Assembly: GCF_023330685.1 (NCBI RefSeq)
Contig: NZ_CP097128.1
Coordinates: 1,116,001 to 1,180,000, forward strand
Direction: 5' to 3'
Length of the DNA: 64,000 bases
Origin: Conexibacter sp. DBS9H8
GTDB taxonomy: Bacteria; Actinomycetota; Thermoleophilia; Solirubrobacterales; Solirubrobacteraceae
This document shows positions 1-64,000 of this stretch, in pieces. Position 1 is the stretch's first letter. The number at the start of each line of letters is the position of its first letter. The notes beneath the pieces are model-generated. The model was not told the DNA's origin. It was given only the letters and a program-made list of their open reading frames with translations, and did no database searches. The translations under genes and the position numbers were made by a program.

Positions 1-1456
1 GGACGAGGAGGGTGTGACAGGCGGTCACTCCCGATCCGCAGGAGGAGATCACCGCGCGGTCGCCGGTGACCCCGGCGGCGCGGAGACGGGCGATCAGCTC
101 GGCGGTCGGCAGGAGCCGCCCGTCCGGGTCGAGGTTGGCGCGGCAGGGAACGTTGACCGCGCCCGGGATGTGCCCGGGCCGCGGGTCGAGCGGGTCTGTG
201 CCGCCGGCGTAGCGGTCGGGGTCACGGGCGTCGAGCAGAAGCGGGGCGGGCGCCCCGGCGGCCCCCTCGGCGGTGCTGGCGGCCTCGGCGGCGCCGGCGA
301 CCTCGGGGATCTCGGCGGCCTCGGCGATCCCGGCGGCCTCGGCGACCTCGGAGATCCCGGCGAACCGGTCGGCCGGCCAGGGACGGGCGCTGAAGTGGCC
401 CGGGGTGACCGGCTCGGGCTCACCGGCCACCCACCGGTCCGGGACCGGGGTGAGCAGCGCCGCCTCCTCCCCGAGGATCCGCAGCAGCCAGACGAGCCGG
501 GCGGCCAGCACCCCGCCCGCGTCGTCGTAGGCGATGACGGTGTCCCCGTCACTGACCCCGAGCGCGGACAGGCCGGCGGCGAACCGCTCCGGGCTCGGCA
601 GCGGGTGCCGGCCGCCGCTCGCATCCGGCCCGGGCGGGTCTGACAGCACCGACGCGAAGTCGAGCCAGCGGGCGCCCGGCAGGTGGGCGCGGAGATAGGC
701 GGCATGGGTGTCGGCGCCGATGAGGGAGAGGCGCGCGTCGATCAGGTGGTAGCGCTCACGTCGCGCCTCGAGGTCGTCGAACTCGATGAACGGGCCGAGC
801 GGCCGCGCGGCGGCGCGGGCGAGCGCGCCGGGGATCTCCCCGGCGTCATCGGAGCGGTGCGGTCCGTGGCTGAGCAGCAGGTGCCGGACCGGGTGGGCGG
901 CGCAGATCGCCGCGAGTTCGGCCCGCAGGGCCCGGCGCGAATCCGGTGCGCTGACCCACCGGTCAGGGCACAACTCCACCCGACCCTCGGGACGCCCGAG
1001 CACGTCGGCGCACACGAGCGTCTCCGCCCACGGAACCCAGAGGACGACCTCATCGTCACGGGAGACGTGGTGGCCGACCATGCCGCCGAGCAGCTCGCCG
1101 CCGTCGCCGATCGCGTGGTCTGAGGGGTGCTCGGGAATCCCGGCGCGCGGGACAGGGCGGGCGTAGATCGGCACGTCAAAGCGGGCGGACGCCTGGGCGA
1201 CGCTGCGGTGGTGGTAGTGCAGCAGCCGCACGACGGCCCGGACGGGACCATGGTCGGCGGCGAGCGCGTCAACGTCCGCCCAGGCGGCATCGCCGTCGCG
1301 GTCGTCGCGGATGAGTGGATCGACGAGCACGAGCCCGTCCGCGGTGGCGAGCGCGAAGCTCGCGACCGCCGGCGCCCACCCGTCACCCTCCTCCCAGTCG
1401 GGATGGACGGTCTCCCAGCGGAAGATCCCGGGGCCGACGGTGCTCAACGCGGTCAT
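1..1456 (-). CDS. Sulfurtransferase: degenerate metallo-beta-lactamase-like domain fused to tandem rhodanese domains (3' end off the window)
   Basis: One frame stays open from an ATG at 1456 through base 1, so at least 485 residues are present and the C-terminus is outside the window. Residues about 1-215 look like a decayed metallo-beta-lactamase fold: the usual THxHxDH metal motif is replaced by HYHHRS. Residues about 225-335 are a first rhodanese-like domain (HLIDARLSL, LPGARWLDF). The second follows after an Ala/Glu-rich linker and carries the active-site loop CGSGVTAC, with the catalytic cysteine first. Paired rhodanese domains are typical of thiosulfate or 3-mercaptopyruvate sulfurtransferases, and the second domain is the catalytic one. 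There is no stop and no good internal start between the parts, so a true fusion is likely. The substrate cannot be told from sequence. Confidence 0.75.
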   Translation of the reverse strand, partial: MTALSTVGPGIFRWETVHPDWEEGDGWAPAVASFALATADGLVLVDPLIRDDRDGDAAWADVDALAADHGPVRAVVRLLHYHHRSVAQASARFDVPIYARPVPRAGIPEHPSDHAIGDGGELLGGMVGHHVSRDDEVVLWVPWAETLVCADVLGRPEGRVELCPDRWVSAPDSRRALRAELAAICAAHPVRHLLLSHGPHRSDDAGEIPGALARAAARPLGPFIEFDDLEARRERYHLIDARLSLIGADTHAAYLRAHLPGARWLDFASVLSDPPGPDASGGRHPLPSPERFAAGLSALGVSDGDTVIAYDDAGGVLAARLVWLLRILGEEAALLTPVPDRWVAGEPEPVTPGHFSARPWPADRFAGISEVAEAAGIAEAAEIPEVAGAAEAASTAEGAAGAPAPLLLDARDPDRYAGGTDPLDPRPGHIPGAVNVPCRANLDPDGRLLPTAELIARLRAAGVTGDRAVISSCGSGVTACHTLLV

Positions 1457-1531
1457 CCGGCTGACGAATCTACCGGCTCACTCCCGCCTCGGGCGCGTCG
1501 ATCCGGGTTGGCGTCCGAGCCGTTCGCCACC

Positions 1532-3268
1532 ATGCCCACCCCGATGTCTGTCGCCGCACGCACCACCGGCCGCTCCGCCCCTGGCCCGGCCGCCGCCCCT
1601 CGCGCCGTTGCGTCCGCGAGCTGCGCCCCCGGCGCGGCCGGCGACGGTCTCCGGGAGTGGCAGCGCCGGGCCCTCGCGGCGATGGCGAACTGGACGGACG
1701 GGAGCTTTCTCATCAGCGCCGCCCCGGGGGCGGGCAAGACCCGGCCCGCGCTCGAGCTCGTCCGCGCCGAGCTCACCGCCGCCCGGCCGCTGAGCGGGAT
1801 CGTCATCACGTGTCCGACCGCGCCGCTCACCCGTCAGTGGGCGCGCGCCGCCCACGCGCTCGGGATCGACCTCGCCCCCGACGCCGACTCGCCCGCCCCG
1901 CCGCGCGGCTTCCACGGCGTCGTCGTCACCTACGCCCGGGTCAGTCAGGCTCCCGCCCGCTGGGCGGCGGGCGTCCGTGACGGCACGCTCGTGATCGCCG
2001 ACGAGGCCCACCACCTCGGGGAGGAGCTGAGCTGGGGCACCGGCTTTGGCACCGCGTTCGCCGCCGCCCGGCGCTGGCTGCTGCTGTCGGGGACGCCGTT
2101 CCGTTCGGACGCGAGCGCGATCCCCGGCGTCAGTTACGACGCGGACGGGACGGCGGAGCCCGACATCTCCTACACCTACGCGGACGCCGTCCGGGAGGGG
2201 GTCTGTCGCCCCGTCCACTTCGTCACCTACGACGGCACCCTCTCCTGGCGCAGCGGCGATGACGTGATTGAGGCCGGCTTCGACACCGTCCTCTCCACCC
2301 GGGAGGCGAGCCGCCGCTACCGCACCGCGATCTCCACCGACCTGCCGGACGGGCTGCCGCGGATCCTCGCGGAGGCCGACCGTCGGCTGCGGGCGATCCG
2401 GGCGGGAACGCTCGCGGGCGGACCCCGCGGACGTGCCCTCAAGGCCCATCCGGATGCGGGCGGCCTCGTCATCGCCGCCGACTCTGAGCATGCCCGCCAG
2501 ATCGCGCGGCTCCTGCATGAGGCGATCGGGTTCACCCCGACCGTCGTCCTCCACCAGGATCCCCGCGCCGCGGCGAAGCTCGCGGCGTTCACCCGCTCCG
2601 ACGACCCGTGGATCGTTGCGGTCAACATGGTCTCAGAGGGCGTCGACATCCCCCGCCTGCGCGTCGGGGTGTACGCGACGGCGGCCAAGACCCCGCTCAT
2701 CTTCCGCCAGATCGTCGGCCGGTTCGTCCGCACGATCCCGGGCCGTCCGGCGGAGCCGAGCTGGCTGTACCTGCCGGCGGACCCGATCCTCCGCGACCAT
2801 GCCGCTCGGGTCGAGGAGGACGTCCGGGTCAGCCGGCGCCGCCGCGGGGAGGAGGACGCGGAGGAGGCGGCCTTCGATGAGCCGGACGGCCCGGCCGTCA
2901 GCGAACCCTCCGCCCAGCTCGACTTCGAGGCCCTGTCGGCTGACGTCGCCGCCCAGATGACCCTGTTCGGCCCGGCCCCGGCGACCGTGGCCCCCGCTCC
3001 CGCCTCTCCACTCCCCGCCTATGTGCGAGCCCCGCTGCCCGCCCCCGCGCCGGCGGCGGCCGTGCCCGCGTATGAGCGCCGGGCCCGGCTGCGCAAGGAG
3101 CGCCACCAGCTCGTGGGCGACCTCGCCCGTCGCGACGGGCTCACCCATCAGCAGGTCAACCGCCAGATCAACCAGGCCGTCGGGGTCACGAGCGTGGAGA
3201 AGGCGACGATCGAGCAGCTGACCGCGTCGATCACCCAGCTCGAGGCGTGGCTGCGGCGCCGGCGTTGA
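1532..3268 (+). CDS. Superfamily II DEAD/DEAH-box helicase
   Basis: The protein is 578 aa from the ATG at 1532; a second ATG at 1544 is possible. The frame is open further upstream, but that part overlaps the divergent sulfurtransferase gene and reads as shadow. SF2 helicase motifs are in order: Walker A AAPGAGKT near residue 65, DEAH box ADEAHH near 155, motif III SGTPF near 190, then motifs V-VI (SEGVDIP and QIVGRFVR) near 370-400. After residue about 430 come an Ala/Pro-rich linker and a short charged helical tail. This architecture matches stand-alone DEAD/DEAH helicases common in actinobacteria, related to UvrB and type III restriction motors. No nuclease or methylase partner is adjacent, so a role in restriction is not supported. 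It likely moves on DNA or RNA using ATP. Confidence 0.88.
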   Translation: MPTPMSVAARTTGRSAPGPAAAPRAVASASCAPGAAGDGLREWQRRALAAMANWTDGSFLISAAPGAGKTRPALELVRAELTAARPLSGIVITCPTAPLTRQWARAAHALGIDLAPDADSPAPPRGFHGVVVTYARVSQAPARWAAGVRDGTLVIADEAHHLGEELSWGTGFGTAFAAARRWLLLSGTPFRSDASAIPGVSYDADGTAEPDISYTYADAVREGVCRPVHFVTYDGTLSWRSGDDVIEAGFDTVLSTREASRRYRTAISTDLPDGLPRILAEADRRLRAIRAGTLAGGPRGRALKAHPDAGGLVIAADSEHARQIARLLHEAIGFTPTVVLHQDPRAAAKLAAFTRSDDPWIVAVNMVSEGVDIPRLRVGVYATAAKTPLIFRQIVGRFVRTIPGRPAEPSWLYLPADPILRDHAARVEEDVRVSRRRRGEEDAEEAAFDEPDGPAVSEPSAQLDFEALSADVAAQMTLFGPAPATVAPAPASPLPAYVRAPLPAPAPAAAVPAYERRARLRKERHQLVGDLARRDGLTHQQVNRQINQAVGVTSVEKATIEQLTASITQLEAWLRRRR

Positions 3269-3402
3269 GCGTCCCCCTCCCGCGCCGGAACGGAACCCGG
3301 GTCCGTCCCGGCGGCGCGCGCCAGCCGCGGAACCCTGGCCGGCGGGTTTATCCACGGCGCTTCCGTGAGAAGCTTGTGACAACCAACCTGAGAGGTGAGC
3401 GG

Positions 3403-4038
3403 ATGAAAGTCGGAACGCTGCTGCTGCGCGGCACGATCGGTGGGTTCTTCGTCGGCCACGGCGCCCAGAAGCTGTTCGGGGTTGCCGGCGGGCACGGCCT
3501 GAAGGGGACCGCCCAGTACTTCGAGGGGCTCGGCCTGCGGCCCGGTCTCCTGCACGCCTCGGCGGCCGGGCTCGCCGAGACCGGCGGCGGGCTCGGGTTG
3601 CTGCTCGGCTACAGGACGCCGCTGGCCGCCTCCGCGGTCGTCTCCACGATGATCACGGCGATCCACCGGGTGCACCTCAAGAACGGCTGGACCGTCCAGG
3701 CCGGCGGCTATGAGTACAACGCGGTTCTGATCGCCGGCGCGGTTGCGATCGCCGAGCAGGGCCCCGGCGTACTGTCCCTTGACGCGCTGCGCGGCAAGCA
3801 GCGCAGCGGCCTGCGCTGTGCGCTGTTCGCCCTCACCGTCGGGGCTGCCGGTGCGGCGGCGGCGAACGCGGCTGCCGGCGGCCTCCCCGCCGCCCCGGCG
3901 CCTGTCGCCCCGGCGCCCGCGCCCGCTGCGGAGCCCGCGCCGGTGAGCGAGCCGCCGGTCACCCTCGAGGCGACGCCTGAGCCCGCGGACGCACCGATGC
4001 CGGTCACCCCGGTGGAGGGGGACGCCGGGGGGGTCTGA
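3403..4038 (+). CDS. DoxX family membrane protein
   Basis: ATG at 3403 follows an AGGTGAG ribosome-binding site. The 211-aa product begins with the DoxX signature (LLLRGTIGGFFVGHGAQKLF), followed by hydrophobic segments and the family region around GLRPGLLHASAAGLAETGGG. DoxX proteins are four-helix inner-membrane proteins linked in some actinobacteria to redox or thiol homeostasis. Residues about 150-211 are an Ala/Pro-rich tail not typical of the core family. A strong hairpin lies just downstream. Confidence 0.87.
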   Translation: MKVGTLLLRGTIGGFFVGHGAQKLFGVAGGHGLKGTAQYFEGLGLRPGLLHASAAGLAETGGGLGLLLGYRTPLAASAVVSTMITAIHRVHLKNGWTVQAGGYEYNAVLIAGAVAIAEQGPGVLSLDALRGKQRSGLRCALFALTVGAAGAAAANAAAGGLPAAPAPVAPAPAPAAEPAPVSEPPVTLEATPEPADAPMPVTPVEGDAGGV

Positions 4039-4045
4039 CCGAAGG

Positions 4046-5347
4046 TTGCCGGGCTGCCCGTGGTCGACCCAGACCACGGGCAGCGTCCAGCGCGGTGGTC
4101 CGGCGCTTGAGCGTCGGCGCCGACGCTCCGATACCTCCTCCATCCGCCCCGCCCCGCACAGACTGTCCGGCGCGTTCGCCTGCGCGCTGATCCTGAGCCT
4201 CCTGGTGGCCGTGGCCAATGCGGCCGCGGCGGCGACGCCCGTGTCCCCTCCCCCGATCACCGGCACGATCACCCTGCTCGGAAGCTCCTGGTTCACCGTC
4301 CGTACCCCCGGCCGGCCCGCCGGGGTGATCAACGCCCTCACCACCGCCGCAGACCGGATCACCGCCGAGGACACCCCGTACGTGTGGGGCGGCGGGCACG
4401 CGGTCGCCGGGGTCCCCTCGACAGGGGAGCGGGGCGGGCCCGGCTACAACGGCCACCGGCGCGGCTTTGACTGCTCCGGCGCGGTCGCCGCCGTGCTCGC
4501 CGGGGCGGGGCTGTGGCCGGCCGGGGCGGGCGTCCCCGCCGACAGCGGGGTGATCACCGAGCTGTTGGCCCAACACCTGATCGCCCCCGGCGTCGGGACC
4601 GCGCCGGATGCGGTCACTCTCTATGACGACCCGGGCGTCCACATCTTCATGAACATCGACGGCCGCTTCTTCGGCACCTCCGACGGTGCCGGCGGCGGGG
4701 ATCCCCGCGGCGGGGCGGGCTGGCTCGCCGACGGGGCCTGGGACGCAAGCGACCGCGCCTTCCGGCCATACCATTTCCTCCCCGCGGTGCTCGGAGCGAC
4801 CACGACCGACGGCAACGAGTTCACCTTCCAGCTGCCCACCGACGGCCTGTTCAGCGCCACCCGCGGCGCGCCTGAGGTCAGCCTCGGCGACCTGAGCGTC
4901 GCCGACCTCGCCGCCGGTGAACGGGTGCGGGTCAGCTACACGCCAAGCGGGACGGGTGCGATGGACCTGTCGGCGATCGCCGTCCTCGCCGGCGGCCCGG
5001 CGCTCCCCCCGTCAGGCCCGGCCACTCCGACGACGCCCGCGGCGCCGGGGGCCGGTGGGACGGGCGGAGGCGCGGGCACCTCGGGCCAGGGCGGCACCGG
5101 GACGACCGGGACCTCGGGCGCGGGCAGCACCGGCGCCGCAGACTCGGCGTCCGGGGCGGCAGCGGGCACGAACTCGGCGGGGTCGGGATCCGGTTCCGGG
5201 TCTGCGTCCGGGGCGGTCCCGGACACCCAGGCCGGTGGGTCCGCCCTCGTGAGCGCGACGGGCGGGTCCGGGTTCGGACGGGCGGTGCGCCACCACGGAA
5301 CCCGGACGGTGCGCCGGCACCGGCCGGGGCGCAAGCGAGCGCGCTGA
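4046..5347 (+). CDS. Secreted NlpC/P60-like peptidase with Gly/Ser-rich tail
   Basis: The longest reading starts at TTG 4046, but the true start is probably after the 4054-4083 hairpin; no good ATG or GTG with a ribosome-binding site is visible. A hydrophobic stretch (SGAFACALILSLLVAVANA) near residue 40 ends in an Ala-rich signal-peptidase-like site, so export is likely. The catalytic part has YVWGGGH, the nucleophile motif FDCSG near residue 145, and a later His in PGVHIFMNI, the Cys-His arrangement of NlpC/P60 cell-wall amidases/endopeptidases. Residues about 310-410 are low-complexity Gly/Ser/Thr and the very C-terminus is Arg/His-rich, which may bind the wall. The substrate is not known. 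Confidence 0.72.
   Translation: MPGCPWSTQTTGSVQRGGPALERRRRRSDTSSIRPAPHRLSGAFACALILSLLVAVANAAAAATPVSPPPITGTITLLGSSWFTVRTPGRPAGVINALTTAADRITAEDTPYVWGGGHAVAGVPSTGERGGPGYNGHRRGFDCSGAVAAVLAGAGLWPAGAGVPADSGVITELLAQHLIAPGVGTAPDAVTLYDDPGVHIFMNIDGRFFGTSDGAGGGDPRGGAGWLADGAWDASDRAFRPYHFLPAVLGATTTDGNEFTFQLPTDGLFSATRGAPEVSLGDLSVADLAAGERVRVSYTPSGTGAMDLSAIAVLAGGPALPPSGPATPTTPAAPGAGGTGGGAGTSGQGGTGTTGTSGAGSTGAADSASGAAAGTNSAGSGSGSGSASGAVPDTQAGGSALVSATGGSGFGRAVRHHGTRTVRRHRPGRKRAR
4054..4083 (+). terminator. Hairpin after the doxX-like gene
   Basis: A perfect 12-bp inverted repeat (CTGCCCGTGGTC and its complement) encloses a 6-nt loop 15 bases after the doxX-like stop codon. There is no T-run, so it is a plausible but not canonical intrinsic terminator. 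It also argues that the next gene starts downstream of it rather than at the upstream TTG. Confidence 0.5.
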
Positions 5348-5398
5348 GCGACCAGGGGCGCCCCCTGACGCCAGCATCGCCGGCTTGGCCGGGGCCCG

Positions 5399-5980
5399 TC
5401 AGCCCGGCGTGGCGGCGTCGGGTTCGCTGACTGGGGCGAGCGCCCCGTCGGCGGTGAGCTCGACGGCTTGGCGCTCACACCAGCTGATCGCCCACCGGTG
5501 CAGCTCGTGGGCGTACTCCGCGGTGAGCCGGTGGAAGCGGTCGTCAAACTCGTCCCGGCTGAGCTGGGCCTCGATCTCGGCGGCCCGCTCCTGATGGAGG
5601 CGGCGTTTGGTCGCCAGCACCTCGGACCGCTCGGCTCGGGTGAGGACGTTGGCGAAGCGCAGGCGCAGCAGACTCTCGTCGCGCATCTCCAGGGTCGGAT
5701 TCTCACAGTCGGTGAGCCAGCGCCGCAGCGCCGCCGCGCCCGCCTCTGTGAGCTCGTAGTTGTGGCGTGGGCTGTCCCCGCGCGGATCGTCGCGGACGGT
5801 GATCAGGCCCGCGTCGGTCAGCCTCCGCAGCTCCGGGTAGATCCCCCCGATGCTCGCCCCCCAGTAGCGCTTGGTCGAGCGCTCGACCTCCGCCTTGATC
5901 GCATAGCCGGTCGCGTGTCCCTCGGCGATGAGGCCGAGGACGATCCGGGCGGTTTGGGTGAGCGGAGCGGGGGCTGGCAC
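5399..5980 (-). CDS. PadR family transcriptional regulator
   Basis: The 193-aa protein has a PadR winged helix at residues about 8-85 (LTQTARIVLGLIAEGHATGY, then YWGASIGGIYPELRRLTDAG) followed by a helical dimerisation region as in long-type PadR proteins (about residues 95-175). PadR proteins are ligand-released repressors, commonly of membrane proteins or efflux genes. The gene is divergent from the small membrane protein at 6161. The 180-bp gap holds a palindrome and three 26-bp-spaced repeats that make good candidate operators. Start is ATG at 5980. Confidence 0.85.
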   Translation of the reverse strand: MPAPAPLTQTARIVLGLIAEGHATGYAIKAEVERSTKRYWGASIGGIYPELRRLTDAGLITVRDDPRGDSPRHNYELTEAGAAALRRWLTDCENPTLEMRDESLLRLRFANVLTRAERSEVLATKRRLHQERAAEIEAQLSRDEFDDRFHRLTAEYAHELHRWAISWCERQAVELTADGALAPVSEPDAATPG

Positions 5981-6019
5981 CGGGGCAAGTATCGCGGTCT
6001 CGGGAGCTACTCAGGGAAA

Positions 6020-6092
6020 TATCTGAGCGGTCAGATAGAGGCATTAGTGTAAGGGGTCAGACAGAGACCTCATACAAAGCGATCAGACTGAT
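6020..6092. promoter_or_regulatory. Candidate PadR operator: palindrome plus three 26-bp-spaced repeats
   Basis: At 6020-6037 there is a perfect inverted repeat TATCTGA-GCGG-TCAGATA. Its right arm begins a series of GRTCAGAYWGA-like motifs at 6029, 6055 and 6081, exactly 26 bp apart. The third runs into GATATAGTC, a plausible -10 region for the downstream gene. The site sits between the padR-like gene and the membrane-protein gene, so autoregulation and control of the neighbour are both likely. Binding is inferred. Confidence 0.6.
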
Positions 6093-6160
6093 ATAGTCAA
6101 TGACATCGAACAAAACCTTGGATCCCCCACCGGGGGTCCCCCTGAGGAGGTTTGTCAACC

Positions 6161-6565
6161 ATGAGCACCCGTTACCTGAGCACCCGTTATCTCACCAACC
6201 TCGCCCTCGGAGTCGCCGGCGGTTTCCTCGTCGTCGCCTCCCAAGCCTTCACTCAGCCCGCGTTTGAATGGATCGCGCTCGGCATCGGCATCCTCGCCGT
6301 CATCTTGTCGGCCGGGGTGTTCCTGTCCGGCCGCGGCCGGGTCCAGCGTGGCCTCGACCTGCTCACCGCCACCGTCGGCGCCTGGACGATCGTTGAGACG
6401 CTGATCTTCACCGCGACCACGAACACGTGGCTCGGGTTCGCCTCCGGTGCGGCGTTCGTCGCCATCGCGATCGCCGGCCTGACCGCGCACGAGCTCTCGA
6501 CCGAGCGCGTCGTCCACTCCTTCGAGGTCGCCAGCCCGGAGCGGGAGTACGCCCACACGGTCTGA
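6161..6565 (+). CDS. Small four-helix membrane protein, probable PadR target
   Basis: ATG 6161 is chosen over TTG 6152 because the GAGGAGG ribosome-binding site at about 6143-6150 is correctly spaced only for 6161. The product is 134 aa with about four hydrophobic helices (starting LALGVAGGFLVVA, IALGIGILAVILSAGVF, DLLTATVGAWTIVETLIFTA, ASGAAFVAIAIAGLTA) and a short polar tail. No family is recognised. A GC-rich hairpin (GGATCCCCC with its complement) lies at about 6120-6139 in the leader just before the ribosome-binding site. Location next to a PadR gene suggests regulation by it. Confidence 0.75.
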   Translation: MSTRYLSTRYLTNLALGVAGGFLVVASQAFTQPAFEWIALGIGILAVILSAGVFLSGRGRVQRGLDLLTATVGAWTIVETLIFTATTNTWLGFASGAAFVAIAIAGLTAHELSTERVVHSFEVASPEREYAHTV

Positions 6566-6747
6566 TCCGGGGATAACCGGGTGGGGGCCAGCACGAGCTT
6601 CCACCTCAGGAGACGGCCCTCGGCTGTGGTGACCGCCACCGCCGGGGGCCTGTCTCGTGTCAGGCCGCGTCCGGGTCGCGGCGGCGTACGTCAGACCGGC
6701 GGCGCGGGTCCCGACGGGGAGGCGGCCGCGACGGGCCGGGACGGAGG

Positions 6748-7191
6748 TCAGCGCGACGCGGAGATCGAGAGGCCCGCGCAGACCTCGACGATCTCCGGCG
6801 GCGGTGCAGTGAGGTCACCGATGCGCCAGAACGGCGGCCCGTTCCGAGTCGCCGCGAGCGTCCGGGCGGCGACGGCCACCGGGGCACCCGCGGTGAGGGC
6901 GACAACGGTCAGGCAGGCCCAGTCGCTCTCCAGCCCCCACGGGACCACGACGACCCCGGCACGGGCCCCGAGCTCGACGATCAGGGTCGGGAGGGCGACG
7001 GCGAGAAACCGCAGGGTGCGCGTGTCGGAGCCGAAGTGGTCGTCGGTGTTGACACGCTCGTCGCCGGGGACGGAGAACCAGTGCGTGACGAGGCGCTCGG
7101 GGGAGGGGGCGCCGGCAAGGGTGGCGGCGGCCCACTCCCATCCACGGGCGAGCAGCTGCTCGGAGCCGTGTGCGGCTGGCGGGGTGGGCAC
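6748..7191 (-). CDS. Hypothetical protein
   Basis: A 147-aa soluble-looking protein starting MPTPPAAHGSEQLL. A hydrophobic middle (AVALPTLIVELGARAGVVVV, then LTVVALTAGAPVAVAA) resembles buried strands and helices rather than clear membrane spans. I recognise no family. Codon use matches the flanking genes, and the neighbours face away on one side and converge on the other, so it is a stand-alone gene. About 180 bp between it and the 6161 gene hold nothing recognisable. Confidence 0.55.
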   Translation of the reverse strand: MPTPPAAHGSEQLLARGWEWAAATLAGAPSPERLVTHWFSVPGDERVNTDDHFGSDTRTLRFLAVALPTLIVELGARAGVVVVPWGLESDWACLTVVALTAGAPVAVAARTLAATRNGPPFWRIGDLTAPPPEIVEVCAGLSISASR

Positions 7192-7363
7192 GGGCGCAGG
7201 CTAGCGTCCGCGGGGCGTGCCCTCGTGAGCTCGCCGCCTCCGTCCCGCCCCCGCCTCTCGGGTGCGCCTCCGGGGCCGGAGGCGGGCGAGTTGGCTCGGT
7301 GGCCAACTCGCCAGGGTGGCGGTCTGTCATGGTGGAGGAGCACACCCGGATGAGAGGACGCCC

Positions 7364-8362
7364 ATGAAATACCGCAAGCTCGGCAGCTCAGACCTCGAGG
7401 TCTCCGAGATCTCGCTCGGGGCCTGGCTCACCTACGCGGGGGGGATTGAGGCGGAGCAGACCCGTGCGTGCACCGAGGCGGCCTTCGCGGCGGGGATCAA
7501 CTTCTTCGACACCGCCAATGTCTACGGCCGCGGCGCGGCGGAGACGGCGTGGGGGGAGATCCTGTCAGACCATCCGCGGGACTCCTACATCCTCGCCACC
7601 AAGGTGTGGGGGCAGATGTCCGATGACCCGGCTGACCGCGGCCTGTCGGCCGCCCAGATCGCCAAGCAGATCGACGCCTCCCTCGCCCGGCTGCAGACCG
7701 ACTACGTCGACCTCTACCAGGCCCACCGGTTCGACTCCGACGTCCCGATCGAGGAGACGATCGAGGCCCTCCAGCAGGTCGTCAGAGACGGCAAGGCCCG
7801 CTATCTCGGGTTCAGCGAGTGGACGCCCGAGCAGATCCAGGCGGCGATCGACATCGCCGGGCCGGAGCTGTTCGTCTCCTCCCAGCCGCAGTACTCGATG
7901 CTCTGGCGCGCGCAGGAGGCCGAGGTGTTCGGCCTGTGCGCGGCCAACGGCATCTCCCAGATCGTCTGGTCTCCGCTTGCCCAGGGGATCCTCACCGGCA
8001 AATATCGCCCGGGTGAGCCGGCCCCGGCGGGAACCCGCGCGGCCTCAGACAGTATGGGCGGCTTCATCGCCCGGCTGATGAACGATGAGACGCTCACCGC
8101 GGTTCAGCGCCTGCGTCCGATCGCCGAGGAAGCGGGGCTGACGATGGTCGAGCTCGCGCTTGCCTGGGTGCTGCGCCGCACCGAGCTCGCCTCGGCGATC
8201 ATCGGCGCCTCCCGGCCCGAGCAGGTGCACGCGAACGCGGCGGCGGCCGGGGTCGCGCTGTCCGCTGACCTGCTCGCCGCGATCGACGCGGCGCTCGGGG
8301 ACGTGTCGGTGACCGGACAGACGCTCGCGCCGCTCGCGACCGCCGGGGTCCGCCACCGCTGA
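7364..8362 (+). CDS. Aldo/keto reductase
   Basis: ATG 7364 follows an AGAGGA ribosome-binding site; the frame extends upstream only as non-coding-like sequence. The 332-aa protein has the (beta/alpha)8 aldo/keto reductase layout with all four catalytic residues in order: Asp in NFFDTANVYG, Tyr in the same motif, Lys in LATKVWG and His in LYQAHRFD. NADP-binding C-terminal motifs (WSPLAQGILTGKY and the end IIGASRPEQV) are present. The subgroup is closest to Kv-beta/YghZ-like reductases, which reduce small aldehydes. It lies 61 bp upstream of the acetolactate-synthase-like gene and may be co-transcribed with it. Confidence 0.92.
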   Translation: MKYRKLGSSDLEVSEISLGAWLTYAGGIEAEQTRACTEAAFAAGINFFDTANVYGRGAAETAWGEILSDHPRDSYILATKVWGQMSDDPADRGLSAAQIAKQIDASLARLQTDYVDLYQAHRFDSDVPIEETIEALQQVVRDGKARYLGFSEWTPEQIQAAIDIAGPELFVSSQPQYSMLWRAQEAEVFGLCAANGISQIVWSPLAQGILTGKYRPGEPAPAGTRAASDSMGGFIARLMNDETLTAVQRLRPIAEEAGLTMVELALAWVLRRTELASAIIGASRPEQVHANAAAAGVALSADLLAAIDAALGDVSVTGQTLAPLATAGVRHR

Positions 8363-8423
8363 GGCGCGGTATACCTCGAGCCGACCGCCCACCGCCGCAC
8401 CGCTCCTGAAAGGCCCCACGCCC

Positions 8424-10115
8424 GTGCCCGCCGACCCCGCCGACCCCGCCGACTCCACCGTCTCATCGCAGTCCACTGCCGAGCTGATCGTCGCCTGCCT
8501 CGAGAGCGAGGGGGTGCGCTACGTGTTCGGGATCCCGGGGGAGGAGAACATCCACCTGATCCAGGCGTTGGCCGGCTCGTCGATCCGCTACGTGCTCGTG
8601 CGCCACGAGCAGGCGGCGTCGTTCATGGCGGAGGTCTACGGCCGGCTCACCGGGAAGGCGGGTGTCTGTTCGGCGACGCTCGGACCGGGCGCGATCAACC
8701 TCCTGCTCGGGGTCGCCGATGCGACGACGAACTCGACGCCGGTGGTCGCCCTGTCCGCCCAGGTCGGCCTGAACCGCTTCCACAAGGAGTCCCACCAGGC
8801 CGTCGACCTCGTCCCGATGTTCGCTCCGGTGACCAAGTGGTCCGCTCAGGTGACGACGCCGGGGGCGGTCGCCGAGATGGTCCGCAAGGCGTTCAAGCTC
8901 GCCCAGTCCGAGCGGCCCGGGGCCGTCTACCTCGCGGTGCCCGAGGATGTCGAGAAGGCGCCCGCGCCGGAGGGGGCGCGGCCGCTTGTCGTCAACGTGC
9001 CGCGCAGCGACGAACCGTCCCGGCGCCAGCTCGCCCGGGCCGCCGAGGTGCTCGCCGGTGTCGCCAACCCGATCATCCTCGCCGGGCACGGGGCGGTCCG
9101 GGCGGGCGCGGGTCCCGCGCTCGTGGCGCTCGCCGAGGCGCTCAACGTGCCGGTCGCGACGACCTTCCACGGCAAGGGCGTGTTCCCGGATGACCATCCT
9201 CTCGCGCTCGGCGCGGTCGGGTTCATGCGCCACGACTACGTCAACTTCGGCTTTGACCGGGCGGACGCGATCATCGCGGTCGGGTATGAGCTCCAGGAGT
9301 TCGACCCGGTCCGGATCAACCCGGAGGCCGACAAGAAGATCATCCACATCCACCGGTTCCCGGCTGAGGTCGACGCCCACTACGAGGTGTCCGTCGGCCT
9401 CCAATCCGACATCCCGCTCACGCTCGCGGCGCTCGCCGAGACGGTCGGACGGCCGTTTACGCCTGACCTCGGGGAGCAGCGGATCCGCGAGCGACTGGCG
9501 ACCGAGCTCGCCCGTGGGGCCGCCGACGACCGCTTCCCGCTCTCACCGGCGCGGATCGTCGCCGACATCCGGTCCGTCCTTGACCGTGAGGACATCGTCC
9601 TCGTCGACACGGGGGCGTTGAAGATGTGGATGGCCCGTCTCTACCCGACGTATGCGCCGAACACATGTCTCATCTCCAACGGCCTCTCGACGATGGCCTG
9701 GACCCTGCCCGGCGCGCTCGCGGCCAAGCTCGCGCGCCCCGAGCGGCGGGTGCTCGTGGCCACCGGGGACGGGGCGTTCCTGATGAACAGCCAGGAGATC
9801 GAGACCGCCGTCCGCGAGGCGATCTCGCTCGTCGTCCTCGTCTGGGTCGATGACGCGTACGGGCTGATCAGCTGGAAGATGGACCTGGAGCTCGGCGAGA
9901 ACATGGACACCGGCTTTCACAACCCGGACTTCATCGCCTATGCGGAGTCGTTCGGGGCGCGGGGGTACATGATCGGATCCGCGGCTGAGCTCGCGCCGAC
10001 GCTCGCGGAGGCGCTCGCCTCCGACGGGGTGTCGATCATCGCCTGCCCGGTCGACTACCGGGCGAACCTCGCGCTCACTGACGCACTCGGCGAGCTGGAC
10101 GAGCACATGTCCTGA
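8424..10115 (+). CDS. Thiamine-diphosphate enzyme, acetolactate synthase large-subunit family
   Basis: The 563-aa protein (GTG start) has the three-domain ThDP enzyme plan. The N-terminal pyrimidine-binding domain carries FGIPGEENIHL and the catalytic Glu in VRHEQAASFMAE near residue 61. A central domain follows (GHGAVRAG). The C-terminal pyrophosphate domain has the GDG motif (GDGAFLMNSQEIETAV) and DDAYG near residues 450-485. It resembles catabolic AlsS/IlvB-type enzymes that join two pyruvates to acetolactate, but related decarboxylases and carboligases share these motifs. No regulatory small subunit (ilvN) or acetolactate decarboxylase is adjacent, which favours a catabolic or uncertain role. 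Confidence 0.85.
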   Translation: MPADPADPADSTVSSQSTAELIVACLESEGVRYVFGIPGEENIHLIQALAGSSIRYVLVRHEQAASFMAEVYGRLTGKAGVCSATLGPGAINLLLGVADATTNSTPVVALSAQVGLNRFHKESHQAVDLVPMFAPVTKWSAQVTTPGAVAEMVRKAFKLAQSERPGAVYLAVPEDVEKAPAPEGARPLVVNVPRSDEPSRRQLARAAEVLAGVANPIILAGHGAVRAGAGPALVALAEALNVPVATTFHGKGVFPDDHPLALGAVGFMRHDYVNFGFDRADAIIAVGYELQEFDPVRINPEADKKIIHIHRFPAEVDAHYEVSVGLQSDIPLTLAALAETVGRPFTPDLGEQRIRERLATELARGAADDRFPLSPARIVADIRSVLDREDIVLVDTGALKMWMARLYPTYAPNTCLISNGLSTMAWTLPGALAAKLARPERRVLVATGDGAFLMNSQEIETAVREAISLVVLVWVDDAYGLISWKMDLELGENMDTGFHNPDFIAYAESFGARGYMIGSAAELAPTLAEALASDGVSIIACPVDYRANLALTDALGELDEHMS

Positions 10116-10124
10116 CCCTCAGGC

Positions 10125-10511
10125 TCACTCAGGCCAGAAGCCCTCGGGGACCCGCTCACCGTCTGACTCGTGGTGGGGGCCGAACACGAGCAGCTCCATC
10201 CCGTCGGGCCCGGCCTCGAAGGCACGCAGCACCGGCGGCGCGATCCGGACGGCGTCGAGGGTGACGAGGTCATGGACCTCCCCGTCGAGGACGACCTTGC
10301 CTGAGCCCGACAGGACGACGCAGATCTCCTCCGCCTGGCGGTGGCGGTGACCGAAGGCCTGGCGGCGACCCGGATGGATCCGATGGAGCGCCAGCCCGGT
10401 GCCCTCGGCCCCGAGCGCCTCCCGAGGGAAGCGGATCTCCTGGATGTCGGCCATGCCGAAGCCGGCCGCGCGATCCTCAGCGGCCGCCAGATTGACGATC
10501 GAATAGCTCAT
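10125..10511 (-). CDS. Cupin-domain protein
   Basis: A 128-aa single-domain cupin from ATG 10511; the longer upstream frame is repeat-rich and not used. The metal-binding motif is visible as GHRHRQAEEICVVLSG, with a second motif region around RIAPPVLRAFEAG. Cupins of this size bind one metal and act in sugar, amino-acid or aromatic chemistry or simply bind a ligand; nothing local specifies which. It converges on the acetolactate-synthase-like gene with a 9-bp gap. Confidence 0.82.
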   Translation of the reverse strand: MSYSIVNLAAAEDRAAGFGMADIQEIRFPREALGAEGTGLALHRIHPGRRQAFGHRHRQAEEICVVLSGSGKVVLDGEVHDLVTLDAVRIAPPVLRAFEAGPDGMELLVFGPHHESDGERVPEGFWPE

Positions 10512-10577
10512 GGTCTGCAGTCTAGGTTCCCGCGGTGGGACGGTACCCCGTCTCCGCCGGCTCGCCCTTGAAGTGGC

Positions 10578-10621
10578 CTTCGGGGGTGCCATCCCGCCCC
10601 TTCGGGGGTGCCATTCCGCCC
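10578..10621. repeat. Two tandem 22-bp units
   Basis: The unit CTTCGGGGGTGCCATYCCGCCC occurs twice in tandem, differing at one base, in the gap between the cupin gene and the malic-enzyme gene. It lies in the shared upstream region of these divergent genes. A regulatory role is possible but not shown. Confidence 0.7.
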
Positions 10622-10674
10622 CGCGAAACGCTGTGTGGCCGTCCGGGCGGCGGAAAAGGTAGCCTCGCGGACCA

Positions 10675-12009
10675 ATGCCGATCGACTGCACATACCGTCT
10701 GCGCTGGCCCCACCGCACGGGTGAGCTGGCGACCATCGCGCGCCGGATCTCCGATCACGGGGGGCTGATCGGGGACATCATCACGATCAACATCGCCCGG
10801 CACGAGACGATCCGGGAGATCACCGTCGAGTTGCGCGACCGTGAGCACGCCGCCCAGTTGGCGGACGGCCTTGCGGGCCTCCCCAACGTGCACGTCGTCT
10901 GGTATCGGGACCGTGCCTTCATGGCCCATGAGGGCGGCAAGCTGACGATGACCGCGAGCCGACCGGTGCTGACCAACCAGGACGTCCGCGACGTCTACAC
11001 CCCGGGGGTCGCCCGCGTCTGCTCGGCGATCCATCAGTCCCCGGCGCTCGCCCGGCGGTTCACCACCCTCGGGCGCAGCGTCGCGATCGTCACCAACGGC
11101 AGTCGCGTGCTCGGGCTCGGAGACATCGGGGCACTCGCGAGCCTGCCGGTGATGGAGGGCAAGGCGCTCTTCTACGCTCAGCTCGTCGGGATCAACGCCG
11201 TTCCGATCATCCTCGACACCCGGGACGTCAACGAGTTCGTCGAGACGGTGATCCGGATCGCCCCAGGTTTCGGCGGCATCCACCTCGAGGACATCTCCAC
11301 CCCGGCGTGCTTTGAGATCGAGGAGCGCCTGATCGGCGCACTCTCCCAACCGGTGATGCACGACGACGTGCACGGCACCGCGGTGGTGACGCTCGCCGCG
11401 GCGATCGCCGCCTGCCGGCAGGCGGACATCCGCCTTGACGCGGCGGTCGTCGGGCAGATCGGGCTCGGTGCGGCGGGGTACGGGATCGCGACGCTGATCC
11501 ATGACGCCGGGGTGAAGCGCGTGCTCGCGACCGACCCGAACCCGGCGGCGGCCGCTCACGCCGCCGCCCAGGGGATCGAGATCACCAGTTTGGCTGACCT
11601 GATGACCCAGGCTGACGTCGTCGTCGCCACGAGCGGCAAACCCGGACTGATCACCCCGGAGATGGTGCGGCCCGGCCAGGTGATCCTCGCCCTCACCAAC
11701 CCGGTGCCCGAGATCGAGCCCGAGGCGGCGCTTGCCGCCGGTGCCGCCTTTGCGGCCGACGGGACGAGCGTCAACAACGTCCTCGGCTACCCGGGCATCT
11801 TCCGGGGGGCGCTGCTCGCGGGGGCGCGGAGCATCAACGTCGAGATGAAGCGGGCGGCCGCCTGGGCGCTCGCCGGGCTCACCGTCGAGTCCGAGCTGAT
11901 CCCCGAGGTGCTCGACCGCCACGTCCACGACACGGTGACCGAGGCGGTGCGTCAGGCGGCGGTGGACAGCGGGGTTGCCGACCCGACCGCCCCCGAGCTC
12001 ACCTTCTGA
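10675..12009 (+). CDS. ACT-domain NAD(P)-dependent malic enzyme
   Basis: The 444-aa protein has an N-terminal ACT-like regulatory domain (residues 1-80, starting IDCTYRLRW and including GELATIARRISDHGG). The malic-enzyme catalytic domain follows: YTPGVARVC near residue 105, TNGSRVLGLGDIG near 140, the lysine-containing MEGKALFY, the metal ligands in LEDISTPACFEIE near 205 and DDVHGT near 230. The Rossmann domain has GLGAAGYGIATLI near 265. It oxidatively decarboxylates malate to pyruvate. The ACT domain suggests allosteric control by a small metabolite. With the pyruvate-using enzyme upstream it would place pyruvate at the centre of this neighbourhood. Confidence 0.93.
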   Translation: MPIDCTYRLRWPHRTGELATIARRISDHGGLIGDIITINIARHETIREITVELRDREHAAQLADGLAGLPNVHVVWYRDRAFMAHEGGKLTMTASRPVLTNQDVRDVYTPGVARVCSAIHQSPALARRFTTLGRSVAIVTNGSRVLGLGDIGALASLPVMEGKALFYAQLVGINAVPIILDTRDVNEFVETVIRIAPGFGGIHLEDISTPACFEIEERLIGALSQPVMHDDVHGTAVVTLAAAIAACRQADIRLDAAVVGQIGLGAAGYGIATLIHDAGVKRVLATDPNPAAAAHAAAQGIEITSLADLMTQADVVVATSGKPGLITPEMVRPGQVILALTNPVPEIEPEAALAAGAAFAADGTSVNNVLGYPGIFRGALLAGARSINVEMKRAAAWALAGLTVESELIPEVLDRHVHDTVTEAVRQAAVDSGVADPTAPELTF

Positions 12010-12080
12010 GTCCGCCGGGGCTGCGCTTCGCTGCGCACGTGAGTGGCGGCTCACATCCGGCCGGCACGGGGTGGTCGGCC

Positions 12081-12125
12081 AGCGAGTTCAAAGATTCGTC
12101 GATACGACGAATCTTTGAACTCGCT
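12081..12125. terminator. 45-bp perfect palindrome between convergent genes
   Basis: Two 21-bp arms (12081-12101 and 12105-12125) are exact reverse complements around a 3-nt ATA loop. It lies between the malic-enzyme gene (+) and the enolase-superfamily gene (-), which converge. It is AT-richer than its surroundings and has no flanking T-run. A bidirectional terminator is the simplest reading; a repetitive palindromic element is the alternative. Confidence 0.6.
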
Positions 12126-12268
12126 CACCTTCCATCCTTGTGCGCTGGCGGGCCACCGCCGGTCAGCCAACGGGCGCGAGACGGTCACGCGGGCCACCGG
12201 CGGCCAGCCGCCGGGCGGTCCGGAGGCGGTCCGCCGGGCGGTCCGGAGGCGGGTCCGGGTTCAGTGAG

Positions 12269-13327
12269 TCAGTGCCAGCGGAAGCCGGGTTCGCTGAAGG
12301 CGCCGGTGAGGGGACTTGACGGCAGCCCGGGTGGCGGGTCGGGCAGGTTGTACGGGGACGGGGCGAGATCATTTGGCGCGTCCGGGTGGAACAGTGCCGC
12401 GAGGTACTGGGCCTGGCCGCGGCCGACCCCGAGCTCTGTCTGACCGCCGCTGTAGGCGCCGATGCCGTGCGCGGCGCAGTAGTCGTAGGTGGCACACAGC
12501 GTCGGCAGCGCGCCGATCCGGGACGGCTTCAGGTTGACCATGCGCGGCGGGAACGGGAGCGCCTCGATGTCGGTGATCGAGTGGATGTTCGCGTCCCAGG
12601 TGATCCGGTCGTGGTGGGGGGCGAGGACCGCGGCGGCCTCGGGGTGGCTGAGGTCGGGGTCCTCGATCCAGGCGTCCGGAAACGCCTCAACCACCCGCCG
12701 GTACAGCACCGGGTCACCGGGCTGGTCGACCGGGGAGTCACGGTAGAGGCCCTTGAGGTCGATCGAGTCGACCGCGCCGGTCTCCACGAGGGCGGCGAAG
12801 ATCTCCGGCGTCCATGAACTCGTCGCGTCGAGCTTGAAGCGCAGCGTCGGATCGAGGGCGAGCCGCCGCTGAACCGGATCGAGGCTCGGGGGCTCCCCGA
12901 GCCGGGTCGAGGCGACGTAGCGCACCGGTGCCGGCTCGCGGGCGAGAACGTCCGGGAGGGTCCGGCCCCCTTGGCGGAGAGCGAGGTCGAGGGCGGCGCT
13001 GTGGAAGGCCCACAGCCGGTAGAGCCGGTAGGCGGCGTTCGCCGGCTCATACCCGAACAGGTCGAGCGTGGCGGTGTGAGCGCAGAAGTCCCCGAGGGTC
13101 CAGGTGCCGCGGAGGTCGTGTGCCGCCCCGGCGGCCTGGAAACGCTCATGGTCGGTCGCCTCGTAGGTGACGTCCTCTCCCTGTCCCTCCATGTCGCCGC
13201 CCTGGAGGTGGATGACGGTGCAGTGGCGGTCCTGCTGGGGGCCGACGGCCGCACACAGCCCCTCGAGGCAGTAGCCGCTCACCTCGAGGCGGAGATCAGC
13301 CAGCCGGTCAAAGGTCGGGGGAGCCAT
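12269..13327 (-). CDS. Enolase-superfamily enzyme linked to egtBD
   Basis: A 352-aa protein with the C-terminal barrel of the enolase superfamily. It has FKLDATSSW (candidate catalytic Lys) near residue 175, DLKG near 200, WIEDPD near 230 and TWDANIH near 253 as likely metal ligands, then NLKPSRIG near 273 and GGQTELGVG near 305. The N-terminal capping domain is less conserved. Members abstract a proton next to a carboxylate; products range from racemases to o-succinylbenzoate synthase. It starts 6 bp after the egtB stop codon on the same strand, so it belongs to the egtD-egtB operon. The actual reaction cannot be assigned; a role tied to ergothioneine or another carboxylate is inference. Confidence 0.75.
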   Translation of the reverse strand: MAPPTFDRLADLRLEVSGYCLEGLCAAVGPQQDRHCTVIHLQGGDMEGQGEDVTYEATDHERFQAAGAAHDLRGTWTLGDFCAHTATLDLFGYEPANAAYRLYRLWAFHSAALDLALRQGGRTLPDVLAREPAPVRYVASTRLGEPPSLDPVQRRLALDPTLRFKLDATSSWTPEIFAALVETGAVDSIDLKGLYRDSPVDQPGDPVLYRRVVEAFPDAWIEDPDLSHPEAAAVLAPHHDRITWDANIHSITDIEALPFPPRMVNLKPSRIGALPTLCATYDYCAAHGIGAYSGGQTELGVGRGQAQYLAALFHPDAPNDLAPSPYNLPDPPPGLPSSPLTGAFSEPGFRWH

Positions 13328-13333
13328 CGCGGT

Positions 13334-14665
13334 TCAGGCGTCCCCCGCGAGCCGCAGCCCGCTGAAGATCTGGCGGCGCTGAGGGAGGTCCCAGTTGCGG
13401 AAGTGGACGGTCGCCACTCGCGGGGCGCTCACCCAGGCGCCACCGCGCAGCACCCGGTAGCCGGCATCGAAGAACTGCTCGGAGTACTCCGGGTAGGGGT
13501 CGGCGCGAAAGCCCGGGTAGGGGGCGAACTCACTCGCCGTCCACTGCCACACGCTCGCGCCCATCCCGTGCAGGCGCCCCGGGGAGGCGGCGGCACTCCA
13601 CAGCGCGGCGGCCTCCCACTCCACCTCAGTCGGGAGCCGCAGGCCGTGGAAGCGCGCGAACGCGTCGGCCTCAAAGCAAGAGACGTGACAGACCGGGGCG
13701 AGAGGGTTGATCGGCACGTGGCGGCCGAACCGGACGACCGTCTCGGCGTCCGTCCAGTAGAGAGGACCCTCGGTTGCCTCGGCCTCCCGCCATGCCCACC
13801 CGGCATCTGACCACAGCTCCCGTCGGCGATAGCCGCCGTCGGCGATGAACCGCTGCCAGGCGGCGTTGGTGACCGGCCCGGCGGCGATCTGAAAACCGGG
13901 GAGGGGGCATGGGTGGCGGGGCTGCTCGTTGTCGTAGGCAAAGCCCCGGCCGGAATCGGCTCCGATCAGATGTTCGGCCGCGGGGACGGGGATGAGGGCG
14001 AGCGTGAGATCGCCAGAGTCCGCCGACTCATTGGGCCGGGCTGCTTCACCGGACCCGCCACCCGCACCACCCGCACCGGAACCATCGGGCGCGCCCGACC
14101 CGAGCACCGGGGCCGGGCCCGCCGCGACGCCCGCCAGCCCGGGTTCGAGCCCGGCGATCTGCATGGTCTGGAGCATCGTCTCGTGGTGCTGAAGTTCGTG
14201 GCGGAGGATCAGCTCGAGTCGCCGCATCGTCTGGTCCGACAGTGGCTCGGCGGCGATCAGCTCGTGGGTGCGGGCGCGGCTGCGGTCGAGGTATCCGTTG
14301 GCCTCGGCGGTTGGCAGGAACGGGAGGGTGCCCCGCTGGGCCCGGGGGGTCTCATCGGCGTCATAGACGCGGATCAGGTCGGGGGCGAGCATCTCGGTCC
14401 CGAAGGTGCGGGAGATCCACAGGTCCTCAAAGGCGGCGATGTGCCCGAGATCCCAGACGAGTGGGCTCAGCAGGGTCGAGTGGACCGCCTCGAGCGTCGC
14501 GGCATCGAGGGTCCAGACGAGCTCGCGGGTGCGGGTGCGGGTCGCATCGAGTGCGGCGACCGTGTCCTCGGCCCTGTCGCTCTGAGGCGACCCTGAGTCA
14601 ACGGTCGGTACCGAGTCGACGGCCGAAGCGGGCCTGGGGTCGACGCGCGAGGAGGGGGCGGGCAC
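13334..14665 (-). CDS. egtB: Ergothioneine biosynthesis protein EgtB (iron-dependent sulfoxide synthase)
   Basis: The 443-aa protein has an N-terminal DinB-like helical domain and a C-terminal formylglycine-generating-enzyme-like domain, the EgtB layout. Iron ligands are visible as the His in WDLGHIAAFEDLW (near residue 71) and the HxxxHxE motif in RHELQHHETM (near residue 152). The C-terminal domain has the usual PVTNAAWQRFI, LPTEVEWEAA, WQWTASEF and RVLRGGAW motifs. EgtB joins trimethylhistidine (hercynine) to a thiol (gamma-glutamylcysteine or cysteine) with O2. A Gly/Ala/Ser-rich insert sits near residues 190-215. The start is GTG at 14665, 17 bp after egtD on the same strand. Confidence 0.92.
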   Translation of the reverse strand: MPAPSSRVDPRPASAVDSVPTVDSGSPQSDRAEDTVAALDATRTRTRELVWTLDAATLEAVHSTLLSPLVWDLGHIAAFEDLWISRTFGTEMLAPDLIRVYDADETPRAQRGTLPFLPTAEANGYLDRSRARTHELIAAEPLSDQTMRRLELILRHELQHHETMLQTMQIAGLEPGLAGVAAGPAPVLGSGAPDGSGAGGAGGGSGEAARPNESADSGDLTLALIPVPAAEHLIGADSGRGFAYDNEQPRHPCPLPGFQIAAGPVTNAAWQRFIADGGYRRRELWSDAGWAWREAEATEGPLYWTDAETVVRFGRHVPINPLAPVCHVSCFEADAFARFHGLRLPTEVEWEAAALWSAAASPGRLHGMGASVWQWTASEFAPYPGFRADPYPEYSEQFFDAGYRVLRGGAWVSAPRVATVHFRNWDLPQRRQIFSGLRLAGDA

Positions 14666-14682
14666 GGAGCGGGAGGAAAGGG

Positions 14683-15693
14683 TCAGGCGGCGGGCCGGGC
14701 GAGGGTGAGGGCGAAGAGATCGCCGGCGTCGGTGTAGATCCGCTCGATCTCCAGGCCGGCGGCGGCGAGGTTGTCCTCAATCCGGGCAGGGGTGAACTTC
14801 GCGCTGATCTCGGTGCGCATCTCCTCACCGGCGACGAAGTCGACCTCGAGGTTGAGGGCGCCGATCCGGGCCTGGCAGGGCGCACGGGCGCGCAGGCGCA
14901 TCTCCACCCAGTCCAGGTCGCTCTCGAAACGGGCGACGTGCTCGAAGTTCTCCACCGGCAGGTCGCCGTCCAGCTCGCGGTTGATCACCTCGAGCAGGTT
15001 GAGGTTGAAGGCGGCCGTGACGCCGCGGCGGTCGTTGTAGGCGGCCTCGAGGACGGCGGGATCCTTGACCAGATCGGTCCCAAGCAGGAGGCGGTCCTGG
15101 GGGCGCAGCAGGCTGGTGATGCCCGAGAGGAGTGCGGCGCGCTCGACCCCGACGAAGTTGCCGATCGTCGAGCCGAGCAGGGCGAGGATCCGGGGTGCCG
15201 CGGTGGCTGGCTCGGGGATGAGATCGAGGTCGGAGATGAAGTCGCCGACGACCCCGTGGACCTGTCCGAGCTCGGGGTATTCTCCGAGGATCGCCAGCGC
15301 GGTCGGGCGGACGACCGCCTCGGCGATGTCAAAGGGGACGTATCGTTCGAGCCGGCCGTCGGCGTCGATCGCGTCGAGCAGCACACGGGTCTTGCTTGCC
15401 GAGCCGGCGCCGAGCTCGACGAGCTCGATCGCGCCGGTGCGGTCGCTGATGTCCGCGGCGGCGGCGGTGAGGATCGCCCGTTCGGTGCGGGTCGGGTAGT
15501 ACTCCTCAAGCGTGCAGATCTCATCGAACAGCTCGCAGCCGCGAGCGTCGTAGAGGTGCTTGGGGACGAGCTCCTTGAACGGCCGGGTGAGGCCGTCCCG
15601 CACGTCTTCGGCGAGCGTGCTGCGCTCGGCCAACGGTGCTCGAGTGATGTCGAGCCGCTGGCCCGTGGACGTGGCGCGCATCGAAAGGAGCAT
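14683..15693 (-). CDS. egtD: L-histidine N-alpha-methyltransferase EgtD
   Basis: From ATG 15693 the product is 336 aa, close to the family's usual 320; ATG 15681 is an alternative. It has the EgtD signatures: HLYDARGCELFDEI and EEYYPTRTE at the N-terminus, the SAM site ELGAGSASKTR near residue 85, YVPFDIAE, GSTIGNF near 165 and the substrate region NRELDGDLPVENF near 235. EgtD trimethylates histidine to hercynine, the first step of ergothioneine synthesis. It heads the operon egtD-egtB-enolase superfamily. No egtA, egtC or egtE gene is in the window. The divergent gene at 15758 starts close by, so the promoters are crowded. Confidence 0.93.
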   Translation of the reverse strand: MLLSMRATSTGQRLDITRAPLAERSTLAEDVRDGLTRPFKELVPKHLYDARGCELFDEICTLEEYYPTRTERAILTAAAADISDRTGAIELVELGAGSASKTRVLLDAIDADGRLERYVPFDIAEAVVRPTALAILGEYPELGQVHGVVGDFISDLDLIPEPATAAPRILALLGSTIGNFVGVERAALLSGITSLLRPQDRLLLGTDLVKDPAVLEAAYNDRRGVTAAFNLNLLEVINRELDGDLPVENFEHVARFESDLDWVEMRLRARAPCQARIGALNLEVDFVAGEEMRTEISAKFTPARIEDNLAAAGLEIERIYTDAGDLFALTLARPAA

Positions 15694-15757
15694 AACGATG
15701 TGCTGGGCCGGGCCCGCCGGGGTCGGGTCGGGCGCTGTCAGAATCCCCCTCGTCCTC

Positions 15758-16498
15758 ATGTTCGCTCCGGCCGTCCAATGGGCGACGCTCGCTTCCCTCG
15801 GCACCGCCCTCGGGACGCTCGTGCTCGCCATCGCCACCTTCGTCGCCGTACAGGCGTCCAAGCGCTCAACCCGCCTTTCAGAGATCGCTCTCGAGGAGCG
15901 GCGCCGGCCGGTGCTCACCCACTCGCGCCTCAACGATCCTCCACAGAAGCTGAGGTTCATTGACGGGCACTGGGTGACCGCCGAGGGTGGGCGAGCGAGC
16001 GTGGCGCAGATCGACGGGAGCGTCTACCTCGCGATCAGCCTCCGCAACGTCGGGGCGGGAATGGCCGTCTGCCAGGCGTGGGCGGTCGCTCCGAGCTATG
16101 ACCGCAGCGAGGAAGCCCACCGCCACCGTCCGCTCGAGGCCTTCCGCACCCAGGCGCGCGACATCTACGTTCCCGCCGGGGACATCGGCATGTGGCAGGG
16201 CGCGCTCCGCGGTCCCGACGACGAGGATCGGGTCCGGCTCGTCGAGGCGATCGACAACGGCGAGGCGATCTCCATCGAGCTGCTCTACAGCGACCTCGTC
16301 GGCAACCAGCGCACGATCTCGCGCTTCGGGTTGCTCCCGGGGGCCGAGGACGGTGAGTGGTACGCGAGCATGAGCCGCCACTGGCACCTGGATCAGGACG
16401 GGCCGCGGCGGGAGGAGCACACCCTCGAGGCGTCCCGCGAGATCATCGACCACGTCGCGGAGAGCGGCCGGGTCGACCCGCGGGACATGGTCCAGTAG
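15758..16498 (+). CDS. Hypothetical single-pass membrane protein
   Basis: ATG 15758 is preferred; ATG 15698 would add 20 residues and overlap the egtD start region. The roughly 246-aa product has one N-terminal transmembrane helix (residues about 10-30, LGTALGTLVLAIATFVAVQA), followed by a cytosolic or periplasmic beta-rich domain with VAQIDGSVYLAISLRNVGAG and EAISIELLYSDLVGNQ. This is the layout of many small uncharacterised actinobacterial membrane-anchored proteins. No family is assigned. Confidence 0.7.
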   Translation: MFAPAVQWATLASLGTALGTLVLAIATFVAVQASKRSTRLSEIALEERRRPVLTHSRLNDPPQKLRFIDGHWVTAEGGRASVAQIDGSVYLAISLRNVGAGMAVCQAWAVAPSYDRSEEAHRHRPLEAFRTQARDIYVPAGDIGMWQGALRGPDDEDRVRLVEAIDNGEAISIELLYSDLVGNQRTISRFGLLPGAEDGEWYASMSRHWHLDQDGPRREEHTLEASREIIDHVAESGRVDPRDMVQ

Positions 16499-16756
16499 CC
16501 CGCTTTGGTCCGCGGTGCCGCCGGCCGGGTCTCCGGCCAGGGTCCGCGGTGCCGTCGGCCCGGGTCTCCGGCCAGGGTCCGGGGCGCCGCCGGCGCGAGT
16601 CCGGGGCGCGCCTCCGGGATTGCCGCGCGGTCACCCGGCCCGAGGCCGAGCCGCCACGACGCCCGCGCGCGAGCAGGGGCGGCGATCCGGGGCGGCCCGG
16701 TCGGGGCGTACCGGCCGGTCGGCCCGGCACGCCCCGACGACCGTCTCAGCGCTGGA
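16499..16756. repeat. GC-rich intergenic stretch with imperfect direct repeats
   Basis: Between two convergent genes, about 43-bp units built around GGTCCGCGGTGCCG and GGGTCTCCGGCCAGG recur at least twice from about 16507 and then decay. I see no open reading frame with gene-like composition and no RNA gene. The long GC arms could fold and help termination. Confidence 0.5.
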
Positions 16757-19700
16757 TCACCCGCAGCCGGTGTTGTTGCCGCAGCTCGAACAGGTCATGC
16801 AGGCGCCGGTGCGCTGCATCGTCCCGCCGCACTGGTCACAGACGGCACCGACGTCGATCATCCCGAGCGGGGAGGGGGCGATCACCGCCGGGCGAACCGG
16901 CGGGGTGTCGGTCAGCGCCGTGGTGGCCGCCCGGGCCGCTGCCGTGGAGGCCGATGGCTTCCGCGCCGCCCCGGCGCCGGCGCCGGCGTTGCCCGCCCCT
17001 CCGGCCCGCGACCCCCCGTTCCCGTTCCCGCTTCCGTTCGCCCGGTCCGCGGTGGAACCGTCAGCGCCCGGGCTCGCGCCCGCACCCGTCCGGACTGAGC
17101 CGGCGGGATTGCCGAGCGCCGGACCGGCCGTGTCCCCGAGGTAGGAGCTCGCCGCCTCCTGAGCGGACTGGCGGGCCCGTACCGCCGGGGTCATGATCCC
17201 AAGGGCCTCCTGGGTGTCGGCGTCGAGGAACCGCGAGGCGAGCCAGCGCATGATGTAGTCGGGCATCGACTTGGCGAACGGGATCTCCGGGTTGGCGGTG
17301 ATCCCCTCCGGCTCAAAGCGCATGTAGGCGAACTTCTGCACGAGCGTCTCGAGCGGAACCCCGTACTGCAGGGCGATCGAGATCGCCGTCGCGAACGAGT
17401 TCATCATCCCGCGCAGGGTCGAACCCTCCTTGCCGATGTCGGTGAGGAAGATCTCCCCGACCGTCCCGTCCTCGTACATGCCGGCGGTGATGTAGCCCTC
17501 ATGGCCGCCGAGGGAGAACTTGTGGGTGATCGACTGGCGCTCCACCGGCATCCGCTTGCGCTTGGGCCCGACGGACTGCAGCGCCTCACGGCGGCCAACC
17601 TCGAGCGCCTCACTGCGCGCGGAGGCGACCTCCTGGGCGACGGCGTCGGCGACCGCCCGCTCGAGGGCGGCGTCGAGCTCCTCCTGGGTGTAGAGGACCT
17701 CCCCGGCGTCCGCGGCGGCGTTTTTGGCCTGCTGGGCGTCGGTCCGCAGCGCCTGGGCGGTCTTGGACCCGTCCCGGTAGATCGCCAGCGCCTTGACCCC
17801 GAGCCGCCATGCCGCCGTGTAGGCGTCGGCGATGTCCTCGACCGTCGTTTCAAACGGCATGTTGACCGTCTTGGAGATCGCGCCGGAGATGAACGGCTGG
17901 ATCGCCCCCATCATCTTGATGTGGCCGAGGTGGCTGATCGCCCGCGCCCCGACGGCGACGTCGAACACCGGCAGATGCTCCTCCGCCAGCCCCGGGGCCC
18001 CGACGATCGTGCCGTGCTCGTTGATGTGGGCGACGATCTGGTCGACCTGCTCGGGGCGGTACCCGAGCGTCGACAGCGCGAGCGGGACCGTCTTGTTGAC
18101 GATCGTCATCTGACCGCCGCCGACGAGCTCCTTGAACTTGACGAGGGAGAAGTCCGGCTCCACGCCGGTCGTGTCGCAGTCCATCAGGAACGAGATCGTC
18201 CCGGTCGGGGCGAGCACGGTCGCCTGGGCGTTGCGGTAGCCGTGGGTCTCCCCGGCGAGCACCGCCTCCTCCCAGGCCGCCCGGGCGGCGGTGAGCAGCC
18301 GCTCGTCGGCGAGCGTGCTGTCGGGGATCGCGTAACTCGCGTCCCGGTGCATCCGCATCACCGCGTTGTGGGCCTCGCGGTTCTCGGCGTAGCGGTCGTA
18401 GGGACCGATCGCCGCGGCGATCTCAGCCGAGCGGGCGTAGGCGCGGCCGGTCATCAGCGCGCTGATGGCGGCCGCGGTCCCGCGGGCCGGATCGGAGTCA
18501 TAGGGCATCCCGTTGGACATCAGGAACGCACCGAGGTTGGCGAAGCCGAGGCCGAGCTGCCGGAAGGCCCGCGCGTTGGCGGTGATCTCCGGCGTCGGGT
18601 AGCTCGAGGGCGAGACGACGATCTCCTGGGCGAGGAAGACGATGTCAATCGCCCGCTCGAAGGACTCGACGTCGAAGCTGCCGTCGGTGCGGCGGAACTT
18701 CATCAGGTTGAGGGACGCGAGGTTGCAGGCCGAGTTGTCGACGTGCATGTACTCCGAGCACGGATTCGAGCCGTTGATCCGGCCCGAATTCGGGCAGGTG
18801 TGCCACTGGTTGATCACCGTGTCGTACTGGACGCCCGGGTCGGCACAGCGCCACGCAGCCTCCGCGATCTCGCGCATCAGCTGCCGGGCGGGGAGCGGCT
18901 CGCCGACCGGCTCGCCGGTGACCCGGCCGATCAGGTGCCAGTCCTCGTCGTTCTCGACCGCGCGCATGAAGTCGTCGGTGACCCGGACCGAGTTGTTCGC
19001 GTTCTGGTACTGGATCGAGTGGAAGCCGTCCCCGTCGATGGACATGTCAAAGCCGGCGTCGCGCAGGGCCTGGGCCTTGTCCTCCTCCTTGGCCTTGCAC
19101 CAGATGAACTCGCGGATGTCGGGGTGGTCGACGTCGAGGACGACCATCTTCGCCGCCCGTCGGGTGCCGCCACCGGACTTGATCGACCCTGCCCACGCGT
19201 CCGCGCCCCGCATGAAGGAGACCGGGCCCGACGCGGTCCCGCCTCGACTCAGCGGCTCGTTGGAGCCACGGATCTTTGACAGGTTGATCCCCGAGCCCGA
19301 CCCGCCGCGGAAGATGATGCCCTCCTTGGTGTTCCACTCGAGGATCGACTCCATGTTGTCCTCGACCGAGAGGATGAAGCAGGCCGAGGCCTGCATCTTC
19401 GGGCTGCCGACCGGATGCCAGCCGACGTTGAACCAGACGGGCGAGTTGAAGGCGGCCATCTGGTGCAGGAGCACGTGGGTGAGCTCGGCCTCGAACGCGG
19501 CGGCGTCCTCGGCGGTGGCGAAGTACCCGCGCTCGGCGCCCCAGCCGGCGATCGTCCCGGCGACCCGGGTGATCATCTGCTTGACCGACCACTCCCGCTC
19601 CGGGGAGCCGGGCTGGCCGCGGAAGTACTTCTGGGCGACGATGTTCGTCGCGTTCTGGGACCAGCTCTTGGGGAACTCGACGCCGGTCTGCTCGAAGGAG

Positions 19701-19840
19701 ATCCGATCACCGTGGCCGATCCGGGCATCCCGACGCTCCCACTCCACCGTCGCGAACGGATCCTCGCCGGACGTGGTGAAATAGCGCTCTATTGAGAGTC
19801 CCTGCCCTGCCCTCAGCTGTGTCTGCGGGGTGATCTCCAT
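16757..19840 (-). CDS. nrdJ: Adenosylcobalamin-dependent (class II) ribonucleoside-diphosphate reductase
   Basis: The 1027-aa length is typical of the large actinobacterial NrdJ. The catalytic region includes the cysteine motif SACFILSVEDNMES near residue 155, GSNPCSEYMHVDNSACN near residue 355 and AQATVLAPTGTISFLMDCDT near residue 545. The C-terminus ends in two CxxC pairs (CDQCGG, CSSCGNNTGCG) after a Gly/Ala/Ser-rich linker; these re-reduce the active site. It converts ribonucleotides to deoxyribonucleotides using B12, with thioredoxin-type reductants. I looked for a cobalamin riboswitch in the 130-bp upstream gap and saw no B12-box-like core. The gene is monocistronic here. Confidence 0.96.
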   Translation of the reverse strand: MEITPQTQLRAGQGLSIERYFTTSGEDPFATVEWERRDARIGHGDRISFEQTGVEFPKSWSQNATNIVAQKYFRGQPGSPEREWSVKQMITRVAGTIAGWGAERGYFATAEDAAAFEAELTHVLLHQMAAFNSPVWFNVGWHPVGSPKMQASACFILSVEDNMESILEWNTKEGIIFRGGSGSGINLSKIRGSNEPLSRGGTASGPVSFMRGADAWAGSIKSGGGTRRAAKMVVLDVDHPDIREFIWCKAKEEDKAQALRDAGFDMSIDGDGFHSIQYQNANNSVRVTDDFMRAVENDEDWHLIGRVTGEPVGEPLPARQLMREIAEAAWRCADPGVQYDTVINQWHTCPNSGRINGSNPCSEYMHVDNSACNLASLNLMKFRRTDGSFDVESFERAIDIVFLAQEIVVSPSSYPTPEITANARAFRQLGLGFANLGAFLMSNGMPYDSDPARGTAAAISALMTGRAYARSAEIAAAIGPYDRYAENREAHNAVMRMHRDASYAIPDSTLADERLLTAARAAWEEAVLAGETHGYRNAQATVLAPTGTISFLMDCDTTGVEPDFSLVKFKELVGGGQMTIVNKTVPLALSTLGYRPEQVDQIVAHINEHGTIVGAPGLAEEHLPVFDVAVGARAISHLGHIKMMGAIQPFISGAISKTVNMPFETTVEDIADAYTAAWRLGVKALAIYRDGSKTAQALRTDAQQAKNAAADAGEVLYTQEELDAALERAVADAVAQEVASARSEALEVGRREALQSVGPKRKRMPVERQSITHKFSLGGHEGYITAGMYEDGTVGEIFLTDIGKEGSTLRGMMNSFATAISIALQYGVPLETLVQKFAYMRFEPEGITANPEIPFAKSMPDYIMRWLASRFLDADTQEALGIMTPAVRARQSAQEAASSYLGDTAGPALGNPAGSVRTGAGASPGADGSTADRANGSGNGNGGSRAGGAGNAGAGAGAARKPSASTAAARAATTALTDTPPVRPAVIAPSPLGMIDVGAVCDQCGGTMQRTGACMTCSSCGNNTGCG

Positions 19841-19976
19841 CGCCTGCGTACTCCTCTCGTTGACCGCTTCCGCCGCCGCGTTGCCTCAGCTCTCGGTGTC
19901 TGAGGCGGTAACAGCGGATCCTCGCGCAGCGGCCGGACAGAACCGGCGTCCAAGCGGCCTCTGAGGCCACCCACAC

Positions 19977-22118
19977 GTGCCCCCTTCAGTTTATCCCCCG
20001 CAATTTGGCGCCAAAACCGCCCGCGCCCCCCAGGCCCTCGGGGTCGCCCTGTTCGCCGCCTGCCTGTATGCCGCCTTCGCCGGCGGGGCGATTCGCACTC
20101 CCGACGAGCCGCGCCTGCAGGTCGGCATCGCGCTGATCACGATCGCCGCCGCCATCATCGGGGTGATCGCCGGGACGCCGACCCCCACCGTCCCCCGGCG
20201 GGTGCGGCTCGGCGTCGGTCTGCTCGCCGGCTTCTGGGCCTGGAGCGCGGTCAGCCTCGCCTGGAGCGCGAGCCCGGACGGCACCTGGGTGGCGACCAAC
20301 CGCGTCTTCGCCTATCTGCTCGTGCTCATCCTCGCCGTCCGCCTCGGCGCGAGCCTGCCCAACGCGATCATGCTCGTGCGCCGCGGGGCGCTCACCCTCA
20401 GCCTCGTCATCCTTCTCTACGCGCTCGGGCAGAAGGTCGCACCGGGTCTGCACGTCGGCGGGCTGCTCAACCTCGACCGGACCGGGCAGTACGCCCGCCT
20501 GCAGGCGCCGCTGGCCTACTGGAACGCGCTCGCGCTCGCGTTCGTCCTCGGCGCGCCCGCGGCGCTCACGCTCGCGTTGACCCCGAGCGCGCCCCCCCGT
20601 GCCCGGCTCACCGGCTTCATCGGCCTCGAGCTGATCGTCGTCGGGATCGGCTTCACCGAGTCCCGGGGCGGGTTCCTCGCCCTCGCCGTCGCGCTCGCGG
20701 TCACCGTCCTGCTCAGCCCCGACTCGCTGACGACGCTGATCTGGGCGGCCGTCGCCGTCGCCTTCGGGGCCCTCGGTCTGGTCATCGGCCTGCTCGCCCA
20801 CCCGCTCACCGGCAACGGCGTTAGCCTCGGCGCGCGCGAGCAGGCCGGCGTCTACCTCGGGGTCGTCCTGGTCGCCGTCGCGGTCCTCAGCGCCCAGCTG
20901 CTCCCGGTCCTCGACCGGCTCCCGGCCGCGCTCACCCGTCCCCGGCGCCGGCGGCTCTGGCGCAGCCTCGGGTACGGCAGCCTCGGCCTCATCGCCGTCG
21001 GGCTGATCGGCGCGGGCGTCTCCCACCGCGGCCTCGGCGGCCAGATCAGCCACCTGTGGCAGAGCTTCACCAACGCGGACACGATCGCGACCTCCGGCGC
21101 CGGGCGGCTGCTGTCGGCCAGCTCGGCCAACCGGATCGCCTGGTGGGGCCAGGCGCTCGCCGCGTTCTCACACCGTCCGCTCGGCGGCTGGGGGGCCGGC
21201 TCCTTTCCCGTCCTCAACCTCCTCTACCGTCACAGCACGGTCGCCGTCCAGGACGCCCACAGCGTCCCTCTGCAGTGGCTCGCGGAAACGGGCCTGATCG
21301 GCACCCTGCTTGCCGTCGGGGCGTGGGGGACGCTGCTGCGCAGCGGGGTGGCGGCCGTCCGTCGCGCCGGTGGGGATCGCGTCGACCCGACCCGACTCGA
21401 CACCGACCCGGCCCGGCGCCGGCTCGCGGCCATCGCCCTGCTCGCGCCCGCGTTCGCCTACACCGTCCACGCCCTCTATGACTGGGACTGGAACATCCCC
21501 GGGGTGACCCTGCCGGTGATCGTGATGCTCGGGGTCCTCGCGGGCTCCCTCGCGGGCCCCGGCACTGACCGGCCGACCGTGCTCGTCGTCCCACCGCCGG
21601 TCACCCCGTCGCCCACCCCGTCGGCGGCACTCCGCCTGCTCGGGCTCGCGGCGATCACTCTCGGCATGTCCCTGTACGGCATCTCCGCCGTGCTGCCGGG
21701 GGCCGCCGCCGCGGACGCGAACGCGGCGCTGGTCCGGGCGGCCGCGGGCACCCCGGCCGCGCTGCGCCAAGCCCGGGCACAGGCGGCGAGGGCGACTGCG
21801 CTCGATCCGCTGTCGGGGGCCGGTCCGCTCGCGGCCGCGAACATCGCCGTCGCCACCGGCGAGCTCGGGATCGCCCGCGATGACCTGCTCGAGGCGATCC
21901 AGCGTCAGCCGACCGACGAGCCCGCCTGGGTCGGCCTCGCCCACGTCGACCTCCAGCTCAACCGGGACCGGGAGGCGCTCGTGGCGATCACCCGCGCGCT
22001 CGCCCTCGACCCCGAGCTCGGCGTCGACGGCTACCTCAGCCTCGCCGAGAACGCGATCGCCGCCAACCGGGCGGCCGCGCCGCCGGCGGCCTCGCCGACC
22101 GCGATCCCGACGCCCTGA
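19977..22118 (+). CDS. O-antigen ligase/polymerase (Wzy_C) family membrane protein with TPR-like tail
   Basis: A 713-aa multi-pass membrane protein with about 11-13 hydrophobic helices through residue about 565. The Wzy_C signature region is seen around residues 390-435 (NRIAWWGQALAAFSHRPLGG, then DAHSVPLQWLAETGLIG), the pattern of O-antigen ligases and polymerases that join or extend surface glycans in the outer leaflet. Residues about 590-690 form TPR-like helices (AWVGLAHVDLQLNRDREALV). GTG 19977 starts the frame. The only other sugar gene near is galE at 23305. Which polysaccharide it handles is unknown. Confidence 0.82.
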   Translation: MPPSVYPPQFGAKTARAPQALGVALFAACLYAAFAGGAIRTPDEPRLQVGIALITIAAAIIGVIAGTPTPTVPRRVRLGVGLLAGFWAWSAVSLAWSASPDGTWVATNRVFAYLLVLILAVRLGASLPNAIMLVRRGALTLSLVILLYALGQKVAPGLHVGGLLNLDRTGQYARLQAPLAYWNALALAFVLGAPAALTLALTPSAPPRARLTGFIGLELIVVGIGFTESRGGFLALAVALAVTVLLSPDSLTTLIWAAVAVAFGALGLVIGLLAHPLTGNGVSLGAREQAGVYLGVVLVAVAVLSAQLLPVLDRLPAALTRPRRRRLWRSLGYGSLGLIAVGLIGAGVSHRGLGGQISHLWQSFTNADTIATSGAGRLLSASSANRIAWWGQALAAFSHRPLGGWGAGSFPVLNLLYRHSTVAVQDAHSVPLQWLAETGLIGTLLAVGAWGTLLRSGVAAVRRAGGDRVDPTRLDTDPARRRLAAIALLAPAFAYTVHALYDWDWNIPGVTLPVIVMLGVLAGSLAGPGTDRPTVLVVPPPVTPSPTPSAALRLLGLAAITLGMSLYGISAVLPGAAAADANAALVRAAAGTPAALRQARAQAARATALDPLSGAGPLAAANIAVATGELGIARDDLLEAIQRQPTDEPAWVGLAHVDLQLNRDREALVAITRALALDPELGVDGYLSLAENAIAANRAAAPPAASPTAIPTP

Positions 22119-22152
22119 CGGATCGCCTGGACCTGGGCGACCCCGACCCCGG

Positions 22153-23265
22153 TCACTGCCCGGGGTTGAGCTGACCGCGCAGGCGGCCCAGCTCGGTCTC
22201 CCGGGCCGCGAGCGCCGCCTCCGCCTCGGAGGCGCGGGAGCGGGCCTCCTCGAGCGCGGCCGCAGCCGCGTTGAGCTTCGCAGCGACAACGGCGGGATCG
22301 CCACTGTCACCGTCGACGGCGGACCCGGCGGCGACCGCCTGCTCGTGGGCCTCGCGCAACGCCCGCAGCGAGGTCAACTCGAGTCGTGAGTCGGCGAGCT
22401 CGAGCTGCAGGTTGCGGGCGTGCTGCTGGAAGTCGGCGGCGACCTGGCGGGCGACGTCGATCTCGACGCTCAGCTCGGCCGTGATCTGCTCCCACTGCAG
22501 GTAGGTGTGCTGGGCGTGGGCGTCCCGGTCCGCGAGGGTCTGGCGCAGCAGCTGGATCTCGGCGCCCCGCTGGATCAGCGTCGTCTCAGCCGCCTCCGCC
22601 TCCGCGCGGGCGTGGTTGGCCTGGGTGCGACCGAGCTCGACCGCCCCCTGGGCGTCGCGCAGCTCCTCCAGCGCCCCGGCGAGGTCGCCGCGGGTGCTGG
22701 CGAGGTCCTCGCGCACGGTCGCGAGGTCGTCGCGGGTGCTGACCAGGTCCGCCCGCGCGTCCGCCAACTCGGCGTCAAGGCTCTTGAGCCGGGTCTCCGA
22801 AGCGCTGCGGGCAGCCGCGGAGGTCTCCGCCGCCGTATCGGCCGACACCCGCCGCGCGCGCTCGGCGGCGAGGCGGCGCTCGAGTTCCGCGATCAGGTCG
22901 CCGGCGCCGGCGTCGACCACGGGCGCCGGCGCCGGCGCCGGTCCCGGGAGACCGGCGCCGGCCAGCGTCACCCGGGCCGCCGTCCGCTTCGTCGGCTTGG
23001 GCAGCGGGATCCGTTCGCCGTCGGGCAGTTCGAGCACGAACCGGCGGGCGCCGTCGACCCGCTCGGCGGGCAGGCTGAAGGCGGCGCGGGCGACGCCGGG
23101 CGGTCCGGCGGGGGCGGGCAGCGGGTGCACCGGCTCGCCGTCGTCGATGATCAGGGCAGCACCGGACGGTTCGAAGGTCGGCTCGGCGGCAATCCGCAGC
23201 AGGGCCCGTCCGGGGATCGCCTCGACGTGCTCAAAGGCACGGAGCTCAAAGACCGCATCGCTCAC
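22153..23265 (-). CDS. Coiled-coil protein of unknown function
   Basis: A 370-aa protein. Residues 1-110 form a small beta-rich domain (VFELRAFEHVEAIPGRALLR onward, Pro-rich at the end). Residues about 125-365 are a long Ala/Glu/Arg coiled coil with heptad-like repeats of 'DLASTR' type near residues 170-200. No signal peptide or membrane helix is seen. It may be a structural or scaffolding protein. It converges on the O-antigen-ligase-like gene and is divergent from galE. Confidence 0.75.
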   Translation of the reverse strand: MSDAVFELRAFEHVEAIPGRALLRIAAEPTFEPSGAALIIDDGEPVHPLPAPAGPPGVARAAFSLPAERVDGARRFVLELPDGERIPLPKPTKRTAARVTLAGAGLPGPAPAPAPVVDAGAGDLIAELERRLAAERARRVSADTAAETSAAARSASETRLKSLDAELADARADLVSTRDDLATVREDLASTRGDLAGALEELRDAQGAVELGRTQANHARAEAEAAETTLIQRGAEIQLLRQTLADRDAHAQHTYLQWEQITAELSVEIDVARQVAADFQQHARNLQLELADSRLELTSLRALREAHEQAVAAGSAVDGDSGDPAVVAAKLNAAAAALEEARSRASEAEAALAARETELGRLRGQLNPGQ

Positions 23266-23304
23266 TGCGCCGCGATTCTACGCGGGATAACCTCCTGGCT
23301 TCCA

Positions 23305-24294
23305 ATGAGGCTCCTGCTCACCGGTGGCGCCGGCTACGTCGGGTCGATCGTCTCGCGTCATCTGCTCGGCGCCGGACACGAGCTGACCGTGCTCGACAAC
23401 CTGTCGACCGGCCACCGGGCGGCGGTCGCCCCGGGGGCCGCGTTCGTCGAGCTCGACCTGCGGGACGGCGCCGCCGTCCACGCCGCCCTCGCCGGCGGAT
23501 ATGACGGGGTGCTGCACTTCGCCGCACTGTCGCTCGTCGGGGAGTCGATGAGCGCGCCCGGGCGCTACTGGGAGAACAATGTGCTCGGCTCGCTCCACCT
23601 GCTCGAGGCGATCGTCGCCCACGGCATCCCGCGGCTCGTGTTCTCTTCGACCGCGGCGACCTACGGCGTCCCCGAGACGGTCCCGATCCGCGAGGACGCG
23701 CCGACCCGGCCGAGCAACCCCTACGGCGCCTCCAAGCTCGCCGTCGACCTGATGATCGGCGGGTTCTGCACCGCCCACGGGCTCGGGGCGGTGTCGCTGC
23801 GGTACTTCAACGTCGCCGGCGCCCACGCCGCCGGTCACATCGGTGAGGCCCATGACCCCGAGACCCACCTGATCCCGAACGTGCTCAAGGTGCCCCTCGG
23901 CGAGCGTGACGCGGTGTCGGTGTTCGGCAGCGACTACCCGACCCCGGACGGGACGGCGGTGCGCGACTACATCCACATCAACGACCTCGCTGCCGCCCAC
24001 GTCCTCGCCCTGCACGGCGCCCGCGCAGGCGAGCACCGCATCTTCAACCTCGGCACCGGCAGCGGGTTCAGCGTGCGGGAGGTGATCGCCGCCGCCGAGC
24101 AGGTCACCGGGCAGGCGATCCCGACTCGTGAGGCGCCGCGCCGGCCCGGGGACCCGCCCGCGCTCATCGCCTCGTCGGAACGGATCGCCGACGAGCTCGG
24201 GTGGGTACCGGCCAAACCGTCGCTGGAGGCGATGATCGCCGACGCGTGGGCGTTCGCTCAGGCCCACCCGCATGGATATCCCGCCGGCGGCTGA
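23305..24294 (+). CDS. galE: UDP-glucose 4-epimerase
   Basis: 329 aa from ATG 23305. It shows the extended short-chain dehydrogenase layout: NAD-binding TGGAGYVGS at residues 7-15, catalytic Ser/Thr in SSTAATYG and the YxxxK pair in NPYGASK near residue 145, RYFNVAGA near 175 and DGTAVRDYIHINDLA near 225. These are GalE hallmarks, interconverting UDP-glucose and UDP-galactose for surface glycans. It is divergent from the coiled-coil gene and converges on tmk with a 7-bp gap. Confidence 0.93.
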   Translation: MRLLLTGGAGYVGSIVSRHLLGAGHELTVLDNLSTGHRAAVAPGAAFVELDLRDGAAVHAALAGGYDGVLHFAALSLVGESMSAPGRYWENNVLGSLHLLEAIVAHGIPRLVFSSTAATYGVPETVPIREDAPTRPSNPYGASKLAVDLMIGGFCTAHGLGAVSLRYFNVAGAHAAGHIGEAHDPETHLIPNVLKVPLGERDAVSVFGSDYPTPDGTAVRDYIHINDLAAAHVLALHGARAGEHRIFNLGTGSGFSVREVIAAAEQVTGQAIPTREAPRRPGDPPALIASSERIADELGWVPAKPSLEAMIADAWAFAQAHPHGYPAGG

Positions 24295-24301
24295 GGCCGC
24301 C

Positions 24302-24916
24302 TCAAAACGTCAGGTCGGCGAGGGCGGTGAGGGCGGCGTCGAGCACAGCCTCCGGCGATTGTCCCGCGTCGATCCGGATGATCCGCCCCGGCTCGGCGGC
24401 GGCGAGCGCGGCGTAGGCGGCTCGGACCCGGGCGTAGAACGCCTCCCCGGCCTGCTCGAGCCGGTCCGGCGCCTCCCCGCGCGCGGTCGCGCGGGCGGCG
24501 GCGAGTTCGGGGGCGAGGTCGAGCCACAGGGTCCGGTCGGGCGCCAGTCCGCCCGCCGCGAAGGCGTTGATCGCCGCGACCGCGCCAACCCCGAGCCCGC
24601 GTCCGCCGCCCTGGTAGGCGAGCGAGGAGTCGATGTAGCGGTCGAGGATCACCGTTTCGCCGGCGGCGAGGGCGGGGAGGAGGCGCTCCTCGACGAGCTG
24701 GGCGCGGGCGGCCGCATACAGGAGCGCCTCGGCACGGTCACCGATGACGAGCGCCGGGTCTTTGACGAGGGCACGGATCGCCTCTGACACCGCCACCCCG
24801 CCGGGTTCGCGCAGGCACCGGACGGTCTGCCCGCGCCGTCCGAGGGCGTCGGCGAGGGCGTGGGCGAGCGTCGTCTTGCCGGTCCCGTCCACCCCCTCGA
24901 TCGTGATCAGCGCCAT
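24302..24916 (-). CDS. tmk: Thymidylate kinase
   Basis: 204 aa with the dTMP kinase motifs: P-loop EGVDGTGKTTL at residues 7-17, REPGG near 36, the DRY motif LDRYIDSSLAYQG near 90 and a short LID region (ARGEAPDRLE) near 150. It phosphorylates dTMP to dTDP. It is divergent from holB with a 42-bp gap, a pairing common in bacteria. Confidence 0.95.
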   Translation of the reverse strand: MALITIEGVDGTGKTTLAHALADALGRRGQTVRCLREPGGVAVSEAIRALVKDPALVIGDRAEALLYAAARAQLVEERLLPALAAGETVILDRYIDSSLAYQGGGRGLGVGAVAAINAFAAGGLAPDRTLWLDLAPELAAARATARGEAPDRLEQAGEAFYARVRAAYAALAAAEPGRIIRIDAGQSPEAVLDAALTALADLTF

Positions 24917-24958
24917 CGCGGTGGTGACGGTAGCGACCGGGCTTTAGCATCGAGGGTG

Positions 24959-26200
24959 ATGGCTGTCGCCCTCGACGACCACCCCCACGCCCGCGCGGTC
25001 CTCGCTCCCGCCCTCAGTGCCGGGCGGCCCTCCCACGCCTACCTGTTCCACGGCCCCGGCGGGGCGGGCAAGCGCCGCCTCACCCGGCTGATCGCCGCCG
25101 ACCTGCTCGCCGAGAACGCCGCGGACCCCGGGAGCGCCCGGGCACGGGCGATCTCGGGCGCCCACCCCGATCTCACTTGGGTCGCCCCGAGCGGCGCGCA
25201 CGAGATCCTCGTCTCCGACATCGACGCCGCCGTCGTCGCGGCGGCGACCCGGACGCCGTTTGAGGCGACCCGGCGCGTGTTCGTCATCGACGGCGCCGAC
25301 TCACTCGGTGAGGCGGCCGCCAACCGGCTGCTGAAGACGCTCGAGGAACCGCCCGCCTACGTTCACCTGATCCTCATCGCCGACCGGCCGGCCGAGGTGA
25401 TGGCGACGATCGCCAGCCGCTGCCAGCTCGTCCGCTTCGACGGGCCCTCGCCGGCGGCGCTCGCCGCCGAACTGGCCGTCGCCGGGGTCCCGGCCGACAC
25501 CGCCGCGGCCCTCGCCCGGCTCAGCCTCGGCGACGCGAACGTCGCCCGTGAGCTCGCGAGCCCGGCCGGGGCCGAGCTGCGGGCTGCCGCCGAGCGGTTC
25601 GCGGTGATCGCGATCGCCGGGGAGAGCGCGACGGCCGCACCCTGGCGGGGCCTGCTCGAGGCGGTCCGGGCGCGCGGGGAGGCGGTCGCGGCCGAGCTCG
25701 CGGCCGCCGCCGAGGCTGAGCTGGCGATCGTCTCGCGCCGGGACCGCACCCGGGTCGGCCGCGAGTGGGAGGAACGGACCCGGCGGGTGCGCCGGCGGGT
25801 CGAGACGGGTGCGCTCGGGCTCGCCCTCACGCTGATCGAGGCGTGGCTGCTCGACGGGGCGGCGCTCGCCTGGGGGGCAGCCGATGAGGTCCGCAACTCC
25901 GATCGCCTCGACGCCTCCGGACGCCTGTCGGTCCCGGCGGGTGAGCGGCCCGCCGCCGGTCTGCCGGGACCGGCGGCGGCAGCGGCGGCGGTGGCGGGCC
26001 CGGGTGGGGGACCGCGGGTCCGGGGTTCTGCGGGCGGCGGCGGGGTTGGTGCAGACGCCGGGGGCGGGCCGGCGCCGGAGCGCCTCATCGCCGCCGTCGC
26101 CGAGGTCGAGGCGACCCGGATCACGCTGGTGTTGAACGTCAACGAGGACCTCGCGCTGGAGGCGCTCGCCTACCGGATCGAGGACGCGCTGAACCGGTGA
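24959..26200 (+). CDS. holB: DNA polymerase III delta-prime subunit (clamp loader)
   Basis: 413 aa from ATG 24959 (GTG 24956 is adjacent). The AAA+ part has HAYLFHGPGGAGKRRLT near residue 30, VFVIDGADSLGEAAANRLLK near residue 110, KTLEEPP and the SRC motif (IASRCQLVRF) near 150. Delta-prime holds the sliding-clamp loader together in the replisome. The four zinc-binding cysteines usual in this module are missing between the P-loop and HPDL. Residues about 320-365 form a Gly/Ala/Pro-rich linker before a C-terminal helical segment. Followed by the acetyltransferase gene 6 bp later. Confidence 0.9.
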   Translation: MAVALDDHPHARAVLAPALSAGRPSHAYLFHGPGGAGKRRLTRLIAADLLAENAADPGSARARAISGAHPDLTWVAPSGAHEILVSDIDAAVVAAATRTPFEATRRVFVIDGADSLGEAAANRLLKTLEEPPAYVHLILIADRPAEVMATIASRCQLVRFDGPSPAALAAELAVAGVPADTAAALARLSLGDANVARELASPAGAELRAAAERFAVIAIAGESATAAPWRGLLEAVRARGEAVAAELAAAAEAELAIVSRRDRTRVGREWEERTRRVRRRVETGALGLALTLIEAWLLDGAALAWGAADEVRNSDRLDASGRLSVPAGERPAAGLPGPAAAAAAVAGPGGGPRVRGSAGGGGVGADAGGGPAPERLIAAVAEVEATRITLVLNVNEDLALEALAYRIEDALNR

Positions 26201-26206
26201 GCGGTG

Positions 26207-26779
26207 ATGAGTGAGATGCTCACGCGCGCCGGCGGTAGGCGCACCGGTGGCCGCTCGAGGGTGTACCTGCGCGGTCCCGGGCCGGCTGACGAACGGGAGT
26301 TCATCACCCTGATGCAGGCCTCGGCGACCTTTCACCGGCCGTGGGCGTCGGCGCCGAGTGACCATGAGCGGTTCGTCGCCTACCTCGAGGATGCCAAGCG
26401 CGACAACTTCGTCGCCCTGCTCGTCTGCCGCCGGGAGGACGACGCGATCCTCGGCTTCTTCAACATCTCCCAGATTGTGCGGCGGCTGTTTCAGAGCGCC
26501 TACCTCGGCTACGCGATCGGGCGGCCCTACGCCGGCCAGGGGTACATGGCCGAGGCGATCGAGCAGGTCCTGGAGGTCGCCTTCCTCGAGCTCAGGTTGC
26601 ACCGGCTGGAGGCGAACATCCAGCCGGGGAACGAGCCGTCGCTCGCCCTCGCTCGGCGGGCCGGGTTCCAGCGCGAGGGATTCTCCCCGCGGTATCTGAA
26701 GATCGGCGGGCGCTGGCGTGACCATGAACGCTGGGCGATCCTCGCCGAGGACTGGCTGACCGCCCGCGGGCTGCGCTGA
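26207..26779 (+). CDS. GNAT N-acetyltransferase, RimJ/RimL type
   Basis: 190 aa. GNAT motifs are clear: FFNISQIVR (strand beta4), the acetyl-CoA loop IGRPYAGQGYMAEAI near residue 105, and RLHRLEANIQPGNEPSLAL with GFQREGF near 130-155. The family acetylates N-terminal amines of ribosomal proteins or small amines. It starts 6 bp after holB, so it is probably co-transcribed. GTG 26204 could also start it. Confidence 0.9.
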   Translation: MSEMLTRAGGRRTGGRSRVYLRGPGPADEREFITLMQASATFHRPWASAPSDHERFVAYLEDAKRDNFVALLVCRREDDAILGFFNISQIVRRLFQSAYLGYAIGRPYAGQGYMAEAIEQVLEVAFLELRLHRLEANIQPGNEPSLALARRAGFQREGFSPRYLKIGGRWRDHERWAILAEDWLTARGLR

Positions 26780-26792
26780 GCGGCGCGGCCGG

Positions 26793-27485
26793 CTACCGGT
26801 AGGTGAGCAGCCCCGGGTCGGGCCCGAGGTGGCTCTGCTCGTTGAAGGCGAGCAGGGAGAGGCCGCGGCGGCCGCTCGACAGACGGGTGATCGCAGTGTT
26901 GACGGCGACCCGGTTGAGGCTCAGCCAGCCGGCGGTCGGGAGTTCCAGCAGGGTCGCGCAGACGGCGGCGATCACCCCACCGGAGCTGACCACGATGGCG
27001 GTCTGGCCGGCCCTGAGGTCGGCGGCAAGGTCACGGAGGGCCGCGTCGGTCCGGGCGCGGAAGGCCGGGTAGGACTCGGGCGCGGGGCTTGCCGCCCCCG
27101 CGGCGATCCAAGCGGTGAGCGAGCTTTCGAGCAGGGCCTGGAAGGCGGCCGGGGTGGGCGGGGCGGCCAGGGTCGGCGGGGCGGCCGGCGGGTGGGCGGC
27201 GAGCAGCGCCTCGATCGCGTACTCGTTCCAGCGCGGGTCGGTGTCGACGCTCGCTCCGAGGCGGGCGCCGATCGGGGCGGCGGTCTCACGCTGGCGGGTC
27301 AGGCTCCCGGTCACGATCCGGTCCGCCCGAACGCCCTGGCGGGCGAGCGCCTCAACGGTGAGCGCCGCCTGGGCGTGGCCGCGCTCCGACAGCGCGTCGT
27401 AGTCGGCGGCGCCGAAGGAGGCCTGGCCGTGGCGGATGAGCAGGATGCGCGGCACCGGCCCGGAGGGTAGGGGCAACGTGGTCAT
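26793..27485 (-). CDS. Histidine phosphatase superfamily protein (phosphoglycerate-mutase-like), second catalytic His missing
   Basis: 230 aa with the nucleophile motif LIRHGQASF near residue 15 and the typical ALSERGHAQA and SLTRQRETAAP regions. In the second catalytic motif the expected VSHGG is VSSGGVI near residue 165, so the usual general His is replaced by Ser. Some family branches show this, and activity may be weak or changed. It converges on the acetyltransferase gene with a 13-bp gap and is divergent from the flavin reductase. Confidence 0.85.
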   Translation of the reverse strand: MTTLPLPSGPVPRILLIRHGQASFGAADYDALSERGHAQAALTVEALARQGVRADRIVTGSLTRQRETAAPIGARLGASVDTDPRWNEYAIEALLAAHPPAAPPTLAAPPTPAAFQALLESSLTAWIAAGAASPAPESYPAFRARTDAALRDLAADLRAGQTAIVVSSGGVIAAVCATLLELPTAGWLSLNRVAVNTAITRLSSGRRGLSLLAFNEQSHLGPDPGLLTYR

Positions 27486-27601
27486 CTGCGCGACCGGAGG
27501 GCCGTTCCGGCACCCGGCCCGTTAGATTCCGGTGCGCGCGACTGCCGACACGCCTGTCGGTTGGTGCGAGCCGAACCCGTCCGCCCCGACCAAGGATCGC
27601 C

Positions 27602-28834
<1,233 letters not shown>

Positions 28835-28894
28835 GGCGCGGCGCGCCGGTGAAGGGTGGGACGATGCGCTGGCGTGGGGCGCGATACTGCGCCC

Positions 28895-29287
28895 ATGCCC
28901 GAACGCAACGTCCTCGGTGGCCCGCTCGCGCCCTGCGGGGTCGACCCGGTCACCGGCTTCTTCCGGGACGGGTGCTGCCGAACTGGACCGGAGGATCTCG
29001 GCAGCCACACCATCTGCGCCGTGGTCACCGTCGACTTTCTCGACCACCAGCAGCGGATCGGCAACGACCTGAGCACGCCGATGCCCCAGTACCACTTCCC
29101 CGGCCTGGTGCCCGGTGACCGCTGGTGCGTGACGGCGGTCAACTGGCTGCGGGCCCACCTTGACGGTGCGGCTGCCTTCGTCGTCCTCGCCTCCACCCAC
29201 GAGCGTGCGCTGGAGATCGTCCCGCTCGAGGTCTTGCGGGAGCACGCCGTCGACGTGCCCGCCGACCCGGGGGCGCTGGGCGACTGA
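28895..29287 (+). CDS. DUF2237 family protein
   Basis: A 130-aa protein from ATG 28895. It matches the DUF2237 pattern closely: NVLGGPLAPCGVDPVTGFF at the start, DGCCRTGPEDLGSHTICAVV, then GNDLSTPMPQYHFPGL and GDRWCVTAVNWL. The family is widespread and conserved but has no established function; the invariant cysteines suggest metal or redox binding. It lies 60 bp after the flavin reductase on the same strand. Confidence 0.9.
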   Translation: MPERNVLGGPLAPCGVDPVTGFFRDGCCRTGPEDLGSHTICAVVTVDFLDHQQRIGNDLSTPMPQYHFPGLVPGDRWCVTAVNWLRAHLDGAAAFVVLASTHERALEIVPLEVLREHAVDVPADPGALGD

Positions 29288-29310
29288 GGGCCCGGCGGAT
29301 GGCGGGGACG

Positions 29311-29347
29311 CGTGGCCCGAAGCCCGTCTCAGCGGGGTTCGGGCCAC
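29311..29347. terminator. Bidirectional hairpin between convergent genes
   Basis: A 15-bp stem with one mismatch (CGTGGCCCGAA and its complement form the outer part) and an 8-nt loop lies between the DUF2237 gene and the convergent propeller gene. Position and stem strength fit a shared terminator. There is no clear T-run. Confidence 0.55.
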
Positions 29348-29364
29348 GCCGCCACCTTCGCGGG

Positions 29365-31695
29365 CTACGCGTGTGGGCAACTCACTTTCTTGCGCGGTTT
29401 TCCGGGTACGACCTCATAACACTTCGGCGTGCTGAACTTGACCTGCAGTCGCCATGTCTGTTGGTCCTCCCAGCTGCTGAACTCAGAACCGGTTCCCAGC
29501 GGTCCGCCGCCGGGGAGCTCAAGGCATCGGATGTAGCCGATCGGTCGCCGCTGACAGAGGGTCATCGACCCGCTCCCGGAAAACGTGACCTTGGTGCCTG
29601 GCTCAACCGTGCAGTCTCGGAACGTTGGGGAGGTGCCCTTCTTGCAATGGAGCTTGACCTTGTCCGGCGGCGAGATGTGGCCGTCACTGGAGACGTAGTC
29701 GGCCGGGAGCGCCTTGCCGACACAGGAACTCAGGCCGGGGCCGCCCAAGCGCGGGTTGGGAAGCGTTACAAACCATAGGAACAGTGCATACCTGGCCGGG
29801 ACCGGCCCGCAGCGTGGATGAGGATCGTCAACAGAGGCGCCGGGTGGGCACGTGACGTTCTCGTCGAATGAGAACGTCCCGGGCAAGAAGCCGTGCGCGC
29901 CCAACAGAAGCACGCCGATCCGGGGTGAGAACACCCCGGGGGCGCGTCCGCCCGGCAGCCCCTGTGTCGACCACGTGAACGTCATCGTCCCATCACCGGT
30001 GCACGGATTATCCCTGGTCACAAAATGAACTACGTCCCTCGCCGAGCCACTGACGGTCACCGGTTGGATCACGATCAGGACCTTCTTCGGCGGGGTGACG
30101 GTGAAGTCGGCTTGCGCCGTCTTGCCCCCCACCGGGGTCACCTGGACGCGGTAGGAGCCGGGCTTCAGATGCGACGCGCCGGCGGCCGTCCCACCACTGA
30201 GGGTGTTGAACATGCCGGCGGTCAGGAACAGGGTGTTGGGGCCGGGTGGCGCCGGGACGGTCAGGCCGGGTCCGCCAAAGGACACATAGCGGGAGCAGGC
30301 CGGTCTGTTCGCGTTCGTGAGGTTCGCTGGAACGCAGCTGCCGTTGACGCGCCGCCCAGCGACCTTGAGCTGCAGCACGAAGTGCACTGACACCGGCTCA
30401 GAGAGGTTGTAGGTGGCCACCACCTGAGCCGGCCCGCCAGCCTCGAACCTGGGAGGCGAAATCTGGAAATCGCTGATCACTGGCGTCGTGGCCGGGGCGA
30501 AACTCGCGGTGACGGCCTCGTTGCCGCTGATCGTCAGATTGCAGCCGCCGCTACCGGCGCACGCTCCGCTCCAGCCGTCAAACGCAGATCCCGTTGCTGG
30601 CATTGCGTCCAGCGCGACCGCTGTGCCGGCGGGGTAGCTCTGCGAGCAGGTCCCTGGGCAGGAGATTCCGGAGCCGCTCACGGTGCCGCTGCCCTGTATC
30701 ACCACCGTCAGCGTGTGCTGATTCAACGGCGAATAGATGAGCGCGTTTCCGCTGCCGTCCGCCGCCGCGCAGAACGACGCCGACGCGCACGACACCGCGG
30801 ACAGCGGGGTGGCCGCATCGATGCTGGCAGGGGGACTCCAGAGCCCGTTGTCATATGTCAGCGCGTAGCCGCCGTTGTCCACCGCGGCGCAGAACGAGGT
30901 CGACGGGCACGACACTGATACCGGCGCGCCGGCGCTGTCGATACGTGCCGGAGCGCTCCACGAGCTGCCGTTGAAGCTCAGCTCGTTGCCCTGGGTATCG
31001 ACCGCGATACACATGGAGACCGAGGGGCACGCCACCGAGGAGAGGCTGGCGGTGTCGATCGGCTCGGGACCGCTCCATGAGCTGCCGTCGTAGGTGAGAG
31101 CGTTGCCCTGGTTGTCCACGGCCACGCAGAATGATGACGACTGACACGACACCGACGGAAGCGGGTTCTGGTTGGCGATGTCGCCCGCTGAGTTCCATGA
31201 GCTGCCGTTGAAGGTCAGCGCATAGCCGCTGGAGTCCACAGCGGCGCAGAACGACGTAGACGTGCACGACTCCGACTCCAGTCCGTTCGTATCGATGCTG
31301 TCCGCCGCGCTCCAGGAGCTGCCGTTGAAGGTCAGCGCATTCCCCTGCCCATCCACTGCGACGCAGAACGACACTGATGGGCAGGACACCGCATTGAGCG
31401 CGTAACTGTCGATCGCGGTCGGGGCGCTCCAGGAGTTGCCGTTGAAGCTCAGTGCGTTGCCCTGGCCGTCCACCGCGATGCAGAACGATGGTGACGGGCA
31501 TGACACTGACGAGATCAGGTTCGTGCCGTCAACGCTGGATGGCGTCGACCAGCCACTTGCGGCCAGCGCCATCCCCGACCCGACGAGCATCAGCACCCCG
31601 ACGATTATCCCAACGAGAGCGGTCCGAAACCAGTTTCGCTCGCGCAGACCGATGCTTGGAATTGACGGCGCGTCGATCGGGCGGCTCCTTGACAT
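29365..31695 (-). CDS. Secreted seven-repeat (beta-propeller-like) protein with bacterial-repeat and C-terminal domains
   Basis: The start is taken as ATG 31695, giving 776 aa; the upstream extension reads as non-coding. A signal/anchor helix (FRTALVGIIVGVLMLVGSG) lies near residues 27-46. Residues about 50-340 hold seven repeats of about 42 aa with core SCPSxSFCxAVDxxGxALT and FNGSSWS; each has a Cys-x5-Cys pair. Seven units suggest one seven-bladed propeller with a disulphide per blade. A List-Bact/InlB-type repeat follows (GTVSGSGISCPGTCSQSYPA, FDGWSGACAGSGGC), then an Ig-like Solirubrobacterales domain (LKPGSYRVQVTPVGGK) and a Cys-containing tail. It is an exported protein of unknown function, with a paralogue just upstream. 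Confidence 0.8.
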   Translation of the reverse strand: MSRSRPIDAPSIPSIGLRERNWFRTALVGIIVGVLMLVGSGMALAASGWSTPSSVDGTNLISSVSCPSPSFCIAVDGQGNALSFNGNSWSAPTAIDSYALNAVSCPSVSFCVAVDGQGNALTFNGSSWSAADSIDTNGLESESCTSTSFCAAVDSSGYALTFNGSSWNSAGDIANQNPLPSVSCQSSSFCVAVDNQGNALTYDGSSWSGPEPIDTASLSSVACPSVSMCIAVDTQGNELSFNGSSWSAPARIDSAGAPVSVSCPSTSFCAAVDNGGYALTYDNGLWSPPASIDAATPLSAVSCASASFCAAADGSGNALIYSPLNQHTLTVVIQGSGTVSGSGISCPGTCSQSYPAGTAVALDAMPATGSAFDGWSGACAGSGGCNLTISGNEAVTASFAPATTPVISDFQISPPRFEAGGPAQVVATYNLSEPVSVHFVLQLKVAGRRVNGSCVPANLTNANRPACSRYVSFGGPGLTVPAPPGPNTLFLTAGMFNTLSGGTAAGASHLKPGSYRVQVTPVGGKTAQADFTVTPPKKVLIVIQPVTVSGSARDVVHFVTRDNPCTGDGTMTFTWSTQGLPGGRAPGVFSPRIGVLLLGAHGFLPGTFSFDENVTCPPGASVDDPHPRCGPVPARYALFLWFVTLPNPRLGGPGLSSCVGKALPADYVSSDGHISPPDKVKLHCKKGTSPTFRDCTVEPGTKVTFSGSGSMTLCQRRPIGYIRCLELPGGGPLGTGSEFSSWEDQQTWRLQVKFSTPKCYEVVPGKPRKKVSCPHA

Positions 31696-32560
31696 GAAAT
31701 AGCCCGAACCTCGGCTAGGAGAAGACCGGGCCGGCCGGCTGTGAGCCACGGCAGGGGAAGCAGCGCGCGGTCCGGGCCGGGTCCTGGCGGTTGTGATTCT
31801 TCGTCTTCTGTTCGTGCCCCGTGACGGCGGCACCGACACCACCGGCGTTTAGGGACCCGCTGTTTCCCACCCTGGGTCGGGCATGCTCGCTCGCCCCGCC
31901 ACGAGTCGTTCCGGTCCAGAGCCGAGAATGCCGCAGTGCGACGTGCGCGGAGACCGTCATCTCGGTGGGGACAGGATCGTGAACTGAGCGCTGATCTCCC
32001 GGCTCTGTCGCCCAAACAGCGCCGCAGTGACCTGTAGGGTGTAGCGTCCGGGCTTGAGTGGGTGGCCGTTCACGCGTCCGCTGAAGCGGAACCGGTTGAT
32101 CCCAGCGTAGTCCTGATGGGTGAAGGAACCGACCGTCACCAAGTGCCAGCCGATGCGCCTGCAGCCGCCGATGGTCCCGTGTCCGGGGAGAGTGCGGCGC
32201 GGGGTGCAGTGGGTCAGCGGCGTCCAGCGCAGCAGCCGCAAGGTGCTCGTCGCCGCGAGGCTGTCCCGGTAGCTCACGACCGCGCCGCTCGCCCTGCCGC
32301 GTGGTCCTGAGTTCGGTGGGACGGACGGCCCGCTGCGCCCGGCGTGAAACCTGTGCGGCACCAGCCGCAGCCCGGAGAGCACCGCGACTGCGGGAATGAA
32401 GCTTGCGGTGACGGCGTGATCTGAGCTCATCAGCAGATAGCACCCGCCGGTCCCCGTGCACGCTCCGCTCCAGCCGGCGAACGTCGATCCCGCGGCGGCT
32501 CGGGCGCTCAGCGTGACTCTCGTGCCCGCGGGGTAGCTCTGTGAGCAGGTGCCCGGGCAG

Positions 32561-32568
32561 GAGATCCC
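32561..32568. repeat. 8-bp target-site duplication, left copy
   Basis: GAGATCCC directly precedes the element and is repeated directly after it at 33962-33969. The perfect match shows copy 1 is an undisturbed insertion and that its two flanks were once contiguous. Confidence 0.95.
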
Positions 32569-33961
32569 GGCGCTTGTGACGTTCTCGTGGGTGCGGTGAC
32601 TGGCTGAGAATGGGGCGCACGCCCCGTCGCTTCTAGCCTTTCCGGCTGTTCGAAGGCTGGGATCGACTGGAGGCGAAACGAGACGTGCGCAGCATCAGAA
32701 TATGGGCGCGGCTGCTTGGGCTGCGCGGGGCGGTGATCGAGGACGTGACAGTCAACGACGCTGGGGAGGAAGTAGAGGTCGTCGTGTCGGTCCGGCCGGG
32801 CTGGCGTCAACGGGACCGCTGTGGGATCTGTGGCCGGCGGTCTGGGCGCTTTGACCGTGGTGGCGGACGGCGGCGCTGGCGGGCGATGGACCTCGGGACC
32901 AGCTTCTGTTGGATCGAGGCTGACGCCCCGCGCGTGTCCTGTGCCCGTCACGGGGTTGTCGTCGCCCGTGTCCCGTGGGCACGCCATGACAGCCGCTTCA
33001 CCCGCGCCTTTGAGGATCAATGCGCCTGGCTGGCGGTGAACTGCTCCAAGAAGGCTGTCGCTGAGCTGATGCGCTGCTCCTGGCGGTCTGTCGGCACGAT
33101 CCTGGAACGCGTCTGCGGCGAAGCGGGGTTGAGCGTTGATCTGCTGGCGGGGCTCAAGAGCATCGGGATCGATGAGATCAGCCACCAGCGCGGTCAGAGA
33201 TACCTCACCGTTGTCGTTGACCACCACACCGGCCGGCTGGTGTGGGCCGCCCCCGGCCGTGACCGCCGGACCGTGCTCGCGTTCTTTGACCAGCTTGGCG
33301 AAGAACGCTGCAAAGAGATCGAATCGGTGAGCTGTGACATGGCCGGCTGGATCAGCTCCGCGGTCGCTGAACGGGTCCCGTGGGCGGAGCGGTGCGTGGA
33401 CCCGTTCCACGTGATCGCACTCGCGACCGACGCGCTCGATGAGGTCCGCCGCGAGCTCTGGCGCGACGCGCGACGCGAGAAGAACCTGACCCTGGCCAAG
33501 GACCTCAAGGGCGCCCGATTCTGTGTCTGGAAGAACCCTGAGCACCTCACCGACCGCCAAGTCGCCAAGCTGTCTGAGATCCAGAAGCTCAACGGGCCGC
33601 TCTACCGCGCCTATCTGCTCAAAGAACAGTTGCGCCAGATCTATCAGGCCGACACGCCCGAGGAGGCCGAACGGCTGCTGGACGGCTGGCTGTCCTGGGC
33701 GCGGCGATGTCGGCTGCCAGCGTTCTGCAAGCTCGCCAGAACGATCAAAGCCCAGCGGGACGGGATTCTCGCCGCGGTCCGTCTCGGACTGTCCAACGCC
33801 CGGGTTGAGCAGATCAACACCCAGATCCGTCTGATCACCCGGCGCGCATACGGGTTCCACTCCGCTCACGCGCTGATCGCGTTGGCGATGCTCACGCTCT
33901 CAGGGCTCTGCCCGCCACTGCCAGGACGGGTGAACTGACCCACGAAAACGTCACAAGACCC
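32569..33961 (+). mobile_element. ISL3-family insertion sequence, copy 1 (complete, 1393 bp)
   Basis: The ends are imperfect inverted repeats of about 24 bp: left GGCGCTTGTGACGTTCTCG..., right (reverse complement) GGGTCTTGTGACGTTTTCG.... It is bounded by a perfect 8-bp duplication GAGATCCC. ISL3 elements typically start with GG and make 8-bp duplications. It holds one transposase gene. The boundaries were set by comparing this copy with the copy at 42159-43551, where the same 1393 bp is bounded by unrelated flanks. Confidence 0.95.
32685..33938 (+). CDS. ISL3-family transposase (copy 1)
   Basis: 417 aa, GTG start. The N-terminal zinc-binding segment has CGICGRRSGRF and a later VSCARHG (residues about 43-90), as in the zf-ISL3 domain. 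A helical DNA-binding part follows (FTRAFEDQCAWLAVNCSKKA). The DDE catalytic core is seen as GIDEISHQRGQRYLTVVVD near residue 165, VSCDMAGW and RCVDPFHVIALA near 225-255, and the distal Glu in NARVEQINTQIR near 385. It has no frameshift, so it looks active. Its product is identical to that of the second copy. Confidence 0.95.
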   Translation: MRSIRIWARLLGLRGAVIEDVTVNDAGEEVEVVVSVRPGWRQRDRCGICGRRSGRFDRGGGRRRWRAMDLGTSFCWIEADAPRVSCARHGVVVARVPWARHDSRFTRAFEDQCAWLAVNCSKKAVAELMRCSWRSVGTILERVCGEAGLSVDLLAGLKSIGIDEISHQRGQRYLTVVVDHHTGRLVWAAPGRDRRTVLAFFDQLGEERCKEIESVSCDMAGWISSAVAERVPWAERCVDPFHVIALATDALDEVRRELWRDARREKNLTLAKDLKGARFCVWKNPEHLTDRQVAKLSEIQKLNGPLYRAYLLKEQLRQIYQADTPEEAERLLDGWLSWARRCRLPAFCKLARTIKAQRDGILAAVRLGLSNARVEQINTQIRLITRRAYGFHSAHALIALAMLTLSGLCPPLPGRVN

Positions 33962-33969
33962 GAGATCCC
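33962..33969. repeat. 8-bp target-site duplication, right copy
   Basis: GAGATCCC, identical to 32561-32568. It is part of the codons for Gly-Ile-Ser in the interrupted gene read on the minus strand. Confidence 0.95.
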
Positions 33970-35082
33970 TGAGCCGCTGACGCTACCCGTGCCGCGGCTG
34001 ATCCCCCTGAGCGACACCGTCAACGTGGGGGGCGGGGGTGGCGGTGGGCTCGCGGAGTAGGTGAGCACGTTCCCAGCGCCATCGACGGCGGCACAGAACG
34101 ACGTCGACGGACATGACAGCGAGTTGAGCGCGCCAGCGCCGTCAATGGCGGCAGGCGCACTCCAGCTACTGCCGTTGTAGGTGAAAGCATTGCCGGTTAC
34201 CCCAGTCGCATAGTCCACCGCGGTGCAGAATGACGCTGACGGGCACGACACGGCCGTGAGATCGTTGCCGCCGTCGATCCGAGCCGGCGCGCTCCAGTTG
34301 CTGCCGTCATAGATCATGGCGTTGCCATCCCCGTCGACGGCGGCGCAGAACATCGCGGAGACGCACGACACCGACTCGACCGGGTAAACGCTGGGGTCAT
34401 CGGCATTCCCCGAGATGCTCCACGAGCTCCCGTTGTAGATCACGGCCTCATCGCCGTGACTGGTGTTGAGCGCCGCGAGGCAGAATGACGAGGATGGGCA
34501 GGACACCGAGAAAAACGTCGCCGACTGGACCGGGGTGGAGCTCCAGCTGCTGCCGTTGTAGGTCAAGGCGTTTCCGGCGTTGTCTACGGCCGCGCAGAAG
34601 GAGGCCGACGGACACGACACCGAGCTGATGACGTTCGTCGCGTCGATGTCGACCGGCGCGCTCCACGTGCTGCCGTTGAAGGTGAGCGCGTTGCCGTTGT
34701 CGTCAACCGCGACGCAGAAGGACGATGAAGCGCACGACACCGACCGAACGACGTTGCCGCCGTCAATGCTCGCGCTTGTGCGCCACGAGCTGCCGTCATA
34801 GGTCAGCACGTTCGCGGGCGAGGCAGCGTCGACCGCGACGCAGAACGACGACGATGGGCACGACACCGACTCAAAGGCGTTGGTCCCGTCAATGCTGCTG
34901 GGCACCGACCAACCGTTTGACGCTAGGGCGCTTGCGGGAACAAGCACAAGGATGCCCGCGATCGCAATCGCGTTCGCGATCGCGAACCAGAGACGACGCC
35001 GATAGCGCCCAGCTGATCTGCGCAGCCTGACCGTTCTCATGCGGTTCTCCTCCATCTGTGCGTCGATGCCATGGTTCGCGAC

Positions 35083-35322
35083 CTATGCCGTCTCTGAGGC
35101 GAGCCCCGCGAGTTGTGTCTCGAGCTCTCGTATGTGCTCGACGCCAGGTCTCAGCCCCTCGTGCTCGAGGCCGCCGTGCTCGAGCAGCGCGAACGTTGCG
35201 CGGCCAAGCTCGCCGTAGGCCCGGGTGAGATCGTGCCTGAGCTGCGTCTCCCGGACGCTCTCACGAGCGCGGTTGGTGGCCTGCTCGGCCCCCTCCTTCA
35301 GCTTCTCGATCAGCCCCACCAC
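35083..35322 (-). CDS. Small helical hypothetical protein
   Basis: 79 aa, all helical and charged (LIEKLKEGAEQATNRARESV onward). AGGAGG lies just upstream, better spaced for the second GTG at 35319 than for the first. It lies upstream of the interrupted propeller gene on the same strand, 42 bp apart, so it may be co-transcribed with it. It resembles short coiled-coil actinobacterial proteins but no family is assigned. Confidence 0.65.
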   Translation of the reverse strand: MVGLIEKLKEGAEQATNRARESVRETQLRHDLTRAYGELGRATFALLEHGGLEHEGLRPGVEHIRELETQLAGLASETA

Positions 35323-35468
35323 AACCCTCCTGGACTGGCCTCAGATCGGCACCGGGCGGATCAACGATCCGCTCGCCTGCGTCCACCTACCACAAACCTA
35401 AGGACATCCGCGCCCCGTTAGCATCGGTAACGCGACCTATCTTTTACGGTCCGCTTCCCGCGCTCAGG

Positions 35469-38279
35469 TCAGTCTCGCTCGGTCCGATCTGCGATCAGCG
35501 CGCGCCGGGTGCTGACGCCCAGCTTGGCGTAGACGTGCCCGAGATGGTGTCCGACCGTCCTTGGCGAGAGCTGCAGCACCGCGGCGATCTGCGCGTTGCT
35601 CAATCCCTCTGCGGCGAGCCCGGCGACGCGCTGCTCCTGAGCGGTCAGCTCGGTGGAGTCGCGATCCCGTCGCCGGCGTCTGCCGCCAGCCGCCCCAAGC
35701 TCAGCGCGCGCGAGCCTTGCCGCTCGCTCGGAGCCGGTGCGCTCAGCAAGTGAGAGCGCAAGGCTCAGCGGCTCGCGCGCCTCACGCGGCCTGCCGCTGC
35801 GGCGGAGATACACGCCGTGGCTGATCAGCGCATCCGCGTGGTGGATCGGCATCGGCAGTTCGGCGAAGATTCCGAGCGCCGCCTCGAACCGCCGGTCGGC
35901 CTCCTGTAACCGCCCCTCGGCCGCGGCGATGCGCGCGTGTCCGAGCGCCAGGACGGCCCGTGGCCAGCGGCATGATAAGGGGTGGGCGAGCAGTTCGAGA
36001 TCTTCGATCAGCGCGCGCGCGCGGTCGACGCGCCCCGCGGAGAGGTGGGCTTCGATCCCGACGCTGGCCCACGGAACGATGCACGGCTCGCGCCATCCCG
36101 TCAGCTCTGCAATCTCGGCGGCGTGCACCATCGTGTCAGACGCGTGCTCGGGTTCGCCGGAGGCCAGCAGCCTTCTCGCATCGAGCAGGTCAAGCCAGAG
36201 CGATACCGGCGCGTAATACCGCGGCGGGTTCCCCGACGTGAAGGAGCGCAGCACCTCAAAGTGCGCGCGGGCGTCCTCATCGCGACCGAGTTCTGTCAGC
36301 AGCACGGCCTGGGCGAGGTCCATCCACGGAGCCATCGGCACGGCGCTCAGGGAGATCGCGCCCTGCACCAGCTCGAGTGCCTCGCGTGTACGCCCGAGCC
36401 TGTGAACGGCGTCGGCGTAGGCCCCAGCGAGGGCGTTGATCAAGATCGGGGCGCCATCTTCGATCGCCGCCGCGAACTCACGCTCGAACAGGTCTGTGGC
36501 ACCGGCAGGGTCCTCCAGCAGCTTGAACGTGTTCAGTGAATGAACCGCCATCGTCCAGGCCCACCCGCTGTCGCTCGGATCGGTCCGAGCCGACCAGCGC
36601 TTCGTCTCACGCGTGAGCAGCGCAACTCCGCATGGATCGCCCCCCATCAGCCTCGAATAGGCACTGAGGAACTCCAGTCGGGGACGGGTCGGAGCGTCAG
36701 CCCCCAGCAGCGCAAGCGCGCGCGAGGTGATCGTGATCACCCAGGGAATCGGTGAGGCCACGTGGCAGGTGACCGCCGCATCGGCGAGAGTCGCCGCTTC
36801 GACCGCCGGGCCGGCAAGGGTCGCAGCGGCCACCGCCTGATCGAAGAAACTCTCGGCCACCGCCGGGCGACCGGCGACCATCGCGCCTCGCCCGAGCAGC
36901 GCCAGGGCGCGCGCCCGCGCGCCGAGCTCGAGAGCGGGCCGTGCGAGAAGCCTCTCGCAGACCACGCGGGCAGCATCGATCTGAGCCCGCGCGGCGAGCG
37001 CGGACGCGTACTCGAGCAGAAGCTCGCCGTCTGCCGTGTCCTGGGCGAGCTCGGCGGCGCTCGCGAGATGCACGCAGGCAGCTTCCAGCGCCCCCTGGCC
37101 AAGCGCCGCCCGGCCTGCCCGCGCGGCGACTTGGACCGCTAAGGGGTCGCCGATCAACCTGCCCGCGGCCGCATGCGCGGCGGCAACGGCATCCGGTGCG
37201 CCGGCAGCGACCAGCAGCCGGAAGGCAGCCGCGTGAAGGCGCTCACGCTCAGAGAGCGGCTGGCTCTCCAGCAGCGCCTGAGCGAACAGCGGATGCACGA
37301 ATGCCGCTTCACCGGCGCCGAGATCATCGAGCAAGCGTGCCCGTACCAGGCGCATGTGCGCCGCCTGCGCGGCCACAGGATCGAGGTCAGCCAGCGCCGC
37401 TGCGACCTTGGGCGCGAACCGCACGCCGAAGATCGACGCCGCGTGCAGGTAACCAAACGCTTCATCACCAACCCCGGCGAACCGTTGCAGCAAAAACGCC
37501 CGCCCGAGCGTGCCTCCATGTCCAACATCCAGCGCCCCCCCGGCATTGAGGACCCAGGCCCCGGCCTCCAGTAGCAGCGGCGTGCCCGCGCACGCCCGCC
37601 ACAGCTGATCGCCCTGCCCCGCATCCAGCGGGCGTGACGCGATCCGGGCCACGAGCGCTTCGGAAGCCTGCGGGCTGAGCGCCTCCAGCTCCACCACTCG
37701 CGCGTGGCCGCTCACGACCAACTCCTGCACGAGTGCGGAGGCGGGATCAGACTCGGGCCGCAGCGAGCCGAGGACCAGAACGCGACTGGTCGTCAAACGT
37801 CGGCACAGGAAGCCCAACAGCGCGAGCGAGTCCGGGTCGCTCCAATGCAAGTCATCCAGCGCCAGAAACACCGGCGTGCGGGCTGCCAGCTCCCCCAGCC
37901 AGCGCAACGTTCGATAAAACCGTGCCGGCTGGCCACCGAGGCGCTCCAACCGCACCACATCCTCAACAGCAGCACCCCCCAACGCCACGACGGCCTGCGA
38001 GAACAGCCCAAACGGCAAGCCCACCTCCATCGGACTCCCAACGGCCGTGGCGATCCGAAACCCCTGCGCCCGAGCCGCCGCCGCGGCCGCCCCGAGGACC
38101 GACGTCTTGCCGATCCCGGCCGTACCGATCACGAACACGGACTCACCACCACCCCGCCCGACAGCGCTGATCGCATCCTCGATCGCGGTCAGCACCGCAT
38201 CACGCTCCAGCAGAAACTCGCCCCCGACCCCGGGTTCACGCCCCTCGATCATCTGGCGCAGGCCGCCGCGAGCAACCAT
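35469..38279 (-). CDS. LAL-type LuxR family transcriptional regulator with AAA ATPase domain
   Basis: 936 aa. An N-terminal ATPase domain has Walker A GTAGIGKTS near residue 52 and a Walker B segment FLALDDLHWSDPDSLALLG near residue 135. A long TPR-like helical middle follows (residues about 330-830), and a C-terminal LuxR HTH (LTAQEQRVAGLAAEGLSNAQ, then LSPRTVGHHLGHVYAKLGVS) occupies residues about 875-930. This is the layout of large ATP-binding LuxR (LAL/MalT-like) activators, which sense a ligand and switch on transcription. Target genes are not evident; the propeller genes downstream on the same strand are candidates only by position. ATG 38252 is an alternative start. Confidence 0.92.
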   Translation of the reverse strand: MVARGGLRQMIEGREPGVGGEFLLERDAVLTAIEDAISAVGRGGGESVFVIGTAGIGKTSVLGAAAAAARAQGFRIATAVGSPMEVGLPFGLFSQAVVALGGAAVEDVVRLERLGGQPARFYRTLRWLGELAARTPVFLALDDLHWSDPDSLALLGFLCRRLTTSRVLVLGSLRPESDPASALVQELVVSGHARVVELEALSPQASEALVARIASRPLDAGQGDQLWRACAGTPLLLEAGAWVLNAGGALDVGHGGTLGRAFLLQRFAGVGDEAFGYLHAASIFGVRFAPKVAAALADLDPVAAQAAHMRLVRARLLDDLGAGEAAFVHPLFAQALLESQPLSERERLHAAAFRLLVAAGAPDAVAAAHAAAGRLIGDPLAVQVAARAGRAALGQGALEAACVHLASAAELAQDTADGELLLEYASALAARAQIDAARVVCERLLARPALELGARARALALLGRGAMVAGRPAVAESFFDQAVAAATLAGPAVEAATLADAAVTCHVASPIPWVITITSRALALLGADAPTRPRLEFLSAYSRLMGGDPCGVALLTRETKRWSARTDPSDSGWAWTMAVHSLNTFKLLEDPAGATDLFEREFAAAIEDGAPILINALAGAYADAVHRLGRTREALELVQGAISLSAVPMAPWMDLAQAVLLTELGRDEDARAHFEVLRSFTSGNPPRYYAPVSLWLDLLDARRLLASGEPEHASDTMVHAAEIAELTGWREPCIVPWASVGIEAHLSAGRVDRARALIEDLELLAHPLSCRWPRAVLALGHARIAAAEGRLQEADRRFEAALGIFAELPMPIHHADALISHGVYLRRSGRPREAREPLSLALSLAERTGSERAARLARAELGAAGGRRRRRDRDSTELTAQEQRVAGLAAEGLSNAQIAAVLQLSPRTVGHHLGHVYAKLGVSTRRALIADRTERD

Positions 38280-38545
38280 CAGGGACGGATCCTAATCGCC
38301 CGATCATCACGCGCAGCTATTCCCTTCGCCGTAGTGAACCTCGAGGACGAGGGCCCAAAGTCAGCGGAGGCCGAAAGTCGGATCCTGGGCCATGTCCGGG
38401 ATCGGCGATCCGGCGATCCCGGACCTCTCCGCGGTCGCGGGGCGTTAGCTACGCTTGCCGCCAGCAGTGGTCGATCAGGAATTTGCTGTACCCGCGCTTC
38501 CAAGCATCGGATCGCGGGGCCGCCGAGTCCAGGAACCCTGCACAC

Positions 38546-38583
38546 GCCGACGTAGCTCAGCTGGTAGAGCACTTCACTCGTAA
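38546..38583 (+). pseudogene. 5' half of a tRNA-Thr(CGT) gene, ending at the anticodon loop
   Basis: Bases 38546-38583 fit tRNA positions 1-38: acceptor strand GCCGACG, D-arm GCTC...GAGC, anticodon 5' strand CTTCA and loop CTCGTAA with anticodon CGT. The following bases (AGCGCTACC) cannot pair with CTTCA, and I see no T-arm or 3' acceptor downstream. The break falls at the 3' edge of the anticodon loop, a favoured crossover region for tyrosine integrases at tRNA genes. It is therefore a likely scar of an integrated element, near the relaxase operon. Confidence 0.75.
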
Positions 38584-38587
38584 AGCG

Positions 38588-39123
38588 CTACCCCCATTTT
38601 GGGCCTGGAGCGCGAATCGCCTTTGTTTCGGCGGCATTTCCCGCGGGTGCAGGTGCTTTGGTGAGATGTCCGTGTACCCGGACGATCCATGAGAGGCCTT
38701 GAGAGGACAGCACTGGCCGTGAGTTGCTGCCCCAGTGCTGCCACGTTTCTCGCCCGTATGGCGCCGTGCTATCCGACCACCGGCGGACTTGTTCTGAGCA
38801 CGCCGACGTCCGGAGTAACTCGCTCAACGATGAAAGCGGTGGCGGACGCGTGCCCGAACGGGTCGCGCTCAAACCGAGGCGCAGCGGCTCTCCCTTGGCG
38901 CGGGAGGGTTCCAAGCTCGCGGTGCTGGCGAAGGAGCACAAGCGGCGGGTGCGAGATCGCTCGCGATCGATGGATTGCTCGGGGTCGATGGGGCCGCACG
39001 TTGCAGGCGCTGACGTTCGCGGCTGTGGCGACGAGCGGTTGCGCAATCCTCTGAAAGCGGCCGATAACACGCGCCAGATCGATCATGCAGTCGGACCGCG
39101 AGACGCTCGCATAGCCCGAGAGG
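38588..39123. other. No recognisable gene
   Basis: Several frames stay open here on both strands, but none has a recognisable domain or a good ribosome-binding site, and the composition is mixed. It may be decayed mobile-element sequence joining the tRNA remnant to the relaxase operon. The gap 38280-38545 upstream of the LuxR gene likewise shows nothing I can identify. Confidence 0.4.
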
Positions 39124-39951
39124 TCACCCAGAAAGAGAAGAGGAGGTGAGCCCCTCTTCGGACTCCGCTCTCGCGCTGACAGGGGTGTTGCCGTTTGGCA
39201 TGGCTCGTTTGGCGGTCTCCCGCCATGAGCGCCGCAGCTGCGCGATCGTCACGAGCTGCTGGGGATCAGCGTCAGCCGGCATCGAGCGGGGACGACGTAC
39301 CCGCCAACGGGGCGGCGCAAGAGCACGGCGGATCTCCTTGGAGAGCGGGGTGCCTGTCACCCCGTCCATATTCCGCAGCATGGAGCGCAAGCACAACGAG
39401 TATGTCGGCGCAGCTACCACCAAGCTGGCGAACAGCGCCGCGCTGGGGGCCATAGCTCTGCGCGGGCCGTCGGCGTTCCCAGCAAGCACCACCAGCACGT
39501 GATCGTGGAGCTTGGGCTCGCCAAACTGCGTGCTGTGGTGGCGGAATGCCGCCACGATGATCCCCTTGTCGCCGTTTCGGAGGGGCCCACCGAGCACGCT
39601 GAAGAGGGCCATCAGCTTGCAGGACAGCCCGATGGCCGCCGCGACGGACCGGCTCTGCGCCGCGTCGATGACGTCAGCGGGCCGTTCTCCGGCCAGAGCC
39701 CACGCCACGCCGAAGCGGGCTGGCGCGGTGAACGTGAGCTCGAACCCCGCGGCCCGGCGCCGTCCTATCGCTGATCGCACGCCAGGCTCGCCGCCTCCCA
39801 CGAGCGCCTCGAGTTCGCCCGCGGCGATCTCTGCGCTCCCCGGCGGAACCTGTTGTCCTCGCCTCACCCAACGAGGTGAGGGTTCCCCGGCCGCCACGCA
39901 AGCCCAGTACCCGCCCAGCCGAGCCGGCTCGAGCCGAGCGAGCCTGATCAT
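39124..39951 (-). CDS. Small TrwC/MobF relaxase-domain protein
   Basis: 275 aa. It aligns by eye with the N-terminal relaxase domain of TrwC/MobF proteins: GFELTFTAPARFGVAWALAG near residue 70 (family GxDLTFSAPKSVSVLW), and AAFRHHSTQFGEPKLHDHVL near residue 135 with the metal-binding HxH. The usual paired N-terminal tyrosines are reduced to one (GGYWA, near residue 15). Family members are normally 900 aa or more with a RecD-like helicase; none is present here. It starts within the stop of the preceding gene (ATGA). It may be a mobilisation remnant or a relaxase fold used for something else. Confidence 0.65.
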   Translation of the reverse strand: MIRLARLEPARLGGYWACVAAGEPSPRWVRRGQQVPPGSAEIAAGELEALVGGGEPGVRSAIGRRRAAGFELTFTAPARFGVAWALAGERPADVIDAAQSRSVAAAIGLSCKLMALFSVLGGPLRNGDKGIIVAAFRHHSTQFGEPKLHDHVLVVLAGNADGPRRAMAPSAALFASLVVAAPTYSLCLRSMLRNMDGVTGTPLSKEIRRALAPPRWRVRRPRSMPADADPQQLVTIAQLRRSWRETAKRAMPNGNTPVSARAESEEGLTSSSLSG

Positions 39952-40211
39952 CGCGATACCAACGGTTGGGCCGGAGGGTCGGGAGACGCACTCACCGGAT
40001 CGCGCTGTCGCTCGGGCCGCGCGTCACTCACGGCCGGACCCTGCGCTGGCTCGGGAACGTCGGAGCGGACCTGGTCTGCTGCTATGGGGCCCTTGAGCAG
40101 CCGGCGTATGCTTCGGCGCGCTCGGCGACTGTATACCGCCACCACCGCGAGCGCTCCAGCGCCGCCGCCGGCGGCGGCGCTTGCCCCAGCTACCACCATC
40201 GGCAGGCACAT
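39948..40211 (-). CDS. Small single-pass membrane protein in the MerR-relaxase operon
   Basis: 87 aa from ATG 40211. One transmembrane helix (residues about 4-27, PMVVAGASAAAGGGAGALAV) is followed by an Arg-rich stretch (YSRRARRSIRRLLKG) and a polar tail. Its ATG overlaps the stop of the upstream Cys-rich gene (TAATG) and its TGA overlaps the relaxase ATG, which indicates translational coupling. No family is recognised. Confidence 0.55.
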   Translation of the reverse strand: MCLPMVVAGASAAAGGGAGALAVVAVYSRRARRSIRRLLKGPIAADQVRSDVPEPAQGPAVSDARPERQRDPVSASPDPPAQPLVSR

Positions 40212-40495
40212 TAGACGACCCTTTCGGTGTCGCCAAGACCTCCGCACAAGGCGCGGTGGCCGGCCAGCCGCAGACGCGTGCCCTGCCAGAGCGCAATGCG
40301 GTTTGGCGCCCGCAGGGCCAGCACAGCTGGCCGGCGCGTTCGACCGGAGCGCTCATCTCCTTCGGCCGGATCGCGCGCCTCGCCGCAGCCGCAAGCGCCG
40401 CCGCAGCCGCACCCGCAGTCGGAGGCGGTTTGAGCGAGTGTTTTAGACTCCACCTCCGGCGTCATCGTAGTGGTCGAGTTGCAGCATTCACACAT
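40211..40495 (-). CDS. Cys-rich small protein, possible metal binder
   Basis: 94 aa with cysteines crowded in the first 40 residues: MCECCNS, then CGCGCGGACGCGE. The rest is Arg/Ala-rich with two more Cys. The pattern suggests binding of soft metals, metallothionein-like, but no family is recognised. The gene overlaps the MerR-type gene by 8 bp and the next gene by 1 bp, supporting both this frame and a common operon. The C-terminal half is less convincing as protein than the N-terminal half. Confidence 0.55.
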   Translation of the reverse strand: MCECCNSTTTMTPEVESKTLAQTASDCGCGCGGACGCGEARDPAEGDERSGRTRRPAVLALRAPNRIALWQGTRLRLAGHRALCGGLGDTERVV

Positions 40496-40937
40496 GCAGG
40501 TCTTCCTTTCCGTTGTTGATCTGAAGAAGCGGAACGTCGCTCAAGCAGCCGCAGAAGGCGCCGTGACCCTGACAGCCGCAGCCGCCGCCGTCGCCCTCGG
40601 CGTAATCGACAAGATGCTGACGAAACGCGCTGAGCTCCCCGATCCGCTGGTCAATCTCGGCCACCTTTTCGGAGAGCAGGCGCTGCAGCTCGGGCACGAC
40701 CTGCCCGCAGCAGCCGCTCTCGGCAGCGGCGATCAGCTGCCGGACCTCCTCAAGGCTGAAGCCGAGCGCCTTGGCCTGACGAACGAAGCGCAGCTTGCCC
40801 TCAGCCTCGGCGTCATAGAGCCGATACCCGGCATCGCTGCGCGCCGACGGCGACACCAAACCGATGCTGTCGTAGTAGCGCACGGTGCGACTCGGCAGCC
40901 CCACCGCCGCGGCAATCTGGGTGACCGTCCGTTCCAC
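40488..40937 (-). CDS. MerR-family metal-responsive regulator
   Basis: 149 aa from GTG 40937 (GTG 40943 would overlap the promoter). The N-terminal MerR helix-turn-helix is clear: TVTQIAAAVGLPSRTVRYYD and YRLYDAEAEGKLRFVRQAKA. A dimerisation helix starts after the Cys pair SGCCGQVVPELQ near residue 75. The C-terminal loop is very Cys-rich: GGGCGCQGHGAFCGC near residue 120. This layout (one Cys region before the helix, a Cys cluster after it) is that of thiol-binding metal sensors such as Hg, Cd, Pb or Cu responders; which metal is unknown. It heads an operon of four overlapping genes and has a classical MerR promoter. Confidence 0.87.
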   Translation of the reverse strand: MERTVTQIAAAVGLPSRTVRYYDSIGLVSPSARSDAGYRLYDAEAEGKLRFVRQAKALGFSLEEVRQLIAAAESGCCGQVVPELQRLLSEKVAEIDQRIGELSAFRQHLVDYAEGDGGGCGCQGHGAFCGCLSDVPLLQINNGKEDLHV

Positions 40938-40943
40938 ACACAC

Positions 40944-40975
40944 ACAATAAGCCTGACACTCGGGTGTCAGGTCAA
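40944..40975 (-). promoter_or_regulatory. MerR-type promoter/operator with 20-bp spacer
   Basis: On the minus strand TTGACC (40975-40970) and TATTGT (40949-40944) are 20 bp apart, longer than the usual 17. A palindrome, CCTGACAC-N4-GTGTCAGG (40952-40971), lies mostly in the spacer. This is the hallmark of MerR-controlled promoters, where the bound activator twists DNA to realign the -35 and -10. The predicted transcription start coincides with GTG 40937, so the mRNA may be leaderless. Confidence 0.82.
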
Positions 40976-41196
40976 GCCGAATTCATCCGCGACAGAATAA
41001 TGTCCGCGCGCGACGCGATCCCAAGCAGGCTCTTCGGGCGTCTCAAGCGGGCTCTCTCTTCGGGCGGCGTAGCCGCCGGGATGAGTCGGCTCACGGTACG
41101 ACGTACCAGGGGCCGTGGTGGGCCGACAACGTGATCGGGGGCATCGTGCGCCCTCGCGAGCATTGCGATAAAGACCGTCGTACTGCTGCTCCGCAC
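40972..41196 (-). pseudogene. Possible 3' fragment of a CBS-domain gene
   Basis: The last residues of this 74-aa frame (KSLLGIASRADIILSRM) resemble the end of a CBS domain (family pattern VGIVSRADLL). The N-terminal part shows nothing. The stop codon overlaps the -35 box of the merR promoter. Weak evidence; it could be chance. The rest of 41200-41315 holds nothing I recognise. Confidence 0.22.
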
Positions 41197-41319
41197 TCGG
41201 AGCGGCGGAGGAGACTGTCGGTCCGGAGACTTGCGAAAGGAGGCCAGCGGCTGCCCGTGGCGCTCGCTTTCACACCAGCACTCACATCCAGCCGATTCGA
41301 CCGCGCGACCTGCTCACCG

Positions 41320-41530
41320 CGGAGGCTGTTTCATGAAGGTTTGTCCGGGCCGGGGAAGACGATTCCGGGCATGGCTCAGAACTTCATTGCTGTGGACCGG
41401 GATCAGGCGTTTTTGTTGTTGCCGCCGTCGTTGCGGGAGTGGCTGCCCGAGGGGCATCTGGCGTGGTGTCTGCTGGTCCTCTACCGCGAGGCGAACAGAG
41501 CCCTGCTCCGCGCGGAGGCTATTTCGTAAA
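41320..41530 (+). pseudogene. IS1182-like transposase N-terminal fragment
   Basis: From ATG 41371 the frame reads AQNFIAVDRDQAFLL and SLREWLPEGHLAW, the characteristic beginning of IS1182-family transposases. After about 36 residues it diverges (LLVLYREANRALL) and stops at 41529. A 19-bp end-like sequence GCGGAGGCTRTTTCRTRAA occurs at 41320-41338 and again, in direct orientation, at 41512-41530. The fragment is a dead remnant, probably cut by a later insertion or deletion. Confidence 0.65.
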
Positions 41531-41673
41531 CGGCTGGCGAGCTGGCCCCAATCTCATCGCGAACGCTGGCTGACCATCCGGGCGCCTCGCCGAGCCATCA
41601 ATGCCGCAGCCAAGCCCTGGCGATGGGCTCACGCCGAGGCCAGATCTCGCGCAGCTCCCTATAGGTGTATATT

Positions 41674-41685
41674 GCATCTAGATGC
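41674..41685. promoter_or_regulatory. Palindrome over the start codon of the second padR-like gene
   Basis: GCATCTAGATGC is a perfect 12-bp palindrome that contains the ATG at 41682. TATATT at about 41668-41673 is a plausible -10 box, giving a very short or absent leader. The site would suit autorepression. Confidence 0.45.
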
Positions 41686-42134
41686 CGAGAACGCGAGCGA
41701 CCCAGGGTGGAGAAGAAGGCCCGTCAGAGCATGGGCGCGGTCGGGGTGGTTGGCGGTTCATCACGCCCGCGGTCTTGTTGCTGTTGGCTGGGGCGCCCGC
41801 GCATGGTTATGACTTGTTGGCGCGTATGGCCGAGGTGTTTCCTCGGTCAGGCGGCCTGCCGGATCCCGGCACGTTTTATCGGGTGCTGCGGGGCATGGAG
41901 AGCGAGGGATCGGTCGTGTCCTCGTGGGAGACCCCGAGCGCGGGTCCCGCGCGTCGGGTCTACACGATCACCGACAACGGACGCGAACAGCTCGACGGCT
42001 GGGTGCTGTCGCTGCAGCGGGATATCGAAGCGATGAGCAACTTCCTGCGCGCCTACCACGCGTTGGCTGGCGACCGGCGAACCGACGCACCAGACCAAGC
42101 CGGCAATCCCCCTACCCCGAGGAGTTCCTTGTGA
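41682..42134 (+). CDS. PadR family transcriptional regulator
   Basis: 150 aa. After a polar N-terminal extension, the winged helix begins at about residue 27 (ITPAVLLLLAGAPAHGYDLL) and continues with LPDPGTFYRVLRGMESEGSV and RRVYTITDNGREQLDGWV. A short C-terminal helix follows. PadR genes are often followed by the transporter they control; here the next gene overlaps by 4 bp (GTGA) but is cut off by the IS after 28 bases. The regulator may now be an orphan. Confidence 0.82.
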   Translation: MPRTRATQGGEEGPSEHGRGRGGWRFITPAVLLLLAGAPAHGYDLLARMAEVFPRSGGLPDPGTFYRVLRGMESEGSVVSSWETPSAGPARRVYTITDNGREQLDGWVLSLQRDIEAMSNFLRAYHALAGDRRTDAPDQAGNPPTPRSSL

Positions 42135-42158
42135 TCCCGTTGAACATGAGCTTTTTCT
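42131..42158 (+). pseudogene. Start of a gene destroyed by ISL3 copy 2
   Basis: GTG 42131 overlaps the padR stop (GTGA) and reads IPLNMSFF before the IS boundary at 42158; inside the IS it stops at once. The coupled arrangement implies the lost gene was the PadR partner, plausibly a membrane protein. Nothing else of it remains here. Confidence 0.55.
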
Positions 42159-43551
42159 GGGTCTTGTGACGTTTTCGTGGGTCAGTTCACCCGTCCTGGC
42201 AGTGGCGGGCAGAGCCCTGAGAGCGTGAGCATCGCCAACGCGATCAGCGCGTGAGCGGAGTGGAACCCGTATGCGCGCCGGGTGATCAGACGGATCTGGG
42301 TGTTGATCTGCTCAACCCGGGCGTTGGACAGTCCGAGACGGACCGCGGCGAGAATCCCGTCCCGCTGGGCTTTGATCGTTCTGGCGAGCTTGCAGAACGC
42401 TGGCAGCCGACATCGCCGCGCCCAGGACAGCCAGCCGTCCAGCAGCCGTTCGGCCTCCTCGGGCGTGTCGGCCTGATAGATCTGGCGCAACTGTTCTTTG
42501 AGCAGATAGGCGCGGTAGAGCGGCCCGTTGAGCTTCTGGATCTCAGACAGCTTGGCGACTTGGCGGTCGGTGAGGTGCTCAGGGTTCTTCCAGACACAGA
42601 ATCGGGCGCCCTTGAGGTCCTTGGCCAGGGTCAGGTTCTTCTCGCGTCGCGCGTCGCGCCAGAGCTCGCGGCGGACCTCATCGAGCGCGTCGGTCGCGAG
42701 TGCGATCACGTGGAACGGGTCCACGCACCGCTCCGCCCACGGGACCCGTTCAGCGACCGCGGAGCTGATCCAGCCGGCCATGTCACAGCTCACCGATTCG
42801 ATCTCTTTGCAGCGTTCTTCGCCAAGCTGGTCAAAGAACGCGAGCACGGTCCGGCGGTCACGGCCGGGGGCGGCCCACACCAGCCGGCCGGTGTGGTGGT
42901 CAACGACAACGGTGAGGTATCTCTGACCGCGCTGGTGGCTGATCTCATCGATCCCGATGCTCTTGAGCCCCGCCAGCAGATCAACGCTCAACCCCGCTTC
43001 GCCGCAGACGCGTTCCAGGATCGTGCCGACAGACCGCCAGGAGCAGCGCATCAGCTCAGCGACAGCCTTCTTGGAGCAGTTCACCGCCAGCCAGGCGCAT
43101 TGATCCTCAAAGGCGCGGGTGAAGCGGCTGTCATGGCGTGCCCACGGGACACGGGCGACGACAACCCCGTGACGGGCACAGGACACGCGCGGGGCGTCAG
43201 CCTCGATCCAACAGAAGCTGGTCCCGAGGTCCATCGCCCGCCAGCGCCGCCGTCCGCCACCACGGTCAAAGCGCCCAGACCGCCGGCCACAGATCCCACA
43301 GCGGTCCCGTTGACGCCAGCCCGGCCGGACCGACACGACGACCTCTACTTCCTCCCCAGCGTCGTTGACTGTCACGTCCTCGATCACCGCCCCGCGCAGC
43401 CCAAGCAGCCGCGCCCATATTCTGATGCTGCGCACGTCTCGTTTCGCCTCCAGTCGATCCCAGCCTTCGAACAGCCGGAAAGGCTAGAAGCGACGGGGCG
43501 TGCGCCCCATTCTCAGCCAGTCACCGCACCCACGAGAACGTCACAAGCGCC
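42159..43551 (-). mobile_element. ISL3-family insertion sequence, copy 2 (complete, 1393 bp, inverted)
   Basis: Same length and ends as copy 1, and every translated frame compared is identical, so the copies are near or fully identical in DNA. It lies in the opposite orientation. The 8 bases on each side (CTTTTTCT left, AAGTTTGC right) do not match, so no target duplication remains. Both flanking genes are cut at the boundary, which indicates loss of adjacent DNA after insertion. Confidence 0.95.
42182..43435 (-). CDS. ISL3-family transposase (copy 2)
   Basis: 417 aa, identical in sequence to the transposase at 32685-33938, with intact zinc-binding Cys motifs and DDE core. A recent transposition from one copy to the other, or gene conversion between them, explains the identity. 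Confidence 0.95.
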   Translation of the reverse strand: MRSIRIWARLLGLRGAVIEDVTVNDAGEEVEVVVSVRPGWRQRDRCGICGRRSGRFDRGGGRRRWRAMDLGTSFCWIEADAPRVSCARHGVVVARVPWARHDSRFTRAFEDQCAWLAVNCSKKAVAELMRCSWRSVGTILERVCGEAGLSVDLLAGLKSIGIDEISHQRGQRYLTVVVDHHTGRLVWAAPGRDRRTVLAFFDQLGEERCKEIESVSCDMAGWISSAVAERVPWAERCVDPFHVIALATDALDEVRRELWRDARREKNLTLAKDLKGARFCVWKNPEHLTDRQVAKLSEIQKLNGPLYRAYLLKEQLRQIYQADTPEEAERLLDGWLSWARRCRLPAFCKLARTIKAQRDGILAAVRLGLSNARVEQINTQIRLITRRAYGFHSAHALIALAMLTLSGLCPPLPGRVN

Positions 43552-43710
43552 AAGTTTGCTTGCCGTCACAGCCCCGTGTCGCAACTGCCTGCTGCCGACG
43601 GAGTTCGTAGGCAAATTGACTTCCGCTGCGTAACTCGTGCCGCCGAGCGCAACGAACAGGGCCAAGTACGCCACCGCGTTCGCTCGGGCATGTGCCATCA
43701 GCCTGGACAC
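43552..43710 (-). pseudogene. N-terminal stub of a secreted protein, truncated by ISL3 copy 2
   Basis: About 53 residues remain: a signal segment (NAVAYLALFVALGGTSYAA) followed by EVNLPTNSVGSRQLRHGAVT. This is a common beginning of exported proteins in Solirubrobacterales-like genomes. GTG 43710 has AAGGGAG at a good distance; ATG 43716 is an alternative. The IS cuts the gene after GAVTASKLG. The gene upstream on the same strand ends 15-21 bp before it. Confidence 0.7.
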
Positions 43711-43731
43711 GCACATCTCCCTTCGGTTGGG

Positions 43732-44460
43732 TCAACCATTTGGTGAGCTCCCCGGTCCAAGAGCGCCCGATGAGCCGAATGCTTGCGTGGATGAAGCTTG
43801 AGAACTCGCCGCCGTCTCAGCAGGCGCGGCCTGGGTGGCCGCTGTGGGGGGGACCGGCGGCGTATATGCCACGACTGTCTCGGTCGGTGCCTGCTGCTGT
43901 TGCTGTGGGTGCTGGTCTGCGGGACCAGCACCCAGTCCCGTCGCCTCGGGCGGCAGCTGCGCGACCGTCCGCCATGTCCGCCGCGTCCGCCGTGCCCGCA
44001 ACGTCCGCCGCGTGCGAAGCCTCAACGCGGCGATCTGCTGCTGGGCTGCCCGGCGATCGATCCTGATGCGCTGCTCGAGCTGGGCCGTCTGAAGCTGAGC
44101 GGTTCGGAGGCCAGATCGGGGGCTGTTTGCCACGACGCCAGGATGGTGCACGCGCTGGCCGGCCGAGTGGGTCACGAAGAGCAGCGCCGCAGCGACCGCG
44201 GCGCTTGCGATGATCCCGCCGAGGAGCCCCAACCGCAGCGTGACCGGAACCAGACGAAGCGACCCAAGAAACGCGAACGGCGCCCGTAGGCGCCGTGTCC
44301 GTCGTCTCCGCAATGTCACCCCGGCCTGCTCCAATTCCGGGTCAAAAGGGGCATTCTCGGCCAGGAGCGGCTCTCGAGGCCGAGGTGGCTCCAGCGTCGC
44401 GATCCCGCGACGCCTGAGGGGTATCACCCTCGCTACGTGTTCTCCATCCGCTGGAGTCAA
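43732..44460 (-). CDS. Single-pass membrane protein of unknown function
   Basis: 242 aa from TTG 44460, preceded by GGAGGGGAG. An Arg-rich N-terminal part (RRRRTRRLRAPFAF) leads into one transmembrane helix (LGLLGGIIASAAVAAALLFV, residues about 78-98). A coiled-coil-like Gln/Arg stretch follows, then a Gln/Pro/Ala/Ser-rich tail. The layout suits a membrane-anchored protein with an extracytoplasmic tail. No family is recognised. Confidence 0.6.
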   Translation of the reverse strand: MTPADGEHVARVIPLRRRGIATLEPPRPREPLLAENAPFDPELEQAGVTLRRRRTRRLRAPFAFLGSLRLVPVTLRLGLLGGIIASAAVAAALLFVTHSAGQRVHHPGVVANSPRSGLRTAQLQTAQLEQRIRIDRRAAQQQIAALRLRTRRTLRARRTRRTWRTVAQLPPEATGLGAGPADQHPQQQQQAPTETVVAYTPPVPPTAATQAAPAETAASSQASSTQAFGSSGALGPGSSPNG

Positions 44461-44502
44461 CGTCTCACTCCCCTCCGCTGAGAGCCATGTCGGATACTCT
44501 AG

Positions 44503-44529
44503 CGCAAATTTTGCGTATTTGGCTATACT
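44503..44529 (+). promoter_or_regulatory. Palindrome and -10 box before the HTH gene
   Basis: CGCAAA-T-TTTGCG (44503-44515) is a perfect short palindrome, followed by TATACT (44524-44529), a good -10. The start GTG 44539 is 9 nt after it, so the transcript would be almost leaderless. The HTH protein just downstream is the natural candidate to bind the palindrome. Confidence 0.5.
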
Positions 44530-44538
44530 CGTGACCTC

Positions 44539-44814
44539 GTGGACAAGTCTGAGCTACTCACAGTGTCTCAGGCTGCTGAGGCGTTCGGCGCCACCAGCCA
44601 GACCATTCGCAACTGGATTCGCGCCGGCCAGGTTGACGCCGTCAGAATCGGCAACCGCTTCCTCATCTCCCGCCAGGAGGTCGAACGAATCCGCGGCTCG
44701 GCGCCGGTCTTCGAGGGCGACAGTCCCTGGGACGTCTCCAGCGCCGCCAAGCCGTTACAACGCCGCACCAGTCGACCGAAGACCGACCCTACCGAGGGTT
44801 TGCTGGGAGCCTGA
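44539..44814 (+). CDS. Excisionase/MerR-like helix-turn-helix DNA-binding protein
   Basis: 91 aa. The helix-turn-helix is clear: LTVSQAAEAFGATSQTIRNW, then GQVDAVRIGNRFLISRQEVE, the pattern of small excisionase-like (HTH_17) proteins. The C-terminal 35 residues are polar. Such proteins act as recombination directionality factors, antitoxins or repressors. Its stop overlaps the next ATG (TGATG), so the two form a bicistron. Confidence 0.8.
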   Translation: MDKSELLTVSQAAEAFGATSQTIRNWIRAGQVDAVRIGNRFLISRQEVERIRGSAPVFEGDSPWDVSSAAKPLQRRTSRPKTDPTEGLLGA

Positions 44815-45251
44815 TGGACTCCGAGCAGGCATTCAATGAGGCGCGCGAGGTCTGGCGCGAAGCGCTACGCGGTCACGTTCTGGCCCCGCCCGACGCTGGC
44901 TTCTCCGTCCGGCTGCACCAGTTGGCTGCCGCTGCGCATCAGCGCGCCGCCGCCTGCGAAACCGCCCACGAGGACGGCTTCGAGTGGCCCGCCGCCCGCG
45001 GTGGCGCCAAACCACCGTATGAGCTTCAACCGGGCACCGGCCGGCGCGGCCCTGAAGAGCTTTGGGAGCGCTTTGACGAGGCCGTTGAGGAACTCGACCG
45101 CGTCAGCGAAGGCCGCAGCATGCGCGCCGTGGGGCGCGCCTACGCCGAGCTCGCCGAGGTCACCGACAAGCTTGCGGCAGCGGTGGAGCGTGACGATCGG
45201 GCGAGCGGGCTCCTGGCGCCGGTCGCCTCCAAGCGCCGACGGTCTGCGTAG
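44814..45251 (+). CDS. Hypothetical helical protein coupled to the HTH gene
   Basis: 145 aa, mostly helical (EQAFNEAREVWREALRGH, then FDEAVEELDRVSEGRSM). No catalytic motif or family is recognised. Translational coupling to a small HTH protein suggests a toxin-antitoxin-like or mobile-element-control pair, but no toxin motif is seen. The next 440 bp are empty. Confidence 0.65.
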   Translation: MDSEQAFNEAREVWREALRGHVLAPPDAGFSVRLHQLAAAAHQRAAACETAHEDGFEWPAARGGAKPPYELQPGTGRRGPEELWERFDEAVEELDRVSEGRSMRAVGRAYAELAEVTDKLAAAVERDDRASGLLAPVASKRRRSA

Positions 45252-45690
45252 GTCCTTCACGCGCCGGGGGCGTGGAGGCCGGGGTGTCTGGGCTATCAGC
45301 CCGCCATCTCACGGGCGGACATCCACCTGTCTGTAACGAACCAGATCCTCCTGTGCTCAGCATGCGTTCCGCTTGTGTGCTTCGGTGGCGTGAGATGGCC
45401 GACCAACGGGCACCGCGTGGACCATCGAAAAGAACGCGTGGCGATGCGCGCGACGTTGCGGCAGCGGACGATCCAGAGGTCACCGAAGGCATCGGGCCTG
45501 CGATAGGAATCCGGCGATCCCTGTCGCAGCCAAGCGCGTGATCGTTATGTCGTCATAGCATCGCCCGCCGATGCGCCGGCTGGTGATCCCATTCGTGGCA
45601 AACCTCTCGCCCGGGCAGTCGCGGCTGGCCATTGTTTCGACGCAGACGGGATGTCGTGCTCAAGAGCGGACGGGGCGGCACGAAAGTAAA
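45252..45690. other. No recognisable gene
   Basis: One open frame (45272-45541, +) has no domain and weak coding character. I see no RNA gene. The stretch ends at the left end of the decayed ISL3 copy. Confidence 0.4.
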
Positions 45691-47054
45691 GGCGCTCCTG
45701 ACGTTTCCGTGGGTCGAGTGAGCGGGTGAGAAAGGCACACGCCGTGTGGTTCCTAGGGTTCCGGCTGTTCGAAGGTCGGAATCTCTGGAGGCGATACGAC
45801 GTGCGCGGTATCAGGGTATGGGCGCGGCTGCTTGGGCTGCAACGCGCGGTGGTCGAGGCGGTGACTGCGGGCAGCGAGGGAGAGGTGATCGTCGCGGTCA
45901 GGCCTGGCGGGAGCGGGATCGCTGCGGGGTATGCGGGCGGAGGTGCGGTTGGTATGACCTTGGCGAGGGCCGTCGTCGCTGGCGAGCACTCGATCTGGCG
46001 AGCGCGTTCTGTTTCCTGGAGGCCGACGCGCCGAGGGTCAGCTGCCGTCGGCACGGCGTCGCGGTCGCGGCGGTGCCGTGGGCAAGGCACGGGAGCCAGT
46101 TCACCCGCTCCTTTGAGGATCAGATCGCCTGGCTGGCGGTGAATACGTCAAAGACCGCGGTCGCGGAGTTTATGCGCGTCGCATGGCGCAGCGTCGGGCA
46201 TTTCCTCGAGCGCGTCGCTGACGAGCAGCGTGCGAAGGTGGATCTGCTCGACGGTCTGCGACGGATCGGGATCGACGAGATCAGCCATCGCAAGGGGGCA
46301 GCGGTACCTCACCGTCGTGGTCGACCATCACACCGGTCGCCTCGTGTGGGCCGCCCCGGGCCGCGACAGCAAGACCGTGCTCGCGTTCTTTGACGCGCTC
46401 GGCCAAGAGCGCTGCAAACAGCTCGAATTGATCTCGGCGGACATGGCCGCCTGGATCGCCGCTCCGATCACCGAGCGCGCCCCGCAGGCCGAACGGCGCG
46501 TGGACCCGTTCCACGTGGTCATGCTCGCGACCGGCGCGCTGGACCAAGTGCGCCGTGAGGTCTGGAACGACGCCCGCCGGCAGGGCAACATGCAGCTCGC
46601 GCGGGACCTCAAGGGCGCCAGGTTCGCTGTCTGGAAGAACCCGGAGAACCTCACCGATCGCCAGCGATCTAAGATGTCGATGATCCAGAAGACCAACGCC
46701 CGGCTCTACCGGGCATACCTGCTCAAGGAGCAACTCCGACAGAATCTACCGCGTTGGCTCCGCCCAGGCCGAGAAGCTCCTGGACGGCTGGCTGGCGTGG
46801 GCCCGACGATCCAGGCTGCCGTCGTTCGTGAAGCTCGCCCGCACGATCACCGAGCAGCGCGCAGGGATCCTCGCCGCGATCAGCACGGCCTCAGCAACGC
46901 CCGGATCGAGCAGATCAACACCCAGATCCGACTGATCGCCCGCCGCGCCTTCGGGTTTCGCTCACCCGCCCCGCTGATCGCGCTCGCGATGCTCAAGCTC
47001 GCGGGCCCGTGCCCCCCGGTGCCGCAGTGAAATAACCCACGGAACAGACAAGCC
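45691..47054 (+). mobile_element. Degenerate ISL3-family element with frameshifted transposase
   Basis: End sequences GGCGCTCCTGACGTTTCCG... on the left and, on the right (reverse complement), GGCTTGTCTGTTCCG... resemble the ends of the two intact copies. The transposase starts at GTG 45801 (RGIRVWARLLGLQ) and needs at least three or four frame changes to read through. After about 45903 it continues in another frame (RERDRCGVCGRRCGW), after about 46290 in a third (GQRYLTVVVDHHTGRLVWAA), and between about 46740 and 46890 the frame shifts and returns (GLSNARIEQINTQIR). It is a related but different element, now dead. No target duplication is visible. Confidence 0.85.
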
Positions 47055-47830
47055 GGGGTCCTAAAAGGTGGTGGTGGACGTGAGCGATGGCCGTCTTCTG
47101 ACAGTGCTGATCGACGAAGGCGTCGAGCTCAGCGAGCTGGCCATCTATGAGGACGTGTCCCTCCGCCAAGTCCAGCCTGGATCAACGGGCTCAAGACCCC
47201 GACCCGCTTGAGCGCGAAAGCATCGCCGCCTGGCTACACCGTGAGGCAGAAGACGTCTGGCCCGGGCCGATCGTCGTCCCGCCACGGGCGCGCCGCCTCA
47301 TCCACGGCCCGATCATCACAAACCCACCGGCTGGAACGATGTCGTGGGGGTGCAGGCCGAGCCCGACCCGGTCGAGCTGCTCGCAGCCGCCGAGATCAAG
47401 TCAGCCTGCTGGACTACACGCTCACCGATTGGCTGAACACTCCCGGGTTCCTCGACACCCTCGCTGAGAAAGCGAGCGCCGGGCCTGCGCCCTGGCGCGG
47501 TGACCACCCGTTGGCCGCTTGCAAGCCCGCACTACGCGCTCTGGCGCCGCTGGCAGGACCTCGATCTCGAAATCTCCTCCCACGACGAAATCATCGAGGA
47601 GCTCACCCAGCAGGCCGCAGATGCGTGAAGCATTCGGGATCGGCCCCGACACCGCCGCAGAGATGCTGATCCTCGCCGATCGTAGCCTGAAGCGTTGGCG
47701 AAGCCACCATTCAACTCCGGTTAGCCGCGATCTCACGCGTCTCCCAGACCCTCGCCGTCACCACCCGGCCGGTCCGTCGAACGACTCCAGGTCGGCGAAT
47801 GCTACGGTCGGGGTCGAGCGGTACTGATGC
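47055..47830 (+). pseudogene. Decayed region with IS110-like transposase remnant
   Basis: Around 47540-47690 the sequence reads, across two frames, WQDLDLEISSHDEIIEELT and then AFGIGPDTAAEMLILADRS. This matches the part of IS110-family transposases just before the Ser-rich domain (GVGPDTAA pattern). The frame breaks and stops quickly, so it is a remnant. The bases 47060-47500 have fragments of open frame (for example LLTVLIDEGVELSELAIYED) that I cannot identify. 47831-48084 holds only the upstream region of the osmC-like gene. Confidence 0.5.
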
Positions 47831-48084
47831 TGTTCAAGTCTCAGTCGCTTTCCGCGAGGGCACGGCACGTCGCTCGTCGATCACCGTCCGGATCGATGAG
47901 CTTGACCGCACCCGCAGTGATTTGTCTGCAGCCGGCTCGGCCAGGACCTTGCCGTGAACACGATCAGAACGTCCCTTACAGTCGATGCAATTACTGTGAC
48001 GGCCTGAACGACTGGATCGCCGTCGGCCTCAGCATTACCGTCGGCCAGCTTTCAGCCTCACCACCTGAAGCAAGGAGAATGCGC

Positions 48085-48624
48085 ATGCACAACGTGAACC
48101 TCGAGGCGCTCAACCAGACGGTCGAGAAGGCACGCGAGAACCCTGCCGCAGTTCGGCAGCAGGCCACGTTCACCGGCGAATGGAACGTTCAGGAGGGCGC
48201 TGCGCAATTTCGGGGCGCGATCCCGCACCCGGGCGGCGAGATGATCTTCGAGGCGGACTTCCCACCGCCGATGGGTGGCAGCGGCTCAGCGCCGAACCCG
48301 CTCGCCTACTGCTTCTGGGGCGGGCTGGCCTGCTACGCCATGACGTTCGCGCAAGAAGCCGCTCGCCAAGGCGTACAGATCAGAGCGCTACGGGCACACG
48401 CCCAAGCCGAAGTGGACCAGACCCGCGCGCTCGGGCTCAGCGACCGCCCGCCGGTCGAGCAGGTCGACTGGCGGCTGGAGATCGACGCCGACGCGGACGC
48501 GGACAAGCTCCAGGAGCTCAAGCGTCTAGCCGACGAGCACTGCCCCGGCGCTTTCTGCCTACGCAACCCGATCGCTCTGAACACAACCCTGCAGGGCGCA
48601 ACCAATGAGCCAATAAAGCCCTGA
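48085..48624 (+). CDS. OsmC family protein
   Basis: About 179 aa from ATG 48085, preceded by AAGGAG at a 7-base spacing; ATG 48079 is too close. OsmC-type features: PPMGGSGSAPNPLAYCFWGG near residue 78 with the first redox Cys region (GLACYAMTFA), and the second Cys in DEHCPGAFCLRNPI near residue 155. OsmC/Ohr proteins reduce peroxides through this Cys pair, and other members bind thiols. No OhrR-type regulator is adjacent. It stands alone in the accessory region. Confidence 0.85.
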   Translation: MHNVNLEALNQTVEKARENPAAVRQQATFTGEWNVQEGAAQFRGAIPHPGGEMIFEADFPPPMGGSGSAPNPLAYCFWGGLACYAMTFAQEAARQGVQIRALRAHAQAEVDQTRALGLSDRPPVEQVDWRLEIDADADADKLQELKRLADEHCPGAFCLRNPIALNTTLQGATNEPIKP

Positions 48625-48876
48625 GAACACGAGACCGGCCGGGACGAGTCCAGATGCTCCGCTGAAGCGAGCTTCTTCTCGCTCCGGGGACACTCGAGAA
48701 CAGCGCGCCGCCGACCGGCCGCGGGGCTGGCAGCAGCGCGTTCTCCTCGCGCTGGTCGGACGCACAGTCTCACTGTTGCTGCGCGCGAGGCTCGGCACTG
48801 TGGGTGCGCCCAGCGCAGAACCCCAGGTCAACTACGATCACAAGCAGTCGCACACCGCGGCTGAGGAAGGAGACCA

Positions 48877-49146
48877 ATGGGATTCCGAGAGAGGTTGAGC
48901 GATCTGACGTCGCGGGCGGAAAAGACGGCCGCAGAGCACAAGGAGGAGATCCGCCGGACGATCACAAAGGCAGAGGCCGCCGCCGACCAGCAGACCGGCG
49001 GGAAGTATCACGACAAGATCGAGCAGGTCGGTGCGAGGGCCGGAGCCTATGTCGAGGGGCTCCAGCCGGAGCAGCCGCGATCAGCTCAACCCGCCAGGCC
49101 AGAGTCTTCTGAGCCACATCCTTCTGAGCCACATCCCGAGCAGTAG
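48877..49146 (+). CDS. Rv0909-family antitoxin-like protein
   Basis: 89 aa from ATG 48877, preceded by GAAGGAGACC. The N-terminal 55 residues fit the small actinobacterial antitoxin family of Rv0909 (GFRERLSDLTSRAEKTA, then DQQTGGKYHDKIEQV). A Pro/Ser/Glu-rich tail follows. A SRPBCC-type toxin partner as in Mycobacterium is not seen; the next gene is an unrelated 396-aa protein. The 250 bp upstream hold nothing recognisable. Confidence 0.7.
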   Translation: MGFRERLSDLTSRAEKTAAEHKEEIRRTITKAEAAADQQTGGKYHDKIEQVGARAGAYVEGLQPEQPRSAQPARPESSEPHPSEPHPEQ

Positions 49147-49167
49147 CTTGAGTTGAGGCGTGTTGCG

Positions 49168-50358
49168 ATGAGCCAGAACCCGAGTGCGCCCAGTCTCATG
49201 ATGCGCGTGAGAGCCAGCCTGGTTGGTGAGGTCTCGGCTGCCACCGTTGAGTCTTATCAACACGCTGGCGGCGCGGCCTTCGATCTCTACGTTGGGGTGG
49301 AGCAGCGTCGCGGCGAGTTGATCGAGGCGCGCACCGACCTGTGGGATCTCGATTACCCCACGCGGGCGTGCTTTCTCTGCTGCTGGAACGCATTCGCGCT
49401 TCAGACGTTGGGCGACGCGTTCCTGAAGGCCGACTACACGGCAGATCCGAAGACCGTCGGGTTTCTGCCGAGGGTGACTGAACGTCAAGCGCTCGCGTTC
49501 TACTCTGAGGTCGAGCCGTGGGTGAGCCGCGCGCATCAGGCGCAGAGCAACCCGGGGTACAGATTCGACGTGATGGTGCCGGCGCTGCTGCCGCCCTGGG
49601 TTGATGTCGATCCGTGTCCTCACGCGCATCTCGACGCGATGCTCGCTGCGTGCGCGGCGATGCGCGAGCACGCCGAGCTGGCTGTCGCTGACGCGGAGCG
49701 TGCGGCGGTGGGCCGGCACTCAGAAGATCTCGACCGGTTGCGTCAGGCACTAGCGATGGTGACGAGCGCCGCTGATCACGCCGCCTCGCTTGATCATCAC
49801 ACCGCGCCGCGCGAGCTTCACGAACGCATCGAGCAGGCGATCAAGGACGCGATCGAGGGCGCCTACCGGCTCGGACAGCTCGCTGCAATGCCGCAGTTGA
49901 TCAGCAACCCTGCGTCGGTGCCCGGCGGCCGCCCGTTGATCCCGGGTCCTGGAGAACCTGGCTTTGACCCTTGGTGCTTGACCGACCCGCAGAGCCGCTC
50001 TCATTGGCAGAACGATCGCGATGCGCAGCGGGCGATGACACTGCTGTGGCAGCGCGACCCCGACGCTCACCGCACGATCTCCGTCCAATCAGACCTGGAA
50101 GCGGCGTTGGCCGCCGGCAACATCCGGTACGCCACCGACCGCGCCGGGAATTGGCTGGGGAACTACTACTGCTGTCCGTGGTCGCCCATCTACACCGCGG
50201 TGAGGGCGACGACCATTGCCGGCACCCCCCTGCGTCAAGGCCAGCAGTTCGCCTTCGACGTATCAGCGGAGGACATGTCACGCGGAGGACCGTTCAAACG
50301 CGAGCTGCTGCTCGGCGACTTCTCACCAACCGATCAGATCGACTACTGCGACGAGTAG
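49168..50358 (+). CDS. Conserved-looking hypothetical protein
   Basis: 396 aa from ATG 49168; TTG 49153 is possible. The N-terminal half is helical with several Cys/Trp (RACFLCCWNAFALQTLGDAF). A central helical bundle follows (LDAMLAACAAMREHAELAVA). The C-terminal 130 residues look like a compact beta-rich domain (WLGNYYCCPWSPIYTAVRAT, then GQQFAFDVSAEDMSRGG). I recognise no family. It begins 21 bp after the antitoxin-like gene on the same strand, so they may be co-transcribed. Confidence 0.7.
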   Translation: MSQNPSAPSLMMRVRASLVGEVSAATVESYQHAGGAAFDLYVGVEQRRGELIEARTDLWDLDYPTRACFLCCWNAFALQTLGDAFLKADYTADPKTVGFLPRVTERQALAFYSEVEPWVSRAHQAQSNPGYRFDVMVPALLPPWVDVDPCPHAHLDAMLAACAAMREHAELAVADAERAAVGRHSEDLDRLRQALAMVTSAADHAASLDHHTAPRELHERIEQAIKDAIEGAYRLGQLAAMPQLISNPASVPGGRPLIPGPGEPGFDPWCLTDPQSRSHWQNDRDAQRAMTLLWQRDPDAHRTISVQSDLEAALAAGNIRYATDRAGNWLGNYYCCPWSPIYTAVRATTIAGTPLRQGQQFAFDVSAEDMSRGGPFKRELLLGDFSPTDQIDYCDE

Positions 50359-50491
50359 CTTTCGCTCCTATCACTGTCGAGCACGCGCTCGCGGGAGGGG
50401 CGGGCACAGTGTGGCGGTCGCCAGCACGAGCACGACCAGCTGGGAGACCACAGGATCTTCACGGGTACGTCGGCCCTGCTGCGGGGCAGCG

Positions 50492-51091
50492 TCAGCCGGT
50501 GTCTTTCGGAGATGCTGACTTGCGCGCAGCGTCGACCTCAAGGGAGGTCTTGTTCGTCCGCTCGGCCAGCAGCTGGAAGCCGCTCTGCAGCAGGTCGTTG
50601 GCCCCCGTGAGCGCGAGCACGCTGCTGGCCGTCCTGCCCGCCGCCGGCGAGGCCGTCCAGAGGCCAACCAGGGTCAGCGCGCTCCACGTGCCCACGCAGC
50701 GCGTGCAGGTGAGGAGTTCTCCGATCGCGTAACGGATGCCGCTGCCTTCCGGGACAGTGGGCTTGTGGTCGGCGCTCTCGCGGACGAATGGCTCCCGCAG
50801 CCAGGTCGACACCTTCTCCTTGGCCACCACGTCGGCCAGCGCGAACGTCGCGACTGCCAGCACCGGGAGATCCGCCCGTTGGATCCGGTCGCGGCCAGCG
50901 CGCTCTTGGCGCCGGGCGAGCCCGATCACCCCGAGCAGCCCCGCCACGAACACCGTCTCTAGAGCGGCATAGTCACCCGGCCCGGCCGCCGACGGGGGCG
51001 TCGACGTCGCTCCTGGCCAGCGCGAGCGGCGCTCGCTCGTGGCTGGCTCGCCCGCTTGCGACAGCTCCTCGCCCTGCGGTTTTGTACCCAT
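50492..51091 (-). CDS. DUF1360 family membrane protein
   Basis: 199 aa. After a polar N-terminus, hydrophobic segments (YAALETVFVAGLLGVIGLAR, then LAVATFALADVVAKEKVSTW) lead to IGELLTCTRCVGTWSALTLV, the CxxC-containing motif of DUF1360 proteins (family GELLTCPFCLGVWVA). A last helix region ends in GANDLLQ. The family is found in actinobacteria and sporulating firmicutes and is uncharacterised. Confidence 0.82.
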   Translation of the reverse strand: MGTKPQGEELSQAGEPATSERRSRWPGATSTPPSAAGPGDYAALETVFVAGLLGVIGLARRQERAGRDRIQRADLPVLAVATFALADVVAKEKVSTWLREPFVRESADHKPTVPEGSGIRYAIGELLTCTRCVGTWSALTLVGLWTASPAAGRTASSVLALTGANDLLQSGFQLLAERTNKTSLEVDAARKSASPKDTG

Positions 51092-51228
51092 CGTCGCCTC
51101 CTCGCGATCTGTTCCCAGGGCATGGCCGTGTTCGTGACCACCTGCATCTTAGGAGGCTCTGCCTGTCGGCCCCGGGGTCAGTCGGCCTCCCTCAGAGGGT
51201 CATGGCAGTCGTCCTATGATTGCCGGCC

Positions 51229-51732
51229 ATGACAGAGACGAGCCGCCTGCGCGGAGTTACGTACAGCCAGAGCCTCGGTTTGCTGCGCATGTGGCCAGGT
51301 GTGCGCTGGACGTGGGCCACCGGCGGAACAATGGTCGCAGCGGTGTTGATTGGCGTGCCCACGCGGATCGTTCCGACGCCGCTGTTCGGGCGTATGACGC
51401 CGGTCACCTGGTGGGACTATCCGGTGTGGGCGGTCTCTTCGGTGCTTTCGGGAATGTTGGCCGCCAGCTACGTGCGGTGTCCCGCTGGCGCGGTGCCCGT
51501 GCCCGGGCCGCTCAAGGGCAAACGCAACGTGGCAGCGATGCTGTTGTCGGGCTTCGCCGTGGGGTGCCCGATCTGTAACAAGGTCGTGGTGGGGCTGATC
51601 GGCGTCAGCGGCGCGCTGAATTACTGGGCGCCCCTGCAGCCGCTGCTCGGGGTCCTCAGCGTCATGCTGCTGGCGTTCGGGCTGGCGGTACGGTTGCGCG
51701 GCGAGGTCTCCTGCTCCGCGACTGGTGCATGA
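51229..51732 (+). CDS. Small membrane protein with a CxxC motif
   Basis: 167 aa from ATG 51229. About four hydrophobic segments are seen, and a CPIC motif (GFAVGCPICNKVVVGLIGVS) sits at a membrane edge near residue 115. TATGAT at 51215-51220 is a good -10 box only 9 nt before the ATG, so the mRNA is probably leaderless. The CxxC in a small membrane protein suggests metal or thiol handling; this is inference. The bases 51092-51228 hold only the divergent promoters. Confidence 0.7.
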   Translation: MTETSRLRGVTYSQSLGLLRMWPGVRWTWATGGTMVAAVLIGVPTRIVPTPLFGRMTPVTWWDYPVWAVSSVLSGMLAASYVRCPAGAVPVPGPLKGKRNVAAMLLSGFAVGCPICNKVVVGLIGVSGALNYWAPLQPLLGVLSVMLLAFGLAVRLRGEVSCSATGA

Positions 51733-52065
51733 GACGGATAGAAGCCGGCCGGCGGCGCGAATCAATTGTCGGGCCCGTTGATGCCCGATGAAGACCCGAA
51801 GACACGCTCCGATCAGGCCGCGGTGGTCACTCTGTAGGTTCCTCGTGTGGCACGAGCACCAGCGGGCGTCTTGAAACGGCGTTGAAGGATCGATCTGCCT
51901 GCTCCCCCACGGGTTGCGCTGTGGCAGAGGTTGGGCATGGTTCGCGTGAGCTGCCTCGTCGTTTCAGGGGCAGAGTCGTCTACAGGTCCGGACCGGTGGT
52001 GGTTGGGACTACGTGCGCTGGGGTGGTTAGCTCGCCGGAGACGGGATTTTCGGAGAGACGAGGGT
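51733..52065. other. No recognisable gene
   Basis: 333 bp between the CPIC membrane protein and the cytochrome b gene. Frames are open but lack start signals and domains; no RNA gene or repeat is visible. Confidence 0.4.
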
Positions 52066-52890
52066 ATGACCGAGACGCCTGGGTCGGTCGCTCCAACGGC
52101 TAGGGGTGATCCCGGGCACGTGAGGCGCTTCACTGCGACCGAGCGCGTGCTGCACTGGATCCACGCTGCCGCGTTCGGGGTGATGCTGGCGAGCGGCGTG
52201 ACGCTGTACCTGCCCGCCCTGGCTGGCGTGGTCGGCTCACGGGAGGCGGTCACATCGGTGCACCTGTTTGCCGTTGGCGGCTGGATCGGGGCGCTGCTGG
52301 GGGTGTGTGCGCTCGGGAATCGGCATGCGCTGCGGAAGACGCTGTCGGAGCTCGAGTGGTTCGACGCCGACGACGGGCGCTGGCTGCGCCGCAGGAGCGC
52401 ATCGCAGGGGCGATTCAACGCGGGTCAGAAGCTTCACGCCATCGTGCAGACCGCGTTCGCAGTCCTGTTCTTCGTCTCCGGGACGCTGTTGTTGCTCGGC
52501 GAGCACGACACGGCGCTGCGTCTGCCGGGCACGATTGTCCTGCACGACGGGCTGACCGTGGCGGCGACCGTGCTCGTCGCCGGGCACATTTACATGGCGC
52601 TCGCGCGGCGGACGACCCGGCCGGCGCTGCGCGGGATGATTTTCGGGACGATCGACGCCGCGTGGGCGCGGACGCACCACTCGAAGTGGACGCCATCTAG
52701 GGACGAGGAGCTCGCGCGTCGTGGGCCGCTTGATCGGAGGATGTCCGCGCTGCTGCTCGTGCTGGCCATCGGGGTGCTCGTGGCAACTGTGATTCTTGTC
52801 CCTGCGACGGGCGACGGGCGACGGGCGGCGGGCCGCGGTAGCAGCGGGGAGGGCGAGGCCGCCGCCTTGACTGGGCCGCGGGGGTCTTAG
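52066..52890 (+). CDS. Cytochrome b subunit, formate-dehydrogenase-gamma/b561-like
   Basis: 274 aa from ATG 52066. The N-terminus RRFTATERVLHWIHAAAFGV is the hallmark of formate dehydrogenase gamma-type cytochrome b subunits. Four helices are seen. Candidate haem-ligand His lie in LHWIHA, SVHLFAVGG, KLHAIVQTA and LVAGHIYMA. Such subunits pass electrons between a periplasmic or cytoplasmic dehydrogenase and quinone. No catalytic dehydrogenase or Fe-S subunit is next to it; the downstream genes are for copper handling. Its partner is therefore unknown. Confidence 0.82.
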   Translation: MTETPGSVAPTARGDPGHVRRFTATERVLHWIHAAAFGVMLASGVTLYLPALAGVVGSREAVTSVHLFAVGGWIGALLGVCALGNRHALRKTLSELEWFDADDGRWLRRRSASQGRFNAGQKLHAIVQTAFAVLFFVSGTLLLLGEHDTALRLPGTIVLHDGLTVAATVLVAGHIYMALARRTTRPALRGMIFGTIDAAWARTHHSKWTPSRDEELARRGPLDRRMSALLLVLAIGVLVATVILVPATGDGRRAAGRGSSGEGEAAALTGPRGS

Positions 52891-52968
52891 CCCGTGCGCT
52901 GGCTCTGAGCTGAGCCGTCATCGTCACCGCGCCCAAGCCGATTCGGCGGACGAAGTGTTCTAGACTGA

Positions 52969-52983
52969 TACCCCCTTGGGGTA
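52969..52983. promoter_or_regulatory. CsoR-type copper operator upstream of copZ
   Basis: TACCC-CCTTG-GGGTA is a palindromic 5-5-5 site matching the known CsoR pattern. It lies 53 bp before the copZ ATG, overlapping or just after likely promoter elements. CsoR would release it when it binds Cu(I). Confidence 0.82.
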
Positions 52984-53035
52984 CACCACGTTTGATGCGA
53001 TGACGTGGTTCAACCATCACCGACCGGAGGTTGCG

Positions 53036-53239
53036 ATGAGCGAGACGATGACCTACACCGTGCCCGCGATCCACTGCTCGCACTGCGAAGCGGCGATCAA
53101 GCGCGAGGTCGAGCCGATCGACGGGGTCAAGTCCGTCGAGGTGGATCTGGAGCACAAGCTGGTGAGGATTTCCGGCGATGGGCTGGAGGACCCGGCATTG
53201 CGTGCTGCGATCGATGAGGCCGGCTTTGAAGTGGCCTGA
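53036..53239 (+). CDS. copZ: CopZ-type copper chaperone (heavy-metal-associated domain)
   Basis: 67 aa from ATG 53036, preceded by CGGAGG. The HMA fold has the metal motif IHCSHCEAAI near residues 12-21 (CxxC), and the C-terminal EAGFEVA. It would carry Cu(I) to the adjacent ATPase, whose gene begins 3 bp later. Confidence 0.93.
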   Translation: MSETMTYTVPAIHCSHCEAAIKREVEPIDGVKSVEVDLEHKLVRISGDGLEDPALRAAIDEAGFEVA

Positions 53240-53242
53240 AGC

Positions 53243-55357
53243 ATGAGCATCGTCGACCAGCCAGCGGTCGGTGGCCTCGGTGAACGTCAGCGGACGGAGC
53301 TGGCGCTCGAGGGGATGACCTGCGCGTCGTGCGCGGCACGGATCGAGCGCAAGTTGAACAAGCTCGAGGGGGTGAGTGCGTCGGTCAACTACGCGACCGA
53401 GCGTGCGGCAGTCGATTACGACTCGGCGCAGACCGGGCTTGATCGGCTGATACAGGCCGTTGAGGCCGCAGGCTATCGAGCGCGGCTGCTCGACGAAGCG
53501 ACAGAAGAGGGCCGTGGCGGCGGCCTCGGGTCCCGGCTGGCGGTGGCGGTCACGCTGACGGTGCCCGTGGCGCTGGTCGCGATGGTCGCGCCCCTCCAGT
53601 TCGCGGGGTGGGAGTGGCTGGCTCTGGCGCTGGTGACACCGGTCGTGTGGTGGTGCGGGTTTGGTTTCCACCGGGCTGCAGTCGTGGGCGCGCGTCACCT
53701 GAGTGCGAGCATGGACACGCTCGTGTCGCTGGGAACGGTCGCGGCGTGGACCTGGTCGACTGTCGTGCTGATTGGCGGGATCCCCGCCCAGACGTATTTC
53801 GAGGCGGCTGGGGTGATCACGACGCTGATCCTGCTCGGACGCTGGTTCGAGGTGCGCGCCAAGCGTCGATCCGGCGCGGCGATCCGGGGCCTCCTTGAAC
53901 TGGGGGCCAAGGAGGCACGAGTTCTGCGCAATGGAGAGGAAGTGCTTGTGCCGGTCAACCAGTTGGCGGTTGACGACCTGTTCGTGGTGCGGCCGGGGGA
54001 GAAGATCTCCACCGACGGCGTTGTGGAAGAGGGGGACTCGGCCGTGGACCAGTCGATGCTGACCGGCGAGTCACTACCGGTCGAGATATCTCCCGGATCC
54101 GATGTCGCCGGCGCCACGATCAACACCTACGGCCGGCTGCTGGTAAGGGCCACTCGTGTGGGTGAGGAGACGGCGCTGGCGCAGATTGCCCGGCTGGTCT
54201 CACAGGCGCAGACGGGAAAGGCACCTGTGCAGCGGCTCGCCGACCGCGTTGCGGCGGTGTTCGTGCCTATCGTGATCGTCCTGGCCTTGGCCACGTGGGC
54301 GGGGTGGCTGCTGTCAGGTGCCGGTGCGGCGCACGCGTTCACCGCGGCCGTGGCGGTTCTAATCATCGCCTGCCCGTGCGCGATGGGGCTGGCGACACCA
54401 ACGGCGCTGATGGTAGGCACCGGGCGCGGCGCCCAGCTAGGGATTCTGATCAGAGGCCCGGAGATCCTCGAGCAGACCCGCCGCGTCAGCACAATCGTGC
54501 TGGACAAGACCGGCACGATCACCGAAGGAAAGCTTGAGCTCGTCTCGGTCCGCCCGCTGAACGGCGCCGGGAGAGCCGAGGCGCTGCGGCTCGCTGCCGC
54601 GGTTGAGCAAGCCAGTGAACATCCAGTCGCCCGAGCAATCGTGACCGCGGCACGCGCCGAATTCGGGGCGTTACCGGCGGTAGAGGGCTTCAGAAACCAG
54701 CCAGGGGTGGGCGTGAGCGGGGTTGTCGAGGGGCGAGAGGTGCATGTCGGTCGCGGCGCTGGGGGAATCGAGGTCAGCTGGGAAAACCTTCCCCGCGCCG
54801 TATTCATAGTCAGCGACAACGTCAAGCCAACGAGCCGCCAGGCGATCCAAGAGCTGAAGGATCTCGGGTTGACACCAGTGCTGCTAACCGGTGACGCATC
54901 CGGCGTTGCCCGGCAAATTGCCAGCCAGGTTGGAATCGAGCAGGTCCTCGCCTCGGTGCTGCCAGATGGCAAGGCAGCCGAGGTCCGCCGCCTCCAGGAG
55001 CAGGGCGAGATCGTGGCCATGGTCGGTGATGGCGTCAACGACGCTCCCGCCCTCGCCCAGGCAGATCTCGGCCTCGCAATCGGTACGGGAACAGACGTCG
55101 CGATCGAGGCCTCTGACCTCACCCTGGTCTCGGGAGACCTGCGTGCGGCGGTCGACGCGGTCCGCTTGGCACGCAGCACCCTGAGCACGATCAAGGGCAA
55201 CCTCTTCTGGGCGTTTGCCTACAACGTGGCGGCGATTCCCTTGGCGGTCGCTGGCGTGCTCAGCCCGATGACAGCCGCAGCCGCGATGTCGCTCTCCAGC
55301 GTCTTCGTCGTTACCAACAGCCTGCGCCTGCGGCAGTTTCGCAGCGTCCGCAACTGA
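53243..55357 (+). CDS. copA: Copper-exporting P1B-type ATPase CopA
   Basis: 704 aa. The N-terminal HMA domain has [12 protein letters not shown] near residue 26. Then come the transmembrane region, the actuator motif MLTGESLP near 275, the copper-specific CPC in [17 protein letters not shown] near 380, the phosphorylation site [11 protein letters not shown] near 420, HP in EHPVARAI and the hinge [11 protein letters not shown] near 595. These are the full set of CopA motifs. It pumps Cu(I) out of the cytoplasm. It is co-transcribed with copZ and controlled, by inference, from the CsoR box at 52969. Confidence 0.96.
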
Positions 55358-55575
55358 CGTGGGGAGCCGCGGCGACCGGGAGGCGCGCCGAAGGCCCGTC
55401 CGATGCCTTTGTGCCTCGCGATCCTGCTTCGCCTACCAGCCGCCTTGTTGTGGCTCGATGCGACCGATTGGATGGAGCAGTTACGGAGAATGCTCAGTTC
55501 GGATGCCCTGTAGGCATCGCAGCAAAGGAGCCGGAGCGACCCCGCCGGCGGCTGAGCGCGGCACTTCACGCGGGC

Positions 55576-56232
55576 TCAGCTACCGCTCACCCACAGCTGC
55601 TCCAGCCAGCCGAACGGGGTGCGAACGCGCTGTTCTATCTGCACTTCCCCCAGTCCGACGGCAGCGAGAAGCTCGTGCCAGCGTCCGGTCCGATGGTCCT
55701 GTGTCCCGGAAGAGCCATCGAGCAGCTGTAGCGCCAAAAAGCCGGCGCTGGACAACGGGTCGGCTGGAGAGCCCCAGTCCACGATGTGCAGCTGCCCGTC
55801 CGCCCGCAGGCAGCGTTTGGCCTCGCTGAGGACCGTGCGTTTTCCCTCGCCCGAAAGGTGGTGAAGGACGAGTACGAGCAGCATGCGATCGACGCTACCG
55901 TCTGGGAGTTCCACTGCCCGCGCATCTCCGAGGCGGAGGTCGAGCATTTCGGCACCCGGTTTGCGGGCGGCAATCGCGATCGCGTCGGGGTCGCCGTCAA
56001 TGCCGATGATCTGCAGGTCCGGCCGTTCGCGGACCAGAGCAAGAGACTGAGTTCCGGTTCCGCAGCCGAGATCGACGATTACACCGCCATCCTTTAAACT
56101 CTCGAGCACGGCATGGGTGAGCGCGGGCCGCCAGACGCCCTCGCGCATCGTGAGGGCCATCACCCTGTCATAGATCCCGGTGAAGGCGGCACGGCCGGCA
56201 GCCGGCACGTATCTCGGAGGCGACGTTGGCAA
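55576..56232 (-). CDS. Class I SAM-dependent methyltransferase, probable copper-regulon member
   Basis: 218 aa from TTG 56232. SAM motif I is IVDLGCGTGTQSLAL near residue 53; motif II/III region IIGIDGDPDAI, and LLVLVLHHLSGEGKRTVLSE near 120 complete a typical Rossmann methyltransferase of the UbiE-like kind. Substrate is unknown. A degenerate CsoR-like site and a TATAAC -10 box lie immediately upstream, and csoR is the next gene on the same strand 94 bp away, so copper control is plausible. The 218 bp between it and copA (55358-55575) hold nothing recognisable. Confidence 0.85.
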   Translation of the reverse strand: MPTSPPRYVPAAGRAAFTGIYDRVMALTMREGVWRPALTHAVLESLKDGGVIVDLGCGTGTQSLALVRERPDLQIIGIDGDPDAIAIAARKPGAEMLDLRLGDARAVELPDGSVDRMLLVLVLHHLSGEGKRTVLSEAKRCLRADGQLHIVDWGSPADPLSSAGFLALQLLDGSSGTQDHRTGRWHELLAAVGLGEVQIEQRVRTPFGWLEQLWVSGS

Positions 56233-56243
56233 CGAGCCCGGAG

Positions 56244-56262
56244 GTTATACCCCCGCCAGGGG
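56244..56262 (-). promoter_or_regulatory. Degenerate CsoR-like site overlapping the methyltransferase -10
   Basis: TACCC-CCGCC-AGGGG (56248-56262) keeps the left arm of the CsoR site but the right arm is imperfect. On the minus strand TATAAC (56249-56244) is a likely -10 that overlaps it, 11 nt before the TTG start. Confidence 0.5.
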
Positions 56263-56326
56263 CAGCAGCGATCGACATTCCTCTGGGTCTCCAGCTATCC
56301 AGCGGGGCGCCGGGCAGTCGTGATAC

Positions 56327-56632
56327 TCAGCCGCGGCGCATCAGGCGTCCTACGGCCGCCATCATCTCTTTGGTTTTCTCGTCGCGATCCTCGAGCGCCT
56401 CGGCACCGAGAACGCAGTGATGGGCATGCTGATCGAGCAGCCCGAGTGCGACCTTGTCGAGTGCTGCCTGAGCCGCGGAGATCTGGGTGAGGATGTCGAT
56501 GCAGTAGCGCTCGTCATCGACCATCTTCTCGACCCCGCGCACCTGCCCTTCGATCCGCCGCAGCCGGGCTTTTAGCTGATCCTTGGTCGCGGAGTAGCCC
56601 CGGGGCGTGGGTTCCTCGCTCACGTCGCACAT
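56327..56632 (-). CDS. csoR: Copper-sensing repressor CsoR
   Basis: 101 aa from ATG 56632; the longer upstream frame reads through its own operator and is not used. The DUF156/CsoR fold is clear: QLKARLRRIEGQVRGVEKMV near residue 20. The Cu(I) ligands Cys-His-Cys are present in DERYCIDIL near residue 43 and HAHHCVLG near 70. CsoR binds GC-rich 5-5-5 palindromes and is released by Cu(I). It has its own box upstream, so it is likely autoregulated. Confidence 0.93.
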   Translation of the reverse strand: MCDVSEEPTPRGYSATKDQLKARLRRIEGQVRGVEKMVDDERYCIDILTQISAAQAALDKVALGLLDQHAHHCVLGAEALEDRDEKTKEMMAAVGRLMRRG

Positions 56633-56641
56633 GGTAGCCCA

Positions 56642-56656
56642 TACCCTAGGGGGGTG
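56642..56656. promoter_or_regulatory. CsoR-type operator upstream of csoR
   Basis: TACCC-TAGGG-GGGTG follows the 5-5-5 pattern and lies 10 bp before the csoR ATG, between csoR and the divergent cyclase/YHS-like remnant. Autoregulation is the simplest reading. Confidence 0.78.
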
Positions 56657-56671
56657 TGCTAGGTTCGTGCA

Positions 56672-57000
56672 GTGCTGACCGTCAGCTGCCCGCGAAGCAC
56701 ATTCTGGCCCACCTTCGTGCTCGCTGACCTCGCCGTCATGGCGCTGACCGACGCTCACGGCGACGGCTTCACGACCAGGTCTCTCGAGGCTAAGCAGCCG
56801 AAGGACGTCGCCGAGCCGGTCTCGTTGTTCTCGCTCACGCTAGCCGCTCAACCAGCCGCGGCGCGCCTTCCGACGATCGAGCCTGTCTGCCGCCTGGCCG
56901 TCCACCCGCTGACGGCAGCGAGCACCGCGCTCACGAAGAGCACGCCTACACCTTCTGCTCAGCCGAGTGCGCCATCGTCGTTGATGGAGATTCCGCGCGC
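56672..57000 (+). pseudogene. Possible decayed cyclase-homology/YHS-domain gene
   Basis: The first frame contains PKDVAEPVSLFSL, similar to the C-terminal end of class III cyclase domains (KGVAEPVxLFxL). It is followed by EPVCRLAVHPLTAAS, similar to the start of a YHS metal-binding domain (DPVCGMxVDP). The remainder of the YHS domain (EEHAYTFCSAECAIVV) is in another frame at about 56937-56990. This suggests a frameshifted remnant of a cyclase-YHS protein, a combination known from actinobacteria. Evidence is by eye only. Confidence 0.4.
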
Positions 57001-57083
57001 TCTGCACCCGCCACCGCGAGGCAGAGGGGCAGTTGCCCGTCGAGCGGGACGCGCACCCGCGTCACGACAGGCGCGTCACGTGG

Positions 57084-57437
57084 GTGCGGCCTTCTCAGGA
57101 GCAACTGGCTGACGTGAGGGCGGTTGGGCTGCTCTTCGTGCTGATGGCGCTCGTCGTTGGGCTGCTGGCGGCGGCGTATGCGGCGACGCTGCTGCGCCGT
57201 GGCGTGCGCAGAGTTCGTGCGGGTGAGCGGCCGTCGTGGCCTCGGTACCACGTCCGCTTCTACTCGTTCGCGCTGCTGTTCATCGCCTTTGACATGGAGA
57301 TGGCCTACATGTATCCGTGGGCGGTGGTATTCCGCGCGATGGGCGTGATTGCCTACGGCGAGGTCGGGTTCTTTCTCACGGTCCTGGGACTTGGAATCCT
57401 TTACGCCTGGCGTGAGGGTGCGCTGGAGTGGTCCTAG
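57084..57437 (+). CDS. nuoA: Complex I subunit NuoA
   Basis: The start is uncertain: GTG 57084 gives 117 aa, TTG 57033 a longer form, and GTG 57114 (107 aa) has AGGAG upstream. Three membrane helices and the family signature are present: YHVRFYSFALLFIAFDMEMA and YMYPWAVVF near residues 55-80, retaining the conserved acidic residues. NuoA is a small membrane subunit beside the quinone channel. Its end overlaps the nuoD-like gene by 10 bp. It starts the operon. Confidence 0.88.
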   Translation: MRPSQEQLADVRAVGLLFVLMALVVGLLAAAYAATLLRRGVRRVRAGERPSWPRYHVRFYSFALLFIAFDMEMAYMYPWAVVFRAMGVIAYGEVGFFLTVLGLGILYAWREGALEWS

Positions 57438-58903
57438 CGTCCGCCGCTCGGAGTACCGCCTCCCCGGCCCTGATCGTTCCCGACGAGCAGTCGTGGCTCG
57501 TTTGGGGGTTCGACCCGGCGTCGGATGGGCTTGAACCCGTGCTCGACTGGGGAGCAGTGCGGGGAGTGCTGGTCCCTGACCCGATGCCGGCGGTGCTGGG
57601 GGCGCCGCTGGCCGCCTGCCTGAGCGAGCTGGCTCCGACGGCGCCGGTCATGCACCGTCCAGTTTCGGAGCTGGCGAGATCGGTGGCTGCGGCGGAGGAG
57701 GACGTGGGGCACGGAAATGATCGCGCGCACGACCACGCCAACCACCGCCACGGTCATGGCGACCACGGTGGCGGCGGAGACCACGGTGACGGCGGCGACC
57801 ACGGTGACGGTGGCGACCACGGTGACGGTGGCGACCACGGTGACGGTGGCGACCACGAGGACATGATGGCGATCACGGGCGAGCCGTCTGGCGATGGTTT
57901 GGTGATGGAGTCGATCGATGTCTCGCTTGGGCCGCTGATGAGCCCGATGGTGGCGGGGCTCGTAGCCGAGGTGACCCTCGATGGGGATGTGGTGGCGCAG
58001 TGCACCCTGCGAGCGCTCCTGCGCCAGCCTGCCGTCCGGCTGAAGCCGGGCGGTCCGCCTCCCGATCCGCTTGAGCCGCGTGCCTGGGCGGCCGTGCTCG
58101 CGAGCGCGGCGGCTGCCGGCGAGCCGCCTGACACAGCCGGGGTGTGGCTGCGGATGGTGCGTGTCGAGATCGAGCGGGCGACCAGTCACCTGGCCTGGCT
58201 GCGCAGCTTGGCGCGGCTGCTGGGTTGGGGTGAACTGGTGAAAGCGACGCGTGTCGCCGTCGCTCCGCTGCTCGCTGCGCAAGCGTCGCTGGCCCGCCAA
58301 GGAGGGGCGGATCGGGTGTCTGTTGGTGCTGTCGCCATCGAACCGGGTGACGAGCTCGCGGCTGTACGGGAGCTGGAGCTGGCGTCCGAAGCTCTGGCCC
58401 GACTGCAGCGTCTGTGTGCCGGCCGTCGGCTGGCCAGCCGGACAGCGGGGCGAGGCGTTGTGGGCGCGGCCGAGGCACGTGCGGCCGGCCTGACCGGTCC
58501 GGTTGCCAGGGCCTCGGGTGTCGGTGGAGATGCTCGCAGCGAGGATCCGCTCTATCGCGAGCTGGGGTTCGAACCGGTCTCGGGCCAGGGCGGAGACGCG
58601 CTGGCCCGGACGTTGCTGCGCGTCGCGGAGTCGGTTGCCGCGGTCGAGCTGGCTCGTGGGTCGTTGGCCCATGCCTACAGCGGCCGGCCCGGGCGGGGCG
58701 ATGCGCAAGCCGAGTGGGTGACGTTGGAGGGACCGCGCGGGCCGCTGCGCGCCCGCCGCGTCGGCGATTGCTTGAGGGTCGATGCGCCGGGGCGGGAAGC
58801 GGTGCTGCGGGTGGCCTCCCGGGCGGCGGTCGGGCTTGAGTGGGGCTCCGCGCTGGTGGTGCTGGCCTCCTTTGATCTTTCGGGTTGGCAGGTGGGACCG
58901 TGA
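57428..58903 (+). CDS. NuoD-like (49-kDa) subunit with His/Asp-rich insert
   Basis: 491 aa, GTG start overlapping nuoA. Residues about 1-95 are a poorly defined domain with only one Cys. Residues about 97-145 are a His/Asp/Gly-rich insert (AHDHANHRHGHGDHGG, then repeated GGDHGD). From about 158 the NuoD fold is recognisable: MESIDVSLGPLMSPMVAGLV, VRVEIERATSHLAWLRSLAR near 245, GPVARASGVGGDARSEDPLY near 358 and GDALARTLLRVAESVAAVEL near 390. The normal quinone-site segment (HRGIEK) is replaced by LLRQPAVRLKPGG. The protein probably keeps a structural role in docking on NuoH. The NuoB, C and I partners are missing from the operon. Confidence 0.8.
   Translation: MVLASAARSTASPALIVPDEQSWLVWGFDPASDGLEPVLDWGAVRGVLVPDPMPAVLGAPLAACLSELAPTAPVMHRPVSELARSVAAAEEDVGHGNDRAHDHANHRHGHGDHGGGGDHGDGGDHGDGGDHGDGGDHGDGGDHEDMMAITGEPSGDGLVMESIDVSLGPLMSPMVAGLVAEVTLDGDVVAQCTLRALLRQPAVRLKPGGPPPDPLEPRAWAAVLASAAAAGEPPDTAGVWLRMVRVEIERATSHLAWLRSLARLLGWGELVKATRVAVAPLLAAQASLARQGGADRVSVGAVAIEPGDELAAVRELELASEALARLQRLCAGRRLASRTAGRGVVGAAEARAAGLTGPVARASGVGGDARSEDPLYRELGFEPVSGQGGDALARTLLRVAESVAAVELARGSLAHAYSGRPGRGDAQAEWVTLEGPRGPLRARRVGDCLRVDAPGREAVLRVASRAAVGLEWGSALVVLASFDLSGWQVGP
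57759..57860 (+). repeat. 18-bp tandem repeat coding Asp-His-Gly-Asp-Gly-Gly
   Basis: The unit GACCACGGTGACGGTGGC occurs four times in tandem from 57779 to 57850 with one silent change, flanked by partial units at 57760 and 57851. In-frame expansion by slippage would vary the number of His-Asp units in the NuoD-like protein. Confidence 0.9.
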
Positions 58904-59808
58904 GCTACTTCACTCCGCTGGCGGTGGTCGGGTTGGCGTTGGCGGCGGCGCCCGGGGTCTGGCTTCTTGAGCAGCTGGTGGCGGGCCAGCGTCCGGCGCC
59001 GGGACGCGCATTGCGGGATCTGCGGATCATGCTCGGGTCGCCGTTGCAGCGGCCGGAGAGCTGTGATAGCGCGCTGTTTCACCTCGCCCCCTCCCTGCTG
59101 GTGCTAGCTTCGGTGGTGGCGCTGGCGACGGTTCCGTGGGCGCCGGGGTTCCGCGGGATTGACCTGCAGGCGGGGGCGCTGCTGTTCGTCGCGGCGCTGG
59201 CGTATGTGACGCCGGCAATGGTGATGGCGGGCTGGGGTGCGGGGCGGCCGCTGGCGGTGCTCGGTGGCTTCCGGTGGGTGGCGCTGATGCTGGCTTACGC
59301 GATGCCGCTGGCGATGGTGATCACGTCGGTGGCGGCGCCCGCGGGGTCCCTGCGCCCGACCGACATTGTCCGCGTTCAGCACGCGGTGCCGATGGCGGTG
59401 GCACAACCGCTGGCGCTGGCGTTGTGGCTGCCGGCGGTCACAGCTGTCTGCTTTCTGCCGCCGTTTGACCTGCCACAGGCCGGTGGGGAGCTTTTCGGCG
59501 GAGTGTTCGCCGAGTACCGAGGGCTTGACCTGGCGCTCGTGGCGCTGGCTCAGCGCGTGCTGCTGCTGGCGGTCTCGGGGATGACGGCGGCGCTGTTTCT
59601 GGCTGGCTGGGAGTGGCCGCTGTTGCCGCCGGCGGTGTGGATGGGCCTCAAGACAGCGGCGGTGGCGTGGCTGCTGCTGTGGGCTGGGCGGCGTTTCCCG
59701 CGGGTCGCGGTCGACCGGGCACTGTCGTTGGCGTGGAGGGTCGCCAATCCGCTGTCGATGCTGGCGATCGTGTACGCAGGCCTGCTGACGTTGTTGTTCT
59801 ATCGATGA
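58900..59808 (+). CDS. nuoH: Complex I subunit NuoH (divergent)
   Basis: 302 aa, about eight membrane helices; GTG start overlaps the upstream stop (GTGA). The family loop is recognisable as PFDLPQAGGELFGGVFAEYR near residue 190 (usual PFDLPEAESELVAGFNTEYS), so the first Glu is Gln here. The N-terminal RPGPNRVGP motif is reduced to RPAPGRALRD. NuoH normally forms the quinone chamber and links it to the proton pumps. These changes suggest altered quinone chemistry. Confidence 0.87.
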   Translation: MSYFTPLAVVGLALAAAPGVWLLEQLVAGQRPAPGRALRDLRIMLGSPLQRPESCDSALFHLAPSLLVLASVVALATVPWAPGFRGIDLQAGALLFVAALAYVTPAMVMAGWGAGRPLAVLGGFRWVALMLAYAMPLAMVITSVAAPAGSLRPTDIVRVQHAVPMAVAQPLALALWLPAVTAVCFLPPFDLPQAGGELFGGVFAEYRGLDLALVALAQRVLLLAVSGMTAALFLAGWEWPLLPPAVWMGLKTAAVAWLLLWAGRRFPRVAVDRALSLAWRVANPLSMLAIVYAGLLTLLFYR

Positions 59809-60371
59809 GCGATCTCGCTACCGCGATCGTGTTCTGGCCGGCCGTGGGCCTGATGCTGGCGGCTGCCGTGTTCGTGTTCATCACCAGCTCGATGGCGCGC
59901 GCCGGGTTGCTGCTGCTCGCGTCGCTGGCGATCGAGGGGCTGGTGTTCCTTGCCCTGGGCAGTCGCTTTCTAGGGTTTCTGCAGCTGTTGATGATGAGCG
60001 GTGAGATGGTGATCATGGTGTTCTTCATGGTCATGTTCATGCCAGACCCCGGGGGGTTGATGGGTATGGACATGACCCACGACAAGCGCCGCTCGGCGAC
60101 GGTCGCGGTGGCGGTCACGGCTGCGCTCGGGCTGGTGGCGGTGCTGACCGACTGGCCGGCGCGGGTCGTCGGCCGTGGCGCGCCTGACGTTCGTGCGATC
60201 GGTTTTGAGGTGATGGGCCGCTCGATGATCAGCTTCCTGTTCGCCGGGATGACAATTCTGCTAGCGATGGTCGGCGGGGTGCTGCTGGCCAAACATGGTG
60301 GCCGCTTCGGTCTGCCGGCGGCCGGTGACGAGCAGAGCGGCGAACACAGCCCGCCGGAGGAGCGATCTTGA
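59805..60371 (+). CDS. nuoJ: Complex I subunit NuoJ
   Basis: 188 aa, ATG overlapping the nuoH stop (ATGA). Five membrane helices; the conserved central helix reads FLGFLQLLMMSGEMVIMVFF near residue 55 (family LLxxVQLxVYxGAVxVLxxF). A Met-rich loop (MFMPDPGGLMGMDMTHDK) follows. A polar C-terminal tail of about 25 residues is extra. NuoJ carries the pi-bulge helix of the proton-transfer path. Confidence 0.88.
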   Translation: MSDLATAIVFWPAVGLMLAAAVFVFITSSMARAGLLLLASLAIEGLVFLALGSRFLGFLQLLMMSGEMVIMVFFMVMFMPDPGGLMGMDMTHDKRRSATVAVAVTAALGLVAVLTDWPARVVGRGAPDVRAIGFEVMGRSMISFLFAGMTILLAMVGGVLLAKHGGRFGLPAAGDEQSGEHSPPEERS

Positions 60372-60676
60372 TCTCGCTGCCGGTCGTTTTGGCGGTTGCC
60401 GCGCTGCTGTTCGGCGTGGGCGTCTACGGAGTGCTTGGCCAGACGAACACGATCATGATCATCATGGGTGTCGAGCTGATGCTGGGGGCGGCGATGCTCA
60501 ACGTCGTGGGGTTCCTGCGCTACTCCCATCCGCACGCCACCAGCGGGGACTTCTTCGTGCTGGTGTTGATGACGCTGATGGCACTAGAGGGCGCGGTCGG
60601 GTTCGCACTGGTCGTCAGCGTGTTCCGCAGCCGCCGCACCTCAGAGGCCGACGACCTGACGGAGCTGAGCGGCTGA
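60368..60676 (+). CDS. nuoK: Complex I subunit NuoK
   Basis: 102 aa, TTG start overlapping nuoJ (TTGA). Three helices. Both essential membrane glutamates are kept: the first in IIMGVELMLGAAMLNVVGF near residue 36, the second in LMTLMALEGAVGFAL near residue 72. This argues that the proton path here is under selection. Confidence 0.92.
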   Translation: MISLPVVLAVAALLFGVGVYGVLGQTNTIMIIMGVELMLGAAMLNVVGFLRYSHPHATSGDFFVLVLMTLMALEGAVGFALVVSVFRSRRTSEADDLTELSG

Positions 60677-62490
60677 TGACCGTGCTGCTGTGGCTCTCAG
60701 TCGGGCTGCCGGGCCTGGGCGCGCTCGTCGTGCGGCTGACCGGCCGGCGCAGCCCCTCAGTAGCCGGCGCCGTTGCTGTTGCCTCGGCCGTGCCTCCGGC
60801 TCTGCTATTGGCCGGCGCGGCGACCGGCAGCCGGGCAAGCAGCGACTTTCACTGGCTGCCCGGCGAAGGCCTTGGAGTGGGGCTGCGGCTCGATCCACTC
60901 TCGGCCGCGATGGCCGCGACCGTCGCCGGTGTCGGCGCAGTCGTGCTGGTCTACTCGATCGGCTACTTCGCCCGCGATGAGCGGCGGGCTTCGGCCCTGT
61001 CGGGGCTGCTCGCGTTCTTAGCGGTGATGCAGGGGCTGGTGCTGGCCGACGGCTACCTGGCTCTGCTGATCTTCTGGGAGCTCGTCGGCGCACTCTCGGC
61101 GCGCCTGATCGCCTACACCCGCGAGGATCCGGCGGCACCCCCGGGGGCGGTGCGGGCGTTCCTGACGACCCGCAGCGCTGATGTCGGGTTCTATCTTGCG
61201 GTGCTGGCGCTGTTCACCGCAACGGGGTCGCTGGCGTTCGGTCAGCTCCGGCCGGGGGGCGGGCTGGGCGCGATCGTCGGAGCCGGACTGGTCCTGGCGG
61301 CGATCGGCAAGAGCGCGCAGGCGCCGCTTCAGAACTGGCTGGCGGGGGCGATGGCAGGTCCGACGCCGGTGAGCGCGCTGCTGCACTCGTCGACGATGGT
61401 CGCCGCGGGCGTGTATCTCCTGGTGCGCTCGCGGATGCTGCTGGCCGGTTGGCCGCTAGAGCTTGTCGGCTGGGTGGGCGCGGTGACCGCCGTGGCGGCC
61501 GCGGTGATCGCGCTGGCGCAGCGCGACCTCAAGCGCGTGCTGGCCGGCTCCACCGCCAGTCAGCTCGGGTTGATGTTCGTTGCCGCCGCCGCGGGTGCTC
61601 CGGCCGTGGCGATCTTCCAGCTGGTCACCCACGCAGTGGGCAAAGCCGGGCTGTTCCTGGCCACCGGCGTCTTCCAGCACGGTCGGGACTCGGTTGCGCT
61701 GGAGCAGCTGCGCGGCGCCGGACGCGACGACCGGCCGGCGTTCGCCGGCTTTGTCATCTGCGCCCTGTCGATCGCCGCGGTCCCGCCGCTGGCGGCGTTC
61801 TGGAGCAAGGATCACATCGTCGCTGCCGCGCAGCCGAGGACGGCTTGGTTCGTGCTCGTGTTGCTGGCGGCCGCCGGCAGCTCAGCGTATCTGCTGCGCC
61901 CGGCGCTGATCCTGTGGGATCGCGCCGGGGCGGGGCGCTCAAAGACGGGGGCCGGGCGGATGTGGATGCTCTGCGGGGTCGCGGCGCTGTCCGTCGCTTC
62001 GTTGGGCGGCGGTGTGCTCGGCGGCCCGCTCGCGCGGCTGCTCGGAGCTCGCTCGCTTCCAAGCACCGGCGAGAGCCTCGCGCTGTCGCTGGCGGCGCTA
62101 GTTGGCGGCGGCGTGATCGTGCTGCTCGCGCCGCGCGTTCCCGCGGCGGTGCGCGGTGCCGCCGAGCACCAGCTCTACACGCCGGCGCTGCAGCGCCTCG
62201 CGGTCGAGGTCCCGGTCGCGACGACCTCCAGGCTGCTTTCGGCGTTCGAGCTGCGCGGGCTCGATCGTGGCGTCGATGCCGCCGCTGCTGCCACCCTTGC
62301 CGCCGCGCGCGCGTCGGAGTGGATCGAGCGCCGTGGTGTCGATGCCGCCGTCGACGGCTTGGCCGCGGCGGTTGGTCGCGGCGGCGCGGCGAGCCGTCGG
62401 CTTCAGTCCGGGAGGCTGTATGAGTACCTGCGCGACGCGGTGCTCGGCGCAGTCGCGGTTGCGGTGATCGTGGCATTGGCGGCGCTTTAG
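60676..62490 (+). CDS. nuoL: Complex I proton-pump subunit NuoL
   Basis: 604 aa from ATG 60676, overlapping the nuoK stop (TGATG); the upstream extension of the frame is shadow. Antiporter-like motifs are present: the TM5 Glu in LLIFWELVGALSA, GKSAQAPLQNWLAGAMAGPT near residue 210 with the key Lys, PVSALLHSSTMVAAGVYL, LKRVLAGSTASQLGLMF and THAVGKAGLFL. The C-terminal part corresponds to the long lateral helix and last membrane helix. It is a functional-looking pump subunit. Confidence 0.93.
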   Translation: MTVLLWLSVGLPGLGALVVRLTGRRSPSVAGAVAVASAVPPALLLAGAATGSRASSDFHWLPGEGLGVGLRLDPLSAAMAATVAGVGAVVLVYSIGYFARDERRASALSGLLAFLAVMQGLVLADGYLALLIFWELVGALSARLIAYTREDPAAPPGAVRAFLTTRSADVGFYLAVLALFTATGSLAFGQLRPGGGLGAIVGAGLVLAAIGKSAQAPLQNWLAGAMAGPTPVSALLHSSTMVAAGVYLLVRSRMLLAGWPLELVGWVGAVTAVAAAVIALAQRDLKRVLAGSTASQLGLMFVAAAAGAPAVAIFQLVTHAVGKAGLFLATGVFQHGRDSVALEQLRGAGRDDRPAFAGFVICALSIAAVPPLAAFWSKDHIVAAAQPRTAWFVLVLLAAAGSSAYLLRPALILWDRAGAGRSKTGAGRMWMLCGVAALSVASLGGGVLGGPLARLLGARSLPSTGESLALSLAALVGGGVIVLLAPRVPAAVRGAAEHQLYTPALQRLAVEVPVATTSRLLSAFELRGLDRGVDAAAAATLAAARASEWIERRGVDAAVDGLAAAVGRGGAASRRLQSGRLYEYLRDAVLGAVAVAVIVALAAL

Positions 62491-62493
62491 CTG

Positions 62494-63975
62494 ATGCCGT
62501 GGCTGAGCCTCTCGATCGCGGTACCGCTGCTGGCCGCGCTGCTGTGCGCGCTGCTGCCAGCTTGCGCTCGTGGTGCCCCGCGGCTGCTGGCGCTCGGTGC
62601 GACCGCGGTCAGCCTGGCCTGCCTGGCGGTCACCTGGGCTCGATTCGATACCGGACGGGGGATGCAGCTGGTCGAGCACGCCGCCTGGATCCCGACGCTG
62701 GGGGTCTCCTGGCGGGTAGGGGTGGACGGAATGTCGCTGGCGTTGGCGTCGCTCACCGTGGTCCTGTTTGCGGTCAGCATCGTCTACGGCGTCGGTCCGC
62801 GGCCGCTGTCGCGCGCGGCGGCCGGGATGCTGCTGCTGCTCGAGGGCTCGACGCTCGCGTTCTTCCTGGCTGAGGACTTTGTCGTCTTCTACGTCGCCTT
62901 TGACCTGACACTGGTGGCGATGTACTTCCTGATCGCGCTGTGGGGGGAGGAGAACCGTCGCTACGCCGCGATCAAGTTCTTCCTCTACACGCTGGTCGGC
63001 TCGCTACCGGTGCTGCTCGGAATCATCGCGCTCTACCTCGACTCATCACCGCACACCTTCGACATGATCCGTCTCGCGCGCGAGCACCCGCTCGCTGGCG
63101 ACGGGCTCAGCGCGTCGCTGGTGTTCCTGGCGTTTTTCGTTGGTTTCGCGATCAAGACGCCGCTGGTCCCGTTTCACACCTGGCTGCCCGCCGCACACGT
63201 CGAGGCGCCGACCTCCGGGTCGGTCCTGCTCGCGGGCGTGCTCCTGAAGATGGGGGCCTACGGGCTGATCCGGGTGAACCTGCAGATGCTGCCGGGGGCG
63301 TTTCATCGCTACGCGCTGGCGGTGGCGCTGCTCGGGCTGGTCTCAGCGCTCTACGGTGCGCTGCTGGCGCTGGCCCAGAGCGATTTGAAGCGGCTAATCG
63401 CCTACACCTCGATCAACCACATGGGCTACGTCGTGATCGGCGTCGCGGCCGCGGCCGCGACGGGAATCTCCGGGCGAGCAAGGAACCTCGCGATCGATGG
63501 CGCGGTGCTGCAGATGATCGCCCACGGCCTGGTCACCGGCACGCTGTTCTTCGTCGCCGGGTTTATCAAGGAGCGGGCCCATACGCGCGATTTGCGACAG
63601 CTCTCGGGGCTGCTGCGCGCGATGCCCTGGTACGGCAGCCTGACCGCCCTGGCATTTTTCGCCTCGCTCGGGCTTCCCGGGCTCGCCCAATTCCCCGCCG
63701 AGCTTGAGATCTTCCTCGGCACCTTCGACGTCTACCCGGCGATCGCGTCAGTCGCAGTGGTGGGGATCGTGCTCACAGCCGCGCTGTTCCTCCGCGCGCT
63801 ACAGCAAGCCTTCATGGGCGAGCTGCCCGAGCGCCTCGCGCGGCTTCCCGACCTTCGCCGCCGCGAGGTGATGGCGGTCGCACCGCTGGTTGCGCTATTC
63901 GTTGCACTCGGGCTCTACCCCCGCCTCGTGCTCTACGTGATCGACTCTGCCCACTGGCTCGCCGGCGGGCTCTAG
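62494..63975 (+). CDS. nuoM: Complex I proton-pump subunit NuoM
   Basis: 493 aa. Signature regions: VAFDLTLVAMYFLIALWG near residue 130 (the usual TM5 Glu is Asp here), AIKTPLVPFHTWLPAAHVEA near residue 225 with the conserved Lys, SGSVLLAGVLLKMGAYGLIR, SDLKRLIAYTSINHMGYVVI and HGLVTGTLFFVAGF. It is 3 bp after nuoL and directly abuts the next gene. Apart from the Glu-to-Asp change the proton-path residues are retained. Confidence 0.94.
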   Translation: MPWLSLSIAVPLLAALLCALLPACARGAPRLLALGATAVSLACLAVTWARFDTGRGMQLVEHAAWIPTLGVSWRVGVDGMSLALASLTVVLFAVSIVYGVGPRPLSRAAAGMLLLLEGSTLAFFLAEDFVVFYVAFDLTLVAMYFLIALWGEENRRYAAIKFFLYTLVGSLPVLLGIIALYLDSSPHTFDMIRLAREHPLAGDGLSASLVFLAFFVGFAIKTPLVPFHTWLPAAHVEAPTSGSVLLAGVLLKMGAYGLIRVNLQMLPGAFHRYALAVALLGLVSALYGALLALAQSDLKRLIAYTSINHMGYVVIGVAAAAATGISGRARNLAIDGAVLQMIAHGLVTGTLFFVAGFIKERAHTRDLRQLSGLLRAMPWYGSLTALAFFASLGLPGLAQFPAELEIFLGTFDVYPAIASVAVVGIVLTAALFLRALQQAFMGELPERLARLPDLRRREVMAVAPLVALFVALGLYPRLVLYVIDSAHWLAGGL

Positions 63976-64000
63976 ATGAGCCCAAACGGCGGCACCTTCA
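63976..64000 (+). CDS. Start of the next gene, probably nuoN (cut by the window end)
   Basis: ATG 63976 follows the nuoM stop without a gap and reads SPNGGTF before the window ends. Position in the operon makes nuoN the expected gene, but too little is visible to confirm it. Confidence 0.45.

What the first reader, a model, noticed from the sequence alone, without database searches (positions are those of the whole stretch)
29365..35040. Tandem secreted proteins with exactly seven Cys-paired repeats
Both paralogues have seven copies of SCPSxSFCxAVD...NGSSWS followed by an InlB-type repeat and an Ig-like domain. Seven units of about 42 aa with a Cys-x5-Cys each suggests a disulphide-pinned seven-bladed propeller, a stable extracellular binding scaffold. 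A large LAL regulator is encoded on the same strand upstream.
Basis: partly seen in the sequence, partly recalled or inferred. Interest (0 to 1): 0.5.

Follow-up and report, generated by a model that had tools for sequence, protein, structure and literature searches.

The report
Secreted disulphide-pinned seven-bladed propeller proteins
A soil-type actinobacterium encodes two neighbouring exported proteins built on a ring of seven blades, each blade probably clipped by its own disulphide bond, most likely used to bind something outside the cell; one of the two genes has been cut by a jumping DNA element.

Summary
Genes A (29365-31842, -) and B (from 35055, -) each carry seven Cys-x5-Cys units after a signal-peptide-like N-terminus. 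AlphaFold2 gives a closed seven-bladed propeller for A (pLDDT 96.3, pTM 0.92); the best solved match is a seven-bladed designer propeller, VIA Z 33.5. A half-unit before unit 1 supplies what unit 7 lacks (Velcro closure). Three more paralogues in the genome also have seven by eye. In relatives unit counts cluster at 7 and 14 (48 of 82 runs are multiples of seven, 68 of 82 within one). Both cysteines are aligned in 790 of 797 units found with Cys masked. Same-numbered blades of relatives are no more alike than other blades: number is conserved, blade identity is not.
'Ig-like' is undecided (C-terminus mostly pLDDT <50). The regulator next door is conserved beside a propeller in only two genomes. 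Function (recognition) is inferred. A disulphide-per-blade variant of a known fold; modest interest.

The parts
29365..31842 (-). Gene A: 825-aa ORF (GTG start at 31842; the ATG at 31695 is a likelier start); exported seven-bladed propeller protein
31558..31635 (-). signal-peptide-like hydrophobic segment of A
   Evidence: read; enrichment of such segments in relatives
31510..31554 (-). N-terminal half-unit of A (GWSTPSSVDGTNLIS), completes blade 7 (Velcro closure)
   Evidence: sequence; extra HMM hit 16-18 aa before unit 1 in A, B, L009, L013; alignment to propellers begins here
30730..31509 (-). seven Cys-paired blade units of A (residues 112-371)
30493..30717 (-). InlB B-repeat domain of A (PF18998, residues 376-450)
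   Evidence: E 1e-08
29368..30492 (-). C-terminal 375 aa of A: no family, no confident fold; the last 239 aa have no relative among the fetched loci
33892..35055 (-). Gene B, 5' part: 387-aa ORF with signal-like N-terminus and seven units, ends inside the inserted element
34054..34917 (-). propeller of B (half-unit plus seven units), left intact by the insertion
33962..34053 (-). linker and start of B's InlB repeat, up to and including one copy of the target duplication
32569..33961 (+). ISL3-family insertion sequence (1,393 bp) splitting gene B
32685..33938 (+). ISL3-family transposase, 417 aa
   Evidence: PF01610 1.6e-73
32561..32568 (.). 8-bp target duplication GGGATCTC (minus-strand reading), one side
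33962..33969 (.). 8-bp target duplication GGGATCTC (minus-strand reading), other side
31957..32568 (-). Gene B, 3' part: rest of the InlB repeat and C-terminal domain, cut off from its start
   Evidence: 68.8% identity to A's InlB repeat over 64 aa
35469..38279 (-). LAL-type LuxR regulator (AAA_16, TPR, GerE), upstream neighbour

Best explanation
A and B are Sec-exported proteins whose first domain is a closed seven-bladed beta-propeller. Shown by model and sequence: seven blades, ring closed by an N-terminal half-unit, two cysteines per blade at either side of the turn between strands a and b. Inferred: each pair forms a disulphide outside the cell (the genome has VKOR and a DsbA-like thioredoxin), so every blade is clipped and the ring survives outside the cell. 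Inferred: the most variable loops (b-c and d-a, one face of the ring) recognise a ligand, most likely a cell-surface or environmental polysaccharide or protein, and the C-terminal domains (InlB repeat and others, exchanged among relatives) hold or present the ring. In gene B an ISL3 element has cut off the C-terminal part; B may still make an exported, intact propeller without its rear domains.
For: Model pLDDT 96.3, pTM 0.92, five models 95.7-96.3. Foldseek and VIA rows shown are propellers or assemblies holding them; top Z 33.5 to 7big, a seven-bladed designer protein. Profile match to the designed propeller Pizza7H, E 7.1e-07. Counts: 48 of 82 unit runs are multiples of seven against 11.7 expected at one in seven. 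Cysteines: 790 of 797 Cys-masked unit hits have both; 7 lack C1 at the aligned column, of which 5 still show a cysteine nearby with a longer loop and 2 truly lack it; spacing C-x5-C in 893 of 980, otherwise 3-12, i.e. a loop of variable length bracketed by the pair. Hydrophobic N-terminal segment in 62 of 74 ORFs against 3 of 74 inside the propeller and 169 of 812 other ORFs. VKOR and Thioredoxin_4 present. Variability: mean entropy about 3.1 bits at two b-c turn positions and about 3.0 in the d-a loop against about 2.1 in the a-b loop. No conserved residue breaks the seven-fold pattern: invariant and near-invariant columns are the repeated C, D, G, W, S, A, which argues against an active site. 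Partner domains in relatives are of extracellular kinds: SLH in L112, Big_1, He_PIG, HYR, InlB, DUF4232.
Against: No ligand, no binding site and no lectin motif was identified. Relatives were found with patterns that contain Cys, which favours Cys-bearing units. Neither A nor B has a recognised surface anchor. The C-terminal half of A is unexplained. 12 of 74 ORFs show no hydrophobic N-terminal segment by my rule.
Confidence: 0.62

Rival explanations
1. The propeller is a protein inhibitor or decoy of a secreted enzyme, as BLIP-II (a secreted RCC1-like propeller of soil bacteria) inhibits beta-lactamase.
For: Exported, actinobacterial, seven blades, no active-site pattern. BLIP-II as a secreted binder of soil bacteria is named in PMC9218822 section 12 (read).
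Against: The fused InlB and other C-terminal domains, SLH anchoring in L112 and tandem double propellers fit presentation on a surface better than a free inhibitor.
Confidence: 0.12
2. It is an enzyme (lyase, sialidase or lactonase type) using a propeller active site.
For: Many propellers are enzymes (general knowledge).
Against: No asymmetric conserved residues in 49 domains; blade identity is not conserved between proteins, which an active site built from particular blades would require.
Confidence: 0.05
3. The cysteine pairs bind metal or form disulphides between neighbouring blades rather than one within each blade.
For: Both cysteines are nearly always present, so loss patterns cannot separate the pairings.
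Against: The loop between the two varies from 3 to 12 residues while both are kept, as expected for a clip at the base of a hairpin; 2 of 797 units keep C2 alone, which fits neither pairing well.
Confidence: 0.1
4. Both genes are decaying relics with no current role; the insertion in B is a sign of this.
For: B is split by an element with two further copies at 100% identity in the genome, so the insertion is recent. The family is patchy: 19 of 61 relatives including the own genome, 13 of 296 genomes of the phylum.
Against: A is an intact 825-aa frame; the five paralogues keep seven units and, with a few shorter loops, their cysteine pairs; patchy multi-copy families are common among surface proteins.
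Confidence: 0.11

Closest known systems
Highly repetitive WD40-type propellers (WRAP and others), Pereira and Lupas, PMC9218822
   Same: Blades amplified within the protein, number of similar blades peaking at 7 and 14 (their section 14 part 1, read); independent amplification in close relatives (section 12). VIA best match is v13WRAP-T.
   Different: No WD40 Pfam model among the 25 families shown; two cysteines per blade; exported.
Tectonin and Tachylectin propeller lectins (PF19193, PF14517)
   Same: Weak profile hits: Tectonin in 9 of 49 and Tachylectin in 4 of 49 domains at E <= 0.01; PDB profile hit to Tectonin 2 (5fsb), E 0.008.
   Different: The individual hits that I saw with cut-offs were below them (Tectonin 16.1 and 20.4 bits against 30; Tachylectin 16.7-24.6 against 29.8). 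Tachylectin-2 is five-bladed (PMC8023676, passage).
PfCyRPA of Plasmodium (PMC5349852)
   Same: A propeller in which disulphides sit one per blade and stabilise each blade (passages).
   Different: Six blades, five disulphides, neuraminidase fold with an Asp-box, eukaryotic; the blade made of both termini has none there, here all seven units have a cysteine pair.
UmbA lectins of Streptomyces umbrella particles (PMC13274773)
   Same: Actinobacterial exported propellers, including seven families of seven-bladed ones, that serve as lectins (passages).
   Different: [quoted passage not shown] A and B begin with the propeller. Sequence relation not tested.
YCF48 / PSII_BNR (PF14870)
   Same: Top of the Foldseek list by E-value (8.3e-13); PSII_BNR hit in L094 (5.5e-04, below cut-off).
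   Different: 12-16% identity in the Foldseek rows; different role (photosystem assembly).

Membership tests
Seven-bladed beta-propeller fold | Closed ring of seven blades | tested here: met
   Model with 7 x 3 long strands plus short outer strands, pLDDT 96.3; full-length VIA alignment to seven-bladed structures, Z 31-33.5
Seven-bladed beta-propeller fold | Velcro closure joining N- and C-termini in one blade | tested here: met
   N-terminal WSxPxxID half-unit and truncated unit 7; half-unit hit by the unit HMM in four ORFs
Seven-bladed beta-propeller fold | Repeat number constant in homologues | tested here: met
   48 of 82 runs multiples of seven, 68 of 82 within one; residual scatter not resolved one by one
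WD40 (PF00400) | Match to the WD40 profile | tested here: inconclusive
   Not among the 25 of 35 families shown for 49 domains nor for the window proteins
Tectonin (PF19193) | Profile score above curated cut-off | tested here: inconclusive
   Two members scored 16.1 and 20.4 against 30; the best member (E 6.5e-08) was not looked at singly
Tachylectin (PF14517) | Profile score above cut-off; five blades | tested here: not met
   16.7-24.6 bits in 4 of 10 domains against 29.8, 29.0 in L104 full length; seven blades
InlB B-repeat (PF18998) in A | Profile score above cut-off | tested here: met
   35.4 bits against 23.6
Ig-like domain in A | Profile or fold match after the InlB repeat | tested here: inconclusive
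   No Pfam match, model mostly below pLDDT 50
ISL3-family insertion sequence in B | DDE_Tnp_ISL3 transposase, inverted ends, 8-bp duplication (8 bp as typical is recalled) | tested here: met
Lectin | Carbohydrate binding | not testable with these tools
   needs a binding assay

The most novel reading that the evidence does not exclude
A separate lineage of propellers, each blade clipped by its own disulphide, serves these bacteria as an exported recognition repertoire: new rings are made again and again by copying or homogenising single blades, always closing at seven, and are joined to exchangeable rear domains, much as diversified receptors are made elsewhere.
Probability: 0.25. Interest if true: 0.55.

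Novelty: new variant of a known kind. Interest (0 to 1): 0.36.

Why it matters
A propeller in which every blade carries its own cysteine pair is a natural, presumably rugged exported scaffold, and the family shows blade number held at seven while blade identity turns over. It gives a tractable case for asking why rings close at seven, and a possible scaffold for engineered binders. No Pfam or NCBIfam model reached its cut-off on the repeats of A and B, so such genes are probably left as hypothetical proteins. It does not change any established picture.

Tried and rejected
Open solenoid: rejected by the model and structure matches. Widely varying repeat number: rejected, but the automatic count is noisy. 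A second counter based on a Cys regular expression gave 46 of 77 runs as multiples of seven and counted extra cysteines of the InlB repeat and tails (window A came out as 9), so I use; itself gives A and B as 8 because the half-unit is counted. The 14 of 82 runs more than one away from a multiple were not resolved; some are split frames (L039 and L027, L109) or very long proteins (L091, L094, L120).

Blade-order test: same-numbered blades 40.5% identical, other blades 40.8%, same number best in 131 of 900 (150 random protein pairs); no cyclic shift restores order (200 random pairs). Against a simple reading of fresh amplification in every protein: the single nearest blade among all proteins lay in the same protein in only 19 of 120 sampled cases. 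I therefore claim loss of blade identity, by amplification or gene conversion, not which.

LAL linkage: orthologues in 3 of 28 genomes of the genus at E <= 1e-60; beside a propeller in two (window, G017/L077), beside a 1,981-aa exported-looking protein without units in the third. In L082 an AAA_16 protein lies 87 bp upstream; its frame is cut at the contig end and no GerE domain was matched. Weak.

Whole-protein model of A: C-terminal part uninformative.

Literature: searches. None of the listings showed a paper on this cysteine-paired family; the two propeller surveys hold no 'disulfide' or 'cysteine' in their main text. I opened PMC9218822 (passages, sections 12 and 13 and part 1 of section 14), PMC8023676, PMC5349852 and PMC13274773 (passages only). 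The library holds open-licence papers only.

Selection caveats: relatives come from Cys-containing patterns or from similarity to A. Unit counts used the 122 records held (window and L001-L121). Of 51 distinct places that I counted by eye, 40 were fetched with flanks before counting, some others only as the short loci that itself gave; L127-L135 were fetched later and are not in the counts, and of these only L127 was looked at. Of 71 candidate propeller domains, 47 went into alignment A2 together with A and B.
Full report
What is there. The window is G000:C1:1116001-1180000 of a 3.64-Mb single-contig genome. A genome of the same genus in this set, G012, has the contig length of Conexibacter sp. 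S30A1 (3,458,291), so the host is a Conexibacter-type actinobacterium. Two ORFs on the minus strand carry the repeats: A, 29365-31842 (825 aa), and B, whose ORF 33892-35055 (387 aa) stops early. Each has exactly seven C-x-[ST]-x-[SM]-[FM]-C units. Tandem Repeats Finder sees only parts of the arrays at DNA level.

Between the two lies an ISL3-family element, 32569-33961. Its transposase is plain (PF01610, 1.6e-73), its ends are inverted repeats, and it is flanked by GGGATCTC on both sides. B's first part ends its own coding in SVSGSGIS; the frame beyond the element begins GISCPGTCSQSYPAG; A reads SVSGSGISCPGTCSQSYPAG without a break. So the element sits inside B's InlB repeat. The propeller of B is untouched. 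The element has two more copies at 100% identity in the genome, one of them at 42159-43551 of this window, and four further long copies at 73-95% plus a 642-base piece at 95%.

Fold. An alignment of A, B and 47 domains from named loci keeps all 14 cysteines without exception. With it AlphaFold2 gives pLDDT 96.3 and pTM 0.92. Foldseek finds 1,739 PDB matches at E <= 0.001; those listed are propellers or assemblies that contain them. VIA aligns model residues 5-281 to the seven-bladed designer protein 7big at Z 33.5, rmsd 2.2 over 273 residues; the other rows shown are propellers of WD40 type or assemblies holding them. The alignment starts in the N-terminal half-unit GWSTPSSVDG, and unit 7 lacks that half, so the ring closes in the usual Velcro manner.

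Repeat number. Three more paralogues in the genome (L003, L004, L006/L007) have seven units by eye; the HMM finds 7, 6 and 6 in them. A unit HMM over all loci held then, after removing redundancy and ORFs touching a locus end, gives 74 ORFs with counts peaking at 7 and 14. With gaps of about one missing unit filled, 48 of 82 runs are multiples of seven and 68 of 82 are within one. For WD40-type repetitive propellers the same peaks at 7 and 14 are in print (PMC9218822, section 14, read), so the rule is not new; its occurrence in this lineage supports a closed seven-fold ring.

Cysteines. In a search with all cysteines masked, 790 of 797 units have both cysteines at the aligned columns; of the other seven, five have a longer loop with a cysteine nearby and two truly lack the first. 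Spacing is C-x5-C in 893 of 980 and 3 to 12 residues in the rest. With a signal-like N-terminus in most members (hydrophobic segment in 62 of 74) and VKOR and a DsbA-like protein in the genome, a disulphide per blade is the natural reading. It is not proven, and the search patterns contained cysteines.

Turnover of blades. Between proteins, same-numbered blades are no more alike (40.5%) than different ones (40.8%), and no rotation of the ring improves this. Within proteins blades are more alike (median 46%, up to 79%; A 58%, B 56%), and within-protein identity exceeded the between-protein value in 189 of 200 pairs. Yet the single nearest blade was in the same protein in only 19 of 120 cases. 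The number seven is kept while blade identity is lost, by repeated amplification or by gene conversion.

Likely function. No conserved residue breaks the seven-fold pattern, so an active site is unlikely. Variable positions concentrate in the b-c and d-a loops; the a-b loop with the cysteines is steadier. That b-c and d-a loops share one face of a propeller, and that it is often the ligand face, is recalled. Rear domains differ between relatives: InlB in A, DUF4232 in the orthologue next to the same regulator, SLH, Big_1, He_PIG, HYR elsewhere. I conclude an exported recognition module; the ligand is unknown. Streptomyces umbrella particles show that actinobacteria use exported propeller lectins against cell-wall glycans (PMC13274773, passages), but A and B lack the UmbA4 domain layout.

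Regulator. The LAL gene upstream has orthologues in 3 of 28 genomes of the genus. In G017 it is again followed by a propeller gene; in G004 by a 1,981-aa exported-looking protein without units. A regulatory link is possible, not shown.

Distribution. 17 of 28 genomes of the genus and 19 of 61 relatives, own genome included, match at E <= 1e-6; 13 of 296 genomes drawn from the phylum match at E <= 1e-20, with at most eight candidates scored per genome. The 45 named loci are mostly Actinomycetota MAGs, with a few labelled Dormiibacterota, Gammaproteobacteria, Bacillota/Clostridia and Acidobacteriia.

Verdict. The thing is a disulphide-per-blade variant of a very well known fold; interesting mainly as a scaffold and as a clean case of blade turnover at fixed blade number.

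Noticed in passing
42159-43551 (-): A second copy of the same ISL3-family element, inverted relative to the first and 100% identical; its flanks show no 8-bp duplication.
   Followed up: partly
G000:C1:3634728-3636119: A further 100% identical copy of the element lies exactly at the end of the genome's single contig, so the assembly ends in a repeat.
   Followed up: no
35083-35319 (-): A 78-aa charged, probably coiled-coil ORF (GTG start) between the LAL regulator and gene B, read by eye; no search of its own frame was made (the query had the wrong frame and says nothing about it).
   Followed up: no
L127:421-6363 (-): In genome G004 the LAL orthologue (55%) is followed by a 1,981-aa exported-looking protein with weak Ig-like hits and no propeller units.
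   Followed up: partly
L039/L027 (G017:C139): A relative interrupted by one TGA between two open stretches that both carry units: a possible pseudogene.
   Followed up: no
L077:3629-5248 (+): The orthologue beside the same regulator has a DUF4232 domain (PF14016, 1.1e-23) in place of A's InlB and C-terminal part: a rear-domain exchange.
   Followed up: yes
29368-30084 (-): The last 239 aa of A have no relative among the fetched loci and no confident fold.
   Followed up: partly
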